48,789 nt of DNA from Halobacteriales archaeon SW_7_65_23 (GTDB taxonomy: Archaea > Halobacteriota > Halobacteria > Halobacteriales > Haloarculaceae). The stretch lies in NCBI GenBank assembly GCA_003022725.1, contig PXSQ01000017.1, positions 12,449 to 61,237 of the forward strand, read 5' to 3'. The notes below the pieces were generated by a model. It searched no databases, was not told where the DNA came from, and saw only the letters and a program-made list of their open reading frames with translations. How positions within the stretch are numbered: the first letter of the stretch is position 1; every line of letters begins with the position of its first letter. Shown here in pieces: positions 1 to 48,789 of this stretch. The translations under genes and the position numbers were made by a program.

Positions 1-32
1 GCAGCAGTCGTCGCCGGGAGCGCGACGGACAG

Positions 33-791
33 TTACTCGTACTGGAACTCGAGTTTGATCTCGTTGGCGGCGCCCATAACGAGGTCGGCGAGGCCCTCGG
101 GGTCGACGCGGTGGGGGGAGCCGGAGACGCTGAGACCACCGAACACGTCGCCGTCGGGCGTCAGAACCGGTGCGCCGACCGCCCGGACACCCTCCCAGCT
201 CTCGCCTTCGTTGATCGCATAGCCGCGCTCGCGGATCCGTTCGAGCGCCGCGTCGAGTTCCGCCCGGTCGGTGATCGTCTCGTCAGTCCGCGCGGGCAGG
301 CCGTGCCGGTCGATGAGAGCGTCGACGCGATCCCCGGGGAACTGCGCCAGCATGGCCTTGCCGGCAGCGACGGAGTGCATCGGGATCCGGACGCCGACCC
401 GGGAGTCGGTCGGCACGCTGTGACGGCCGGTCGACCGGTAGACGTACACCGCCTCGTCGTGTTCCGGCGCCAGGAACTGGGCCCGTATCTCGCTCTCGTC
501 TGCGAGTTCTTCGACCTTCTCCTCGATGAAGGAGTACTCGTCCCAGGGTTGTTTTGCCGCCTGGCCGAGCTGGAGAAACCGGAGCCCGAGGTGGTACGTG
601 CCGTCGCGCTTGACGATGTACCCCCGGTCGTACAGCGTCCGCAGGTGGGCGTGGGCCGTGCTCTTTGCGATCTCCAACTGGTCTGCGACTTCTGTGACGC
701 CCGCTCCGTCCTGGCTTCCGAGCACCTCGATGACCGAGAGCAGCCTGTCGCCGGTACTCAACCCGCCCCCGGTGGCTGCGTCTTCCCTCAT
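33..791 (-). CDS. IclR family transcriptional regulator
   Basis: 252 residues, the usual IclR length. An N-terminal winged helix (about residues 10-75, with the recognition-helix region EIAKSTAHAHLRTL) is followed by the IclR effector-binding domain (about 80-245, containing HSVAAGKAMLA). The ATG at 791 is chosen because the family-typical N-terminus begins just after it; the open frame extends to 920 without similarity, and an ATG at 818 is a weaker alternative. It is divergent from the CoA-transferase gene at 984, and two palindromes lie in the gap between them, so it probably controls itself and that gene. IclR proteins commonly sense small carboxylic or aromatic acids; the ligand here is not known. 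Confidence 0.93.
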   Translation of the reverse strand: MREDAATGGGLSTGDRLLSVIEVLGSQDGAGVTEVADQLEIAKSTAHAHLRTLYDRGYIVKRDGTYHLGLRFLQLGQAAKQPWDEYSFIEEKVEELADESEIRAQFLAPEHDEAVYVYRSTGRHSVPTDSRVGVRIPMHSVAAGKAMLAQFPGDRVDALIDRHGLPARTDETITDRAELDAALERIRERGYAINEGESWEGVRAVGAPVLTPDGDVFGGLSVSGSPHRVDPEGLADLVMGAANEIKLEFQYE

Positions 792-822
792 GGGGTTTGT
801 CTGTGACCGACCCGACATAAAC

Positions 823-839
823 GTTCGGAAATGTCGAAC
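823..839. promoter_or_regulatory. Candidate operator palindrome 1, IclR/CoA-transferase gap
   Basis: GTTCG and CGAAC form a perfect 5-bp inverted repeat with a 7-bp spacer, in the divergent gap between the regulator and the CoA-transferase. The geometry is close to that of known IclR operators. Binding by the adjacent regulator is inferred from position. Confidence 0.5.
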
Positions 840-890
840 AGAGTAGTCATGGACGAACGCTCCGGCAGGGTCGAACGGGGGACGAACCCC

Positions 891-920
891 TATTTTGAAG
901 TGTTGAACCCACCTCAACAC
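891..920. promoter_or_regulatory. TATA-like element and candidate operator palindrome 2
   Basis: A TATA-like TATTTTG at 891-897 is followed at once by a perfect 7-bp inverted repeat, GTGTTGA (900-906) and TCAACAC (914-920), again with a 7-bp spacer. Placed just downstream of the presumed TATA box for the rightward gene, a bound repressor would block transcription start. The function is inferred. Confidence 0.5.
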
Positions 921-983
921 AAGTATGCGATTCGAGCGGAGAAGCAGTGACCGACAGCCACGCGACGTGTCGCACTGGCATCC

Positions 984-2450
984 ATGATGGTCTCTGAACG
1001 GATCGTCGGGACGGTTCCGCGGCGGTCGCCGCGCGAGGCGGCCGAGACGGTCGCCCCGGACGCGACACTCGGAGTCAGCGGCTTCGGCAGCGTCGGGTAC
1101 CCGAAGGAGATCCCGCTCGCGCTCGCGGAGAGCGGGCGGGACCTGTCACTGACGGTGGTCAGCGGCGGGAGCGTCGGCGACGAGATCGACACGGCACTCG
1201 TCGAGGCCGACGCCGTCGAACGGCGGCACCCCTTTCAGGCGCGGAGCGCGATCCGCGAGGCGATCAACGACGGGACAGTCGCGTTCCACGACCGGCACAT
1301 CTCCGCGCTCGGCGACGAAGTGGCCCACGGCGGCCTCGCCGACGTCGACGTGGCAGTGATCGAAGCCGTAGCGGTCGGCGAGGACTGGCTGATCCCATCG
1401 ACGTCGATCGGCCACACCCCGGCGTACGTCGAGGCGGCCGACCGGCTGTTCGTGGAACTCAACCACGCTCAGCCGCTGGGCCTGCAGCGCCTCCATGACG
1501 TCTACCGGCGCCGGGCACCGCCCGACCGCGAACCGATTCCGCTGTCCCGCCCGGACGAACGGATCGGCTCGCCGCAGGTCGAGTTCGACACCGAAAAACT
1601 GGCAGGGGTCGTCCTGACCGACCGGCCGGACACCCCCTACTCGTTCCGGACGCCGGGCGAGACCGAGCGGGCGATCAGCGCGAACCTCGCAGAGTTCCTA
1701 GCGGCGGAGCTCGACCGGAACCCGATCCTCGCCGAGAGCGTCCAGTTCCAGTTCGGCGTCGGGAGCATCGGCAACGCGATGATCGACACCCTCGACGCCG
1801 TCGACTTCGGCGACCGGACGGTCCACTACCTGGGGGAGGTGTTCCAGGACGGCCTGCTCGACCTGCTGGACGAGGGGCAGATCGCCTCGGCCAGCGCCAC
1901 CTCGCTCGCACTCTCGGAGGACGGCCAAGACCGGCTGTTTGCGGACCTGGAGCGGTACGCGTCGGACGTGGTCGTCCGCCCCGCGAGCGTCTCCAACAGC
2001 CCCGAGATCATCGACCGGTTCGGCGTGATCGGCGTCAACAGCGCGCTCAGCGTCGACGTCTACGGCCACGCGAACTCGACGCACGTCGACGGCGCCCAGG
2101 TCGTCAACGGGATCGGCGGGAGCGGCGACTTCACCCGCAACTGCCCGCTGTCGATCATCGCGCTGCCGTCGACGACGAGCGGCGGCACCTCCCGGGTCGT
2201 TCCGATGGTCACCCACGTCGACCACACCGAACACGATGTCGACATCGTCGTCACGGAGCACGGGCTGGCCGACCTCCGCGGGCTGTCGCCCCGCGAGCGC
2301 GCCGACCGCATGATCGCCGAGTGTGCCGACCCCGACGTCCGCCCGGACCTCCGGGCCTACCGCGACCGCGCCGCCGAAACGGCGGGGAACATCCCGCACC
2401 ACCTCCCGAGCGTGTTCGACTGGCGCTCCGACCACCCGGACCAGCAGTAG
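984..2450 (+). CDS. Acetyl-CoA hydrolase/transferase family protein
   Basis: 488 residues, matching the succinyl-CoA:acetate / 4-hydroxybutyrate CoA-transferase family. It has two related alpha/beta CoA-transferase domains. The glutamate that forms the glutamyl-CoA thioester is expected in GEVFQDG (residues 284-290, Glu285). The conserved glycine-rich loop VVNGIGGSGDF lies at 373-383 and the family motif EHGLADLRGLSPRER at 425-439. ATG codons occur at 984 and 987; either could be used. The enzyme would move CoA between short-chain acids, or hydrolyse acyl-CoA. The divergent IclR gene suggests induction by an organic acid. The exact acyl substrate cannot be read from the sequence. Confidence 0.93.
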   Translation: MMVSERIVGTVPRRSPREAAETVAPDATLGVSGFGSVGYPKEIPLALAESGRDLSLTVVSGGSVGDEIDTALVEADAVERRHPFQARSAIREAINDGTVAFHDRHISALGDEVAHGGLADVDVAVIEAVAVGEDWLIPSTSIGHTPAYVEAADRLFVELNHAQPLGLQRLHDVYRRRAPPDREPIPLSRPDERIGSPQVEFDTEKLAGVVLTDRPDTPYSFRTPGETERAISANLAEFLAAELDRNPILAESVQFQFGVGSIGNAMIDTLDAVDFGDRTVHYLGEVFQDGLLDLLDEGQIASASATSLALSEDGQDRLFADLERYASDVVVRPASVSNSPEIIDRFGVIGVNSALSVDVYGHANSTHVDGAQVVNGIGGSGDFTRNCPLSIIALPSTTSGGTSRVVPMVTHVDHTEHDVDIVVTEHGLADLRGLSPRERADRMIAECADPDVRPDLRAYRDRAAETAGNIPHHLPSVFDWRSDHPDQQ

Positions 2451-2528
2451 CTACCCGCGTCCGGTGGTCGATCGGCTGACCAACCGTCCGTATCTACCGG
2501 CCGACCAGTCATCGTTCCTGGCGGACTG

Positions 2529-2610
2529 ATAGTGATTATTGTGACTGTTTACCGGGTCGACCGCACGCCGTCGCTCGGTCGATCCCGGAACGACTCACAA
2601 TAATCACTAT
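2529..2610. mobile_element. MITE-like element, family A, copy 1 (82 bp)
   Basis: Perfect 16-bp terminal inverted repeats, ATAGTGATTATTGTGA at 2529-2544 and its complement at 2595-2610. The interior is itself nearly palindromic (CCGGGTCGACCG against CGGTCGATCCCGG). It has no coding capacity. A nearly identical 82-bp copy lies at 47907-47988, with relatives at 10178-10288 and 39859-40010. It sits between the CoA-transferase and MaoC genes. Confidence 0.85.
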
Positions 2611-2624
2611 GAAAGGGCGAGGGA

Positions 2625-2694
2625 GCCTCGCGGTCGCTGAGCGGGCCCTACCCGAGCGGAGCGAGGGTATCCCGCTCAGCGGGACCCGCGAGGC
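2625..2694 (+). ncRNA. Strong three-segment hairpin, candidate structured RNA
   Basis: Three stacked perfect helices: 2625-2633 with 2686-2694 (9 bp), 2635-2645 with 2671-2681 (11 bp), and 2649-2653 with 2665-2669 (5 bp), closing a loop GAGCGGAGCGA. It is preceded by TGAAAGGGCGAGG at 2610-2622, a motif that recurs in the window. It could be a small RNA, a transcript-end structure or a remnant of a mobile element. No promoter is clear; the strand is arbitrary because the stem is symmetric. Confidence 0.4.
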
Positions 2695-2792
2695 GACCGA
2701 GGGCTTTCTTCGACGCTCCGGCAACCGTTGCATCACGGTCAAGCACAGTTCTAGCGGTAGCATTTAGTGAATCGTCGCCGTGGTCAGCCTGT

Positions 2793-3353
2793 ATGGAAGA
2801 CACCGACAGGCGACTGGTGAGCGGCTGGCAGGGGCGGTTCTACGGGGACTTCACGGTCGGCGACGTGTACAAACACCCCTACGGTCGCACAGTCACGGAG
2901 GAGGACAACGTCTGGCTGACGAACCTGACGATGAACCTCAACCCGATGCATTTCAACGAACCGTACGCCGCCGGGACGGAGTTCGGCGAGCGGCTGGTCA
3001 ACGGGCTGGTGGTGATGGCGCTTTCCGTGGGGATGAGCGTCATCGACGTCTCGCAGAACGCCACGGCGAACCTGGGCTACGACGAGGTCCGTCACCACGC
3101 CCCGGTCTACCACGGCGACACTATCTTCGCCGAGAGCGAGGTCGTCTCCAAGCGGGAGAGCGAATCCCGCGACCACGTCGGCATCGTTACGACCGAACTC
3201 CGCGCGTACAACCAGGACGACGAGAAAGTGCTCTCGCTGCAGCGGACGAACATGATGCTCAAACGTAAGGCTGTCGAGCTGTCGGCCGCCCGGCCGCCCG
3301 GTTGGCCCGAGGGTGTCGGTACACAGCCCGACGACGTCGACGAAACCGAGTGA
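2793..3353 (+). CDS. MaoC family hot-dog dehydratase
   Basis: 186 residues, a single hot-dog domain of the MaoC/(R)-hydratase type. The hydratase motif region reads NLNPMHFNEPYA (about residues 49-60), and the family glycine-containing segment VYHGDTIFAESEVVSKRESESR follows. The pattern resembles mesaconyl-, itaconyl- or beta-methylmalyl-CoA hydratases rather than generic enoyl-CoA hydratases, so the likely chemistry is reversible hydration of a branched dicarboxylic acyl-CoA. It is downstream of a CoA-transferase but separated from it by a MITE and a hairpin, so co-transcription is doubtful. The substrate is inferred. Confidence 0.85.
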   Translation: MEDTDRRLVSGWQGRFYGDFTVGDVYKHPYGRTVTEEDNVWLTNLTMNLNPMHFNEPYAAGTEFGERLVNGLVVMALSVGMSVIDVSQNATANLGYDEVRHHAPVYHGDTIFAESEVVSKRESESRDHVGIVTTELRAYNQDDEKVLSLQRTNMMLKRKAVELSAARPPGWPEGVGTQPDDVDETE

Positions 3354-3840
3354 CTGCTCCCGGGGCCGCTGTGCTACGGCGTGAGCGTTCACAGCGGTCA
3401 GAACCATCCTGTCGACAGAGAGCGTCCCGACGGGGGAGGGCGCGCATCGGCACAGTCACCCGCGGATCGAGCACAATCTTTAATAGTTATTGTTCAACAA
3501 TCGACACAGTGGGTAGGAGACGACAGCGTAGAGTGGCTGTGACAGGACGCGGCAGCATCGAGTGGCTGCCGTAGTGAGACACGACTGCACAACCCAGAGG
3601 CAACCGCGCAAGCAGGGTGCGACCGCGCACAGCGTGTCGTGACCACGCACTGAGTCGCGATCACGCACAGCGTGCCGCGACACCCGCAGCGAGTCGAACC
3701 ACGCACAGCGCGGGAACCCTGACCACGAACAGGTTTATACATGTCAACGGACAGACTGGAGATCGGCGGTAGCGCGTGGGTGATCCACGCCGCAGGCGCA
3801 TCGCATACGGACGCAGCGACTGCCACGGGGGTGAGCGGAG
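3354..3840. other. 487-bp non-coding upstream region with motif cluster
   Basis: No gene is seen. It holds a 13-bp palindrome ATTGTTCAACAAT (3489-3501) in a small AT-rich patch, a cluster of CCACGCAC-like motifs (3623-3730, listed separately), and a TATA box TTTATA at 3734-3739. From the TATA box, transcription would begin near 3760, giving the membrane-protein gene at 3841 a leader of about 80 nt. Confidence 0.6.
3623..3730. repeat. Phased CCACGCAC motif cluster ahead of a TATA box
   Basis: Six related 8-mers with consensus CCACGCAC begin at 3623, 3643, 3661, 3682, 3699 and 3723, with spacings of 20, 18, 21, 17 and 24 bp, about two helical turns. Three are followed by AGCG(T/C)G. The array stops 4 bp before the TATA box of the downstream gene. 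The spacing is too irregular for CRISPR or a simple tandem repeat; a multi-site activator or repressor array is a reasonable reading. Confidence 0.45.
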
Positions 3841-4953
3841 GTGGTTGACGTCCAGTTAGTGGCGACGATGTGCGTCGCCGCCTTCGCCGGCGGCGCATTC
3901 GGCGCGATGATCGGCGCGTTGCACTCGTTCATCTTCGCCGGGTTCGTCATCATCGTCGGCGAGGCGGTCAACGTCAGCGGCCGGACGATCGCGGGACTCG
4001 ACGCGACAGCCGGCGATCCGGCGGCACTGGGCGCCGTGGGGTTGACCAGCAACATCGGGTTCGGGGCGCTGTTCGGGCCGCACATCGCCTTCGCGGGCGG
4101 CGTCGCGGCGACGGCCTACGCCGCAAAGAAAGGCTACATCGACACCGGCTGGGGGTACCACGAAGGGAAGAACATCTTCTGGTGTGCCAGCTGTCACCGG
4201 CTCGACGTGCTCGCGGTCGGTGGCGCCTTCGGCGTCGGCGGCTACCTACTGACGTACGCGCTGGCGCAGGTCAGCGCGCCGGTCGACCCGATCGCCGCCT
4301 CCATCGTCGTCTCGGCGGCGGCCCACCGCGCGATCCTGGGGTACAGCATCTTCGGCAGCCCCCACGGCGACGGCTTCCTCGACGTCTCCCCGTTCGAGCG
4401 CGAGGAACTGATCGCGACTGACGGCGGTGAGGGCGCACCCGAGCAGCGCCTGGCGGTCGAACCCTGGATCCCCTGGCACTACCAGTGGACCGGCGTCCTC
4501 GTCCTCGGTCTCGTTGCGGGAGCGCTGGCCGGGTACGTCTTCCACCGGAGCGGCAGCCCGTTCCTGGCGTTCGGGATCAGCGCGGCCAGCATCATGATCC
4601 TCAACGACGGCCTGGACGACGACTTCGCCGACTTCAGCATCACGCCGCCGCTGACCCACCACATGACGCTGTGTGGGAGTGCTGGTGTCCTGGCGTTCTC
4701 GGGGGTGGCGATCGCGGAGGCGACGCCGGCGACCGTCGCGGCTGCCGTGCCGCTGTGGCAGGCGCTGGTCGTCGGGGCCGTCTTCGGCGCTATCGCCGCG
4801 CTGATCGGTGAACTCGCCGAGCGACTCGTGTACGCCCACGGGGACACGCACTGGGACCCGCCCGCGACCGCCATCGCGGCGACGACGCTGCTCATCGCCA
4901 TCCTCGGGACGGTCGGCGTCTTCCCGGGCGGCGGTTACATCCCGACGCTGTAG
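3841..4953 (+). CDS. Polytopic membrane protein with a CxxCH motif, function unknown
   Basis: 370 residues with a GTG start. It has long hydrophobic segments rich in Gly and Ala (for example residues 4-40, 62-95, 121-160, and several after 215), suggesting eight or more membrane helices. A loop carries WCASCHR (Cys115, Cys118, His119), a CxxCH pattern that could bind metal or, if exposed outside, haem; nothing else supports a cytochrome. The C-terminal half holds a charged LNDGLDDDFADFS loop. I do not recognise the family beyond a conserved-looking haloarchaeal membrane protein. It is preceded by an elaborate upstream region and is apparently transcribed alone. Confidence 0.8.
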   Translation: MVDVQLVATMCVAAFAGGAFGAMIGALHSFIFAGFVIIVGEAVNVSGRTIAGLDATAGDPAALGAVGLTSNIGFGALFGPHIAFAGGVAATAYAAKKGYIDTGWGYHEGKNIFWCASCHRLDVLAVGGAFGVGGYLLTYALAQVSAPVDPIAASIVVSAAAHRAILGYSIFGSPHGDGFLDVSPFEREELIATDGGEGAPEQRLAVEPWIPWHYQWTGVLVLGLVAGALAGYVFHRSGSPFLAFGISAASIMILNDGLDDDFADFSITPPLTHHMTLCGSAGVLAFSGVAIAEATPATVAAAVPLWQALVVGAVFGAIAALIGELAERLVYAHGDTHWDPPATAIAATTLLIAILGTVGVFPGGGYIPTL

Positions 4954-5102
4954 CGCAGGCCGTTCCACGACCGCGGCCGGCTGGTTCCGTCCAGCCGCGT
5001 TCCGGTCGATTAGCGATGTCTCACCCCATCGAGACGGCAATTATCTGTGAGACGATGCACAAACTCTAAGTGGGTTCTCCGACATTGTGCGCATGGCTAG
5101 CA

Positions 5103-6180
5103 ATGACACTAGACATCACAGCAGCAGTCGTAAACGAGGAGGGTGCGGAACCGGAACTGGAAACGATCGAACTCGACGACGAGCCGCGCGAGGACGAGGT
5201 GCTCGTGCGCATCGTCAGCGCCGGGGTGTGTCACACGGACCTCTCGACGGCGGACAACTTCTACGGCGGGCCGCCGTACCCCCAGGTGCTCGGCCACGAG
5301 GGCGCAGGGATCGTCGAGGCCGTCGGCGAGGAGGTGACGGACGTCGAGGTGGGCGACCAGGTCGCGATGAGCTACGACTTCTGTGGCGAGTGTCCGAACT
5401 GCCTCAGCGGGCAGATCCCCTACTGCGAGAACCTCTACGAGCACAACTTCCTCGGGGAGCGGACCGGCGACGGCACCAGCCCGCTGTCGCGGGACGGCGA
5501 CCGGGTGAGCGGGTACTTCTTCGCCCAGTCGTCGTGGGCGGAGTACTCCATCGCCAACGAGCGCAACGTCGTCAGGATCGACGACGACGTGCCGGTCGAG
5601 ATCGTCGGGCCGCTGGGCTGTGGGATCCAGACCGGCGCGGGCGCGGTGATGAACGCCTTGGAGCCCGAGTCGGGCTCCTCGCTGGCCGTGTTCGGCGTCG
5701 GCTCCGTCGGGATCAGCTCCGTCATGGCGGCCGCCAACGTCAGTAGCTGCACCGAGATCATCGCCGTCGACCTCAACGGCGACCGCCTGGAGAAAGCCGC
5801 GGAGCTTGGTGCGACCCACACGATCAACCCCGAGGAGACCGACGAAGTCGTCGAGGAGATCCACGAGGTCACTGGCGGCGGCGCCGACTACTCGATAGAG
5901 ACGACCGCCGTGCCGGAGGTGCTCCGGCAGGCCGTCGACTGCACGACGATCCCCGGCGAGTGCGGGCTGATTCCACTTCGGCCACAAGCTCCGGGGGATC
6001 ATCGAGGGCGACGCGGTGCCGGAGCTGTTCATCCCGACGCTCGTGGAGCTCTGGAAGCAGGGCCGGTTCCCCTTCGACGAGATCATCACCCACTACGAGT
6101 TCGACGAACTCCACGACGCCATCCACGACGCCGAGGAGGGCAACACGATCAAACCCGTGCTGAACATGAGCAGCCCCTGA
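5103..6180 (+). pseudogene. Zinc-type NAD(P) alcohol dehydrogenase, internal deletion with frameshift
   Basis: The first 290 residues are a normal medium-chain dehydrogenase: catalytic-zinc Cys in AGVCHTDLS, GHEGAG, structural-zinc cluster CGECPNC...C, and nucleotide-binding FGVGSVGISSV. At about 5970, after GECGLI, the frame changes: the C-terminus continues in another frame as HFGHKLRGIIEGD through IKPVLNM to TGA at 6180. Relatives have some 17-18 residues between these two parts, so about 53-56 bp appear deleted. Read straight through, the first frame runs out of family at 5970 and stops at 6203. It is likely non-functional unless the deletion is an assembly error. Confidence 0.85.
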
Positions 6181-6246
6181 CTGCTGCGAGACTGGCTGAC
6201 TGATGAACGCCGAACCGGCCGACTGACAGACGCTTCACCGGCACGG

Positions 6247-6647
<401 letters not shown>

Positions 6648-6686
6648 CGGACTTGCGGTACTGATTCTTTCTGATATTCGCTTCTC

Positions 6687-6796
6687 ATACTGGTGGCTGT
6701 ACGTACGTGAAAACTCGAAGTGAGAATCCAGACGGAACGGGTCTGTCTCCGCAGATAGCAGAGACTGGTGAGTAAAAGAAGTACAGCCACCAGTAT
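6687..6796. mobile_element. MITE-like element, family B, copy 1 (110 bp)
   Basis: Terminal inverted repeats ATACTGGTGGCTGTA (6687-6701) and TACAGCCACCAGTAT (6782-6796) flank 80 bp that match copies at 10008 and 21956 closely, including CTCCGCAGATAGCAGAGAC. No ORF. It lies just after the GMC remnant. Confidence 0.87.
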
Positions 6797-6882
6797 CATC
6801 TGGTACCGGGCTCGGTCGTCCAGCCTGTACTTTCAGAGAAGAAGGATACACCTCGGACAGCATGAAAGGGGCCGAGGGCTTT

Positions 6883-6995
6883 TATACAGCCAGACGTGAC
6901 TCCGGAAAGTGCCAGGACAGTCCATCGGCTGTGTCATGGCCCGAACAACGGGATTTGGGACGGCATGGCGTAACTGAATCACGTCTGGCTGTATA
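6883..6995. mobile_element. MITE-like element, family C, copy 1 (113 bp)
   Basis: Terminal inverted repeats TATACAGCCAGACGTGA (6883-6899) and TCACGTCTGGCTGTATA (6979-6995), 17 bp. The interior is shared with 21096-21208 and 21805-21917, for example GACAGTCCATCGGCTGTGTC. TGAAAGGGGCCGAGG lies 6 bp outside its left end. Confidence 0.87.
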
Positions 6996-7053
6996 TGCTG
7001 GTAGAGTTGATCTCAGAGAATTATCGACTCTATCTCCCTCGACCGGGAATAGA

Positions 7054-7060
7054 TTTTATA
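7054..7060 (+). promoter_or_regulatory. TATA box for the iron-type alcohol dehydrogenase
   Basis: TTTTATA centred 27 nt ahead of the ATG at 7084, the spacing expected for a leaderless haloarchaeal transcript. Confidence 0.65.
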
Positions 7061-7083
7061 CAGAGTAGCGAGACAGTCCTTCC

Positions 7084-8316
7084 ATGTTCGAGGAGGACCA
7101 GGTCTGGGAGTACAGCATGGCGGACCGGCTCAAGTTCGGTCCAGGGGCCGTCCAGGAACTCCCCGCAGAGATCGAACGGCTCGGGGGCGGGACGGTCCTG
7201 ATCGTCACCGACGAGGGCGTCCGCGACGCGGGCATCGTCGACACTGTCGTCGAGACGTTCCCCGCAGACCTGCGCTACGAGGTGTTCGACGACGTCGAAC
7301 CGGACCCCTCGGCGGCGCTGTTCGACCGCGCCGCCCGGTACGCCGACGAGGTCGACCCCGACGTGATCGTCGGGATCGGGGGTGGCAGCTCGATCGACGT
7401 CGGCAAGGCCGCGAGCCTGCTGTCGACCCACGGCGGTGAGGTGCTCGACTACGTCGCCCAGCCCACCGGCGAGGGCCAGCCGATCCCCGGGCCGACGACG
7501 CCGTACGTCGCGGTGCCGACGACCGCCGGCACCGGCTCCGAATCCACCTCGGTCGCGGTCGTCTCGCTGCCCGAACAGGACCTGAAGGTCGGCATCTCCG
7601 ACCGGCACCTGTTTCCCGACCTCTCGGTCGTCGACCCCGCGCTGACGGTGTCGCTGCCGCCGGCGCCGACGGCGTGCTCGGGCCTGGACGCCCTCTCGCA
7701 CGCCATCGAGGGGTACACGACCCGGCGGTTCGACGCGAAAGAACGGCCCGACTCGCCCGCCGACCGGCCGGACTACGGCGGCCGGAACCTGCTGAGCGAC
7801 ACGCTCTGCCGGCAGGCGATCGAACTCGTCGGCGACAACCTCCGGCGCGCAGTCAACAACGGCGAGGACCTCGACGCGCGCCGGAACATGTCGCTGGGCG
7901 CCACGATGGCCGCGCTGGGGTTCTCGAACGCCGGCCTCGGCGCCGCCCACGCGCTTGCGTACCCCGTCGCCTCCGAGCACCACACGGCCCACGGCCTGAC
8001 CGTCGCGCTCCTGTTGCCGGAGGTGATGCGGTACAACGCCACGAGCGCCCCCGAGCGGTACGCCGAGATCGCGCGCCTGCTGGGCAAAGAGGTCGACGGC
8101 CTCGACCGCCGCGACGCCGCCGAGAAAGCCGCCGCGGCCGTCGAGGATCTCGCCCGGGACGTGGGCCTCCCCGAGGGGCTTGCGGCTGTCGGCGTCACCG
8201 AGGACGAACTCCCGCGCTTCGCGGCGGACACGATGCAGCTCCAGCGGCTGCTCGTCGGTAACCCACGGCGGATGGACGCCGACGACGTCGAGGGGATCTT
8301 CCAGCGGTCGCTGTGA
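7084..8316 (+). CDS. Iron-dependent alcohol dehydrogenase (HOT/ADHFE1-like)
   Basis: 410 residues, a full-length group III dehydrogenase. The NAD-binding loop is VGIGGGSSIDVGKA, the second conserved motif PTTAGTGSESTSVAV, and metal-binding His residues fall in GLDALSHAIEGY and in ASEHHTAHG. The extra segment with DAKERPDSPADRPDYGG is typical of hydroxyacid-oxoacid transhydrogenase-like members, so the substrate may be a hydroxy acid rather than a simple alcohol. It converges with the aldehyde dehydrogenase gene (20-bp gap); together they could oxidise an alcohol to an acid, though they do not share a transcript. Confidence 0.92.
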   Translation: MFEEDQVWEYSMADRLKFGPGAVQELPAEIERLGGGTVLIVTDEGVRDAGIVDTVVETFPADLRYEVFDDVEPDPSAALFDRAARYADEVDPDVIVGIGGGSSIDVGKAASLLSTHGGEVLDYVAQPTGEGQPIPGPTTPYVAVPTTAGTGSESTSVAVVSLPEQDLKVGISDRHLFPDLSVVDPALTVSLPPAPTACSGLDALSHAIEGYTTRRFDAKERPDSPADRPDYGGRNLLSDTLCRQAIELVGDNLRRAVNNGEDLDARRNMSLGATMAALGFSNAGLGAAHALAYPVASEHHTAHGLTVALLLPEVMRYNATSAPERYAEIARLLGKEVDGLDRRDAAEKAAAAVEDLARDVGLPEGLAAVGVTEDELPRFAADTMQLQRLLVGNPRRMDADDVEGIFQRSL

Positions 8317-8336
8317 CCGCCGCTTCGCGATACTTC

Positions 8337-9788
8337 CTACCCGAGGTCGATCGCGACGTTTTTCGTCTGGAGATAGGAGTCGAGCGCTGCGAGGCCTTTC
8401 TCGCGGCCGATCCCTGACTGCTTGTAGCCGCCAAAGGGCGTCCGGTTGGTGTCGCCGAACCATTGGTTGACGTAGACGTTGCCGGCCTCCAGGCGCTTGG
8501 CTGCGCGGTGGGCCCGCGCCAGATCGGTCGTGAACACGCCGGCGGTCAGCCCGTAGTCCACGTCGTTCGCCACGTCGAACACGTCGGTGTCGTTGTCGAA
8601 GGGGAGCACCGTCAGCACGGGGCCGAAAATCTCCTCCTGGGCGATCCGCATGTCGTTGTGGGCGTCGGCGAACACGGTCGGCTCCACGAAGTAGCCCTCG
8701 CCGTCGCGGACCTCGCCGCCGGTGACGAGCGTTGCGCCCTCCGCTTTGCCGGTGTCGAGGTAGCCGGCGACTTTCGCCAGGTGGTCCGCACTGTTGAGCG
8801 GACCCATCTCCGGATCGTCAAGGCCGTGCCCGAGGTCGTACCCCTCGGCGACCGCCGCGATGCGGTCGACGAACTCGTCGTACACCGACTCGTGGACGAG
8901 CGCGCGGTCGGCCGCCGAGCAGACCTGCCCGGCGTTCGTGAAGATCCCCATCGCGACGGCCTCGACCGCCCGCTCGAGGTCGGCGTCGGGGTAGACGATC
9001 GCCGGGTTCTTCCCGCCGAGTTCCAGCGTCACGGGCGTGATCGACTTGGCGGCCGCTTCCATCACCTTCTGTCCAGTGACGACACTCCCGGTGAACGTGA
9101 TCGTGTCGACTCCCTCGTGTTCGGTGAGGGCAGCGCCGGCGGCGCCGCCGCCCGAGACGACGTTCACCGCACCGCCAGGGATCCCGGCCTCGTGGCAGAG
9201 TTCGGCGAGGTAGAACGCCGACAGCGGCGTCGTCGGCGCCGGCTTGACGACGACGGCGTTGCCGGCGGCCAGCGCCGGCGCGACGCCGCGCGCGAACAGG
9301 TTTCCGGGGAGGTTCCAGGGGATGATCTGTGCCGAGACGCCGTACGGCTCCCGGACGGTGTAGTCGACCCCGTCAGGCCCGACCGGGATCGACGACCCCT
9401 CAAGTTTGTCCGCGGCACCCCCGTAGTACTCGAAGTACCGCGCCGCGCCCTCGAGTTCGTGTCGCGCCTGCGAGAGCGGCTTGCCCTGGTCGCGGCTCTC
9501 GATCTGCGCGAGTTCGTCCAGGTGGTCGCGGATGAGGTCGGCGACGCGTCCGACGCGCTGGCCGCGCTCGACTGGGTCCGTGTCCCGCCAGGTGGCGAAC
9601 GCCTCGATCGCCGCCGTCACCGCCCGATCCACGTCGGCTGCCGTCCCGTCCGCGACCGCCGTGATCGGTTCCTCCGTCCCGGGATCCACTGTCTCGACGT
9701 ACTCGCCGCTCGCCGGCTCCACCCAGTTGCCTTCAACGAGATGATCGTACTGCTCCCAGAGCTGTCTCTGAACTGACTGACCCGCCAT
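8337..9788 (-). CDS. NAD(P)-dependent aldehyde dehydrogenase
   Basis: 483 residues from the ATG at 9788 (an upstream in-frame start at 9818 adds only ten residues from the operator-like palindrome). All class hallmarks are present: IIPWNLPGN with Asn159, the general-base Glu256 in TLELGGK, and nucleophile Cys290 in NAGQVCSAADR. The C-terminus GGYKQSGIGREKG is typical of betaine-, succinate-semialdehyde- and hydroxymuconic-type enzymes. A 17-bp palindrome lies 14 bp upstream of the start. The specific aldehyde cannot be told. Confidence 0.94.
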   Translation of the reverse strand: MAGQSVQRQLWEQYDHLVEGNWVEPASGEYVETVDPGTEEPITAVADGTAADVDRAVTAAIEAFATWRDTDPVERGQRVGRVADLIRDHLDELAQIESRDQGKPLSQARHELEGAARYFEYYGGAADKLEGSSIPVGPDGVDYTVREPYGVSAQIIPWNLPGNLFARGVAPALAAGNAVVVKPAPTTPLSAFYLAELCHEAGIPGGAVNVVSGGGAAGAALTEHEGVDTITFTGSVVTGQKVMEAAAKSITPVTLELGGKNPAIVYPDADLERAVEAVAMGIFTNAGQVCSAADRALVHESVYDEFVDRIAAVAEGYDLGHGLDDPEMGPLNSADHLAKVAGYLDTGKAEGATLVTGGEVRDGEGYFVEPTVFADAHNDMRIAQEEIFGPVLTVLPFDNDTDVFDVANDVDYGLTAGVFTTDLARAHRAAKRLEAGNVYVNQWFGDTNRTPFGGYKQSGIGREKGLAALDSYLQTKNVAIDLG

Positions 9789-9801
9789 CACATGCCACGT
9801 A

Positions 9802-9818
9802 TTGACGTGCCACGTCAA
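9802..9818. promoter_or_regulatory. 17-bp palindromic operator candidate
   Basis: TTGACGTGCCACGTCAA is a perfect palindrome (8-bp arms around one base), 14 bp ahead of the aldehyde dehydrogenase start. A further half-site TGCCACGT at 9793-9800 repeats 15 bp away from the one in the palindrome. On the minus strand a TATA-like ATTTATACC lies near 9886-9894. A repressor site is likely; the regulator is unknown. Confidence 0.55.
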
Positions 9819-10007
9819 GTTTCTTCCGGAGACTGGCTCGGGAACTGTCTTCCTCGTGGCGGTGTCGACGACAGAATTAGGGGTATAAATATCTGAAATA
9901 CGTCTGTTATCGATTCATACCAGATGAGTGTTGTAAAGGTCTGTATTCCTTCCTGGCTAGCTCCGAAGCAGATATTGTGCCGCCTGACCCGGCCAAATCC
10001 GGTTTTC
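9819..10007. other. AT-richer intergenic stretch without a gene
   Basis: No coding signal on either strand. It contains TATAAATATCTGAAAT near 9890, which could serve the leftward aldehyde dehydrogenase with a leader of roughly 70 nt. The rest up to the MITE at 10008 shows nothing recognisable. Confidence 0.4.
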
Positions 10008-10106
10008 ATACTGGTGGCTGTAAGTACGTGAAAACTCGAACTGAGAATCCAGGCGGAACGGGTCTGTCTCCGCAGATAGCAGAGACTGGTGAGTAAAAGA
10101 ATTACA
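10008..10106. mobile_element. MITE-like element, family B, copy 2, right end lost
   Basis: It starts with ATACTGGTGGCTGTAA and matches copy 1 for about 99 bp, to GAGTAAAAGAATTACA; then the terminal repeat GCCACCAGTAT is replaced by unrelated CCTGCGATCCAGG. Without a right end it should be immobile. Confidence 0.8.
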
Positions 10107-10177
10107 CCTGCGATCCAGGAAGAATAAAATATAAAAACTACATATAGAATTGATAGTTCGGTCGAGATTGGCATCTG

Positions 10178-10288
10178 ATAGTGATTGTTGTGACTCTTTA
10201 CCGCCGGGGAGTCACAGTTCGTAGGGCTCAGCTCGCGAACCAACCGTTCACGCGACGTGGTGCCGAAAATAATCGCAACAATCACTAT
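10178..10288. mobile_element. MITE-like element, family A, copy 3 (111 bp)
   Basis: Terminal repeats ATAGTGATTGTTGTGA (10178-10193) and TCGCAACAATCACTAT (10273-10288) match in 15 of 16 positions. Its interior differs from the 82-bp copies: after GACTCTTTACCGCCGGG it holds about 60 bp of other sequence, so it represents a longer subfamily shared in its left part with the element at 39859. Confidence 0.82.
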
Positions 10289-10314
10289 GAGACACCGAAC
10301 GAGTCCTCCAGCCC

Positions 10315-10731
10315 TCACGACGAGTCGGGGGACTGCTCCGCTCCGTCCGGTGGCTCGGCACCGTCGGCTGATACCTCGAAGTACAGGTGGCGGTGCTCAC
10401 GACAGCCCAGGTTGAACGCCGCGCCGCAGTGGGGGCACGCGTCCCCGCCGGAGAGATACGCCGCCGCGGTAAGTGTCGTCCGGCAGCCGCCGCACAGCAC
10501 CGCCGGTTCGTCGAATCGGTCGGCGGGCCACTGGACCACCTCGTGGTCCGTCGCGGCCTCGTGACACGAGAAACACGGGTAGTACGTGTCACAGCAGGCG
10601 AAGCGCAGAGCGATCACGTCGACCCGGTCCTCCCAGTGGGCACACCGCGTCTCAGCGTCGACGTCGATGCCACGGAGCGGCACCGGGAACCGGGCGTCGG
10701 TGGCCGGCGCGCGCGTCGTCCGACGGGCCAT
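10315..10731 (-). CDS. CHY zinc-finger protein
   Basis: 138 residues. It carries the full CHY zinc-finger ligand pattern: CAHW, CC, CFSCHE, CGGC, CPHC and CREH, with the family segment RVDVIALRFACCDTYYPC. Bacterial and archaeal CHY proteins are stand-alone zinc proteins related to Hot13, a mitochondrial intermembrane zinc/redox protein; the archaeal role is not established. The ATG at 10731 is chosen because the region before it is unrelated and would need a TTG. The MITE at 10178-10288 ends 27 bp downstream of the stop. Confidence 0.85.
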   Translation of the reverse strand: MARRTTRAPATDARFPVPLRGIDVDAETRCAHWEDRVDVIALRFACCDTYYPCFSCHEAATDHEVVQWPADRFDEPAVLCGGCRTTLTAAAYLSGGDACPHCGAAFNLGCREHRHLYFEVSADGAEPPDGAEQSPDSS

Positions 10732-10852
10732 ACGCGCCCGTTTCGGCCCCGGGGAGTTCAACGCGTCGGTGACAGACCTGCTCGCCCTCGGCGCGGTACC
10801 GACACTATACCGACTGTTTCCGGACTGGAAACACCCCGGGAAGACTTTTTAC

Positions 10853-10859
10853 AGTTGCC
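10853..10859 (+). promoter_or_regulatory. TATA-like element ahead of the PQQ-protein remnant
   Basis: TTTTTAC in the divergent gap after the CHY gene, about 55 nt ahead of the first plausible codon of the broken secreted protein. It is probably the promoter retained from the intact gene. Confidence 0.35.
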
Positions 10860-10912
10860 GTCTGTGTGCAACGTAGTTTCAGGCTGACGATGAGCGAGGA
10901 GATTGGTCCCTC

Positions 10913-11478
10913 GTGGGGGACGGCGCCGCTGTTCAGGAGCACTCGATCGACAGACGGACGTTCGTCAGGCCGGGAACCTGTACGCTTTCGACGCGGAAAC
11001 CGGGGATCGCGAGTGGACGTTCGACGACACCAACGCGGCGCTGCCGTCGTCACCGACGGTCGTCACCGACCCCGGGAGCGGGGATAGCGTCGGCACCCGC
11101 GTCATGCTCGGCACGCTCGGCCACAACGACGCGTGGCCCGGCGGAGGGGACGACGAGCCGTTCGATTTCGGCGTCGAACTCGAACAGGGAGTGGCCGTCG
11201 TCCAGGGGCGTGACGCCGACGTCAGCGTCTTCGTTAACAACAACGCCGACGCGTCCGTCTCGGGCGTCACCGTCGAACTGCTGGTCGACGCCGACGACGA
11301 CGGGTTCACCGACGGCGACGTTGTCGCCAGTCAGACAGCCGGCTTCGACGCTGGCGAGTACCGCGACAGCGACGTCGTCCGGAACAACGCCAGCGACTTC
11401 AACTTCAGCGGCAACGACCCCGACAAGATGACCATCGCCGACGTCCAGGCGCTGCTCCAGCTGTCCACCGAGCAGTAG
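10913..11478 (+). pseudogene. Tat-secreted PQQ-repeat protein with dockerin-like tail, internal deletion
   Basis: Two frames are needed. The start, in the GTG-10913 frame, reads VQEHSIDRRTFVR, the front of a Tat signal. Near 10965 it breaks off and a second frame begins at GNLYAFDAETGDREWTFDD, a PQQ/BamB-type beta-propeller blade, followed by GTRVMLGTLGHNDAWPG, a beta-rich domain (VAVVQGRDADVSVFVNNN) and a C-terminal dockerin-like DFNFSGNDPDKMTIADVQALL. The rest of the signal and most of the propeller are missing. The product was an extracellular protein; what remains is not expected to be functional. Confidence 0.75.
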
Positions 11479-11705
11479 CCCCCCGTCGTCTGCCGACGTT
11501 GTGGACGCTGCTCGTCCGGCTGGGCCCCGATCACGCACACCCACGGCAATCACGTCTGCCGATTGCCCACACCTGCATGCCGCACGCCAGCGGCTGAACC
11601 GACAGACAGAATGGTAGTCCTGGTAACAATTGCCGCGTCTGACGAGTCTCGGTGCATACTTCCGAGAGGGTGGGGTCTATTGGTGCACGGTTCGTACAGT
11701 CGTGT
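11479..11705. other. Intergenic gap before the rhodanese gene
   Basis: 227 bp without a gene. There is no clear TATA box; the most likely promoter region is about 11630-11680. The open frame of the rhodanese extends back to 11652, but without family similarity. Confidence 0.35.
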
Positions 11706-12599
11706 ATGGCACAGCAAGACTACGCGAACGACGTGCTCGTCTCGGCTGACTGGGTAGAGGACCACCTCGGAGAGTTCCAGTCGGACGACCCGGCGTACAG
11801 GCTGCTGGAAGTGAACAACCCGACGGTGACTGCGGATTCGGAGTACACGCCCTACGAGGAGGGCCACATCCCCGGTGGGCAGTTCTTCCACTGGGAGGAG
11901 GACCTCAGCGACCAGACGACGCGGGACATCCTCGACAAGGACGCCTTCGCGGAGCTGAACGCCTCCCACGGGATCACCGAGGACTCGACGGTCGTCCTCT
12001 ACGGCGGCGGGCGCGTGCCGAACTGGTTCGCGCTGTTCGCCTACTGGGAGTACAAGTACTTCGGCCACGAGGATGTCCGCGTCATCGACGGCGGGAAGCC
12101 CTACTGGGTGGCCAACGACTACCCGCTGACCACCGAAGAGCCCGAGTTCACGCCCCAGGAGTACAACGCTCGCGGCCCCTACGAGGGGATCCGGGCGTAC
12201 AAGGACGATGTCGACCAGGCGATCAAGGGCGGCATCCCGCTTGTGGACGTCCGCAGCCCCGAGGAGTTCACCGGCGAACTGATCGCGCCCGAGGGCCTAC
12301 AGGAGACCGCCCAGCGCGGCGGCCACATCCCCGGCGCGAAGAGCGTGCCGACGACGACCGTCCTGCGCGAGGACGGCCGGTTCAAAAGCGCCGAAGAGCT
12401 CCGCCAGATCTACGAGGACGTCGACGTCACCGAGGACCAGTCAGTGATCACTTACTGCCGCGTCGGCGAGCGCTCCTCGATCGCGTGGTTCGCCCTGCAC
12501 GAACTGCTGGGCTTCGACGATGTCGAGAACTACGACGGCTCCTGGACCGAGTGGGGCAACCTCATCCGCTCCCCGATCGAGACGGGCGAAGCCGAGTAA
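11706..12599 (+). CDS. Thiosulfate sulfurtransferase, two-domain rhodanese
   Basis: 297 residues: an inactive N-terminal rhodanese domain (about 10-140, with YGGG where the active loop would be) and a catalytic C-terminal domain (about 165-297) with the active loop CRVGERSS, nucleophile Cys251. It would transfer sulfane sulfur from thiosulfate or 3-mercaptopyruvate to cyanide or a thiol acceptor in the cytoplasm. The ATG at 11706 gives the family-typical start MAQQDYANDVLVSADWV. It stands alone as a transcription unit. Confidence 0.93.
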   Translation: MAQQDYANDVLVSADWVEDHLGEFQSDDPAYRLLEVNNPTVTADSEYTPYEEGHIPGGQFFHWEEDLSDQTTRDILDKDAFAELNASHGITEDSTVVLYGGGRVPNWFALFAYWEYKYFGHEDVRVIDGGKPYWVANDYPLTTEEPEFTPQEYNARGPYEGIRAYKDDVDQAIKGGIPLVDVRSPEEFTGELIAPEGLQETAQRGGHIPGAKSVPTTTVLREDGRFKSAEELRQIYEDVDVTEDQSVITYCRVGERSSIAWFALHELLGFDDVENYDGSWTEWGNLIRSPIETGEAE

Positions 12600-12623
12600 C
12601 GCCAAACCTCTGTTTCCGCCGGG

Positions 12624-12708
12624 GGCCGGAAGCCCGGCACTCCTTGAGGGAGGGGTCTTGCGCCTGTTTCCAGATAAATCGGCCAGTCGCTCCCGCCGGC
12701 TTCCGGCC
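12624..12708. repeat. Long-range inverted repeat between rhodanese and purE
   Basis: GGCCGGAAGC (12624-12633) pairs perfectly with GCTTCCGGCC (12699-12708). It lies between the 3' ends of two convergent genes, so it may be a bidirectional transcript-end structure; an 85-bp degenerate mobile element is also possible. Confidence 0.35.
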
Positions 12709-12790
12709 AGTTGCACGGCCCGGCCGGACTGTTTCATCCCAGAAAGGAGTTTACGTCCAACGTTATCCCGTCAGACGGTACCACACCTTC

Positions 12791-13429
12791 CTAGTCCCGA
12801 CTCTCCTTGAACTCGGGCGTCCCGAGCGAGTGGAGGTCCCGCGACACCGCCGCAACGCCCTCCTTCAGGTCCTCGTGGTAGGCCTCCAGGCGCTCGCGCA
12901 GTTCCGGATGCTCGCGCGCGAGGATCTGCGTGGCCGACAACGCGGTGTTGAACGATTTGCCCGCGTCGACGGCGACAAGCGGCGCGCCCTGGGGCATGCC
13001 GATGACCGACTGCAGCGACTTCTCCTGAACCGGCACCCCGATCACGGGCAGGGGATACGCGATAGAGGCGGTCATGTTCGGCAGGTCCGCGCTCTTACCC
13101 CCCGCCCCCGCAATGATGACGTCTAACCCACGGTCCGCGGCCGTCTCGGCGTAGGCGTACATCAGCTCCGGCGTCCGGTGGGCCGAGACGACATACGTCT
13201 CGAAGGTGAACCGCGATTCGGGTGGGTCGTCGTAGCTGGTCTGCTCCTCGAACCCCAGTTCCGTCAGCGCGTCGTATGCGCCAGGTCGGCCGGTCTCCGA
13301 CCCCATCATCACGTCCAGGTCCGAGTCCGAGCCCATGACGATCCCGATCTCGGGCGTCTCCGCCGGCGACCGGTCGCGGTCGGCCTCGCGCTCCAGACTC
13401 TCGATCAGGGCCGCGAGTTTCTCGGTCAT
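12791..13429 (-). CDS. purE: 5-(carboxyamino)imidazole ribonucleotide mutase
   Basis: 212 residues. PurE hallmarks are GSDSD (33-37), SAHRTP (82-87) and the loop AGGKSADLPNM, with the C-terminal GVPVQ segment. It converts N5-CAIR to CAIR in de novo purine synthesis. It has an extra segment after GSDSD compared with bacterial PurE and a C-terminal extension ending in the ELRERLEAYHEDLKEGV helix. The ATG at 13429 is chosen because the upstream open frame is unrelated. No purK is adjacent; the gene runs alone on the minus strand. Confidence 0.93.
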   Translation of the reverse strand: MTEKLAALIESLEREADRDRSPAETPEIGIVMGSDSDLDVMMGSETGRPGAYDALTELGFEEQTSYDDPPESRFTFETYVVSAHRTPELMYAYAETAADRGLDVIIAGAGGKSADLPNMTASIAYPLPVIGVPVQEKSLQSVIGMPQGAPLVAVDAGKSFNTALSATQILAREHPELRERLEAYHEDLKEGVAAVSRDLHSLGTPEFKESRD

Positions 13430-13534
13430 GTGCGACCGTGGGAGTGGCCACCCCCTAAACGTTGTCGTCGGCTTCCCTCCTACCCAGTTTGGTACCAACT
13501 ACCACAACACTCTTGCCGGTACCACCCCACACTG

Positions 13535-13601
13535 ATACTGGTGGCTGTAAGTACGTGAAAACTCGAATTGAGGTGAGTAAAAGAATTACAGCCACCAGTA
13601 T
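13535..13601. mobile_element. MITE-like element, family B, copy 3 (67 bp, internally deleted)
   Basis: Full terminal repeats, ATACTGGTGGCTGTAA and TTACAGCCACCAGTAT, around a shortened core that retains GTACGTGAAAACTCG and GGTGAGTAAAAGAA. It ends 12 bp before the GTG of the HTH-10 gene, so it must lie inside or replace that gene's promoter. Confidence 0.85.
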
Positions 13602-13613
13602 GAGGGAAGACCA

Positions 13614-14288
13614 GTGCTCCGTGCAAAACTCTACTTCGACCTCGAGAAACAGTGCGTCCTCAGCGAGGTGACCGAGCCGATCGACGGCTCCTTCGCGGTC
13701 TCCCAGGAGGAGGTCCACGACGACCACATGATCACGTTCCTCATCGACACCGGGGAGTTCTCGTCGTCGATCGCCGCGAAGCTCGAGGCGTCGGAGCAAG
13801 TCACGGAGGTCGAGCGGATCGACGACGGGCGGCTGCTGGTGACCAAGCGGTCCTGTGGCGCCCTGCCGGTCATCCGGCGCAACCACGGGAAGCTCCGCGG
13901 GATGGACCGGGTCAGCGGGAGCCAGCGGGTGTTCGACATCCTCGTGTTCCGGCGGGACGACCTGAAACGGATCGTCAAGGAGCTGAACGACATCGGCACG
14001 GTCAGCCTCGGCCAGCTCTCGCCGTACGACGAGCGCGGCGGCACGCTCTCGGCGCGCCAGGCCGAGGTGGTCGAACTGGCCCTCGACCACGGGTACTTCG
14101 AGTGGCCCCGCGAAACCGACGCCGAGACGCTCGCGGAGACGCTCGGCATCGCCCACCCGACGTTGCTCGAACACCTGCGCAAGGCCGAGAAGAAGCTCCT
14201 CGTCGAGGCGCTCGACCACGGCTCGGAGACGGCAAGCCCGCCGAAAGAACGCGCGTTCATGCTCGAAGAGTCCGGATCGGAAGCGTAG
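13614..14288 (+). CDS. HTH-10 (Bat-type) transcriptional regulator
   Basis: 224 residues with a GTG start. The N-terminal two-thirds is the bacterio-opsin-activator-like domain with no ligand motif; the C-terminus (about 155-205) is the HTH-10 domain (LSARQAEVVELALDHGYFEWPRETDAETLAETLGIAHPTLLEHLRKAEKKLL, seen as an extended helix-turn-helix). Such proteins act as haloarchaeal transcription regulators. A family B MITE ends 12 bp upstream and a lone family B end lies 44 bp downstream in the opposite sense, so the gene is framed like cargo. The native promoter is not visible. Confidence 0.9.
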   Translation: MLRAKLYFDLEKQCVLSEVTEPIDGSFAVSQEEVHDDHMITFLIDTGEFSSSIAAKLEASEQVTEVERIDDGRLLVTKRSCGALPVIRRNHGKLRGMDRVSGSQRVFDILVFRRDDLKRIVKELNDIGTVSLGQLSPYDERGGTLSARQAEVVELALDHGYFEWPRETDAETLAETLGIAHPTLLEHLRKAEKKLLVEALDHGSETASPPKERAFMLEESGSEA

Positions 14289-14332
14289 CGACGCCAGCCC
14301 GTACCCAGCGATTCGTCCCCGGAGCGGTCCCG

Positions 14333-14346
14333 ACAGCCACCAGTAT
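14333..14346. mobile_element. Solo terminal repeat of family B
   Basis: ACAGCCACCAGTAT is identical to the last 14 bp of every intact family B element but has no body attached. Its orientation is that of a right end, opposite to the left end at 13535, so 13535-14346 as a whole has inverted family B ends. Confidence 0.65.
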
Positions 14347-14360
14347 GAACACAGCGCGGG

Positions 14361-14411
14361 CATATAAAGAGCCTACACGTGTAGGAAGAACGCAAACCCG
14401 CTGCGGGTTTG
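14361..14411 (+). promoter_or_regulatory. Promoter with two operator palindromes, ABC transporter operon
   Basis: A TATA box CATATAAAG (14361-14369) is followed by a perfect 14-bp palindrome CCTACACGTGTAGG (14372-14385) and then by CAAACCCGCTGCGGGTTTG (14393-14411, 9-bp arms around one base), 13 bp before the ATG at 14424. Two different palindromes between TATA and start point to control by two regulators or to a repressor plus a hairpin leader. The regulators are not identified. Confidence 0.6.
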
Positions 14412-14423
14412 TCATGAACTACC

Positions 14424-15728
14424 ATGTCACACGGTGGTCAGACACGGCGGCGGTTCCTCACGGCGGTGGGCACAGGAGCGACGATCGGCCTCGCGGGCTG
14501 TACGGGGCTGTTCGGCGGCGACGACGGGGGCGGGTCGACGATCACCTACCTCTCGGACAGGGGGGACTCGCGCGACCTCGTCGACGAGATCATCGACGAG
14601 TTCGAGTCGGAGTTCGACTACACCGTCGACGTGACGTACACGTCGACTGGCACCTCGACTGACGAGGAGCTCCAGCGGATGGTGACAGCGGACAACCCGC
14701 CGGACATCATCTTCGACACGTCGGCGGACGCCTACCGGTACCAGCTCGACGGCGACCTCGCGCCAGTGACCTCCGCCGTCCAGGACGTCGGCCTGCCGGA
14801 CCCGGTCAACGTCGACGGCGAGTCGTACATGGCGCCAACGATGGTCGAGCCGCTGATGTTCTGGTACCGGACGGACCTCTACGAGGAGTACCCCGAGACG
14901 TGGGATGCCTGGTCGCAGGAAGCCCAGCGGGTCACCGAGGAGGAGGACATCAACGGGTTCTGCGTCCAGACCGGCCAGACCAACAACGCCGACACCCAGC
15001 ACACGCAGTACCTCTGGCAGAACGGCGTCCAGCCGTACGGCGGTCCCACGGGCGACGTCGAGGTCCGCATCGACCAGGGCGAGAACCGCGAGCGGGCGAT
15101 CGAGACCTACGAGTGGATCCAGGAGATGAACGAGTACTCGCCCAACGGGAGCGGCTGGGAGTGGGGCGACGCCATCGGGGCGCTCCAGCAGGAGAACGTC
15201 GCCGCCATCGCGAGCGTTGGCGGGTTCCCGATCCTCTCGATCGCCGAGAACCGCCCGGAACTGGCACAGAACCTCTCGCCGGCGCCGTTCCCGATCCCGG
15301 AGGGCCGCGAGCACGAGAACTGGTGGGCCTACTACGAGGGCCACGTCGTCAGAAACGACGGGAGCGCCACCGAGGGCGCCCAGGAGTTCGTCGAGTTCTT
15401 CAGCAAATCGGAGCGGTTCATGGATTTCCTGCTGACCGCGCCGCTGTTCCAGCTCCCGCCGACGCGCGACCAGCTCGGCAACGAGACCTACCGCAACCAC
15501 GAGATCGTCCAGGAGTACCCCGGCGTCATGAATCTCGCCGAGGAGTACTGGGACGTGTTCACGACGGTGCTCGAAACCGCCGACGGCGGCGCCCCGAACC
15601 TGCTGGGTGCGGAGGGGTACGCCAACCACGTCTTCGGGCGGGGCGCCGACGAGCTGCTGATCGGCGACCGCTCGCCGGAAGACACCGTCGACTGGGTGGC
15701 GGACGAACTTCGCACCCTGCAAGAATGA
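14424..15728 (+). CDS. ABC transporter substrate-binding lipoprotein (CUT1 type)
   Basis: 434 residues. A Tat signal (RRRFLTAVGTGATIGLAGC) ends in a lipobox, so the mature protein would be lipid-anchored outside the membrane. It has the two-lobe extracellular solute-binding fold of family 1 (sugar type), with EEFESEFDYTVDV near the N-terminus and aromatic residues typical of sugar pockets. It is the first gene of an operon with two permeases and an ATPase, overlapping the next gene by 4 bp. The substrate is probably a sugar or sugar alcohol; it cannot be fixed. Confidence 0.93.
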   Translation: MSHGGQTRRRFLTAVGTGATIGLAGCTGLFGGDDGGGSTITYLSDRGDSRDLVDEIIDEFESEFDYTVDVTYTSTGTSTDEELQRMVTADNPPDIIFDTSADAYRYQLDGDLAPVTSAVQDVGLPDPVNVDGESYMAPTMVEPLMFWYRTDLYEEYPETWDAWSQEAQRVTEEEDINGFCVQTGQTNNADTQHTQYLWQNGVQPYGGPTGDVEVRIDQGENRERAIETYEWIQEMNEYSPNGSGWEWGDAIGALQQENVAAIASVGGFPILSIAENRPELAQNLSPAPFPIPEGREHENWWAYYEGHVVRNDGSATEGAQEFVEFFSKSERFMDFLLTAPLFQLPPTRDQLGNETYRNHEIVQEYPGVMNLAEEYWDVFTTVLETADGGAPNLLGAEGYANHVFGRGADELLIGDRSPEDTVDWVADELRTLQE

Positions 15729-16636
15729 GCACGGAAACGGGGCGTCGCCCCCCGCTTGGCGGGCTCGACGGGCGAACACTCCTCGTGCTCGCGTGTTTCG
15801 TCCCGCTGTTTCTGTTTTTCGCGGCCGTGTGGGTCGTCCCGATCGCGTTCGCGCTCTGGATGAGCTTCTTCGAGAACCCGACCACCGCGGCCGAGTTCGT
15901 CGGCCTCGACAACTACGTTGAGCTGCTGACGACGCCGCGGTTCTGGGAGTTCCTCTGGACGAGCGTCGTCTACGCCGTCGGATCGACGGTGTTGAGCCTG
16001 CTCGTGGGGCTCGGGCTCGCGCTCGCGGTCAACCGCCGGATCCGGGGCCGGCTCGGGCTGCGCACGATGATGATCTTCCCGTACCTGCTCCCGACGCTGA
16101 TCGTCATCTTCCTGTGGACGTTTCTGCTCGACCAGAACGTCGGCGTCCTGAACCAGTTCCTCGTGGAGTACGGCGTCGTCGACGAACCGATCGCCTTCTT
16201 CTCGTCGCTGCAGTGGGCGATGCCCTCGGTGATCGTCGCCAGCGTCTGGAAGTACGGCTCCTTTGCGTTTTTCATCATCCTCGCGCGCCTGCAGGCGATC
16301 GACGACGACCTCTACGAGCGGGCCCGCGTCGAGGGCGCGACCACCTGGCAGATGTTCCGCGACATCACGCTCCCGAACCTCCGGAGCGCGATCCTGATCA
16401 TCCTGCTCGTGCGGGGGATCTGGATGTTCAACAAGTTCGACATTATCTGGCTGTCCACGCGCGGGGGCCCAATCGAGGCCACGACGACGCTCCCGATCTA
16501 CGTCTACCGGCTGACGTTCTCCTCGGTCGCGTTCGGCCGCGCGACCGCGCTCGCCGGAATCATGTTCGCGCTGCTTGCGGCCACCGCGGTGGTCTACTTC
16601 GCCGTCTTCCAGCCGAGCGAGGAGGTGAACGTTTGA
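15725..16636 (+). CDS. ABC transporter permease, MalF/UgpA type
   Basis: 303 residues with six predicted membrane helices. The EAA loop that docks the ATPase reads YERARVEGATTWQMFRDITLP (about 195-215). Its start ATG overlaps the substrate-binding protein's stop (ATGA-type overlap), and its own stop overlaps the start of the second permease by one base, so translation is coupled. It would form the heterodimeric channel with the next gene product. Confidence 0.93.
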   Translation: MSTETGRRPPLGGLDGRTLLVLACFVPLFLFFAAVWVVPIAFALWMSFFENPTTAAEFVGLDNYVELLTTPRFWEFLWTSVVYAVGSTVLSLLVGLGLALAVNRRIRGRLGLRTMMIFPYLLPTLIVIFLWTFLLDQNVGVLNQFLVEYGVVDEPIAFFSSLQWAMPSVIVASVWKYGSFAFFIILARLQAIDDDLYERARVEGATTWQMFRDITLPNLRSAILIILLVRGIWMFNKFDIIWLSTRGGPIEATTTLPIYVYRLTFSSVAFGRATALAGIMFALLAATAVVYFAVFQPSEEVNV

Positions 16637-17505
16637 TGGCGACCTCGCCTCGCGGGCTGGTCGCCGTTCCACAGCGGATCCAGGCGCGGTTGACCCGCTT
16701 CGGTGTCTACGTCACAGCGGTCGTGGTGGCGGTGTTCGTCACCGTCCCCGTCTACCTGATGCTGACGCTCGCGTTCCAGGCGCCGGCCGACGCCTTCGCC
16801 GGGGGCCGTGTCAACCTCATTCCGACGAACCCGACGCTGCGGAACTTCAGGGTGCTGTTCGAGACAACGGCCACGTCGACGTACTTCCGAAACAGCCTGA
16901 TCGTCACCGCGAGCACGACGCTGCTCTCGACGGCGATCGCGGTGTCGGCCGGTTACGGGCTCACCCGCTTCGAGTTCCGGGGCAAGAGCTACGCCGCGCG
17001 GGCGATCCTCTTCTCGTACATGTTCAGCCCCATCGTGCTCGCGATCCCGCTGTACGTCGTGTTCTTCGCGCTCGGGCTGCTGAACAGCTACTTCGGGCTG
17101 ACGCTCGCGCTGACCGCCATCTCGACGCCGTTTACGATCTGGCTGATGTGGCAGTACTTCCAGACCGTCCCGATCGCGCTGGAGGAGTCCGCCTGGGTCC
17201 GCGGCGCGAGTCGCTGGCGGACCCTCTGGGACGTCGTGTTGCCGGTCGCACGCCCCGGCTACGTCTCGGCGGCCATCTTCGCGTTCTCGGTGGCGTGGAA
17301 CGACTTCACGATGGCCCGCGTGATCATGAGCGACGAGAACCTGTACCCGATCACCGTGGGTGCGAGCCTGTTTCTCGACCGGCCGACGATCGGCTGGGGC
17401 GAGACGATGGCCGTCTCCGTGCTCATCTGCATCCCGCCGTTTCTGATCGCGCTGTTCCTCCAGCAGTACCTGCTCCAGGGGTTCAACGTCGGGGGGCTCG
17501 AATAG
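16636..17505 (+). CDS. ABC transporter permease, MalG/UgpE type
   Basis: 289 residues, six predicted helices, EAA loop LEESAWVRGASRWRTLWDVV. The start is the ATG at 16636, sharing its A with the TGA of the preceding permease; earlier starts in the same frame lie inside that gene. It is the second channel subunit of the importer, and the ATPase follows directly with no gap. Confidence 0.93.
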   Translation: MATSPRGLVAVPQRIQARLTRFGVYVTAVVVAVFVTVPVYLMLTLAFQAPADAFAGGRVNLIPTNPTLRNFRVLFETTATSTYFRNSLIVTASTTLLSTAIAVSAGYGLTRFEFRGKSYAARAILFSYMFSPIVLAIPLYVVFFALGLLNSYFGLTLALTAISTPFTIWLMWQYFQTVPIALEESAWVRGASRWRTLWDVVLPVARPGYVSAAIFAFSVAWNDFTMARVIMSDENLYPITVGASLFLDRPTIGWGETMAVSVLICIPPFLIALFLQQYLLQGFNVGGLE

Positions 17506-18627
17506 ATGGCGACGATCCACCTTGAAGAGCTCCGGAAGGTGTTCAGCGTCGGCGGGACCGACCACGTCGCGGTCGACGGTATCTCGCTGGAGATCCCCGA
17601 CGGCTCGTTCACGACGATCGTCGGCCCCTCCGGCTGTGGCAAGACGACGACGCTGCGGATGCTGGCGGGCCTGGAGACGCCGACCGGCGGCCGGATCCGG
17701 TTCGACGACCGGGACGTGACCGACCTCCGGCCACAGGAGCGCAACGTCGCGATGGTGTTTCAGAGCATCGCGCTGTACCCCCACATGACCGTCCGGGAGA
17801 ACATCGGCTACGCGCTGAAGATCGACGGCGTCCCGAAAGCCGGGCGCGACGAAAAGATCGAGGAGGCCGCCGAGACGCTCCAGATCACCGACCAGCTCGA
17901 GAAGATGCCGAGCGAGCTGTCGGGCGGCCAGCAACAGCGGGTCGCGCTGGGGAGCGCGTTCGTCCAGGACCCCGACGCCCTCCTGCTCGACGAGCCGATG
18001 AGCGATCTGGACGCGAAGCTCAAAGCCGAGCTGCGCGTCGAGGTCCAGCGCCTCCACAAGGAACTCGACACGACGGTCGTCTACGTCACCCACGACCAGA
18101 CCGAGGCGATGACGATGAGCGACCACGTGGTGCTGTTGAACGAGGGTCGCCTCGAACAGTTCGCGCCGCCGACGGAGCTGTTCGACCGGCCGACCTCCGC
18201 TTACGCCGCCCGGTTCATCGGTACCCCGTCGACCAACGTGTTCGAGGGGACCGTCGAAAGCGGGGAGAGCGGGCCGCTCGTCAAAGGACAGGGAACGACC
18301 GTCAGGCTCCCGACGGGCGCCCTCGCGGACCGCGTCGGCGAGACGGTCAGCCTCGGCGTGCGCCCGCAGTACGTCACCCTCGACAGCGGCGAACACGGGC
18401 TCGACGTCACCGTCGAGGTCGTCGAGCCGCTCGGGACGGAGTCGGTCGTCCACTGCCGCACCGCCGACGGTACGCCGTTCGACGTGGTCACGAGCGACCT
18501 CGCGGGAGTCGACCCCGGCGAGACGGTCCGCGCGGGCTTCGACACCGAACACCTGTACCTGTTCGACGCCGGCGGGGAGACGGTGGCGTTCGGCGCCGAC
18601 CTCGCCGAACTGGAGGGGTCGCCGTGA
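17506..18627 (+). CDS. ABC transporter ATPase, MalK/UgpC type
   Basis: 373 residues. Walker A GPSGCGKTT, Q-loop MVFQSIALYPHMTV, signature LSGGQQQR, Walker B LLLDEPMSDLD and the switch His in YVTHDQTEA are all present, followed by a C-terminal TOBE/regulatory domain (about 235-373). The start ATG directly abuts the stop of the preceding permease. It powers import and, by analogy with MalK, may take part in regulation. Its stop overlaps a 17-codon mini-cistron that leads into the CaiB gene. Confidence 0.94.
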   Translation: MATIHLEELRKVFSVGGTDHVAVDGISLEIPDGSFTTIVGPSGCGKTTTLRMLAGLETPTGGRIRFDDRDVTDLRPQERNVAMVFQSIALYPHMTVRENIGYALKIDGVPKAGRDEKIEEAAETLQITDQLEKMPSELSGGQQQRVALGSAFVQDPDALLLDEPMSDLDAKLKAELRVEVQRLHKELDTTVVYVTHDQTEAMTMSDHVVLLNEGRLEQFAPPTELFDRPTSAYAARFIGTPSTNVFEGTVESGESGPLVKGQGTTVRLPTGALADRVGETVSLGVRPQYVTLDSGEHGLDVTVEVVEPLGTESVVHCRTADGTPFDVVTSDLAGVDPGETVRAGFDTEHLYLFDAGGETVAFGADLAELEGSP

Positions 18628-18677
18628 TCGATCGCTCGACTGCCGCCCCGGGCGCCAGCGGGGTGAGCCCGACGTGA
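18624..18677 (+). CDS. 17-codon mini-cistron bridging ATPase and CaiB genes
   Basis: GTG at 18624 overlaps the ATPase stop (GTGA), and its own TGA (18675-18677) overlaps the GTG start of the CaiB gene at 18674 (GTGA). The peptide would be VIDRSTAAPGASGVSPT. It shows no family. A role in handing ribosomes from one gene to the next is a reasonable reading; a coincidental open frame cannot be excluded. Confidence 0.4.
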   Translation: MIDRSTAAPGASGVSPT

Positions 18678-19861
18678 CGGGGAGCGACCACCCCCTCGGG
18701 GACGCCACGGTCCTCGAACTGGGCCACATCGTCGCGGGACCGTTCTGCTCGCTGCTGCTCGCCGACCTCGGGGCCGACGTGATCAAGGTCGAACACCCCG
18801 ACGGCGGCGACGCGATCAGGGACTCGAGCCCGGTCGGCGCGAGCTCGTTCAACTACGTCAACCGGGACAAGCGGAGCCTCACGCTCGATCTCAAGGCCGA
18901 CCGCGGACGGGAGGCGTTCTACGAGCTGGCCGGGGAGGCGGACGTGGTGGTGGAGAACTTCGCGCCGGGCACCGCCGACCGTCTGGACGTCGGCCCCGAC
19001 GCGCTCCGGGAGCGCGAGGCCGACCTCGTCTACTGTTCGATCAAGGGGTTCAACCCGGGGCCCTACGAGGAGTACCCGGCGCTCGACCCCGTCGCGGAGG
19101 CGATGAGCGGGGTGATGAGCACCACCGGCCATCCCGGACAGCCGCCGGTCCGCTCGGGGACGAGTCTCGCCGACATGGCCGCGTCGCTGTACGGCGCCGT
19201 GTCGGTGGTCGCCGCCCTCCGCCAGCGCGACCGCACGGGCGAAGGGCAGCTCGTCGAGGTGCCGCTGTTCGGGAGCACCGTCTCCCTGATGGGCTACTGG
19301 CTCGCCTACGCGCAGGCGTACGACGAGGTGCCCGAGCCGCTGGGCGCCGGCCACCCCAACTGGTCGCCGTACGACGTGTTCCCGACCGCCGACGACCGAT
19401 GGGTGTTCGTCGGCCCCTCCACGGAGCGCCAGTGGCAGGCGCTCTGTGAGGCGCTGGACTGTGACCTCCACGAACAGGACCGGTTCAGGACGCTCGCGGA
19501 CCGCCGGCGCAACGACGACGCCCTGGCCGTCGAACTCGCGGCACGCGTCGAGCAGTTCGAGGCCCAGGCGATCCGACAGCGCCTGCAGGACGCGGGCGTT
19601 CCCGCCGCCGTCGTCCGCAACGTGGCGGAGGTCAGCGAGGACCCCCACCTCGAGGCGACCGACGCGCTGACGGAGATCCGGACCGTCGAGGGGCGCACCG
19701 CGACGGTCTCGGTCCCGCGGTTTCCGGCCAGATCGACGGGGTTCGACCGCGTCGACTCGACGGACCCGCCGGCGCTGGGCGAGGACAGCGAGGCCGTCCT
19801 CGAAGCGCTCGGTTACGACCGCGAGACGATCGACGACCTCCAGCGCGACGGCGTCATCTAA
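18674..19861 (+). CDS. CaiB/BaiF family CoA-transferase
   Basis: 395 residues, a full class III CoA-transferase. It begins LGDATVLELGHIVAGPFC, has the VIKVEHPDGGD loop, NRDKRSLTLDLK, and the catalytic aspartate at Asp167 (SGTSLADMAASLYG). It would transfer CoA between carboxylic acids. It starts with GTG overlapping the mini-cistron's stop, so it belongs to the ABC transporter operon: the imported compound may be an acid, or may be degraded to one, that is activated by CoA transfer. In haloarchaea this family includes succinyl-CoA:mesaconate CoA-transferase, but nothing here proves that activity. Confidence 0.9.
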   Translation: MTGSDHPLGDATVLELGHIVAGPFCSLLLADLGADVIKVEHPDGGDAIRDSSPVGASSFNYVNRDKRSLTLDLKADRGREAFYELAGEADVVVENFAPGTADRLDVGPDALREREADLVYCSIKGFNPGPYEEYPALDPVAEAMSGVMSTTGHPGQPPVRSGTSLADMAASLYGAVSVVAALRQRDRTGEGQLVEVPLFGSTVSLMGYWLAYAQAYDEVPEPLGAGHPNWSPYDVFPTADDRWVFVGPSTERQWQALCEALDCDLHEQDRFRTLADRRRNDDALAVELAARVEQFEAQAIRQRLQDAGVPAAVVRNVAEVSEDPHLEATDALTEIRTVEGRTATVSVPRFPARSTGFDRVDSTDPPALGEDSEAVLEALGYDRETIDDLQRDGVI

Positions 19862-19873
19862 TTCCCCAGCCCG

Positions 19874-20992
19874 CTATTCCTCGGTCTCCACGTCCGGGCT
19901 CTCGGACCAATCGAGGTCGCGGGCGACCGATAGTGCCTCCGCCAGCGGCAGCTCCCCGCGAGACGCGAGGGCGTCGAGCAGCGCGTCGACCTGATCGGAC
20001 GTCGGTTCCGCGCCGGCGCGTTCCAGAAGGCGCTCCGCCGCGCCCCGGCCGGTCGCGGCCCCGAACAGCAGGCGGCGCTCGCCGCCGAAGCGGGCCGGAT
20101 CGAACGGCTCGAACGTCGAGGGGTCGTCGAGCATCGCCGCCGTGTGCAGCCCGGACTCGTGTTCGAACGCACTCTCGCCCAGGAGTGGCTTGCCAGCCGG
20201 CACTGTCTCCCCGAGCGCCTCGACGATCGACCGCGCGCTCGGGAGCAGCCGCTCGAACGACACGTCGACGGCGAGATTCGTCTGGCCGGTGACCGCCGCG
20301 ACGACGAACTCCTCGAGGGGGGTGTTGCCCGCGCGCTCGCCGACACCCGCGACGGACACGTCGACTTTGCCGACGCCGTGCCGTGCCGCCGCGAGGGCGT
20401 TGGCCGTCGCGACGCCGAGGTCGTCGTGGAAGTGGACACCCAACCGCGATCGGTTCACCCCCGCCGACAGGTCCGCGAGGAAGTCGCTGACGCCGGCTGG
20501 CGTCCGGGCGCCGACAGTGTCGGCGATCGAGACGTACGAGACCGCGTCCGCGAGATCCGCGTACAGCGTCGAGAGAAAGTCGGGATCGCTCCGGAAGCCA
20601 TCCATCGCCGTGAAGTGGAGTTCACAGCCCGTCTCCGCGGCGTGCGAGACCGCATCGCCGATCCTGTCACGGAGTTCCCTGCGGCCCACGTCCAGGAGCT
20701 GCTCGCGCTGACGGTCGCTCGTGGGCGCGAACAGTTCGATCACGTCGACGCCCGACGCTGCCGCCGCGTCGACGTCCCGCTCCAGGACGCGGGCAATTCC
20801 GGTCGCCTTCGCGTCGATCGAGAGCCGGTCGCAGGCTGCCCCCGTCCCGTCATCGGCGACGGGGAAGCCGAGCTGGACGTACGATACCCCGAGCGCCGAG
20901 AGCGTCTCCGCGACGGTGACCTTCTCGTCGACCGTGTACGACCGGCCGGCGCGCTGTTCGCCCTCGCGCAGGGTCACGTCCAGAAGCTCCAT
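19874..20992 (-). CDS. LeuA/homocitrate synthase family protein (DRE-TIM)
   Basis: 372 residues from the ATG at 20992, chosen because LLDVTLREGEQRAG is the usual N-terminus of the family; an ATG at 21019 would add nine residues. The still longer open frame to 21160 contains translated MITE C sequence and is rejected. It has the catalytic DVTLREGEQ, the metal ligands in HFHDDLG, GVGERAGNTPLEE, and FEHESGLHTAAML. The C-terminal allosteric domain of leucine-regulated IPMS is absent. It condenses acetyl-CoA with a 2-oxo acid; isopropylmalate, citramalate and homocitrate synthase remain possible. It is convergent with the CaiB gene. Confidence 0.85.
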   Translation of the reverse strand: MELLDVTLREGEQRAGRSYTVDEKVTVAETLSALGVSYVQLGFPVADDGTGAACDRLSIDAKATGIARVLERDVDAAAASGVDVIELFAPTSDRQREQLLDVGRRELRDRIGDAVSHAAETGCELHFTAMDGFRSDPDFLSTLYADLADAVSYVSIADTVGARTPAGVSDFLADLSAGVNRSRLGVHFHDDLGVATANALAAARHGVGKVDVSVAGVGERAGNTPLEEFVVAAVTGQTNLAVDVSFERLLPSARSIVEALGETVPAGKPLLGESAFEHESGLHTAAMLDDPSTFEPFDPARFGGERRLLFGAATGRGAAERLLERAGAEPTSDQVDALLDALASRGELPLAEALSVARDLDWSESPDVETEE

Positions 20993-21095
20993 ACTGCGAA
21001 CGAGGACCGTCGATGCCATCGACTTTTCGATCGGCCGGAGGCGGTGAGCGGTGACGAACCGGTGCTGTTTCGAGAGTGGCCCGCCAACCCCCAGG

Positions 21096-21208
21096 TATAC
21101 AGCCAGACGTGATTCAGTTACGCCATGCCGTCCCAACTCCCGTTGTTCGGGCCAGGACACAGCCGATGGACTGTCCTGGCACTGTACGGAGTCACGTCTA
21201 GCTGTATG
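21096..21208. mobile_element. MITE-like element, family C, copy 2 (113 bp)
   Basis: TATACAGCCAGACGTGA at the left (21096-21112) and TCACGTCTAGCTGTATG at the right, with one TIR mismatch. Its interior is the reverse complement of copy 1, so the insertion is inverted. It lies 104 bp upstream of the LeuA-like start and supplies spurious codons to that open frame. Confidence 0.87.
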
Positions 21209-21211
21209 TGA

Positions 21212-21313
21212 TCGACATCGAGTTTCGACCTGCTGGCAGCGTTCGGGTTCGAGCCAGACCTCGACGCCGCGGGTCGCGCGCCGACGGTGTCGGTGGACGG
21301 GACGTCGCAGTAG
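21212..21313 (+). pseudogene. C-terminal gene remnant cut by MITE C
   Basis: An open frame STSSFDLLAAFGFEPDLD... ends at TAG 21311-21313. It starts directly at the MITE right end, preceded by a stop. The codon bias and composition look coding, but the family is not recognised. It is interpreted as the tail of a gene lost when the element inserted or when neighbouring DNA was deleted. Confidence 0.4.
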
Positions 21314-21330
21314 AAAATCCGGCGCACCGA

Positions 21331-21534
21331 TCAGAGCAGGCCCATGTCCTCCGCGACGAGGTCCGCGAGCTGGTCGGCGATGTCGGGGTCGACCCGCGCG
21401 ACCTCCTCGCCGTCGTGGCGCCCTTCGTTGTGCCGGTCGAGCGTCTCCGCGAGCTCCGAGATGGGGATCCGCGTCTCGGTGTCACACTCCGGGCAGATGA
21501 TCGGCACCGTCGGGTCGGCGTCGTTTTCCGGCAT
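21331..21534 (-). CDS. Small zinc-ribbon-like protein, 67 residues
   Basis: 67 residues, acidic, with one CPEC pair (ICPECDTETRI) near residue 14-17 and a His-rich helix DRHNEGRHDG. A single CxxC can bind zinc as a dimer. The rest, RVDPDIADQLADLVAEDMGLL, looks like an amphipathic helix. I do not know its function; it resembles the many short CPxC proteins of haloarchaea, which often act as regulators or stability factors. It is divergent from the tRNA-Gly gene. Confidence 0.75.
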   Translation of the reverse strand: MPENDADPTVPIICPECDTETRIPISELAETLDRHNEGRHDGEEVARVDPDIADQLADLVAEDMGLL

Positions 21535-21646
21535 CGTGGTCCACCGGTTGCGCGTCCACCCTCTTGAACTCCTCGCTTTGGTCGATCAGTCCGGTCACAG
21601 CCAAAATGATAAGCCCTTAATCGTGGGGAAGCGAACCCACCGGTGT

Positions 21647-21718
21647 GCGCGGCTGGTCTAATGGCTATGACTCTAGCCTTCCAAGCTAGCGATCGGGGTT
21701 CAATTCCCCGGCCGCGCA
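21647..21718 (+). tRNA. tRNA-Gly, anticodon TCC
   Basis: 72-nt cloverleaf: acceptor stem GCGCGGC / GCCGCGC with discriminator A (21718), anticodon stem CTAGC / GCTAG with loop CTTCCAA (anticodon at 21680-21682), and T arm CGGGGTTCAATTCCCCG. No intron and no encoded CCA. Mobile-element debris follows on the 3' side, but no integrase or repeat of the tRNA 3' end was seen. Confidence 0.95.
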
Positions 21719-21724
21719 CTCGCA

Positions 21725-21805
21725 TTACGGTCCCCGTTGGATGTCACAACCAAGCTCCGACAGCTGTGCGATCGCTGCCTCCAGATCGTCCGATTTGACC
21801 AGGAT
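21725..21805 (-). pseudogene. C-terminal gene remnant cut by MITE C copy 3
   Basis: Minus-strand open frame LVKSDDLEAAIAQLSELGCD... ending in a stop at 21725-21727. It begins exactly at the left end of the MITE at 21805, so the upstream part of the gene is gone. The helix followed by a terminal beta strand resembles the end of small alpha/beta domains, but the family is not identified. Confidence 0.45.
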
Positions 21806-21917
21806 ATACAGCCAGACGTGACTCCGTCCAGTGCCATGACAGTCCATCGGCTGTGTCATGCCCCGAACAACGGGAGTTGGGACAGCATGGCTTAAGTGAA
21901 TCACGTCTGGCTGTATA
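21805..21917. mobile_element. MITE-like element, family C, copy 3 (113 bp)
   Basis: Perfect 17-bp ends TATACAGCCAGACGTGA (21805-21821) and TCACGTCTGGCTGTATA (21901-21917), in the same orientation as copy 1. Copies 2 and 3 flank the small zinc protein and tRNA-Gly in opposite orientations. Confidence 0.87.
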
Positions 21918-21955
21918 TAGTCGGTGGAGAATGCGGAAGCACCATCTCGAAGGTG

Positions 21956-22065
21956 ATACTGGTGGCTGTAATCCTTTTACTCACCAGTCTCTGCTATCTG
22001 AGGATACAGACTCTTTCTGCCTGGATTCTTAATTCGAGTTTTCACGTACTTACAGCCACCAGTAT
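21956..22065. mobile_element. MITE-like element, family B, copy 4 (110 bp, inverted)
   Basis: ATACTGGTGGCTGTAA on the left and TTACAGCCACCAGTAT (22050-22065) on the right; the interior is the reverse complement of copy 1. It lies 38 bp from a family C element and 119 bp from the 3' end of the methyltransferase gene. Confidence 0.86.
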
Positions 22066-22184
22066 GAGCAGTCGCCACCCCTCCTCGAAAACGACAGCTC
22101 TCGTCGAGGGGGCGGGTGGCTCGATACCAGGGGTGTTCGTCAGCGCCAACGGGTCGACACACCAGGAGGGCCCGTCGCCGCACC

Positions 22185-22937
22185 TCACTCGGATGTCCGG
22201 ACGACGGCGTAGCAGTTCCCGCTGGAGACGAACGACTCCTCGATCCTCACGCCGGCAGCCGTCAGGTCAATCTCGAACTCGGCTTGCGCGTAGATGTGGT
22301 AGAACCGCGGCACCGTCTCGCCGCCGGGCAGCGTCCAGTCGACTGTCGTGTCGAACCCCGTCTCCGCGTCCGTCGGGGCGTCGAAGCTGTCGTGAGCGGT
22401 GCTCCAGGCGCTCACGAACCCGCGACCGCCCGGCGCGAGCACGCGCGAGAGTTCTTCCAAACTCCTCACCCGCGTCTCGCGGTCCGGCAGGTGGTGCAGC
22501 GTCGCCACGTACAGCGCGAGGTCGACGCTCCCCGCGGCCAGCGGCAACCGCGCCGCGTCGCCCTGGACGAATGCCGCGCTCCAGCCATCCGTGGAACTGC
22601 GATCCCGCGCCTCCGCCAGCAGGTCCCGGCTCGCGTCGAGCCCGACGACACGCTCGACGATGTCAGCGAGGCGTCCGGCATGCCGGCCGTTGCCACAGCC
22701 GACGTCCAGCCCGACGCTCCCGCTGCCGTGGGGTGACCGCTCGCCGAGAAACGATTCCACCTCGGGCCAGGGGTAGGCCCGCGTCTTCGAGAAGTGCGAG
22801 GCGATTTCGTCGTAGACGGCCCGCACGCGCCGACGGGGGCGGTGTGCGTCGAGCGCCTCACCCCCGGCGACACCGTTGCCTGCGGTGGCGTCGTCGCCGG
22901 TGGCAGCGTCGTCACCATCCCCGGAGCCGTCGGTCAT
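22185..22937 (-). CDS. Trm9-like SAM-dependent methyltransferase
   Basis: 250 residues. An acidic N-terminal tail (about 1-35) precedes VRAVYDEIASHFSKTR and YPWPEVESFL, the signature that opens the Trm9/ALKBH8 tRNA-wobble methyltransferase family. The SAM-binding motif is GLDVGCGNGRHAGRL, followed by VVGLDAS and the PLAAGSVDLALYVATLHHL acidic loop. The C-terminal VPRFYHIYAQAEFE also matches Trm9. The likely target is a modified uridine at position 34 of tRNA. It starts 6 bp after the tyrS stop in the same direction, so the two form an operon linked to translation. Confidence 0.85.
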   Translation of the reverse strand: MTDGSGDGDDAATGDDATAGNGVAGGEALDAHRPRRRVRAVYDEIASHFSKTRAYPWPEVESFLGERSPHGSGSVGLDVGCGNGRHAGRLADIVERVVGLDASRDLLAEARDRSSTDGWSAAFVQGDAARLPLAAGSVDLALYVATLHHLPDRETRVRSLEELSRVLAPGGRGFVSAWSTAHDSFDAPTDAETGFDTTVDWTLPGGETVPRFYHIYAQAEFEIDLTAAGVRIEESFVSSGNCYAVVRTSE

Positions 22938-22943
22938 CGGCGG

Positions 22944-23984
22944 CTACTCGTCGCCGTACGACTCGGGGTAGGCTTCGGCGAGCAGGTCCGGCTGGGCGGT
23001 CAGCCGCTCGCGAACCGGGTCGATGACCGAGGAGATGTACTCGGCGGCGGCCGGCTTCAGGTCCGCCGGGTGCAGTTCCTCGCTGACGAACTCCGCCTCC
23101 AGGTCATCGTAGCTGTCGTAGGTCAGGTCGCCGCCGTACTGCTCGGGCCGTTCGACCACGAACGACTCGCCGCGTTCGTCGAGGATCGGGAACACGAGCA
23201 GTTCGAGGTACTCCAGTACGCCGTTGTCCTCGGTCTCGCCAATCGGGCAGTAGGCGGCATCGAGTTTCTCCGCGACCGTCCCGGGGTCGTCAGTGAGGTT
23301 CACCTTCGAGGCTTCGTCGGAGGCGCTCATCTTGCCGCCCGTCAGCCCCGACAAAAGCGGCGCGAACAGGCAGACCGGCTCCGTCCAGCCGTAGTCGGGC
23401 AGGATCTCACGGCTCAGCATGTAGATGCCGCGCTGGTCGATGCCGCCATAGGCGATATCCGCCTCCAGCGCCTTGACGTCCAGCGACTGCATTAGCGGGT
23501 ACAGCAGCCCGCCCAGGGCGGGGCTGTCGCTGTCCCGGACGACCTCGCTGGCGGCGCGCTGTGATCGGGCGATCGTCGTCTCCGCAGCCATGCGGTACAG
23601 CTCGAGGGTGTACTCCTCGTCGAGCTCGTAGTCCGTCCCGCGGACGAACGTGATCTCGTCGGGGTCGGCGCCCGCGGCGTCGATCATCCCCTCGATCGCC
23701 TCCCGGTAGTACTCCGAGCGCGCGTCCAGCAAGTCGAAGGGGCTCTTCTCGTCGTCGAGGTGGGCGTGCAGGTCCGCGATCAGTACCGTCACGTCGACGC
23801 CGGCCGAGAGGAAGTCCGCGAGCTTGCGCATCGTCGTGAAGTGCCCGATGTGCATCTCGCCGGTGGGAGCGTACCCGATGTACGCCGACGGCGACCCCTC
23901 GGCCAGCAGTGCCTCCAGTTCGTCGGTCGTGACGACCTCCTCCGTGTGTCGTGTCACGAGGTCGAGCCGCTCGGCGGTCTCCAT
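22944..23984 (-). CDS. tyrS: Tyrosyl-tRNA synthetase
   Basis: 346 residues, the compact archaeal/eukaryotic-type enzyme. Class I signatures HIGH (45-48) and KMSAS (218-222) are intact, and the tyrosine-pocket region QSLDVKALEADIAYGGIDQR is present. It charges tRNA-Tyr in the cytoplasm. It is the first gene of a two-gene unit with the Trm9-like methyltransferase. A TATA-like TATTATTCG on the minus strand about 25-30 nt upstream suggests a leaderless transcript; that box overlaps an inverted repeat at 24012-24056. Confidence 0.96.
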   Translation of the reverse strand: METAERLDLVTRHTEEVVTTDELEALLAEGSPSAYIGYAPTGEMHIGHFTTMRKLADFLSAGVDVTVLIADLHAHLDDEKSPFDLLDARSEYYREAIEGMIDAAGADPDEITFVRGTDYELDEEYTLELYRMAAETTIARSQRAASEVVRDSDSPALGGLLYPLMQSLDVKALEADIAYGGIDQRGIYMLSREILPDYGWTEPVCLFAPLLSGLTGGKMSASDEASKVNLTDDPGTVAEKLDAAYCPIGETEDNGVLEYLELLVFPILDERGESFVVERPEQYGGDLTYDSYDDLEAEFVSEELHPADLKPAAAEYISSVIDPVRERLTAQPDLLAEAYPESYGDE

Positions 23985-24011
23985 ACGTTCGCTTCGCGCG
24001 CCTGATCGAAT

Positions 24012-24056
24012 AATACTGTCGGAGGAAAATCCTGACGAATTTTCGCCCGCAGTATT
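24012..24056. repeat. 45-bp inverted repeat in the tyrS promoter, possible family D remnant
   Basis: AATACTG (24012-24018) and CAGTATT (24050-24056) are perfect ends. The left end reads ATACTGTCGGA, identical to the first 11 bp of the family D terminal repeat at 40541, while the right end CCGCAGTAT resembles its complement less well. It may be a shrunken family D element on which the tyrS TATA box now sits, or simply a promoter palindrome. Confidence 0.4.
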
Positions 24057-24232
24057 GCGACGAGTGGCCGGCGTGTCCGGGCGCTCATCACCGGCCTGCC
24101 GGCCGGTTTTTCGCCCACTCTGTCACCGACGACTGCCAGGCGGGCTGTTCACGTAGACGAGACTCTGTGAACTGCTTTCCGGTAGGGACCAGATATTTCA
24201 GCGTCTATATCCAACGTGTGGCTGATCGTCGG

Positions 24233-24417
24233 ATGGGTGAGACGTTCTACACCGCCCTCGGCATCGAGACCGACGCGGACCGGGAGACGATCCAGCGCGC
24301 ATACCGCGAAGTCGTCACGTCGGGGCCCCCACGCCGGCGCTGATCAGCGGGCTCGTGTTCATCGTACTCGTAATCTGGCTGGCGCTGATGCACATGCTAT
24401 TTGAACTGCAGAGATAG
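24233..24417 (+). pseudogene. DnaJ-domain membrane protein, internally deleted
   Basis: It starts with a J-domain, MGETFYTALGIETDADRETI and QRAYREVV, but stops resembling one before the HPD motif. Near 24318-24335 the frame changes and the remaining 27 codons read PALISGLVFIVLVIWLALMH, a membrane helix, ending at TAG 24417. Haloarchaeal J-domain proteins with a C-terminal membrane anchor fit both ends. The middle, including the HPD tripeptide that stimulates DnaK, is missing. Confidence 0.75.
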
Positions 24418-24427
24418 CACGCGGCGA

Positions 24428-25297
24428 TCAGGAGATCCGGACCTGTTCGAGGTTGACGTCGATGGGGCTGTTGATCTCGCCTCCAACTGCGGTGCTTGAG
24501 TCGACTTCGATGGCGACGCGCTCGCTGTCGCTATCGTCCTCGCTGCGGACGGTAATATCACCCTCGTAGTCGGTCGTCGTAGACCACTGCAACTCGATCT
24601 CAGTCGAATCATCGGACCCTCCCTTCTCGTCCAGATTCACTTCTACGATGTCCAGAATCCTGCTCGAATCGGTCGGATGCTCCAGATAGATGTACTGCGT
24701 CCCTTCCGCGTCACCGACGTTCTCGATCTGGACCGTGAGGTTGAGCTGTTCGCCCACGATCACAGGGCTGTTCGTGTCGGTGATCGTCGGAATAAACGCG
24801 CCCTCCGCCTCGAGTTCCCAGAAGAACCGCGGGTAGTCGTCCGTCTCGGCGCGCCATTCGTAGACGTCGCGGACGTTGATCTCGTCATTTTCCGGCGAGT
24901 ACTCGTTGATCTCGGTGAGGTTGTTGTTCCGGCGCACCTTCTGGCCGTCGATCCGTGTCTGGGTCTGGATCGAGACGAGATCCAGCGCCGTGAACAGCGT
25001 CTTCGAGACGTTGATCGGCTCGGTCGTGAACCGCTTGATCACCTCGCCGACGGAGTCGACGTGGAACGTCGAGTAGGTCACGTGCCCCGTCGACATCACC
25101 TGGAACAGGTCACGACCCTCCTCCCCGCGGACCTCGCCCATCACGATGTAGTCGGGCCGCTGGCGCAGTGCCGCTTCCAGCAGGTCGAACTCGTCGAACG
25201 CGACTACGACCCCCGAGTCCGTCTCGTCCTCGGAACCCCCCGTGTCATCGATTGCCAGTACCCTTGTTCTACTAGTATAGGATGAAAAAGCTTTGCG
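24428..25297 (-). pseudogene. PilB-type pilus ATPase fragment fused to a CARDB-like domain
   Basis: An open frame of 290 codons with no ATG near its start. The first part is the C-terminal half of an archaeal type IV pilus ATPase: FDLLEAALRQRPDYIVMGEV, the His-box region STGHVTYSTFHVDSVGEV and the SKTLFTALDLVSIQTQTR helix. Walker A and everything before it are absent. After DVYEWRAETDDY the family ends and, in the same frame, an extracellular-type CARDB domain follows (LNLTVQIENVGDAEGTQYIYL). A large deletion has apparently joined two genes of a pilus locus. ATP hydrolysis is impossible without Walker A. Confidence 0.75.
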
Positions 25298-25305
25298 CTA
25301 AATCG

Positions 25306-25322
25306 GGTAACCTTTCGTTACC
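25306..25322. promoter_or_regulatory. Palindrome between the pilus remnant and the aminotransferase
   Basis: GGTAAC and GTTACC form perfect 6-bp arms around a 5-bp centre (GGTAACCTTTCGTTACC). It lies in an AT-rich patch between two leftward genes, 41 bp after the aminotransferase stop. It could be a transcript-end structure or an operator left from the pilus locus. Confidence 0.3.
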
Positions 25323-25363
25323 TGATATCACGGTCGTGAAGCACTTCCTACTGACGCGGCCGA

Positions 25364-26503
25364 TCAGGCGATGAACCGTTCGATGCGGTCCAGTGCTTCG
25401 GTCAGGTCGTCGATGCCGGTCGCGTAGGAGACGCGCAGGTGCCCCTCGCCGGCCTCGCCGAAGGCGGTGCCGGGAACGACCGCCACCCCCGTTTCTTCGA
25501 GGAGTGCCTCGGCGAACTCCCCGGCGTCGTCCCACGGGCAGGACGGAAACGCGTAGAACGCGCCGCTGGCGCGGAAGCAGTCAAGCCCCATCTCCTCGAA
25601 CCGCGACAGCACGAGGTTGCGCCGGCGGTCGTACTGGTCGCGCATCTCCGCGACTGCGCCGTCGCAGGAGTCAAGCGCCTCCAGCCCTGCGTGCTGGGCG
25701 GTCGTCGGCGCCGACAGCATCGTGTACTGGTGGATGCGGTTCATCGCCGTGATCGCCTCCGGCGGCGCCAGCGCGTAGCCGAGTCGAAGTCCGGTCATGG
25801 CATAGGCCTTCGAGAATCCATTGAAAACGACCGTGCGCTCGCGCATACCCGGGAGCGTGGCGATGGACGTGTGCTCGTGCTCGTAGGTCAACGCCGCGTA
25901 GATTTCGTCCGAGAGCACCGTCAGGTCGTGCTCGCGGGCGAACTCTGCAACCCCCTGCAGTTCGTCGCCGGTCATCGTCGCACCTGTCGGGTTGTTGGGG
26001 TAGCAGAACACGAGGACGTCAGCCTCCTGCGCCCCGGCCTCGGCGAGCCGCTCGTAGCCGAGTTTGAACGCGTCCTCCTCCCGGGTAGGAACCGCAAGCA
26101 CCTCGCCACCGGCGAAGATCACGCCAGGGACGTAGGAGACGTACGACGGTTGGACGACGGCGACCGTGTCGCCGGGGTCGACCAGCGCCCGGAACGCGAG
26201 GTCGATCCCCTCGCTGGCGCCGGCAGTGACCAGGACCTCTGTCTCGGGGTCGTACTCGAGGTCGTACCGGTCGCTCATCCGGGCGGCGATCGCCGCACGG
26301 AGGTCGCTGCGGCCCCGGTTCATCGTGTAGGAGGTCCGGCCACGCTCCAGCGACGTGATGGCGGCGTCGCGGGCAGCCCACGGCGCGGCGAAGTCCGGCT
26401 CGCCGACCCCGAGCGAGATGACGTCGTCCATCTCCGCGGCGAGTTCGAAGAACCGGCGGATGCCCGACGGCGGCACCGCGTCGACGCGGTCGGCGGGCTT
26501 CAT
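25364..26503 (-). CDS. Class I/II pyridoxal-phosphate aminotransferase
   Basis: 379 residues. The PLP lysine is in FSKAYAMTGLRLGY, the substrate-carboxylate Arg in HLRVSYA, and YPNNPTGA is the conserved cofactor-contact loop. It resembles archaeal aspartate / aromatic aminotransferases. Its ATG overlaps the stop of the Lrp gene (ATGA overlap), so regulator and enzyme are co-expressed and the regulator probably responds to the enzyme's amino acid. The exact amino acid is not determined. A second, different aminotransferase lies at 38117. Confidence 0.92.
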   Translation of the reverse strand: MKPADRVDAVPPSGIRRFFELAAEMDDVISLGVGEPDFAAPWAARDAAITSLERGRTSYTMNRGRSDLRAAIAARMSDRYDLEYDPETEVLVTAGASEGIDLAFRALVDPGDTVAVVQPSYVSYVPGVIFAGGEVLAVPTREEDAFKLGYERLAEAGAQEADVLVFCYPNNPTGATMTGDELQGVAEFAREHDLTVLSDEIYAALTYEHEHTSIATLPGMRERTVVFNGFSKAYAMTGLRLGYALAPPEAITAMNRIHQYTMLSAPTTAQHAGLEALDSCDGAVAEMRDQYDRRRNLVLSRFEEMGLDCFRASGAFYAFPSCPWDDAGEFAEALLEETGVAVVPGTAFGEAGEGHLRVSYATGIDDLTEALDRIERFIA

Positions 26504-26988
26504 GGCGAGACTGAGAGCCGGTCGTCCTCGTCGCCGTCACCCATCTCGATCCCCTGCTCCTTGTAGGAGTCCATCACGTAGTGGGTGACCGTCTGGGTGA
26601 TCTCCGGCACCGGCGCGACCTTGTCGCTGATGAACGCCGAGACCTCCTGCATCGACTCGTCCTCGACTTCCATCATGAAGTCGAAGTCGCCGCTGACGAG
26701 GTACAGCGACTTGACCTGCGGGAAGCGGGCGATGCGCTCTGCGATGTCGTCATACCCGGTTTCGCGGTCGAGCGTGACGTTCAGTTCGACCGTCGCCCGG
26801 ACGGGCTGGCTCTCGAGCTGATCGCGGTCGATCACGGCCTGGTACCCGCGGACGACCCCCGCTGCTTCGAGCTCCTCGATGACCGCCTCGACCGTCTCCG
26901 GGTCGCTGTCGATCTGGCGGGCGATATCCTCGGTGCTCGCCCGGGCGTTCTCGCGGAGAACCCCGAGCACGTCTTCGCGTCTACTCAT
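26500..26988 (-). CDS. Lrp/AsnC family regulator
   Basis: 162 residues from the ATG at 26988 (the longer open frame is unrelated). N-terminal winged helix with DIARQIDSDPETVEAVIEELEAAGVVRGYQAVID, then the RAM/ligand domain with ELNVTLDRETGYDDIAERI and SLYLVSGDFDFMMEVE. It would bind amino acids and control its own operon with the aminotransferase, which it overlaps by 4 bp. A CTTTTG TATA-like element sits about 25-30 nt upstream on the minus strand. Confidence 0.92.
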   Translation of the reverse strand: MSRREDVLGVLRENARASTEDIARQIDSDPETVEAVIEELEAAGVVRGYQAVIDRDQLESQPVRATVELNVTLDRETGYDDIAERIARFPQVKSLYLVSGDFDFMMEVEDESMQEVSAFISDKVAPVPEITQTVTHYVMDSYKEQGIEMGDGDEDDRLSVSP

Positions 26989-27240
26989 GCCTGTAGTCGG
27001 TCGGAGCGTGGACAAAAGGCTTGCTACTGTCTGTGAACGTGTACCAGAGCCGGGGAGCCGACCGCTCGGAACCACGTGCCGGTCACGGCGTGTCGCCGCA
27101 TACGGGACTGTCTCCGTGCTGTGCCGCGAGGAGCTACTGCAAAGGGGTGAAATCCGACAACTTATGGGATATCGTCGCCGATGGTTCGTGGATACTCCCA
27201 CGAAAGCATCCGCGGTAACTCAACTGGAGTCTTCCATTCC
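26989..27240. other. Intergenic gap upstream of lrp
   Basis: 252 bp without a convincing gene. It contains the likely lrp promoter (minus-strand CCTTTTG near 27011-27019). The remainder has scattered short open frames with no similarity I recognise. Confidence 0.35.
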
Positions 27241-27266
27241 TATACAGCCAGAGTGATTCAGTTACG
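27241..27266. mobile_element. Left-end fragment of a family C element
   Basis: TATACAGCCAGAGTGATTCA and GTTACG match the left end of copy 2 (21096) except for one missing C, then similarity stops. No right end is found nearby. It directly precedes the enolase-superfamily remnant, so the element and the front of that gene may have been lost in one deletion. Confidence 0.65.
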
Positions 27267-27676
27267 GTACAAGCGCCTGCGCCAGCGCCTTCAGACGGCG
27301 ATCGCCGTCAACGAGGACGCCATCGACGCCGCCGTCGTCGACCTGATCCCGATGGGCGGCCTCCTCGCGGCAAAGCAAGCCATGGGACTCGCGGACGACG
27401 CAACCTTTCGATCGCCCACCACTCAAGCTTCGACCTCGGGATCAAGACCGCCGCCGTCCTCCAGCTCGTGGCGGCCTCGCCTACAATGGATCTGCCACCG
27501 GATCGCGTCAACTACGCGCTCGCCGACGACGTGATCGAGGACCGCTTCGAGGTCACCGACGGGACCATGCCGGTCCCCGACGACCTCGGTCGCGGCGTCA
27601 CCGTCGACGAAAAAAAAAGGTCGAGGAGTACCGGGTGGAGAGCAGCGAGGGGATCAGCTACGACGTCTTGCTGTGA
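27267..27676 (+). pseudogene. Enolase-superfamily (mandelate racemase/muconate lactonizing type) remnant
   Basis: The N-terminal capping domain and most of the barrel are missing. Part one, in one frame, reads AVNEDAIDAAVVDLIPMGGLL and AAKQAMGLADDA. Near 27405 the frame shifts and continues with SIAHHSSFDLGIKTAAVLQL, VAASPTMDLPPD, FEVTDGTMPVPDDLG. At a run of nine A (27610-27618) it shifts again to VEEYRVESSEGISYDVLL and TGA 27676. At least two frameshifts plus 5' truncation make it dead. The family includes sugar-acid dehydratases and cycloisomerases. Confidence 0.8.
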
Positions 27677-27700
27677 CGGCGGAGCGACACCTGCTCATAT

Positions 27701-27782
27701 GGTCGTGCGTGATTATTTTCAGCACTGGGGCCCAATATCGTTGGTTTCACGGGCTGAAACGCACAAAAAGTCACGCACGACC
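27701..27782. mobile_element. Singleton element E: 82 bp with 12-bp perfect inverted ends
   Basis: GGTCGTGCGTGA (27701-27712) and TCACGCACGACC (27771-27782), with no ORF inside and an internal GGGGCCC. It sits between the 3' ends of the enolase remnant and vapC. It may be a MITE of a fifth family or a bidirectional terminator; only one copy is in the window. Confidence 0.5.
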
Positions 27783-27785
27783 GTA

Positions 27786-28202
27786 TCACAGCACGACCGT
27801 CTCGACCTCGTCGACGCCCTCGAAGTCCGGATCTCCGGTGTACAGTACCTCACAGTCGTCGTGCAGTGCGGCAATCGCCAGGTGGATTGCGTCGGCGTAC
27901 GACAGGTTCCGCTCGCTGCGATCGTAGTACTCGAACCGGAGTTCGGCCGCGTATTCGCCGGCCTCGTCGACGATCGGCACGCTGGTGATATTGTCGTAGT
28001 CGCGGATGGCGCGGACTGCTTCGTCGGCCGTCCGTTCGTCTTCGACGGATCGGATCCGGTACGACACCTCCGTGATCACTGTCGGCGCGATGAGCCCACC
28101 ATCGGAGGGTGACGCCGCGCGTTCGATGGCCGATTCGGCTGCGTCGGCGGCGTCGCCGTCGAACAGGAACTCCAGCCACACCCAGGAATCGAGAAAGATC
28201 AC
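27786..28202 (-). CDS. vapC: VapC-like PIN-domain ribonuclease toxin
   Basis: 138 residues. PIN-domain acidic residues are in place: Asp5 (FLDSWVW), Glu45 (VITEVSYR), Asp104 (SYADAIHLA) and Asp124/Asp126 (YTGDPDFEG). VapC toxins cleave tRNA or rRNA in a Mg-dependent way. Its ATG overlaps the antitoxin stop by 4 bp, the standard antitoxin-first arrangement. It is flanked by mobile elements and broken genes, a common setting for such modules. Confidence 0.9.
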   Translation of the reverse strand: MIFLDSWVWLEFLFDGDAADAAESAIERAASPSDGGLIAPTVITEVSYRIRSVEDERTADEAVRAIRDYDNITSVPIVDEAGEYAAELRFEYYDRSERNLSYADAIHLAIAALHDDCEVLYTGDPDFEGVDEVETVVL

Positions 28203-28468
28203 AGCCTCTCCTCGCGCTCCTTGCCGCCCCAGGCGCGTTTCGACTCGCGTCGCATCGCTGCCAGATCCACGTCGCGGTCGGTAAGTCGCTCCCGGATCCC
28301 CTGCAACCGCTCTGTCGGCGGTTCCTTCGGTCGCACCCGCACGCTCCCGTCGTCTTCGAGCACGAACTCGACTTCCGTCCCGGCGTCGAGCCCGAGCGCG
28401 TCCCGGATCTCCTTCGGGATCGTGATCTGTCCCTTGCTGGTAATCGTCGCGTCTTCAGTGATCCCCAT
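28199..28468 (-). CDS. AbrB/SpoVT-family antitoxin
   Basis: 89 residues. The N-terminal swapped-hairpin DNA-binding domain reads ATITSKGQITIPKEIRDALG, followed by GTEVEFVLEDDGSVRVRP. The charged C-terminal tail (IRERLTDRDVDLAAMRRESK) is where such antitoxins bind VapC. It would repress its own promoter. On the minus strand a TATA-like AATATATTTC lies about 33 nt ahead of the start. Confidence 0.88.
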   Translation of the reverse strand: MGITEDATITSKGQITIPKEIRDALGLDAGTEVEFVLEDDGSVRVRPKEPPTERLQGIRERLTDRDVDLAAMRRESKRAWGGKEREERL

Positions 28469-28497
28469 CGTCTTACGTAGTATTATCTCTCCTTACC

Positions 28498-28509
28498 GAA
28501 ATATATTCC
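28498..28509 (-). promoter_or_regulatory. TATA box for the antitoxin-toxin operon
   Basis: Minus-strand GAATATATTTCG, about 30-35 nt before the antitoxin ATG at 28468, in a short AT-rich stretch. The spacing fits a leaderless or nearly leaderless transcript. Confidence 0.5.
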
Positions 28510-28566
28510 TCTTACTTTGACAGGGCAATACCCACCTTTTCTACGCTCCCGCGAGTACGGAGGCAC

Positions 28567-29325
28567 ATGACACAGTACGATTCGGTGCTGCTGGAGGAGA
28601 TGACGTGGCCGGAGGTACAGGAAGCACTCAACAGCGGCGTCACGACGGCAATCGTCGCAGTCGGGTCGATCGAACAGCACGGCCCGCACCTGCCGCTGCG
28701 GATGGACACGATGGCCGGCGACGAACTCTCCAAACGGATCGCCGAGCGCCTGGGTGACGCCGTCGCGGCGCCGACGATCCGTCCCGGCTGTTCGGGCCAC
28801 CACATGGAGTTCCCGGGGACGATCACCATCCCGCCGGAGACGCTGATGGACACCATCCGCGGCTACTGCCGGTCGCTGAACGAACACGGGTTCGAGCACA
28901 TCGTCCTCATGCCAACCCACGGTGGCAACTTCGCGCCGACCAACACCGTCGCGCCCGACATCGCCCGCGAGATCGAGGCGAACGTGATCGCCCTCGCCGA
29001 TCTGGACGAGTACATGGGGCTGCTCAACGAGGGGCTGCAGGCCGCCGACGTCGACTACGACGAACCGGTCAGTCACGCCGGCGCCACCGAGACGTCGCTG
29101 GTGCTAGCCGCCGAGGAGGACCTCGTCCGCACCGAGGAGTACGAGCCCGGCCACGAGGGGCCGGTTTCGACCGCGCGCCTGCTCAGCGACGGGTTCGCAG
29201 CCGTCACCGAGAACGGCGTGCTCGGCAACCCGACGTACGCGGCCGCGGAGGCCGGCGAGAAGGCGTTCGAACTGGTCGCCGAGGAGTACGCCGACCAGAT
29301 CGACGCCGAGCGGGACGCTGTCTGA
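28567..29325 (+). CDS. Creatininase-family amidohydrolase
   Basis: 252 residues. Metal-binding and catalytic motifs are Glu36/His38 in SIEQHGPHLPL, Asp47, HGGN in MPTHGGNFAPTN and the glutamate in HAGATETS. Archaeal members include ArfB, the formamide hydrolase of riboflavin/F420 biosynthesis; others act on creatinine or cyclic amides. ribH lies 8.4 kb away, so an ArfB role is possible but not shown. Its TGA stop shares its A with the first base of a family B MITE. Confidence 0.9.
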   Translation: MTQYDSVLLEEMTWPEVQEALNSGVTTAIVAVGSIEQHGPHLPLRMDTMAGDELSKRIAERLGDAVAAPTIRPGCSGHHMEFPGTITIPPETLMDTIRGYCRSLNEHGFEHIVLMPTHGGNFAPTNTVAPDIAREIEANVIALADLDEYMGLLNEGLQAADVDYDEPVSHAGATETSLVLAAEEDLVRTEEYEPGHEGPVSTARLLSDGFAAVTENGVLGNPTYAAAEAGEKAFELVAEEYADQIDAERDAV

Positions 29326-29359
29326 TACTGGTGGCTGTAATTCTTTTACTCACCAGTAT
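29325..29359. mobile_element. Minimal family B element, 35 bp, on a stop codon
   Basis: ATACTGGTGGCTGTAA, then TTCTTTTACT, then CACCAGTAT. Almost the whole interior is deleted and the right repeat is shortened to nine bases. The first A is the last base of the creatininase TGA stop. Confidence 0.8.
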
Positions 29360-29483
29360 GAGCAACGGAGCGGAATGACAGCGAGGGGCCCGGTCCGCCG
29401 GATCCCTCGCCCCAGTCGGAACCGGCTCGCAACAGGCTTCTGTCGTGAACAACACTTTTGCCCGCGCCCCGTTGCTCTCCGAT

Positions 29484-30446
29484 ATGGGACACGACGAGCA
29501 GGACATCCGCCGGATGGACGCCACAATCGAGCCAGAGGAGATGGCGACGGGCGACTTCTACGAGGCAACCGCTGCAGGGACGTCGGACCTCTATTACGTC
29601 GACGCGGGGCTGTACGACACACCCGGCTACGGCTCGATCTACGTGCTCGACAGCGAGCGCCCGGCGGTGATCGAGACCGGCACCGGCTACCGCCCGGAGT
29701 TGATCGTCGACGCCGTCGAGCGCGTGGGGATCGACGCCGCGGATCTGGCGGTGATCGCGGTCACCCACGTCCACCTCGACCACGCGGGCGGCGCGGGCTA
29801 CCTCCTCGAAGAGTTTCCCAACGCCGACGTCTACCTCTACGAGGCCGGCACGCGGTTCCTCACCGATCCGACGAAGATCTGGGAGGGGACCAAGGCCGTC
29901 GTCGGCGATCGGATCGAGTACTACGCTGAGCCGAAGCCGATCCCCGAGGATCGCCTCGTCGCGCTCGACGACGGCGAGGTCGTCGACCTGGGCGATCACG
30001 AACTCCGCGTCCACCACGCGCCGGGCCACGCCTTCCACCAGGCGGTGTTCTACGACCCCGCAAACGACGGCGTGTTCACCGCTGACGCGGCGGGGATCAA
30101 CAGCCCGACTGTCGGCGGCCTCCGCCAGACCAGTCCGCCGCCGGGATTCGGCCTGGAGGGGTGTCTGGACGACGTCGAACTGCTGGGGGACCTCGACCCG
30201 GCCGCGCTGTACTACGGCCACTTCGGCGACTACGAGACCGGCGACCTGCTGGCCGAGTACGCCGACCTGCTGGAGTCGTGGGTCGAGCGCGTCGAACGCA
30301 AGCGTGTGGAGCTGGGCGACGACGAGGTTGTCGCCGAGTTCTTCGCCGACGAGGCCGAGAAGAGCGGTGCCTGGACGGGCCAGCACGCCCGCCAGGAAGA
30401 ACGGATGAACGTCCAGGGCGTCCTCCACTACCTCGACGAACGGTAG
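29484..30446 (+). CDS. Metallo-beta-lactamase-fold hydrolase
   Basis: 320 residues from the ATG at 29484. The zinc motif HVHLDH is at 95-100, further ligands lie in HAPGHAFHQ and FTADAAG, and YGHFGDYETGD near the end is typical. The family is diverse (thioesterases, lactonases, glyoxalase II-like). The C-terminal helical part with EERMNVQGVLHYLDER is characteristic of this subgroup. It stands between a MITE and the nuo operon and is probably transcribed alone. The substrate is unknown. Confidence 0.9.
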   Translation: MGHDEQDIRRMDATIEPEEMATGDFYEATAAGTSDLYYVDAGLYDTPGYGSIYVLDSERPAVIETGTGYRPELIVDAVERVGIDAADLAVIAVTHVHLDHAGGAGYLLEEFPNADVYLYEAGTRFLTDPTKIWEGTKAVVGDRIEYYAEPKPIPEDRLVALDDGEVVDLGDHELRVHHAPGHAFHQAVFYDPANDGVFTADAAGINSPTVGGLRQTSPPPGFGLEGCLDDVELLGDLDPAALYYGHFGDYETGDLLAEYADLLESWVERVERKRVELGDDEVVAEFFADEAEKSGAWTGQHARQEERMNVQGVLHYLDER

Positions 30447-30517
30447 GAAATGGAGTTGGAGACAGTAGGTCGTCTCCTCGTACTTCGTCTCCGTCGGATG
30501 GAGGGAAACAATCAACC

Positions 30518-30525
30518 CTTATATG
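30518..30525 (+). promoter_or_regulatory. TATA box of the nuo operon
   Basis: CTTATATG about 32 nt ahead of the nuoA ATG at 30554. An inverted repeat GGAGAC (30458-30463) / GTCTCC (30472-30477) lies further upstream, near the previous gene's end. Confidence 0.6.
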
Positions 30526-30553
30526 CTGCCGATTCAAACACTGGACAACGGCA

Positions 30554-30964
30554 ATGAGTGAGTGGATCGCAATCGGGGGGCTGACCATCGTCGCGGTAAC
30601 CATTCCGCTGTCGATGATGCTCGTCTCGTGGCTGTTGCGACCGAGCGTCCCCGAACAGGGCAAACGCGCCACCTACGAGAGCGGCGAGGTGCCGACCGGC
30701 AGCAGCTACAACATCCGGTTCAACATCCAGTACTACATGGTTGCGCTGCTGTTCGTCGTCTTCGACGTCGAGACCGTCTTCATCTTCCCCTGGGCGGTCA
30801 TCTTCGAGGACGCCGTCGCCAACGACGCCGTCGGGTTCGTCGGCGCTCTGGCGCCGATGGCGGCGTTTCTGGGCATCCTCGTGTTCGGTCTCGTGTGGGC
30901 CTGGCGCAACGACGCAGTGCAGTGGGCCAAAAGCCAGCAGGCCGAGCGCCAGCGAATCGAGTAA
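30554..30964 (+). CDS. nuoA: NADH dehydrogenase-like complex subunit A
   Basis: 136 residues, three membrane helices. The conserved segment [33 protein letters not shown], seen in parts ([19 protein letters not shown]), is diagnostic. It is part of the membrane arm near the quinone site. First gene of the operon, 2 bp before nuoB. Haloarchaeal complexes lack NuoEFG and use a different electron donor than NADH. Confidence 0.95.
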
Positions 30965-30966
30965 CC

Positions 30967-31610
30967 ATGAGCAAGGATCAACAACTCCACGACACGCTGG
31001 AACAGGCACAGTCCACGCAGGACGCCCGGATGGGCGAGGGCGTCGACGACCGCTTCAACTCGAAGCTGCGGGAGGCGTTTGGCTCGACACCGTTCATCCT
31101 CACCAAGTTCGACAAGTTCATGAACTGGGTCCGGGGCAACTCGATGTTCATGCTCCTCTTTGGCATCGCCTGCTGCAGCATCGAGATGGCGCGTCCCCGC
31201 GGCAGGCCGACGTCATCATCGTCCCCGGGACCATCGTCTCGAAGTTCGGCCCCCGGCTCAAGCGGGTGTACGACCAGATGCCCGAGCCGAAGTTCGTCGT
31301 CTCGATGGGCTCGTGCACGATTTCGGGCGGCCCGTTCCAGGAGGGGTACAACGTCGTCAAGGGTGCCGAGGAGATCATCCCCTGTGACATCCACGTCCCC
31401 GGCTGCCCGCCCCGCCCCGAGGCGCTGATCTACGGCGTCCTGAAGCTCCAGGAGGGGATCCGCGCCGGCGAGAGCGCCCCCGTGACGGTCAAACCGTACG
31501 AACTCGAGCAGTTCGGCGACCTCGAGCGGGACGAACTCGTCCAGAAGCTCGCCTCGGAGATCGACGAGGACGACCTGGTGATGCGGTACAACTGGGCTGA
31601 TCCGCCATGA
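30967..31610 (+). pseudogene. nuoB: Complex I subunit B, internal deletion with frameshift
   Basis: The N-terminus is normal up to [10 protein letters not shown] (Cys69, Cys70). At 31188 the sequence jumps: the next family-like stretch, [19 protein letters not shown], continues in another frame to YNWADPP and TGA 31610. Relatives have about 18-20 residues here (beginning MHTY and including DRFGAGVPRA), so roughly 55 bp are missing and the frame is lost. Read in the first frame translation ends near 31428. All four cluster-N2 cysteines are still encoded ([18 protein letters not shown]) but not in one frame. The gene cannot give a working subunit unless the junction is an assembly error. Confidence 0.87.
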
Positions 31611-33286
31611 GCCTCGAACCGCCGGAGCCGGAACTGGACGTCGGCGAAACGCCCGACGGCGAGCTGGATTACGACGAACTCGCCGACCTGCTCGGTGAAC
31701 ACGTCCTCGACCGCGAGGAGCACGTCAATGCCAAGGGATTCGTGATCCGCCCCGACAGCGTCGAGACGGTGCTCGCGACGCTGAGGGAGGAGGCCGGGTT
31801 CGACCACCTCTCCTGTCTCACCGCCCAGCAGTACCCGGACCGCTACGAGTCGATCTACCACCTCAAGAAGTACGACGATCCGACACAGGAGCTGTCGGTC
31901 GTCGTCCCGACCGCCAGCGAGGAGCCGGTCAGCGGGAGCGCGGCCGGCGTCTTCGACACGGCCATCTGGCACGAACGGGAGGCGTACGATCTGGTCGGCA
32001 TCGAGTACGAGGACAACCCGGATCTGCGCCGGATCCTCCTGCCCGAAACCTGGCAGGGTCACCCGCTCTCGAACGACTACAACCAGGACCAGCCACAGAT
32101 CGTGCCGCTGCGCGAGCACGCCAACCCGATGGAAAAGCGCACGCAGGTGCCCGACCGCTCGGACACGATGTTCATCAACATCGGGCCCCACCACCCGGCG
32201 ACACACGGGGTGTTGCACCTGGAGACGGTGCTGGACGGCGAGCAGGTCGTCGACGTCGACCCCGACATCGGCTACCTCCACCGCTGCGAGGAGCAGATGT
32301 GCGAGCAGGGCACCTACCGCCACCAGATCATGCCTTACCCCGACCGCTGGGACTACATCTCGGCGGGGATGCTGAACGAGTGGTCGTACGCCCGCGCCGC
32401 GGAGGATCTCGCTGACATCGACGTCCCGGAGTACGCCCAGGTGATCCGGACGATGGCGGCGGAGATGTCCCGCATCGCCGCCCACATGCTCGCCATCGGC
32501 ACGTTCGCGCTGGACATCTACGGCGACTTTACGGCGATTTTCATGTACTCTATCACCGACCGGGAGAAGCTCCAGAACCTGCTGGAGGACCTCTCGGGCC
32601 AGCGGCTGATGTTCAACTACTTCCGGCTCGGCGGGGTCGCCTGGGACCTGCCCGAACCCCGCGAGCAGTACTTCCAGAAGGTCCGGGACTTCTGTGAGTA
32701 CATGCCCGGCCGCCTGGAAGAGTACCACAACCTGCTGACGAGCAATGAACTGTTCCAGATGCGGGTGCTCGACACGGGGATCCTGCCGCCGGAGGAAGCC
32801 AAGAGTTACGGCTGCACCGGCCCCGTCGCCCGCGGATCGGGCATCGACTACGACCTGCGGCGGGGCGATCCCTACGGCTACTACGACGAACTCGAGTGGG
32901 ACGTCATCACCGACGACGGCTGTGACAACTTCGCCCGCGCGCTGGTGCGCCTGAAGGAGATGGAGCAGTCGGCCCGCATCATCGAGCAGTGTGTGGACGT
33001 ACTCGAAGACTGGCCCGAGGACGAGCGGGAGATCCAGTCGAACGTCCCGCGGACGCTGAAGCCCGACCACGACAAGGAGATCTACCGCGCGGTCGAGGGA
33101 GCGAAAGGTGAACTCGGCATCTACATCCGGTCGGACGGCACCGACAGACCCGGCCGGTTCAAGATCCGGAGCCCGGCCTTTTGTAACCTCCAGTCGCTGG
33201 AGGTGATGGCCGAGGGCGAGTACATTCCGGACATGGTCGCCGCGCTGGGGAGTCTCGACATCGTGCTCGGGGAGGTGGACCGATGA
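31607..33286 (+). CDS. nuoCD: Fused complex I subunits C and D
   Basis: 559 residues. The NuoC domain (about 20-180, with YHLKKYDDP and ERE..DLVGI) runs into NuoD (about 185-559) with [11 protein letters not shown], the quinone-site [11 protein letters not shown] and the C-terminal [12 protein letters not shown]. Fused CD is normal in this class. It starts by ATGA overlap with the end of the broken nuoB and overlaps nuoH the same way. If ribosomes terminate early in nuoB, translational coupling to this gene may be weakened. Confidence 0.95.
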
Positions 33287-34344
33287 CGCTCGCGGAGACG
33301 ATCAGCTCCGCGCTCGGCCTTGAGGGCGCCGTCGGGCAGTTCGTCGGCGGCTTCATCGGAGCCGCGATCGTCGGGACGTTCATCCTCGCGAACGCCGCCG
33401 TCGCCGGCCCGTGGGCCAAGCGGAAGATCACCGCGGCGTTTACCGACCGGATCTCCGTCGACAAGCTCGGCCCGCTCGGGATCGGGATCATCATCCCCGA
33501 CGCCGTCCGGCTGATCTCCAAGGAACTGATCGTCCCCGAGGGCGTCGACCGTCCCGCGTGGGACATCGCGCCGCTGATTATCGCCTCCTCGGCGATCCTG
33601 GGCTTTGCGGTCATCCCGATGGGGTCGATCGGCTCTGTCGACCTGCAGCTGGCCGATCCCGAGGTCGGGCTGGCGTTCGTGTTCGCGGTGGCGTCGATCG
33701 CGTCGGTCGGCCTGGTGATGGCCGGTTACGCGTCGAACAACAAGTACTCGTTCCTCGGCGGCCTGCGCGCCGTCGCCCAGAATCTCGCCTACGAGATCCC
33801 GCTGATCCTCACCGGCATCTCGGTAGTGATTTTCGCCGGCACGCTCCAGCTGAGCGAGATCGTCGCGACGCAGCAACAGTCGCTCGTCGAGCTCGGTCCG
33901 GTGGCAATCCCCGCCTGGTTCGCGATCGTCAACCCGTTCGCGTTCATCCTGTTTCTGGCCGCGAACATGGCGGAGGTCGGCCGCAACCCCTTCGACATTC
34001 CGGAGGCACCGACCGAGATTGTCGCCGGCTTCCAGACGGAGTACTCCTCGGTGTACTTCGTGCTGATCTACCTCGGGGAGTTCGTCCACATCTTTCTCGG
34101 CGGCGCGATCATCGCGACGATCTTCCTCGGCGGGCCGTCAGGGCCGGGGCCGGCGTCGATCGGCCTGCTGTGGTTCCTGGTGAAGATCTGGGGCGTGTTC
34201 CTGCTGACCCAGTGGGCACGCTCGGCGCTGCCGCGGGTTCGCATCGACCAGCTGATCGAGATCGGCTGGAAAGGCATGCTGGTGCTCGCCTTCGCGAACC
34301 TGTTCGTGACTGCGGTCATCGTGGGGGTGCTGGCCCCGCTATGA
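33283..34344 (+). CDS. nuoH: Complex I subunit H
   Basis: 353 residues, eight predicted membrane helices. Hallmarks are MADERKV-equivalent region replaced by KLGPLGIGIIIPDAVRL, and the conserved NPFDIPEAPTEIVAGFQTEYS quinone-channel loop, which is complete. It connects the membrane arm with subunits B and D. ATGA overlaps exist on both sides: with nuoCD at 33283 and with the 17-codon mini-cistron at 34341. Confidence 0.95.
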   Translation: MTLAETISSALGLEGAVGQFVGGFIGAAIVGTFILANAAVAGPWAKRKITAAFTDRISVDKLGPLGIGIIIPDAVRLISKELIVPEGVDRPAWDIAPLIIASSAILGFAVIPMGSIGSVDLQLADPEVGLAFVFAVASIASVGLVMAGYASNNKYSFLGGLRAVAQNLAYEIPLILTGISVVIFAGTLQLSEIVATQQQSLVELGPVAIPAWFAIVNPFAFILFLAANMAEVGRNPFDIPEAPTEIVAGFQTEYSSVYFVLIYLGEFVHIFLGGAIIATIFLGGPSGPGPASIGLLWFLVKIWGVFLLTQWARSALPRVRIDQLIEIGWKGMLVLAFANLFVTAVIVGVLAPL

Positions 34345-34394
34345 CCCCGAGCATCGACGCGCGACCGCCACGACACGGAGGAATCACAGCATGA
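34341..34394 (+). CDS. 17-codon mini-cistron bridging nuoH and nuoI
   Basis: ATG at 34341 overlaps the nuoH stop (ATGA) and its TGA (34392-34394) overlaps the nuoI ATG (ATGA). The peptide would be MTPSIDARPPRHGGITA, of no known family. It has the same length (54 nt with stop) and topology as the mini-cistron at 18624. It probably serves to carry ribosomes to nuoI; expression of the peptide is unproven. Confidence 0.45.
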   Translation: MTPSIDARPPRHGGITA

Positions 34395-34852
34395 TCGGCA
34401 TACTCAAAGGCATGGCAACGACGATGAAACACGCCCTGGACGGCGAGACGTTCACCGTCTCGTACCCGGAAGAAGAGCCCGACGTGTCGCCGCGGTTCCG
34501 CGGCGTCCACAAGTTCAGCCAGGAACGGTGTATCTGGTGTCGGCAGTGTGAGAACGTCTGCCCGAACGACACCATCCAGATCGTGATGGACGACCAGCGC
34601 AACGGCGAGCAGTACAACCTCCACATCGGCCAGTGCATTTACTGCCGGCTCTGCGAGGAGGTCTGCCCCGTCGACGCCATTCTCCTGACGGAGAACTTCG
34701 AGTTCGTCGGCGACACCAAGGACGAACTCGCCTACAACAAGGAGGAGCTCAAGAACGTTCCCTGGTATAAAGATCTTGACCCGCTGGAGTCGCGGGAGCC
34801 CGACCGCGAAGCGTGGGTCGGCGAGGGCGACGGCGAGGTCGACTACCAGTAA
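34391..34852 (+). CDS. nuoI: Complex I ferredoxin-like subunit I
   Basis: 153 residues with two [4Fe-4S] motifs, CIWCRQCENVCP and CIYCRLCEEVCP, that wire electrons towards subunit B. The N-terminal GILKGMATTMKHAL helix and C-terminal acidic tail are typical. It is the last nuo gene here: nuoJ, K, L, M and N, which normally follow, are absent, and a LysE exporter begins 22 bp later. Confidence 0.96.
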   Translation: MIGILKGMATTMKHALDGETFTVSYPEEEPDVSPRFRGVHKFSQERCIWCRQCENVCPNDTIQIVMDDQRNGEQYNLHIGQCIYCRLCEEVCPVDAILLTENFEFVGDTKDELAYNKEELKNVPWYKDLDPLESREPDREAWVGEGDGEVDYQ

Positions 34853-34873
34853 CGCCCTGGTGAGTGACGGTCC

Positions 34874-35527
34874 GTGGTTCTCACCGACGCGATCGATCTG
34901 GCTGTTCTGCTGGCGTTCGTTCCGGCGGTGCTGGCGATCGTCGTCTCGCCGGGGCCGGATTCGGTGTACACGCTGACACGGAGTCTCAGCGGCGGCCGCG
35001 CGGCGGGCGTCGCCGCGGGGCTCGGGACGGCTACCGGCGTGCTGGTGCACACGGCCGCCGCCGTGCTCGGGCTGTCCGCGCTCCTGCGGACCACGGCTGA
35101 GGCGTACCTGCTGGTGAAGTACGTGGGAGCGCTCTACCTCGTGTATCTCGGGGTCCAACTGCTCAGGAGCGACGAGACGTTCGAGATCGACGCCGAGTCC
35201 GGGACGGGTGAGCAGTCACTCCTCGGGTCCTACAGGCGGGCAGTCGTGATCAACGTCTCCAACCCGCAGGTGGCCGTGTTCGTCATCGCCTTCTTCCCGC
35301 AGTTCGTGCCGCCGTCGGCGAACGCCACCCTCCAGCTGTCGATCCTCGGCGTGGTGTACGCCGCGCTTAGCTTCCTGTACCTCGGCGGGGTGGCGCTGTT
35401 CGCGGGCCGGGTCCGGCACCGCCTGCTCGACGCCACGCTCACCAGACGGGCCGTCCAGTACGCTAGCGGCAGCGTCCTGATCGGGTTCGGGCTCAAACTC
35501 GCGCTGGACGACGGGCCCACTCCGTGA
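34874..35527 (+). CDS. LysE/RhtB family amino-acid exporter
   Basis: 217 residues, GTG start, six predicted helices. The family start AFVPAVLAIVVSPGPDSVYTL with the SPGPD motif is clear, followed by GRAAGVAAGLGTATG and VKYVGALYLVYLGVQLL. It exports amino acids or related small molecules. It follows nuoI by only 22 bp and may be co-transcribed with the nuo genes, although it has no functional link; this position is where nuoJ would be expected. Confidence 0.92.
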   Translation: MVLTDAIDLAVLLAFVPAVLAIVVSPGPDSVYTLTRSLSGGRAAGVAAGLGTATGVLVHTAAAVLGLSALLRTTAEAYLLVKYVGALYLVYLGVQLLRSDETFEIDAESGTGEQSLLGSYRRAVVINVSNPQVAVFVIAFFPQFVPPSANATLQLSILGVVYAALSFLYLGGVALFAGRVRHRLLDATLTRRAVQYASGSVLIGFGLKLALDDGPTP

Positions 35528-35682
35528 CAGCGCTGAGTTCCCGAACCGTACAGGGGTGCGCGAACGTAATCTGGCGGGTGGCCGGTAGACGGTGAGTAGT
35601 CCGCCAACCGACTGGGAACCAGGAAGCTCCTGCCAGCACAAAGATACCTTTTTGCCGGCGGGGTGTGTCATGTGCTAGCGCA

Positions 35683-35883
35683 ATGGTGTTCAAGAAGATC
35701 ACGCTGATCGGATCGAGTGGCGAATCGTTCGACGACGCGGTTGACGACGCGGTCGACCGCGCGGACGCGACGCTGCAGAACGTCCACTGGGTCGAAGTCG
35801 ACGAACTGGGAGTAGAGATCGCGTCGGTCGACGGCCGGGAGTACCAGGCAGAAGTGACAGTCGCGTTCGAACTGGAGGACTGA
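35683..35883 (+). CDS. Dodecin
   Basis: 66 residues, the full dodecin length. Trp36 in VHWVEV stacks on the bound flavin in archaeal dodecins, and [18 protein letters not shown] is the family N-terminus. The dodecamer stores riboflavin or lumichrome. The ATG at 35683 is chosen over one at 35665 because it begins at the domain. A TATA-like ATACCTTTTT near 35645 supports it. ribH is 1.8 kb downstream. Confidence 0.95.
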
Positions 35884-35896
35884 ACGCCGCAGTCGG

Positions 35897-36259
35897 TCAG
35901 GTCCGGAAGCTCTCGCCGCAGCCACACTCGCTAACGACGTTGGGGTTCTCGACGTGGAACCCCTCGCCCTGGAGCCCGCCCTCGTAATCGAGGACCGAGC
36001 CCTCGATGTAGTTCATGCTGGCGGGGTCGACGAACACCCGCAGGCCGTGGTGTTCGTAGATTGTGTCGTCCTCCTCCGGCACGTTCTCGAAGCGCATCCC
36101 GTAGGAGAGGCCCGCACAGCCGCCCTGCTGGACGTACAGGCGGAGTCCGGCCTCGTCGGTGTCCATGTCTTCCCCCTCGAGGAGATCCAGGGCCTCGGAG
36201 GCTGCCGTCTCCGTGACGGCGATCTCGACTCGCCCGGGCACGTCCTCCGTGGTGCTCAT
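35897..36259 (-). CDS. IscA/ErpA-type iron-sulfur carrier
   Basis: 120 residues. The three conserved cysteines appear as GGCAGLSYGM and the C-terminal ECGCGESF. The protein binds an Fe-S cluster or iron and passes it to apo-proteins. It converges on the dodecin gene (13-bp gap) and diverges from cetZ. Confidence 0.95.
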   Translation of the reverse strand: MSTTEDVPGRVEIAVTETAASEALDLLEGEDMDTDEAGLRLYVQQGGCAGLSYGMRFENVPEEDDTIYEHHGLRVFVDPASMNYIEGSVLDYEGGLQGEGFHVENPNVVSECGCGESFRT

Positions 36260-36413
36260 ACTGTTCTTTACCCGCCCGACACTGTTAATCCTGACGGGTC
36301 CGACCGGGTCCGACTGGGTCCGGGTGGTCGTTCCTGCCGGTAACCCTCCCTTACCCTCGCCGGTCGCGAATAATCACTAATGTACAAAGTGTATTCTATC
36401 GCACGGTAACTGC

Positions 36414-37589
36414 ATGAAAATCGCTGTCATCAGCTTCGGGAACGCTGGGGGGAAAATAACTGACAAACTGCTCTGGTACGAGCAGGAGTCGGGCAGAAAC
36501 CTGATCGCGTCGGCCATCTCGGTGAACTCCGCGCGGGTGGACCTGGCGCGGCTCGAACACCTGCCACACGACAACCAGTTCCTGGTCGGCCAGACGGACC
36601 CGCGCATGAAAGGCCACGGCGTCGGCGGCGACCCGGACCTGGGCGCAGAGATCACCGAAATGGACCGACACGAGATCGACCGCGCGCTGGACGCGGTCCC
36701 CGTGTTTGACATCGACGCGTTCCTCGTCGTTGCAGGGCTGGGCGGCGGCACCGGCAGCGGCGGCGCGCCGCGGCTGGCCGAGGAAATTCGCGACCGGTAC
36801 GAAGAGCCCGTCTACGGGCTCGGTATCCTCCCAAGCACGGACGAGGGGAGCCGCGCAGTGCTGAACGCGGCGCGCTCGTTCAGGTCGTTCGCAGAGGCGA
36901 CGAACAACCTCTTCCTGTTCGACAACAATGTCTGGCGAGGCAGCGGCGACACTGTCGAGAGCGGGTACGACCGCACGAACGAGGAGATCGCCAAGCGCGT
37001 CGTAACCCTGCTGGGCGCCGGCGAGATCGATGGCTCGCCCGTCTCGGAGAACGCGATAGACTCGAGCGACATCCGCCGTACCCTCTCGAACAGCGGCGTC
37101 AGCAGCATCGCCTACGCGGAGGACGAACGGATCCCGAACACGAACCCCGGGCTGCTCGGCCGTTTCAAGTCCAGCGGGAAAAACGGCCTCGAAGAGACCG
37201 ACGCCGCGGCGAAGGTCAACGGCCTGATCAGACAGGCTGTCCAGTCACGGCTCACCTGCCCCGCTGGGATCGGCTCCGCCGAGCGATCGCTGATCGTCGT
37301 CTCCGGGCCGCCGGACGCCATCTCGCAGAAGGGAATCGAGAGCGCCCGCCAGTGGCTCGAACGGCGTACCGGGAGCGTCGAGGTGCTCTCGGGCGACGAC
37401 CCCCGTCCCCGGGCCAACTCGCTCAGGGCAGTCGTCCTGCTCTCGAACGTTACCGACGTGCCGCCGGTCGATCGACTCCAGGAGCTCGCCGTCGAGGCCG
37501 AGGAGAACATCGAAAAACACAAAGAGACCCGCAAGCGGGAGATGGAGGAGCTCATCAGAGACGAGGAGGACGCGCTCGACCCGGTGTAG
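36414..37589 (+). CDS. cetZ: CetZ-type tubulin-like GTPase
   Basis: 391 residues. The nucleotide loop GLGGGTGSGGAP (Gly-rich motif at 110-116) and the N-terminal FGNAGGKITDKLL are characteristic of the archaeal CetZ group rather than FtsZ1/2. The C-terminal half has SIAYAEDERIPN and a charged helical tail KHKETRKREMEELI. CetZ proteins polymerise with GTP and control cell shape and motility. The gene is a single unit; the upstream AATAATCACTA (36369-36379) resembles a family A end. Confidence 0.93.
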   Translation: MKIAVISFGNAGGKITDKLLWYEQESGRNLIASAISVNSARVDLARLEHLPHDNQFLVGQTDPRMKGHGVGGDPDLGAEITEMDRHEIDRALDAVPVFDIDAFLVVAGLGGGTGSGGAPRLAEEIRDRYEEPVYGLGILPSTDEGSRAVLNAARSFRSFAEATNNLFLFDNNVWRGSGDTVESGYDRTNEEIAKRVVTLLGAGEIDGSPVSENAIDSSDIRRTLSNSGVSSIAYAEDERIPNTNPGLLGRFKSSGKNGLEETDAAAKVNGLIRQAVQSRLTCPAGIGSAERSLIVVSGPPDAISQKGIESARQWLERRTGSVEVLSGDDPRPRANSLRAVVLLSNVTDVPPVDRLQELAVEAEENIEKHKETRKREMEELIRDEEDALDPV

Positions 37590-37642
37590 GAGTACCCGTC
37601 GGAGGAGGCCTGCCGGTCCCGAAGGCGGCCGAGCAATGCCGG

Positions 37643-37673
37643 GGTAAAAGAAGCTACCGGTAGACCTTTTACC
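37643..37673. promoter_or_regulatory. Nested palindromes over the ribH TATA box
   Basis: Outer arms GGTAAAAG (37643-37650) and CTTTTACC (37666-37673); centred between them is the perfect 10-bp palindrome CTACCGGTAG (37654-37663). The right outer arm overlaps the likely TATA box (CTTTTAC, about 25 nt before ATG 37695), so a bound regulator would occlude initiation. A riboflavin-linked repressor such as an RbkR-type protein is a candidate, by context only. Confidence 0.5.
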
Positions 37674-37694
37674 GGCCCATCCCGGGAGCTAGAC

Positions 37695-38120
37695 ATGGTA
37701 CGGCTCGGGTTCGTCGTCGCGCAGTTCAACAAAGAGAGCCCCGTCACCCACGAGATGGCGACGGCGGCTCGCGAGCGCGCGGTCGAGCGCGACGCGACGA
37801 TAGTCGAGACGATCGAGGTTCCGGGCTCGTACGACACGCCGCTGGCGGCCGACAGGCTGGCTCGCCGCGACGACGTCGACGCGGTCGTGGCGCTGGGTGC
37901 GATCATCACCGGCGACACGAACCACGACCAGGTGATCGCCGACGCGGCGGCACAGGGCCTGACCGACGTCAGTCTCGACCGGGACACGCCGGTCGCGCTG
38001 GGGATCATTGGCCCGGGGATGAGCCACGCCGAAGCGCGCGAGCGGATCGACTACGGTGCGACCGCGGTCGACAGTGCGGTCGACATGGTCACAGCGCTCG
38101 AAGCTACTGATCAAGCATGA
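37695..38120 (+). CDS. ribH: 6,7-dimethyl-8-ribityllumazine synthase
   Basis: 141 residues. Conserved elements are FVVAQFNKE, EVPGSYDTPLAADRLA, LGAIITGDTNHDQVI (with the catalytic His in TNHD) and DTPVALGIIG. It condenses 5-amino-6-ribitylaminouracil with dihydroxybutanone phosphate, the penultimate riboflavin step. It overlaps the downstream aminotransferase by 4 bp (ATGA), an unusual partner. Nested palindromes cover its promoter. Confidence 0.94.
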   Translation: MVRLGFVVAQFNKESPVTHEMATAARERAVERDATIVETIEVPGSYDTPLAADRLARRDDVDAVVALGAIITGDTNHDQVIADAAAQGLTDVSLDRDTPVALGIIGPGMSHAEARERIDYGATAVDSAVDMVTALEATDQA

Positions 38121-39277
38121 CTGAGCAACTCACCTTCGCGGAGCGGGTACAGAGAGTGTCGCCGAGCGCTACGCTCGCGATCAGCAACAAGGCGTCCGAA
38201 CTCAAGGCCGAGGGCGTCGACGTCGTCGACCTGAGCGTCGGCGAGCCGGATTTCGATACGCCGGGGAATATCAAGGGTGCAGCGGAGGAGGCGCTGGACG
38301 CCGGGGAGACGGGGTACACGCCGTCGCCGGGCATCCCGCGGCTGCGCGAGGCCATCGCGGAGAAACTCCATGCCGACGGCCTCGACCAGTACGGCCCGGA
38401 GAACGTGATGGTCACGCCCGGCGGCAAGCAGGCGCTGTTCGAGGTGTTCCAGACGCTCGTCGAGGACGGCGACGAGGTCGTGTTGCTCGACCCCGCGTGG
38501 GTGTCATACGAGGCGATGGCGAAAATCGCCGGCGGCGACCTCTCGCGGGTCGACACCGCACAGTACGACTTCGCCCTGGAGCCGGCGCTCGACGACCTCG
38601 CCGAGGTCGTGAGCGACGGGACGACGCTGCTGGTGGTCAACTCGCCGGGCAACCCCCACGGCGCGGTGTACACCGACGCCGCCCTGGAAGGGGTGCGCGA
38701 CCTGGCAGTCGAGCACGACATCACAGTGGTCTCCGACGAGATCTACAAAGAGATCACCTACGACGGCGTGGAGATGACGAGCCTCGGGACGTTCGACGGA
38801 ATGGGCGACCGGACGATCACCGTCAACGGGTTCTCGAAGGCGTACGCGATGACGGGCTGGCGGCTGGGCTACTTCGCCGGTCCCGAGTCGCTGCTCGACC
38901 AGGCCGGGAAGGTCCACGGCCACTCGGTCTCCTGTGCCACCAACTTCGTCCAGCACGCTGGCGTCGAGGCGCTGGAAAACACCGACGAGGCGGTCGCGGA
39001 GATGGCCGCCGCCTTCGAGGAACGTCGTGACATGCTCGTCGACGCGTTCCAGGACCGCGGCGTCGACGTCGTGGAGCCGAAAGGGGCGTTCTACATGATG
39101 CTGCCGGTCGCCGACGACGACCAGGCGTGGTGCGACGAGGCGATCAGCGACGCACACGTCGCGACCGTCCCCGGGAGTGCGTTCGGCACGCCCGGCTACG
39201 CCCGCATCTCCTACGCCAACAGCACGGAACGGCTGCGCGAGGCCGTCGACCGGCTGGACGAGTACGACCTGCTCTGA
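38117..39277 (+). CDS. Class I aminotransferase, aspartate-type
   Basis: 386 residues. PLP lysine in FSKAYAMTGWRLGY, NSPGNPHGAVY, and the substrate Arg in ARISYANS. LSVGEPDFDTPGNIKGAAEEAL is typical of archaeal and Thermus-type aspartate aminotransferases. It is translationally coupled to ribH. No known riboflavin step needs a transaminase of this type, so the pairing may only be for co-expression. Confidence 0.93.
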   Translation: MTEQLTFAERVQRVSPSATLAISNKASELKAEGVDVVDLSVGEPDFDTPGNIKGAAEEALDAGETGYTPSPGIPRLREAIAEKLHADGLDQYGPENVMVTPGGKQALFEVFQTLVEDGDEVVLLDPAWVSYEAMAKIAGGDLSRVDTAQYDFALEPALDDLAEVVSDGTTLLVVNSPGNPHGAVYTDAALEGVRDLAVEHDITVVSDEIYKEITYDGVEMTSLGTFDGMGDRTITVNGFSKAYAMTGWRLGYFAGPESLLDQAGKVHGHSVSCATNFVQHAGVEALENTDEAVAEMAAAFEERRDMLVDAFQDRGVDVVEPKGAFYMMLPVADDDQAWCDEAISDAHVATVPGSAFGTPGYARISYANSTERLREAVDRLDEYDLL

Positions 39278-39403
39278 TCGCCACGAAACCCGTCCAGCAT
39301 ACCGCGACGAGCATAGCGAGCGAGGGCCCCCGAGCGCGGAAAGGCGGTGGGCAACAAGCTGGTAAGAACCCACTTCGGTGCCCGAGGCGAATGTCAACAC
39401 GGT

Positions 39404-39859
39404 ATGTCTTCCGATCGAGTGATCGAGCTGTTGTGCAACGCCTACGGCGACGAGATCGAGACCGTGATGAACTACCAGACGAACGCCATCGTCCTCGACG
39501 GGGTTCGCGCCGAGGAGATCAAAGAGAGCCTCCAGGCGGACATCCAGGAGGAGCTGGGCCACGCCGAGCAGCTGGGCAACCGCCTCAAGCAACTCGACGC
39601 CCGACCGCCCGCGTCCATGGAGTTCACGGCCCGCCAGGAGTCCCTCCAGCCGCCGGAGGACTCGACGAACGTGATCGCGGTCATCAACGGCGTGCTCGAC
39701 GCCGAGGAGGACGCGATCTCGACCTACCGCGACCTGATCGACGCCGCCGAGGAGGCGGACGACCCCGTCACCGAGGACCTCGCCGTGACGATTCTGGCCG
39801 ACGAGGAGGCCCACCGGACCGAGTTCCGCGGGTTCCAGAAGGAGTACCAGAGCGACTGA
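39404..39859 (+). CDS. Ferritin-like di-iron protein
   Basis: 151 residues, four-helix bundle. Metal-ligand motifs are EIETVMNYQ (Glu in helix 1), EELGHAEQL (ExxH), EEDAISTYR and DEEAHRTEF (ExxH). This matches the rubrerythrin/bacterioferritin-like group used for iron storage or peroxide defence. The ATG at 39404 starts the first helix; earlier starts are unrelated. The A of its TGA stop is the first base of a family A element. Confidence 0.9.
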   Translation: MSSDRVIELLCNAYGDEIETVMNYQTNAIVLDGVRAEEIKESLQADIQEELGHAEQLGNRLKQLDARPPASMEFTARQESLQPPEDSTNVIAVINGVLDAEEDAISTYRDLIDAAEEADDPVTEDLAVTILADEEAHRTEFRGFQKEYQSD

Positions 39860-40010
39860 CAGTGGTTGTTGTGACTCTTTACCGCCGGGCAGATGTGACT
39901 CTGTCCAGTGCCACGACAGTATATCGGCTACTTCAAGCCACGAAACATCAGATTTGGGACGGCCCGGCTTGAGTAAATCACGTCTGGCTGTATAATCACA
40001 ATAACCACAT
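39859..40010. mobile_element. Composite element: family C core inside family A ends (152 bp)
   Basis: The outer ends are family A: ACAGTGGTTGTTGTGA, CTCTTTACCGCCGGGC on the left, TCACAATAACCACAT on the right. From about 39890 to 39994 the interior is family C (CAGATGTGACTC, CAGTGCCACGACAGT, CGTCTGGCTGTATA), with its left TATACAGC missing. This is a family C element lodged in a family A element, later diverged. It begins on the ferritin stop codon. Confidence 0.8.
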
Positions 40011-40021
40011 GAGCCGTTCCG

Positions 40022-40360
40022 TCAGGACGGGAGCGGACAGAGGCTCGCGGTAAAGACGACCGTCTCGTCGGTGTCGTTCCGCGCGCCGTGAACGACGCCG
40101 CGCTCGTGCAGGACGACGCCCGGCGCCGCGACGTCCTCGCGTTCGTGCTCCTCGTCGCCCTGCATGACGGTGACCGTCCCTTTGAGCACGTGGAACACGT
40201 TCGTGCTGTCGTCGTGCTCGTGGGGCTCGACCGTCGAGCCGGGCCCGAGTGCGAACAGTTTGACCAGCACGTCGTCCTCGACGACCAGTTCCGCGGTTTC
40301 GACCTGTCCCACGCCGGGATCGAGCTGTTCCCGCTCCGTGTCGAATCTGTCGAGTGCCAT
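40022..40360 (-). CDS. Small cupin-domain protein
   Basis: 112 residues, single double-stranded beta-helix. Metal-binding cupin motif 1 is EPHEHDDSTNVFHVLKG and motif 2 includes VLHERGVVHGARN. It may be a metal-dependent enzyme or a binding protein; the family does not fix a function. The ATG at 40360 is chosen because the domain starts soon after; a minus-strand CTTTATG TATA box at 40384-40390 fits a leaderless start. Confidence 0.85.
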   Translation of the reverse strand: MALDRFDTEREQLDPGVGQVETAELVVEDDVLVKLFALGPGSTVEPHEHDDSTNVFHVLKGTVTVMQGDEEHEREDVAAPGVVLHERGVVHGARNDTDETVVFTASLCPLPS

Positions 40361-40383
40361 ACGCCCGCTTCCGGCGTGGCGGA

Positions 40384-40433
40384 CATAAAGCCCGTCTTCG
40401 AGTTTCGTGATCCCGAGAATCTTCGATTCTCGG
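40384..40433 (-). promoter_or_regulatory. Promoter and hairpin upstream of the cupin gene
   Basis: TATA box CTTTATG (minus strand, 40384-40390), about 25 nt before the cupin ATG. Upstream lies a perfect 9-bp inverted repeat CCGAGAATC (40413-40421) / GATTCTCGG (40425-40433) with a 3-base centre. The repeat abuts the BRE region and is a likely operator. Confidence 0.5.
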
Positions 40434-40481
40434 ACGACGGTGCTTGCATCGTCCGGGACGGATGAGCGGCCGGCCCCTTTC

Positions 40482-40542
40482 ATACTGGTGGCTGTAATTC
40501 TTTTCTCAATTCGAGTTTTCACGTACGTACAGCCACCAGTAT
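40482..40542. mobile_element. MITE-like element, family B, copy 6 (61 bp, internally deleted)
   Basis: ATACTGGTGGCTGTAA, TTCTTTTCTC, AATTCGAGTTTTCACGTACG and TACAGCCACCAGTAT. It is inverted relative to copy 1 and lacks the central 50 bp. Its last two bases are shared with the start of the family D element. Confidence 0.85.
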
Positions 40543-40650
40543 ACTGTCGGACGTAACTCTGTGTCACATCGTGACACTCTCCTGGCTGTATTCGTACGGT
40601 TGAACGGCTGAACGTGACGCGTGACTCCACGAAATTACGTCCGACAGTAT
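40541..40650. mobile_element. MITE-like element, family D (110 bp)
   Basis: Perfect 16-bp terminal repeats ATACTGTCGGACGTAA (40541-40556) and TTACGTCCGACAGTAT (40635-40650), no ORF. It directly abuts a family B element. Its termini are also related to the inverted repeat at 24012-24056. This is the only complete copy in the window. Confidence 0.8.
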
Positions 40651-40702
40651 CAGTCCCGCCCGGCGTGGCAGTCCAGGCTGGGCGGGACTGAAAGGGGCGA
40701 GG
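40651..40702 (+). ncRNA. 11-bp stem hairpin followed by TGAAAGGGGCGAGG
   Basis: CAGTCCCGCCC (40651-40661) pairs perfectly with GGGCGGGACTG (40680-40690) across an 18-base loop, followed at once by AAAGGGGCGAGG. The sequence TGAAAGGGGC also occurs at 6863 and, inverted, at 40473. It starts directly after the family D element. It may be a small RNA or an end structure of a lost mobile element; expression is unknown. Confidence 0.35.
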
Positions 40703-40847
40703 CGTTCGACGAGCGAGGCGTCTCTGAACACCACCGGGGTGACCCGGGACGGAACGACAGTATTCGGGGTCGGACGGATGAATTCCCACCTTCCAGGATG
40801 GACCAACGGGTCTATGTGTCGACGCCACCAAGTCGGAGGCGAGTCGA
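40703..40847. other. Intergenic stretch before the metal-handling cluster
   Basis: 145 bp with no gene recognised. No clear TATA box is visible ahead of ATG 40848, so the promoter may be weak, non-canonical or lie further upstream among the mobile elements. Confidence 0.3.
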
Positions 40848-41660
40848 ATGGCACTCCCAACGATCTTCGGGACCGACATCGTCCTGTTTTTCCTCGTCGG
40901 CCTACTCGGGGGTGCACACTGCATCGGGATGTGCGGCCCGCTCGTGACGATCTACGCGAGCAAGATGGACCCGACGCGCGCCGACGGCGGCGCGGAGACT
41001 GCGGACCGCCGGCGCCGGGTCCGCGGCTCCCACCTCACGCTGTTCGAGGTGCGCCAGCACGCGCTGTTCAACGTCGGCCGGACCGCGAGCTACACGCTGC
41101 TGGGCGCGCTGCTGGGCGCGCTCGGCGGCCTCGTCTTCCTCGGCCTCGGCGAGGTCACGGCGACGGCTGAAGCCGTCCGGGGAGTCGTCGGGGTCGTCGT
41201 CGGTGCCGCAGTGATCCTCATCGGCGGCCAGTACGTCCTGGGACGGATCTCCGTCGGAGTTCAGTTGCCAGGGACGGGTCGCATCATGAACCGCCTGACC
41301 GAATGGGTCGAACGGCTGGCAAGCGGCCCCGGCATCGTCGGCCTGGGCGCGATGCACGGCCTGCTGCCGTGCCCGATCCTCTACCCGGCGTACCTCTACG
41401 CGTTCGCCAGCGGCTCCCCCGTGGCCGGCGCCGTCGCGCTCGCCGCGCTGGGGGTCGGCACCATCCCCGCGGTGTTCGCCTACGGCACGATCATCGAGAG
41501 CGTCGACGCGGTCCACCGGCGTCGCCTCCACCGGGTGCTGGGCGCCGTCTTCCTCGTCCTCGGCTACGTGCTGTTCGCCCACGGCCTGATGAGCCTCGGT
41601 GTCCACATCCCTCACCCCGGACTCCCGTTCTGGGATGCGCTCGGCGGAGCGAGCCAGTGA
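40848..41660 (+). CDS. DsbD_2/SafE-like heavy-metal membrane protein
   Basis: 270 residues with six or more predicted helices. The first helix ends in GGAHCIGMCGPLV (Cys25, Cys29), the conserved Cys-bearing motif of the cytochrome-c-biogenesis/UreH_2 (sulfite exporter TauE/SafE-annotated) family, in which the cysteines bind or pass metal or electrons. A matching MHGLLPCPILYPAYLYA motif in the second half is the pseudo-symmetric repeat. A positively charged loop separates the halves. It precedes three Tat-exported metal or haem proteins, so a metal or electron conduit across the membrane is suggested. Confidence 0.85.
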   Translation: MALPTIFGTDIVLFFLVGLLGGAHCIGMCGPLVTIYASKMDPTRADGGAETADRRRRVRGSHLTLFEVRQHALFNVGRTASYTLLGALLGALGGLVFLGLGEVTATAEAVRGVVGVVVGAAVILIGGQYVLGRISVGVQLPGTGRIMNRLTEWVERLASGPGIVGLGAMHGLLPCPILYPAYLYAFASGSPVAGAVALAALGVGTIPAVFAYGTIIESVDAVHRRRLHRVLGAVFLVLGYVLFAHGLMSLGVHIPHPGLPFWDALGGASQ

Positions 41661-41755
41661 TACCCGGCTTGCCCGGATTTAAATCCTGGCCGCGTGTGTC
41701 AGGCCCGGACACGGAACCGCAATATGAAAGAGCGCACACGCCCAAGGCGGGGGTG

Positions 41756-43012
41756 ATGGAGCTTCCCGACCCTGACGAGACCTCCCGACGCGATTACCTC
41801 CGGTCGCTCGTCGCCGTCGGCGGGACGGCCGCTCTCTCTGCGTGTCTCGATCTGACTGGCGACGAGAGCGGGAGCGGCGTCCCGACGGGCGACCCTGTGG
41901 AGCGGCCCGCCCGCCAGCACGCCTGGAACGACGCCCTCGGGACGGACGACGACGGGAATCCCCGCCCGCCGGAACACCACGTTCTGGTTCCGCTCTCGCT
42001 GACGACAACTCCCGATGCAGACGCCAGCGACACCGTCGAGGCGGCGTTCCAGTCCCTGGAACGCGCCTACGCCCACGATCCCGCCGGGCTGCTGTTCACC
42101 GTCGGGTACTCACCAGCCTACTTCGCGCAGGTCAGCAGCGAGAAGCCGATTCCAGCGCCCGAGGCGATCACGACGCTCGAATCGCCCGAGTTCGACGAGT
42201 TCGACGCCGTGGTCCACTTCGCCAGCGACAAGGCCGCCGTCGTGATGGAGGCCGAACAGGCGCTACTCGGTGAGACCGACGAGCCCAACGGCGTCGAAAT
42301 GGACGCGACCCTCGAGGGGGTGTTCGAGCGCGCCGAGCCGCGGCGCACCGGGTTCGTCGGGCCGGGGCTGCCCGCCGAGCACACCGGTCTCGACGGCGTC
42401 CCCGACTCGGTTCCCGAGGAGGCGCCCTTTTTTATGGGCTTTCGCTCCGGGTTCGCCGAGAGCCAGGCGCCCGAAGAGCGCGTAACGATCCAGGACGGGC
42501 CCTACGCCGGCGGAACGACGATGCACGTCGAGTCGCTAACGCTGCAGCTGCAGACCTGGTTCGAGCAGGACAACCACTTCCAGCGGGTGTCGAAGATCTA
42601 CAGCCCGGAGCACGGCGAGGAGGAGCTGGCCGGCGACGTCGGCGAGAAACTCGGGACATCGACGGGTGTCGCCGGTGAGATTGCGGAGCGAACCGAACAG
42701 GACGCCCGCGAGCGCGGCATGGTCGGTCACGCACAGAAGGCCGCCCGGGCGCGCGACGACAACGGGACGCCGCCGCTGCTGCGCCGCGATTTCAACACCG
42801 TCGACAACGAGGTGCCGGGCGTGCACTTCCTGAGCCTGCAGCGATCAATCGACGAGTTCGTCCGGGTCCGGCAGGCGATGGCCGGCGAGGATCTGGCCGG
42901 CGAGGGCGTCGGCCAGCGGCTCAACAACGGCATCCTCCAGTACATCTTCGTCCGGCGACGCGGCAACTTCCTGCTCCCGCCCCGCGAGGACCGGGCACTG
43001 CTGGAGGCCTAA
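41756..43012 (+). CDS. Tat-exported DyP-type peroxidase-like protein
   Basis: 418 residues. Tat signal SRRDYLRSLVAVGGTAALSAC with a lipobox-like Cys30. The body has dye-decolorizing-peroxidase features: FFMGFRSGF (230 region, in place of the usual GxxDG), DGPYAGGTTMHVESL, VGHAQK (323-328, His325 as probable haem ligand), RRDFN (343-347) and a C-terminal NNGIL and RRRGNFLLPPR. The distal Asp of the classical GxxDG is not evident, so peroxidase activity may be altered. EfeB-type DyP proteins work in iron uptake, matching the neighbours. Confidence 0.85.
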   Translation: MELPDPDETSRRDYLRSLVAVGGTAALSACLDLTGDESGSGVPTGDPVERPARQHAWNDALGTDDDGNPRPPEHHVLVPLSLTTTPDADASDTVEAAFQSLERAYAHDPAGLLFTVGYSPAYFAQVSSEKPIPAPEAITTLESPEFDEFDAVVHFASDKAAVVMEAEQALLGETDEPNGVEMDATLEGVFERAEPRRTGFVGPGLPAEHTGLDGVPDSVPEEAPFFMGFRSGFAESQAPEERVTIQDGPYAGGTTMHVESLTLQLQTWFEQDNHFQRVSKIYSPEHGEEELAGDVGEKLGTSTGVAGEIAERTEQDARERGMVGHAQKAARARDDNGTPPLLRRDFNTVDNEVPGVHFLSLQRSIDEFVRVRQAMAGEDLAGEGVGQRLNNGILQYIFVRRRGNFLLPPREDRALLEA

Positions 43013-43031
43013 CGAGAGATCAGACGATCAC

Positions 43032-44294
43032 ATGACACGACATTCCCCAGGACGCAGAACGGATCGACTCTCCAGGCGGGCGTTCCTCGCAGCCGGCGCG
43101 GCCGCGACGGGCGCACTCGCCGGCTGCATCGGCGGCGACGACGAGGACGGCAACGGGAACGGCGGCAACGGGACGAACGGCGATGAGGGCGACGGCGAGC
43201 CATCTTCACCCGACGTCGTCAATTCCTCGAACGCGCCGACGACGCCGTCGGTCGAGGACCCGCCGGACGCGGTGTATCTGCCCACACACCAGGAGTCGAT
43301 GGAGCACCTCGAGACGGTCGAGGCGGGGGAGTACGCCGTCATGCCGATGCTCACCTACCCCCACAAGTTCTGGCTCGTCAGCGGCACCGAACGCGAGGCG
43401 GTCACGCCGGACTCGACGGGCGTCCACCTGATGGCGACAGTCTGGGACGCCGAGACCGGGGAGGTGCTCCCGGTCGACACCGGCGCACAGCTGCGGCTCA
43501 CCCGCGACGGCGACCTGGTCGACCAGCGGGCCCCGTGGCCGATGATCTCTCAGACGATGGGGTTTCACTTCGGCGACAACGTCCCGCTCCCCGAGCAGGG
43601 AACCTACGCCGTCGAGTTCGACCTGACGCCGATCGGCGGCGACACCGTCCGCAAGACGGGCGAGTTCGCGGACCGGTTCACCGAACCCCGGACGGTGCGC
43701 TTCGAGTTCGAGTTCGACCAGGAGTTCCAGGAGTCCGTCGTCAACGGCGTCGAGTACCTCGAGGAGGACCAGTGGGGCGACCGCGGGGCGCTCGAACCGA
43801 TGGCCGGGATGGGCGGGATGAACGGCGAAATGGAAGACGGTGCCGGCGACGACGACATGGACGACGGCGGCGACGGCAACGGTAGCGAGGGTGGCATGGA
43901 GATGTCGATGCCGTTCTCCGCCCTCCAGCCCGCCGACGCGTACCTCGGGACAGATCTGGGAACCCTCGCCAGCGGCGACGCGACGTTCGTCGTCAGGTAC
44001 CTCACGGAGACGCGGCTGACCGACGGATCGTCGGGGTACCTGCTGGTGTCGCCCCGGACGCCGTACAACCGCGTGCCGCTGGCGGACACGGCGCTGGCGG
44101 TCGAGGGCGCCCTGGAGGGCGAACTCATCCAGACGCTGGACAGCGAACTGGGCCACCACTACGGCATCGCGGGCGACCTCGCGTCGGACGAGCAGCTGGA
44201 CCTCGTCGTCGAGTCGCCGCCGCAGGTCGCCAGACACCGCGGGTACGAGACGGCGTTTCTGGAGATGCCGCCGATGACCGTCGAGGTGCCGTGA
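43032..44294 (+). CDS. Tat lipoprotein, P19/Tp34-like metal-binding type
   Basis: 420 residues. Tat signal with lipobox (RRAFLAAGAAATGALAGC), an acidic Asp/Gly/Asn linker, then a beta-sandwich whose segment GFHFGDNVPLPEQGTYAVEF resembles periplasmic P19 iron/copper proteins. A Met- and Asp-rich low-complexity insert (MAGMGGMNGEMEDG to GGMEMSMPF, about 256-297) could bind copper. The C-terminal half is a second beta-domain. It starts 19 bp after the DyP gene and overlaps the next gene by one base. Confidence 0.8.
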   Translation: MTRHSPGRRTDRLSRRAFLAAGAAATGALAGCIGGDDEDGNGNGGNGTNGDEGDGEPSSPDVVNSSNAPTTPSVEDPPDAVYLPTHQESMEHLETVEAGEYAVMPMLTYPHKFWLVSGTEREAVTPDSTGVHLMATVWDAETGEVLPVDTGAQLRLTRDGDLVDQRAPWPMISQTMGFHFGDNVPLPEQGTYAVEFDLTPIGGDTVRKTGEFADRFTEPRTVRFEFEFDQEFQESVVNGVEYLEEDQWGDRGALEPMAGMGGMNGEMEDGAGDDDMDDGGDGNGSEGGMEMSMPFSALQPADAYLGTDLGTLASGDATFVVRYLTETRLTDGSSGYLLVSPRTPYNRVPLADTALAVEGALEGELIQTLDSELGHHYGIAGDLASDEQLDLVVESPPQVARHRGYETAFLEMPPMTVEVP

Positions 44295-44815
44295 TGTCGT
44301 CGCGCAGACGGGTCCTCGCGGGCGCACTCGGGGCCGCGACGGCGACCCTCGCCGGCTGTGTCGGCAGCGGGAGACAGGGCGACGACGAGCCGACCGACAC
44401 CGAGGAGAAGATCCACGCGGACCTCAAGCTCGACGGGACGGCGCTCAGCTCGAACTTCCCGATGGAGCTCGTCGAGGTCGAGAGCGGCGACCGGGTGGTC
44501 GTCATCCACTGGCACGGCGACGACAGACACTGGCACCTCCAGCCTCTGGAGCTGCCGCTGGACGGCTCCCGGTCATTCCGGGCGGTCGCCGTCGACCGGG
44601 ACCGCGACGAGATCCCGCTGGGAGACGACGAGACCTACCAGCTTGCCGTCGGCCGGGGGGAGGAAACGTCGGCGGACCTCGTCGACGTCGAAGTCGTCGA
44701 CGACCTCGTCACGATCTACGGTCGTTCGGCGGGCGAAGGCCAGCTGTTCGTCCGGATTATGCAGGACGGAGAGCGCGTGTTTCTGTCCCCACCGATCCGA
44801 ACCGTGGTTTCGTAG
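44294..44815 (+). CDS. Small Tat lipoprotein with a His-rich metal site
   Basis: 173 residues. Signal SSRRRVLAGALGAATATLAGC with lipobox Cys. The mature part has a cupredoxin-like size and a cluster of His and Trp, VIHWHGDDRHWHLQPLELPL in two overlapping pieces, then beta strands. IHWHG resembles the copper-ligand motif of multicopper and nitrosocyanin-type folds. It is the last gene of the cluster and shares its ATG base with the TGA of the P19-like gene. Confidence 0.75.
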   Translation: MSSRRRVLAGALGAATATLAGCVGSGRQGDDEPTDTEEKIHADLKLDGTALSSNFPMELVEVESGDRVVVIHWHGDDRHWHLQPLELPLDGSRSFRAVAVDRDRDEIPLGDDETYQLAVGRGEETSADLVDVEVVDDLVTIYGRSAGEGQLFVRIMQDGERVFLSPPIRTVVS

Positions 44816-44868
44816 CGGCGACCCCGTTGGTTGCCCCGGCAATCGCTTGCGCTGTCGCGTTAGCCGCG

Positions 44869-46347
44869 TTATCGCTCGCGCCCGCCGGTATCCTCTTCGC
44901 TGTCGACCATCTCCGGCGTGCCGCTGAGGACGCCGCGCATCCGCGTGAACGGCTCGCCGACGGTGATCCCGCGGCTGGTGATTTCGAACTCCCGGAGCGT
45001 GCGCTCGAAGTCGCTCGTCCGCTTTTTCAGGACGCCGATCGCCTTCCGTAGTTCGCCCTGCAGCTCCAGATGTCGGAGGAACACGATGTTGTCCGCCAGG
45101 TAGCTGATGTTCTCCTGGGTGGCGTTGAACTCGCCGGTGATGTTTTTCGTCTCGTCGACGAAGATTGTCGTCACGCCCATGTTATTGAGGTACCGGCCCA
45201 GGGCGTGCATCCGCTTTAGCATCGCGTCGTCGGCGCCCCGGAGCGTCAGCCGGTAGCCCGCGATGCCGTCGACCATGACGATCTCCGCGTCCTCGTCCTC
45301 GACGTCCTCGCGGACCATCCGTCCGAACTCCTGTGGCGACCGCTCCAGGGCCTCCACCTCGCGGACCTGCAGCGTTCCCCGCTCGATCATGTCGTCGACC
45401 GGGATGTTGACCGCGTTCGACCGGCTCCGGAACGTCCCCTCGTTCTCCTCGAACAGGTAGATGACGGACCGCTCGCCACGCCCGGCCGCCTCTTTCATGA
45501 ACTGCGTGCCCAGCGTGGTTTTACCGACGCCGGTCGGCCCGCTGATGATGCTCACCGTCCCGCGGGCGAGCCCCCCGTTGAGCAGCTTGTCGATCCCGGG
45601 GACGCCCGACGGGACGTCCTCCCTGTTGGTGTCGGCGCCGTGAGGACCCGGCTGGAGGGCCGGGTACACCTCCATCCCGCCGTCGGTGATCCGGTAGGCG
45701 TGCTCGCCGTCCCTGGTTGCGGACCCGCGGAACTTCGGTACCTGTATCGTCCGGTCGTGGCGCCCGGCCTCGAGCAGGATCGTCCCGTCGGTGATGAACT
45801 CGATGTCGTCGGTCGGCAGGTCCGCGGTGTCCTGGACGGTGAACACGACGGTCGCACCCTGCCCCTTGAGAAACCGCATGAACCCCACGAGCTGTTTGCG
45901 GAACTGGTAGTCGCCTGACGTGAGATAGCGAAGCTGCGTCAGCGGGTCGACCACCACCCGGTCCGGGTCGACCTCGGTCACTGTCTCGACGATCTCCTCG
46001 GTCAGCGGCTGCTGTTCGACTTCCGCGGCCTCGAACACCTCGTAGGACTGGTCCTCGGTGAACACGTCCGCGGTCGGGCTCAGGTCCAGAAACTCGATCG
46101 CGTCCGTGTCGAACCCGAGCGCGGCCGCGTTGGCCCGCAGATCGTCCAGGTCCTCCTCGAGGTTGATGAACAGCACCGTCTCGCCCTCGGCGATCCCGGC
46201 CGCGAGCACGTGGAACCCGATGATCGTCTTCCCGCTTCCCGCACGGCCGCGGAGCACGTAGCTCCGGGCCGGGATCAGCCCGCCGTCGAGGATTTCGTCC
46301 AGCCCCTCGATGCCTGTCGATAGCCTGTCAGTTAACGGAGATGCCAT
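44869..46347 (-). CDS. Double-domain KaiC/RadA-like ATPase
   Basis: 492 residues with two KaiC domains. Walker A motifs are GRAGSGKT (34-41) and GPTGVGKT (270-277); Walker B strands are DRVVVDPLTQL and EIVMVDGIAGY. The KaiC glutamate pairs NLEED and FEENEG follow each. There are no KaiA or KaiB genes here, so this is the archaeal signalling type (HtkaiC/ArnD-like) rather than a clock protein. It diverges from a sensor kinase with which it shares a 78-bp promoter region, implying joint function. Confidence 0.92.
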   Translation of the reverse strand: MASPLTDRLSTGIEGLDEILDGGLIPARSYVLRGRAGSGKTIIGFHVLAAGIAEGETVLFINLEEDLDDLRANAAALGFDTDAIEFLDLSPTADVFTEDQSYEVFEAAEVEQQPLTEEIVETVTEVDPDRVVVDPLTQLRYLTSGDYQFRKQLVGFMRFLKGQGATVVFTVQDTADLPTDDIEFITDGTILLEAGRHDRTIQVPKFRGSATRDGEHAYRITDGGMEVYPALQPGPHGADTNREDVPSGVPGIDKLLNGGLARGTVSIISGPTGVGKTTLGTQFMKEAAGRGERSVIYLFEENEGTFRSRSNAVNIPVDDMIERGTLQVREVEALERSPQEFGRMVREDVEDEDAEIVMVDGIAGYRLTLRGADDAMLKRMHALGRYLNNMGVTTIFVDETKNITGEFNATQENISYLADNIVFLRHLELQGELRKAIGVLKKRTSDFERTLREFEITSRGITVGEPFTRMRGVLSGTPEMVDSEEDTGGRER

Positions 46348-46425
46348 TGGACGGTTGCATTTGGTCAGTATCCTATATAAAAGGACAGTACAATTATAAG
46401 CGAACCCCGCATATAGTTGTGTATC
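46348..46425. promoter_or_regulatory. Compact bidirectional promoter, kaiC-like / kinase
   Basis: Leftward TATA box: minus-strand TTTTATATAGG at 46372-46382, about 30 nt before ATG 46347. Rightward TATA box: AATTATAAG at 46392-46400, about 30 nt before GTG 46426. The two boxes are only 10 bp apart, so both genes would be leaderless and the two polymerases would compete for the site. Confidence 0.7.
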
Positions 46426-47907
46426 GTGTCATCGGATTCGGGGCCTGCCGGGTCGGACGACCGTCCCGGGGGCGGCGAGGGTACCCCCGACGACCCACGG
46501 GTGCTGCTGTTCATGGGGGCGGGGCGGAACCGCGAGTTGCTGGTCGAGACGCTCGGCGAGCGGTACCAGGTCGAGACGACGACTGACGTGGAGACGCTGA
46601 ACTCGGAGTTCGACTGCTGCGTGTTCGACCTCGAGCAGTTCAACAGGGTCGCGGGCACCCTCCAGCCGCGGCGGGACACCTCGAACCTCGTCTTCCTGCC
46701 GTTCGTGTTGCTCGTCGGCGAGGATGCCCCCGAGACGGCGACCACGGAAGCCAGGGAGTACGTCGACGACGTGATCGAACTCCCGGTGAAGAAGGCGGCG
46801 CTCCTGTCGCGGATCGGGAACCTGGTCGAGCGGCGCCGGACTGCCGTACGGCTCGCTGAGCGGGAGGCACAGCTCGAACAGACGGTCGAGGACCTGAAAC
46901 TGAAGGAGCGGGCGATGGACGAAGCCCCGGTCGGCATCACGATCACCGACCCCAGCCGGGAGGACAACCCGCTGATCTACTGCAACGAGCAGTTCGAGCG
47001 CCTCACCGGGTACGAGGACGTGATCGGCGAGAACCACCGGTTCCTCCAGGGCGAGGGGACCGACCCCGACACGCGGGCGCAGATCCGTGAGGCCGTCGAC
47101 GACGGGCGGCCGGTCTCGGTCGACATCCTGAACTACCGGAAGGAGGGGGCGTCGTTCTGGAACAAGCTCGACATCGCGCCGCTCCGCGACGACACGGGGG
47201 CGGTCACGTACTTTGTCGGCTTCCAGGCCGACATCACCGACCGGAAGATCAGGGAGCGCCGACTGGAGGTCCTGAACCGGGTGCTCAGCCACAACCTCCG
47301 GAACAAGATGAACGTGATCGAGGGCCACACCGAACTGCTTCAGGACGAGTACGACGGTGACCGCCCCGAGTCACTCGACGCCATCGAGTCGACCGCGACG
47401 GACCTGGTGGGCCTCGCGGACACTGTCAGAGACGTTGACGCGGCGCTCTCCGGACCGGCGCCGGCCGAGCCGACTGATCTGACCGACAGGCTGGAACAGC
47501 TCGTCGGCGCCTTCAGGGACCGGTTCCCCGACGCTACGTTCCGCCTGACCGCTCCCCAAGACGACCCCTGCCGGGTCGCAGTCCCGCGGTTCATGGCCGC
47601 GATCGAGGAAGCCATCGAGAACGCGATCAAGCACAACGACACGCCCGAGCCGGTCGTGGAGATCCGGATCGCCGGCCAGTCGGCGGACTGGATCTCCGTC
47701 GAGATCGAGGACAACGGCCCCGGCATCCCGGAGCAGGAACTCGCCGTGCTGGAGACTGGCGAGACGCCGCTGAACCACGCCGACCGGCTGGGTCTCTGGT
47801 TCATCTACTGGGTCGTCAGGGGCGTCGGCGGGGAGTTCACAGTCGAGGATGCGGAGCCCCGCGGCATCGAACTCACGCTCACCGTCCCCCGGCACAGCGC
47901 GGATTGA
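46426..47907 (+). CDS. Sensor histidine kinase with LOV-like PAS domain lacking the Cys
   Basis: 493 residues, GTG start chosen by the TATA spacing. Order: receiver-like N-domain (about 24-135, without a convincing phospho-Asp), coiled helix, PAS domain (about 160-275), HisKA (VLSHNLRNKMNVIEG, His289) and HATPase (NAIKHND, DNGPGIP). The PAS domain is strikingly LOV-like: GENHRFLQGEGTDP, NYRKEGASFWNKLDIAPLRD and YFVGFQADIT, but the photoactive Cys of GxNCRFLQ is His204. Flavin may still bind; the Cys-flavin adduct cannot form. Its TGA ends on the first base of a family A element. Confidence 0.9.
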   Translation: MSSDSGPAGSDDRPGGGEGTPDDPRVLLFMGAGRNRELLVETLGERYQVETTTDVETLNSEFDCCVFDLEQFNRVAGTLQPRRDTSNLVFLPFVLLVGEDAPETATTEAREYVDDVIELPVKKAALLSRIGNLVERRRTAVRLAEREAQLEQTVEDLKLKERAMDEAPVGITITDPSREDNPLIYCNEQFERLTGYEDVIGENHRFLQGEGTDPDTRAQIREAVDDGRPVSVDILNYRKEGASFWNKLDIAPLRDDTGAVTYFVGFQADITDRKIRERRLEVLNRVLSHNLRNKMNVIEGHTELLQDEYDGDRPESLDAIESTATDLVGLADTVRDVDAALSGPAPAEPTDLTDRLEQLVGAFRDRFPDATFRLTAPQDDPCRVAVPRFMAAIEEAIENAIKHNDTPEPVVEIRIAGQSADWISVEIEDNGPGIPEQELAVLETGETPLNHADRLGLWFIYWVVRGVGGEFTVEDAEPRGIELTLTVPRHSAD

Positions 47908-47988
47908 TAGTGAGTATTATGACTGTGTACCGGGTCGACCGCACGCAGTCGCGCGGTCGATCCCGGAACGACTCACAATAATCACTAT
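47907..47988. mobile_element. MITE-like element, family A, copy 2 (82 bp)
   Basis: ATAGTGAGTATTATGA (47907-47922) and TCACAATAATCACTAT (47973-47988), two TIR mismatches. Internally almost identical to the element at 2529, including CCGGGTCGACCGCACGC. It lies between the kinase stop codon and the next regulator gene. Confidence 0.85.
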
Positions 47989-48010
47989 GCGTACAGCCGG
48001 CAAAACACTA

Positions 48011-48016
48011 TTTATG
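48011..48016 (+). promoter_or_regulatory. TATA box of the terminal sensor gene
   Basis: TTTATG about 33 nt ahead of ATG 48046, just outside the family A element. Its presence gives the downstream gene its own promoter. Confidence 0.45.
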
Positions 48017-48045
48017 CTTCAATCACAACACCATGACAATCTTTT

Positions 48046-48789
48046 ATGTCAGAGCGGATCCGGGTCCTCCACGTCGACGACGACCGGCAGTTCGCGGAGC
48101 TGACGGCGACGTTCCTCCACGAGGAGAGCGACCGGTTCGACGTCGTCTCGCGGGTGCGCACGTCGGAGGCGCTCGACTATCTCGAGGACGACCACGGAGT
48201 CGACTGCATCGTCAGCGACTACGCGCTCCCGGTGATGGACGGGCTCGACTTTCTCGAGGCGGTCCGAAGCGAGCACCCCGGCCTCCCGTTCATCTTCTTC
48301 ACGGGCCAGGGCAGCGAGACAGTCGCCAGCGACGCGCTCGCGGGCGGCGCGACCGACTACCTCCAGAAGCAGAGCGGTACCGAACAGTACGAACTGCTGG
48401 CAAACCGGATCCGCAACGCCGTCGAGCAGTATCGCTCCGGGCGACGCGTGGCCGCCCTCGAACGCGTCCGCACGCTCGTCCGTGACGTCAACCAGGTCCT
48501 CGTCCACGCCTCCTCGGTGGCAGAGATCGAAACCGCCGTCTGTGAGCTGCTGAGCGAGGCGGACCCGTACCGGGCCGCCTGCGTGGCCGGCGTCGATCCC
48601 GAAACAATGCGGGTCGAACCCCGGACGTGGGCAGGTGCCGACGGGGGGTACTTCGAGCGCCTGTCGATGACCGTCGCGGAGGGCGCCGCGGGTCGCCGGA
48701 CGCCGGAGGGACGGGCCTACCACAACCGGGAGATCGCCGTCTCGCAGAACGTTCGGGATGACCCGCGGTACGAGCCCTGGCGCGACGCG
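48046..48789 (+). CDS. Response regulator-GAF protein, probable sensor kinase, partial
   Basis: At least 248 residues; the 3' end is outside the window. Receiver domain residues 1-125: acidic pair HVDDD, phospho-acceptor Asp in IVSDYALPVMDG, Thr in FFTGQGS and Lys in DYLQKQS. A helix leads to a GAF domain (from about 150, VRDVNQVLVHASSVAEIETAV) that is still incomplete at the edge. Haloarchaeal proteins of this order usually end in HisKA-HATPase or an HTH-10 domain. It follows the PAS kinase and may be its partner. Confidence 0.88.
   Translation, partial: MSERIRVLHVDDDRQFAELTATFLHEESDRFDVVSRVRTSEALDYLEDDHGVDCIVSDYALPVMDGLDFLEAVRSEHPGLPFIFFTGQGSETVASDALAGGATDYLQKQSGTEQYELLANRIRNAVEQYRSGRRVAALERVRTLVRDVNQVLVHASSVAEIETAVCELLSEADPYRAACVAGVDPETMRVEPRTWAGADGGYFERLSMTVAEGAAGRRTPEGRAYHNREIAVSQNVRDDPRYEPWRDA

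Follow-up and report, generated by a model that had tools for sequence, protein, structure and literature searches.

A putative copper/haem cluster in a Halovenus-related haloarchaeon

The window (the whole stretch of 48,789 nucleotides analysed here) carries four co-directional, closely packed genes on the + strand, encoding a DsbD_2 membrane protein, a DUF7405 protein, a P19-like protein and a small lipoprotein. We propose, giving the idea roughly even chances, that this cluster is an extracytoplasmic copper/haem redox module for metal handling, and we infer that the metal is likelier to be copper than iron. The proposal draws on the DyP fold of DUF7405, its EfeB-like His/Arg spacing and family-wide loss of an Asp, the homology of the P19-like protein to P19, FtrA and FetP, the linkage and nested presence of DUF7405 and the P19-like protein, the absence of FTR1 and the copper context of DsbD_2. 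Further points in its favour are the thiol-redox genes of pHTUR04 and N. aibiense, the ATPase and CDF genes of pNG600 and the DtpA-Sco-ECuC precedent. The nearest named relatives of the window genome are H. aranensis, H. salina and H. rubra, and the DUF7405 protein of the metagenome-assembled genome QS_4_66_20 is 88% identical to that of the window. The cluster and its domains are as follows:

40848..41660, + strand: DsbD_2 (SafE/CcdA-related) membrane protein, 270 aa (PF13386, 1.3e-46; Cys motifs GAHC-x3-C-GP and HGLLPCP)
41756..43012, + strand: DUF7405, Tat-exported lipoprotein of predicted DyP fold, 418 aa (PF24152, 1.4e-147; AlphaFold; Foldseek)
43032..44294, + strand: tandem P19-like Tat lipoprotein (Iron_transport domain and DUF7350), 420 aa (PF10634, 2.9e-5; PF24041, 4.6e-39)
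43254..43766, + strand: N-terminal P19-like domain with conserved H111, H132-x-M134, M171, M176 and H179 (column counts; hhalign against FetP)
43797..43919, + strand: Met-rich acidic linker joining the two P19-like domains (sequence; low-confidence stretch in the model)
43914..44291, + strand: DUF7350, putative second P19-like domain, with conserved HYG (H376) and PPQxxRH (H402) (hhalign of N- against C-terminal domain)
44294..44815, + strand: small Tat lipoprotein, 173 aa, with H-x-H-x4-H-x-H (HWHGDDRHWH) (alignment; same domain in ZnuA ORFs)

In cluster order the genes are separated by 95 bp and 19 bp, and the P19-like and small lipoprotein genes share a 1-nt stop/start overlap (TGATG). Each of the three exported proteins bears an RR motif and a lipobox Cys (SAC/LAGC). 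A Pfam search of the cluster left the small lipoprotein without a family.

DUF7405 is a predicted DyP-fold protein without the distal aspartate

DUF7405 was modelled with AlphaFold using 55 haloarchaeal sequences (pLDDT 88.7, pTM 0.86). The model has the dimeric alpha+beta barrel of the DyP superfamily, and its best Foldseek matches were all DyP peroxidases (E down to 3.9e-16, probability 1.00, TMt about 0.7). Prediction of the fold, together with the RR motif, thus bears out the initial annotation, which had called this a Tat-exported DyP-like protein. At the sequence level, the DUF7405 profile weakly matched deferrochelatase and DyPs in the PDB (E 0.08 and above), while a single-sequence PDB search returned no credible relative and aligning the profile by hhalign with EfeB as a single sequence yielded nothing usable. 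No mention of DUF7405 was found in the literature searched.

E. coli EfeB (from MG1655) has D235 in GFKDG, H329 in SHIRL and R347 in LRRGY, and the window protein has S231 in GFRSG (residues 228-232), H325 in GHAQK and R343 in LRRDF, with identical spacings of 94 and 18 residues (92-96 and 17-19 across the family). All 55 aligned sequences share H325, R343, R344, H286 and H357. The initial annotation had seen no obvious GxxDG; the position of its Asp is Ser in 43/55 and Ala in 12/55 (GF[KR/E][S/A]G). The proximal haem His and distal Arg of DyPs therefore have counterparts in H325 and R343, an equivalence based on spacing, fold and the weak PDB profile match (E 0.08), and the distal Asp has none. 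As read from the alignment, the presumed haem-binding residues are retained and the peroxidase Asp is lost throughout the family. Accordingly, we place DUF7405 in the DyP superfamily despite its missing distal Asp; it is predicted to bind haem through H325 and would be a weak peroxidase at best.

By analogy, the closest functional precedent would be EfeUOB together with Streptomyces DtpA. DUF7405 resembles EfeB, a type A DyP, in its Tat export, DyP fold and matching His and Arg positions, but it lacks the GxxDG Asp, is a lipoprotein and is accompanied by a P19-like protein rather than by EfeU, the FTR1-type permease. DtpA is likewise a Tat-exported DyP encoded with extracytoplasmic copper-handling proteins: its operon contains the copper chaperones Sco and ECuC, and it is the proposed oxidiser of Sco-bound Cu(I) (PMC4736821). 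In contrast, the window has neither Sco nor ECuC, and DtpA is an active DyP-type peroxidase.

A P19-like protein with two putative P19 domains

Pfam places PF10634 over part of the N-terminal half of the third protein, above cut-off, and DUF7350 over its C-terminal part. A profile of 53 P19-like sequences matched Brucella FtrA (6.4e-6) and the structural model (pLDDT 83.8) matched FtrA, FetP and HftA in Foldseek (E about 1e-4, probability 1.00); a single-sequence PDB search gave no credible relative. Pfam, profile and fold all identify a P19 domain, and the earlier description of a P19-like Tat lipoprotein with a Met-rich insert stands, given the RR motif, the lipobox and a linker at residues ~256-296. 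Within the linker, M257 is kept in 44/53 relatives and the other residues vary. Aligned with hhalign, the N- and C-terminal domains match each other (E 1.8e-6 to 4.4e-6, probability 87-90%), pairing GFHFG with GHHYG. Since DUF7350 aligns with the N-terminal domain in this way, it is best read as a second P19-like domain, a relation that rests on the internal comparison, DUF7350 against FetP alone being weak (E 0.005). The whole protein is then best read as a tandem, dimer-like P19 on one chain. The copper-ligand geometry of P19 lies between subunits.

The N-terminal domain aligns with E. coli FetP (from plasmid pUM146) at E 4.8e-6. FetP VHLEAD reads VHLMAT in the P19-like protein (HLEAD as HLMAT) and FetP PMVASDGPHYG reads PMISQTMGFHFG, so that the acidic SDGPH segment corresponds to TMGFH and the Asp of DGPH to M176. 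H132, M171 and H179 align with the His/Met/His copper-ligand residues of FetP and, like M134 and M176, are conserved in about 49-51 of the 53 sequences. The acidic patch of P19 that holds an iron analogue consists of Glu44, Asp46 and Asp92 (PMC9174327), whose counterparts in the tandem protein are Met or neutral. Retention of the His/Met residues with loss of the acidic ones, as read from the alignment, speaks for copper rather than for an iron site of the P19 kind. NCBI labels these proteins 'iron transporter', an automatic label that is called into question by the disappearance of the iron-site residues.

Compared with FtrABCD, FetMP and P19, the haloarchaeal protein shares an extracytoplasmic P19 fold with conserved His and Met residues and, in some cases, nearby thiol-redox genes, as for Campylobacter P19 (FetP), which is encoded with the thioredoxins FetE and FetF (PMC10783030). 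It differs in being a lipoprotein of two fused P19-like domains with the acidic iron-site residues replaced, and in belonging to an order without the FTR1/FetM permease.

DUF7405 and the P19-like gene form the conserved unit

Most genomes of the order carry these families, DUF7405 being present in 262/293 and DUF7350 in 252/293. Their presence is nested (both in 252 genomes, DUF7405 only in 10, DUF7350 only in 0, neither in 31; Fisher 1.6e-33, relatedness not corrected), and in a sample of the phylum all 26 DUF7405-bearing genomes belong to this order. In 62/80 loci a P19-like gene lies no more than 5 kb from DUF7405, compared with 0/40 for the control, mostly chromosomal 17-kb stretches picked at random in the same genomes (Fisher 4e-18). 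The conserved unit is therefore DUF7405 plus the P19-like gene, two genes rather than four. The four-gene order, whose conservation had been put forward as a check, is limited to some Halovenus (the window, L036/L160, L037/L157, L038/L053, L046/L166 and L167); in other Halovenus genomes DsbD_2 lies on its own at a different place, and G182 and G148 have the P19-like and small lipoprotein pair without DUF7405. Many genomes carry several P19-like copies.

Other genes recur near DUF7405. A polytopic membrane protein without Pfam or NCBIfam match, here fam3, lies near DUF7405/P19 in 13/80 loci compared with 0/40 controls (L096:3003-4109, L182:11339-12850) and is a candidate permease of the DUF7405-P19 system outside Halovenus; it was not found beside the window cluster. 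DUF7471, a small membrane protein with HHxxEHxLD, is linked in 22/80 loci and an HVO_0163-type HTH regulator in 25/80, each against 0/40 controls (examples L128:6783-7121 and L102:12251-12763), and the two are a candidate sensor/regulator pair. Thiol-redox genes are found near DUF7405 in 8/80 loci compared with 1/40 controls (p = 0.27); this makes the thiol-redox link weak across the order, and we claim no general enrichment. In individual cases P19-like genes do have such neighbours: on pHTUR04 these are CcdA-TlpA-SCO, and in N. aibiense CcdA-TlpA, which would fit both the DtpA picture and Campylobacter FetP-FetE/FetF. SCO homologues lie near DUF7405 in L093 and L099.

Plasmid-borne DUF7405-P19-P19 clusters adjoin genes for a heavy-metal P-type ATPase, with a His-rich N-terminus, and a CDF transporter (L182 on pNG600; L186). 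Such islands, with their HMA P-type ATPase and CDF genes, and the multiple P19-like copies in many genomes are what would be expected of a metal-resistance or oxidative-stress module, whose surface proteins would work alongside the exporters, sequestering and oxidising Cu(I) or another toxic soft metal. We consider this quite improbable: exporters are nearby in few of the 80 loci, and almost the whole order has the core pair, as would suit a housekeeping role better.

FTR1 is absent from the order

FTR1 (PF03239) reached the cut-off in 0/195 genomes of the order and was not found in the window's own genome (79% complete), although the same search matched four of the well-known control genomes. 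The missing permease that the initial annotation had pointed out is thus a lineage trait, FTR1 being below cut-off in all 195 genomes. The parallel with EfeUOB and FtrABCD that accompanied this remark survives in its metal/haem theme, DyP fold and P19 homology, whereas iron uptake is doubtful given the replaced acidic residues.

The main rival to the copper/haem module is nevertheless FTR1-independent iron uptake, in which the tandem P19 and the DyP-fold protein would capture iron, free or haem-derived, at the cell exterior and pass it to an unrelated permease, possibly fam3. P19 and DyP-A (EfeB) are components of bacterial iron uptake (PMC9174327, PMC7611857), fam3 occurs near DUF7405 (13/80 loci against 0/40) and a Dps-like gene lies beside the window cluster; yet other residues stand in place of P19's acidic iron-site ones, the order is without FTR1, fam3 is not beside the window cluster and the contexts of DsbD_2 and SCO indicate copper, so that we hold this reading to be unlikely. 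Against copper itself count the role of bacterial P19, FtrA and FetP in iron uptake, the NCBI label and the upstream Dps/ferritin-like gene, and zinc also has to be weighed: the His-rich N-terminus of the plasmid ATPase would fit it as well, and the other home of the small lipoprotein domain, ZnuA, points to zinc-like metals.

DsbD_2 is linked to the cluster in part of Halovenus

The membrane protein scores 159.5 bits against PF13386 (cut-off 24.9) and carries two Cys motifs, invariant in 7 relatives, one of them within GAHCIGMCGP; its annotation as a DsbD_2/SafE-like protein with GMCGP cysteines is therefore sound (PF13386, 1e-46). Its proposed place as a stand-in for the permease is unlikely. 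Haloarchaeal DsbD_2 genes often adjoin FixI/CopA-type P-type ATPases and plastocyanin-like Tat lipoproteins (PF00127), in some loci also cytochrome-oxidase genes, and a CopZ-like HMA protein in L161 and L162; these usual copper-gene neighbours and the patchy linkage rule out DsbD_2 as a general replacement permease. The ATPase-linked proteins have the same family assignment and Cys motifs and, outside the genus, are up to 68% identical to the window copy, which differs in lying beside DUF7405/P19 rather than an ATPase (no copper ATPase gene was found adjacent). We take DsbD_2 to be a putative supplier of copper or thiols.

In Halovenus, DsbD_2 is single-copy and lies beside DUF7405 in part of the genus only. 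The four genes may thus be neighbours without joint function, the true partners being only DUF7405 with P19 and P19 with the small lipoprotein, and DsbD_2 serving general copper-enzyme maturation. In line with this, DsbD_2 is unlinked to the cluster in G182, G268, G317, G322, G323 and G327, and in G322, where the other three genes are missing beside it, it still has its ribH-aminotransferase neighbours. However, DsbD_2 is also next to DUF7405 in Natronococcus jeotgali (L044) and G033 (L126), and next to a DUF7350-like fragment in L147, suggesting repeated association, and the four genes are closely packed in one direction; we therefore judge mere neighbourhood to be somewhat unlikely.

The small lipoprotein domain recurs inside ZnuA proteins

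Halovenus and its near relatives are the main carriers of full-length small lipoproteins close to that of the window, whose genes as a rule immediately follow a P19-like gene, also at loci without DUF7405 (L155, L163). A profile built from seven members (A3) finds the same domain, as WHxDHWHGxLPxIPV, in the middle of ZnuA-family substrate-binding proteins of many haloarchaea. Examples are ORFs of L168, L238, L241, L245, L249 and L251, with A3 scores of 1.3e-24 in L238 and 1.4e-19 (domain) in L168; the host ORFs are PF01297 (1e-38 to 1e-44). The A3 tally of 267 genomes was inflated by matches to the Tat signal only, and only matches reaching profile position ~150 or beyond were used. The window protein is thus the same domain in free-standing form, but its partner is P19-like, and no ZnuA/B/C is among the called genes beside the cluster. 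Because the domain recurs inside ZnuA, it is probably, judging by sequence, a general metal-capture domain that is not peculiar to this cluster, and for it zinc-like metals are as likely as copper. The HWHG feature of the initial annotation is present in the window (IHWHGDDRHWH) and fails as an exact motif: P19-linked small proteins keep only H-x-H...WH, and WHxDHWHG is typical of the ZnuA inserts.

Next to haloarchaeal ZnuA genes, the same HWH domain also makes up one- or two-domain lipoproteins, many of them rich in His; no Pfam model matched the stand-alone forms tested. The L168 locus, which also has ABC-3 permease and ATPase genes, encodes a lipoprotein largely of His-Asp repeats (L168:3171-4199) ahead of the ZnuA-type gene with the inserted domain.

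Proposed mechanism and significance

In the copper/haem module, the tandem P19 would hold copper in its His/Met site, with the C-terminal domain taking the part that the second subunit plays in a P19 dimer. DUF7405 would bind haem through H325 and use it to control the metal's redox state, DsbD_2 would supply reduced thiols or Cu(I) from inside, and the small lipoprotein would act as a shuttle, capturing metal and transferring it onward. The net role would be acquisition, delivery or detoxification of copper at the outer face without the FTR1 iron channel.

The DUF7405-P19 set is an order-wide new version of the known P19/DyP systems, with a probable switch of metal. It is a more doubtful step to suppose that haloarchaea swapped an FTR1-dependent iron system for an extracytoplasmic copper/haem relay, composed of a Met-rich one-chain-dimer P19 and an Asp-less DyP-fold protein as a redox pair, with metal captured by a domain shared with ZnuA; if true, this would be an order-wide metal system without described counterpart. 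How haloarchaea, having no FTR1, obtain their metals is little understood. Two domains of unknown function present in most haloarchaea, DUF7405 (262/293) and DUF7350 (252/293), gain a testable role, and an unnamed, probable metal-capture domain common to the P19 partner and ZnuA is identified. Haloferax volcanii carries both the DUF7405 and DUF7350 families, so the question is directly testable there.

Sequences upstream of the cluster

A short way upstream, separated from the cluster by a divergent cupin gene, is a Dps/ferritin-like gene (window 39347-39859; PF00210, 2.8e-21) that is missing at the corresponding position in the other Halovenus loci examined. Nested inverted repeats occupy window 40464-40768, between the cupin gene and DsbD_2, one with ATACTGTCGGACGTAA arms (40541-40563/40628-40650) and the other with TACAGCCACCAGTAT arms (40482-40496/40528-40542). 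They are not in the close relative L166, which rules out these palindromes as a conserved operator, and among 253 loci the palindrome TGTCAC-N3-GTGACA occurs in the window's own locus only. The nested repeats look like a MITE-type insertion.
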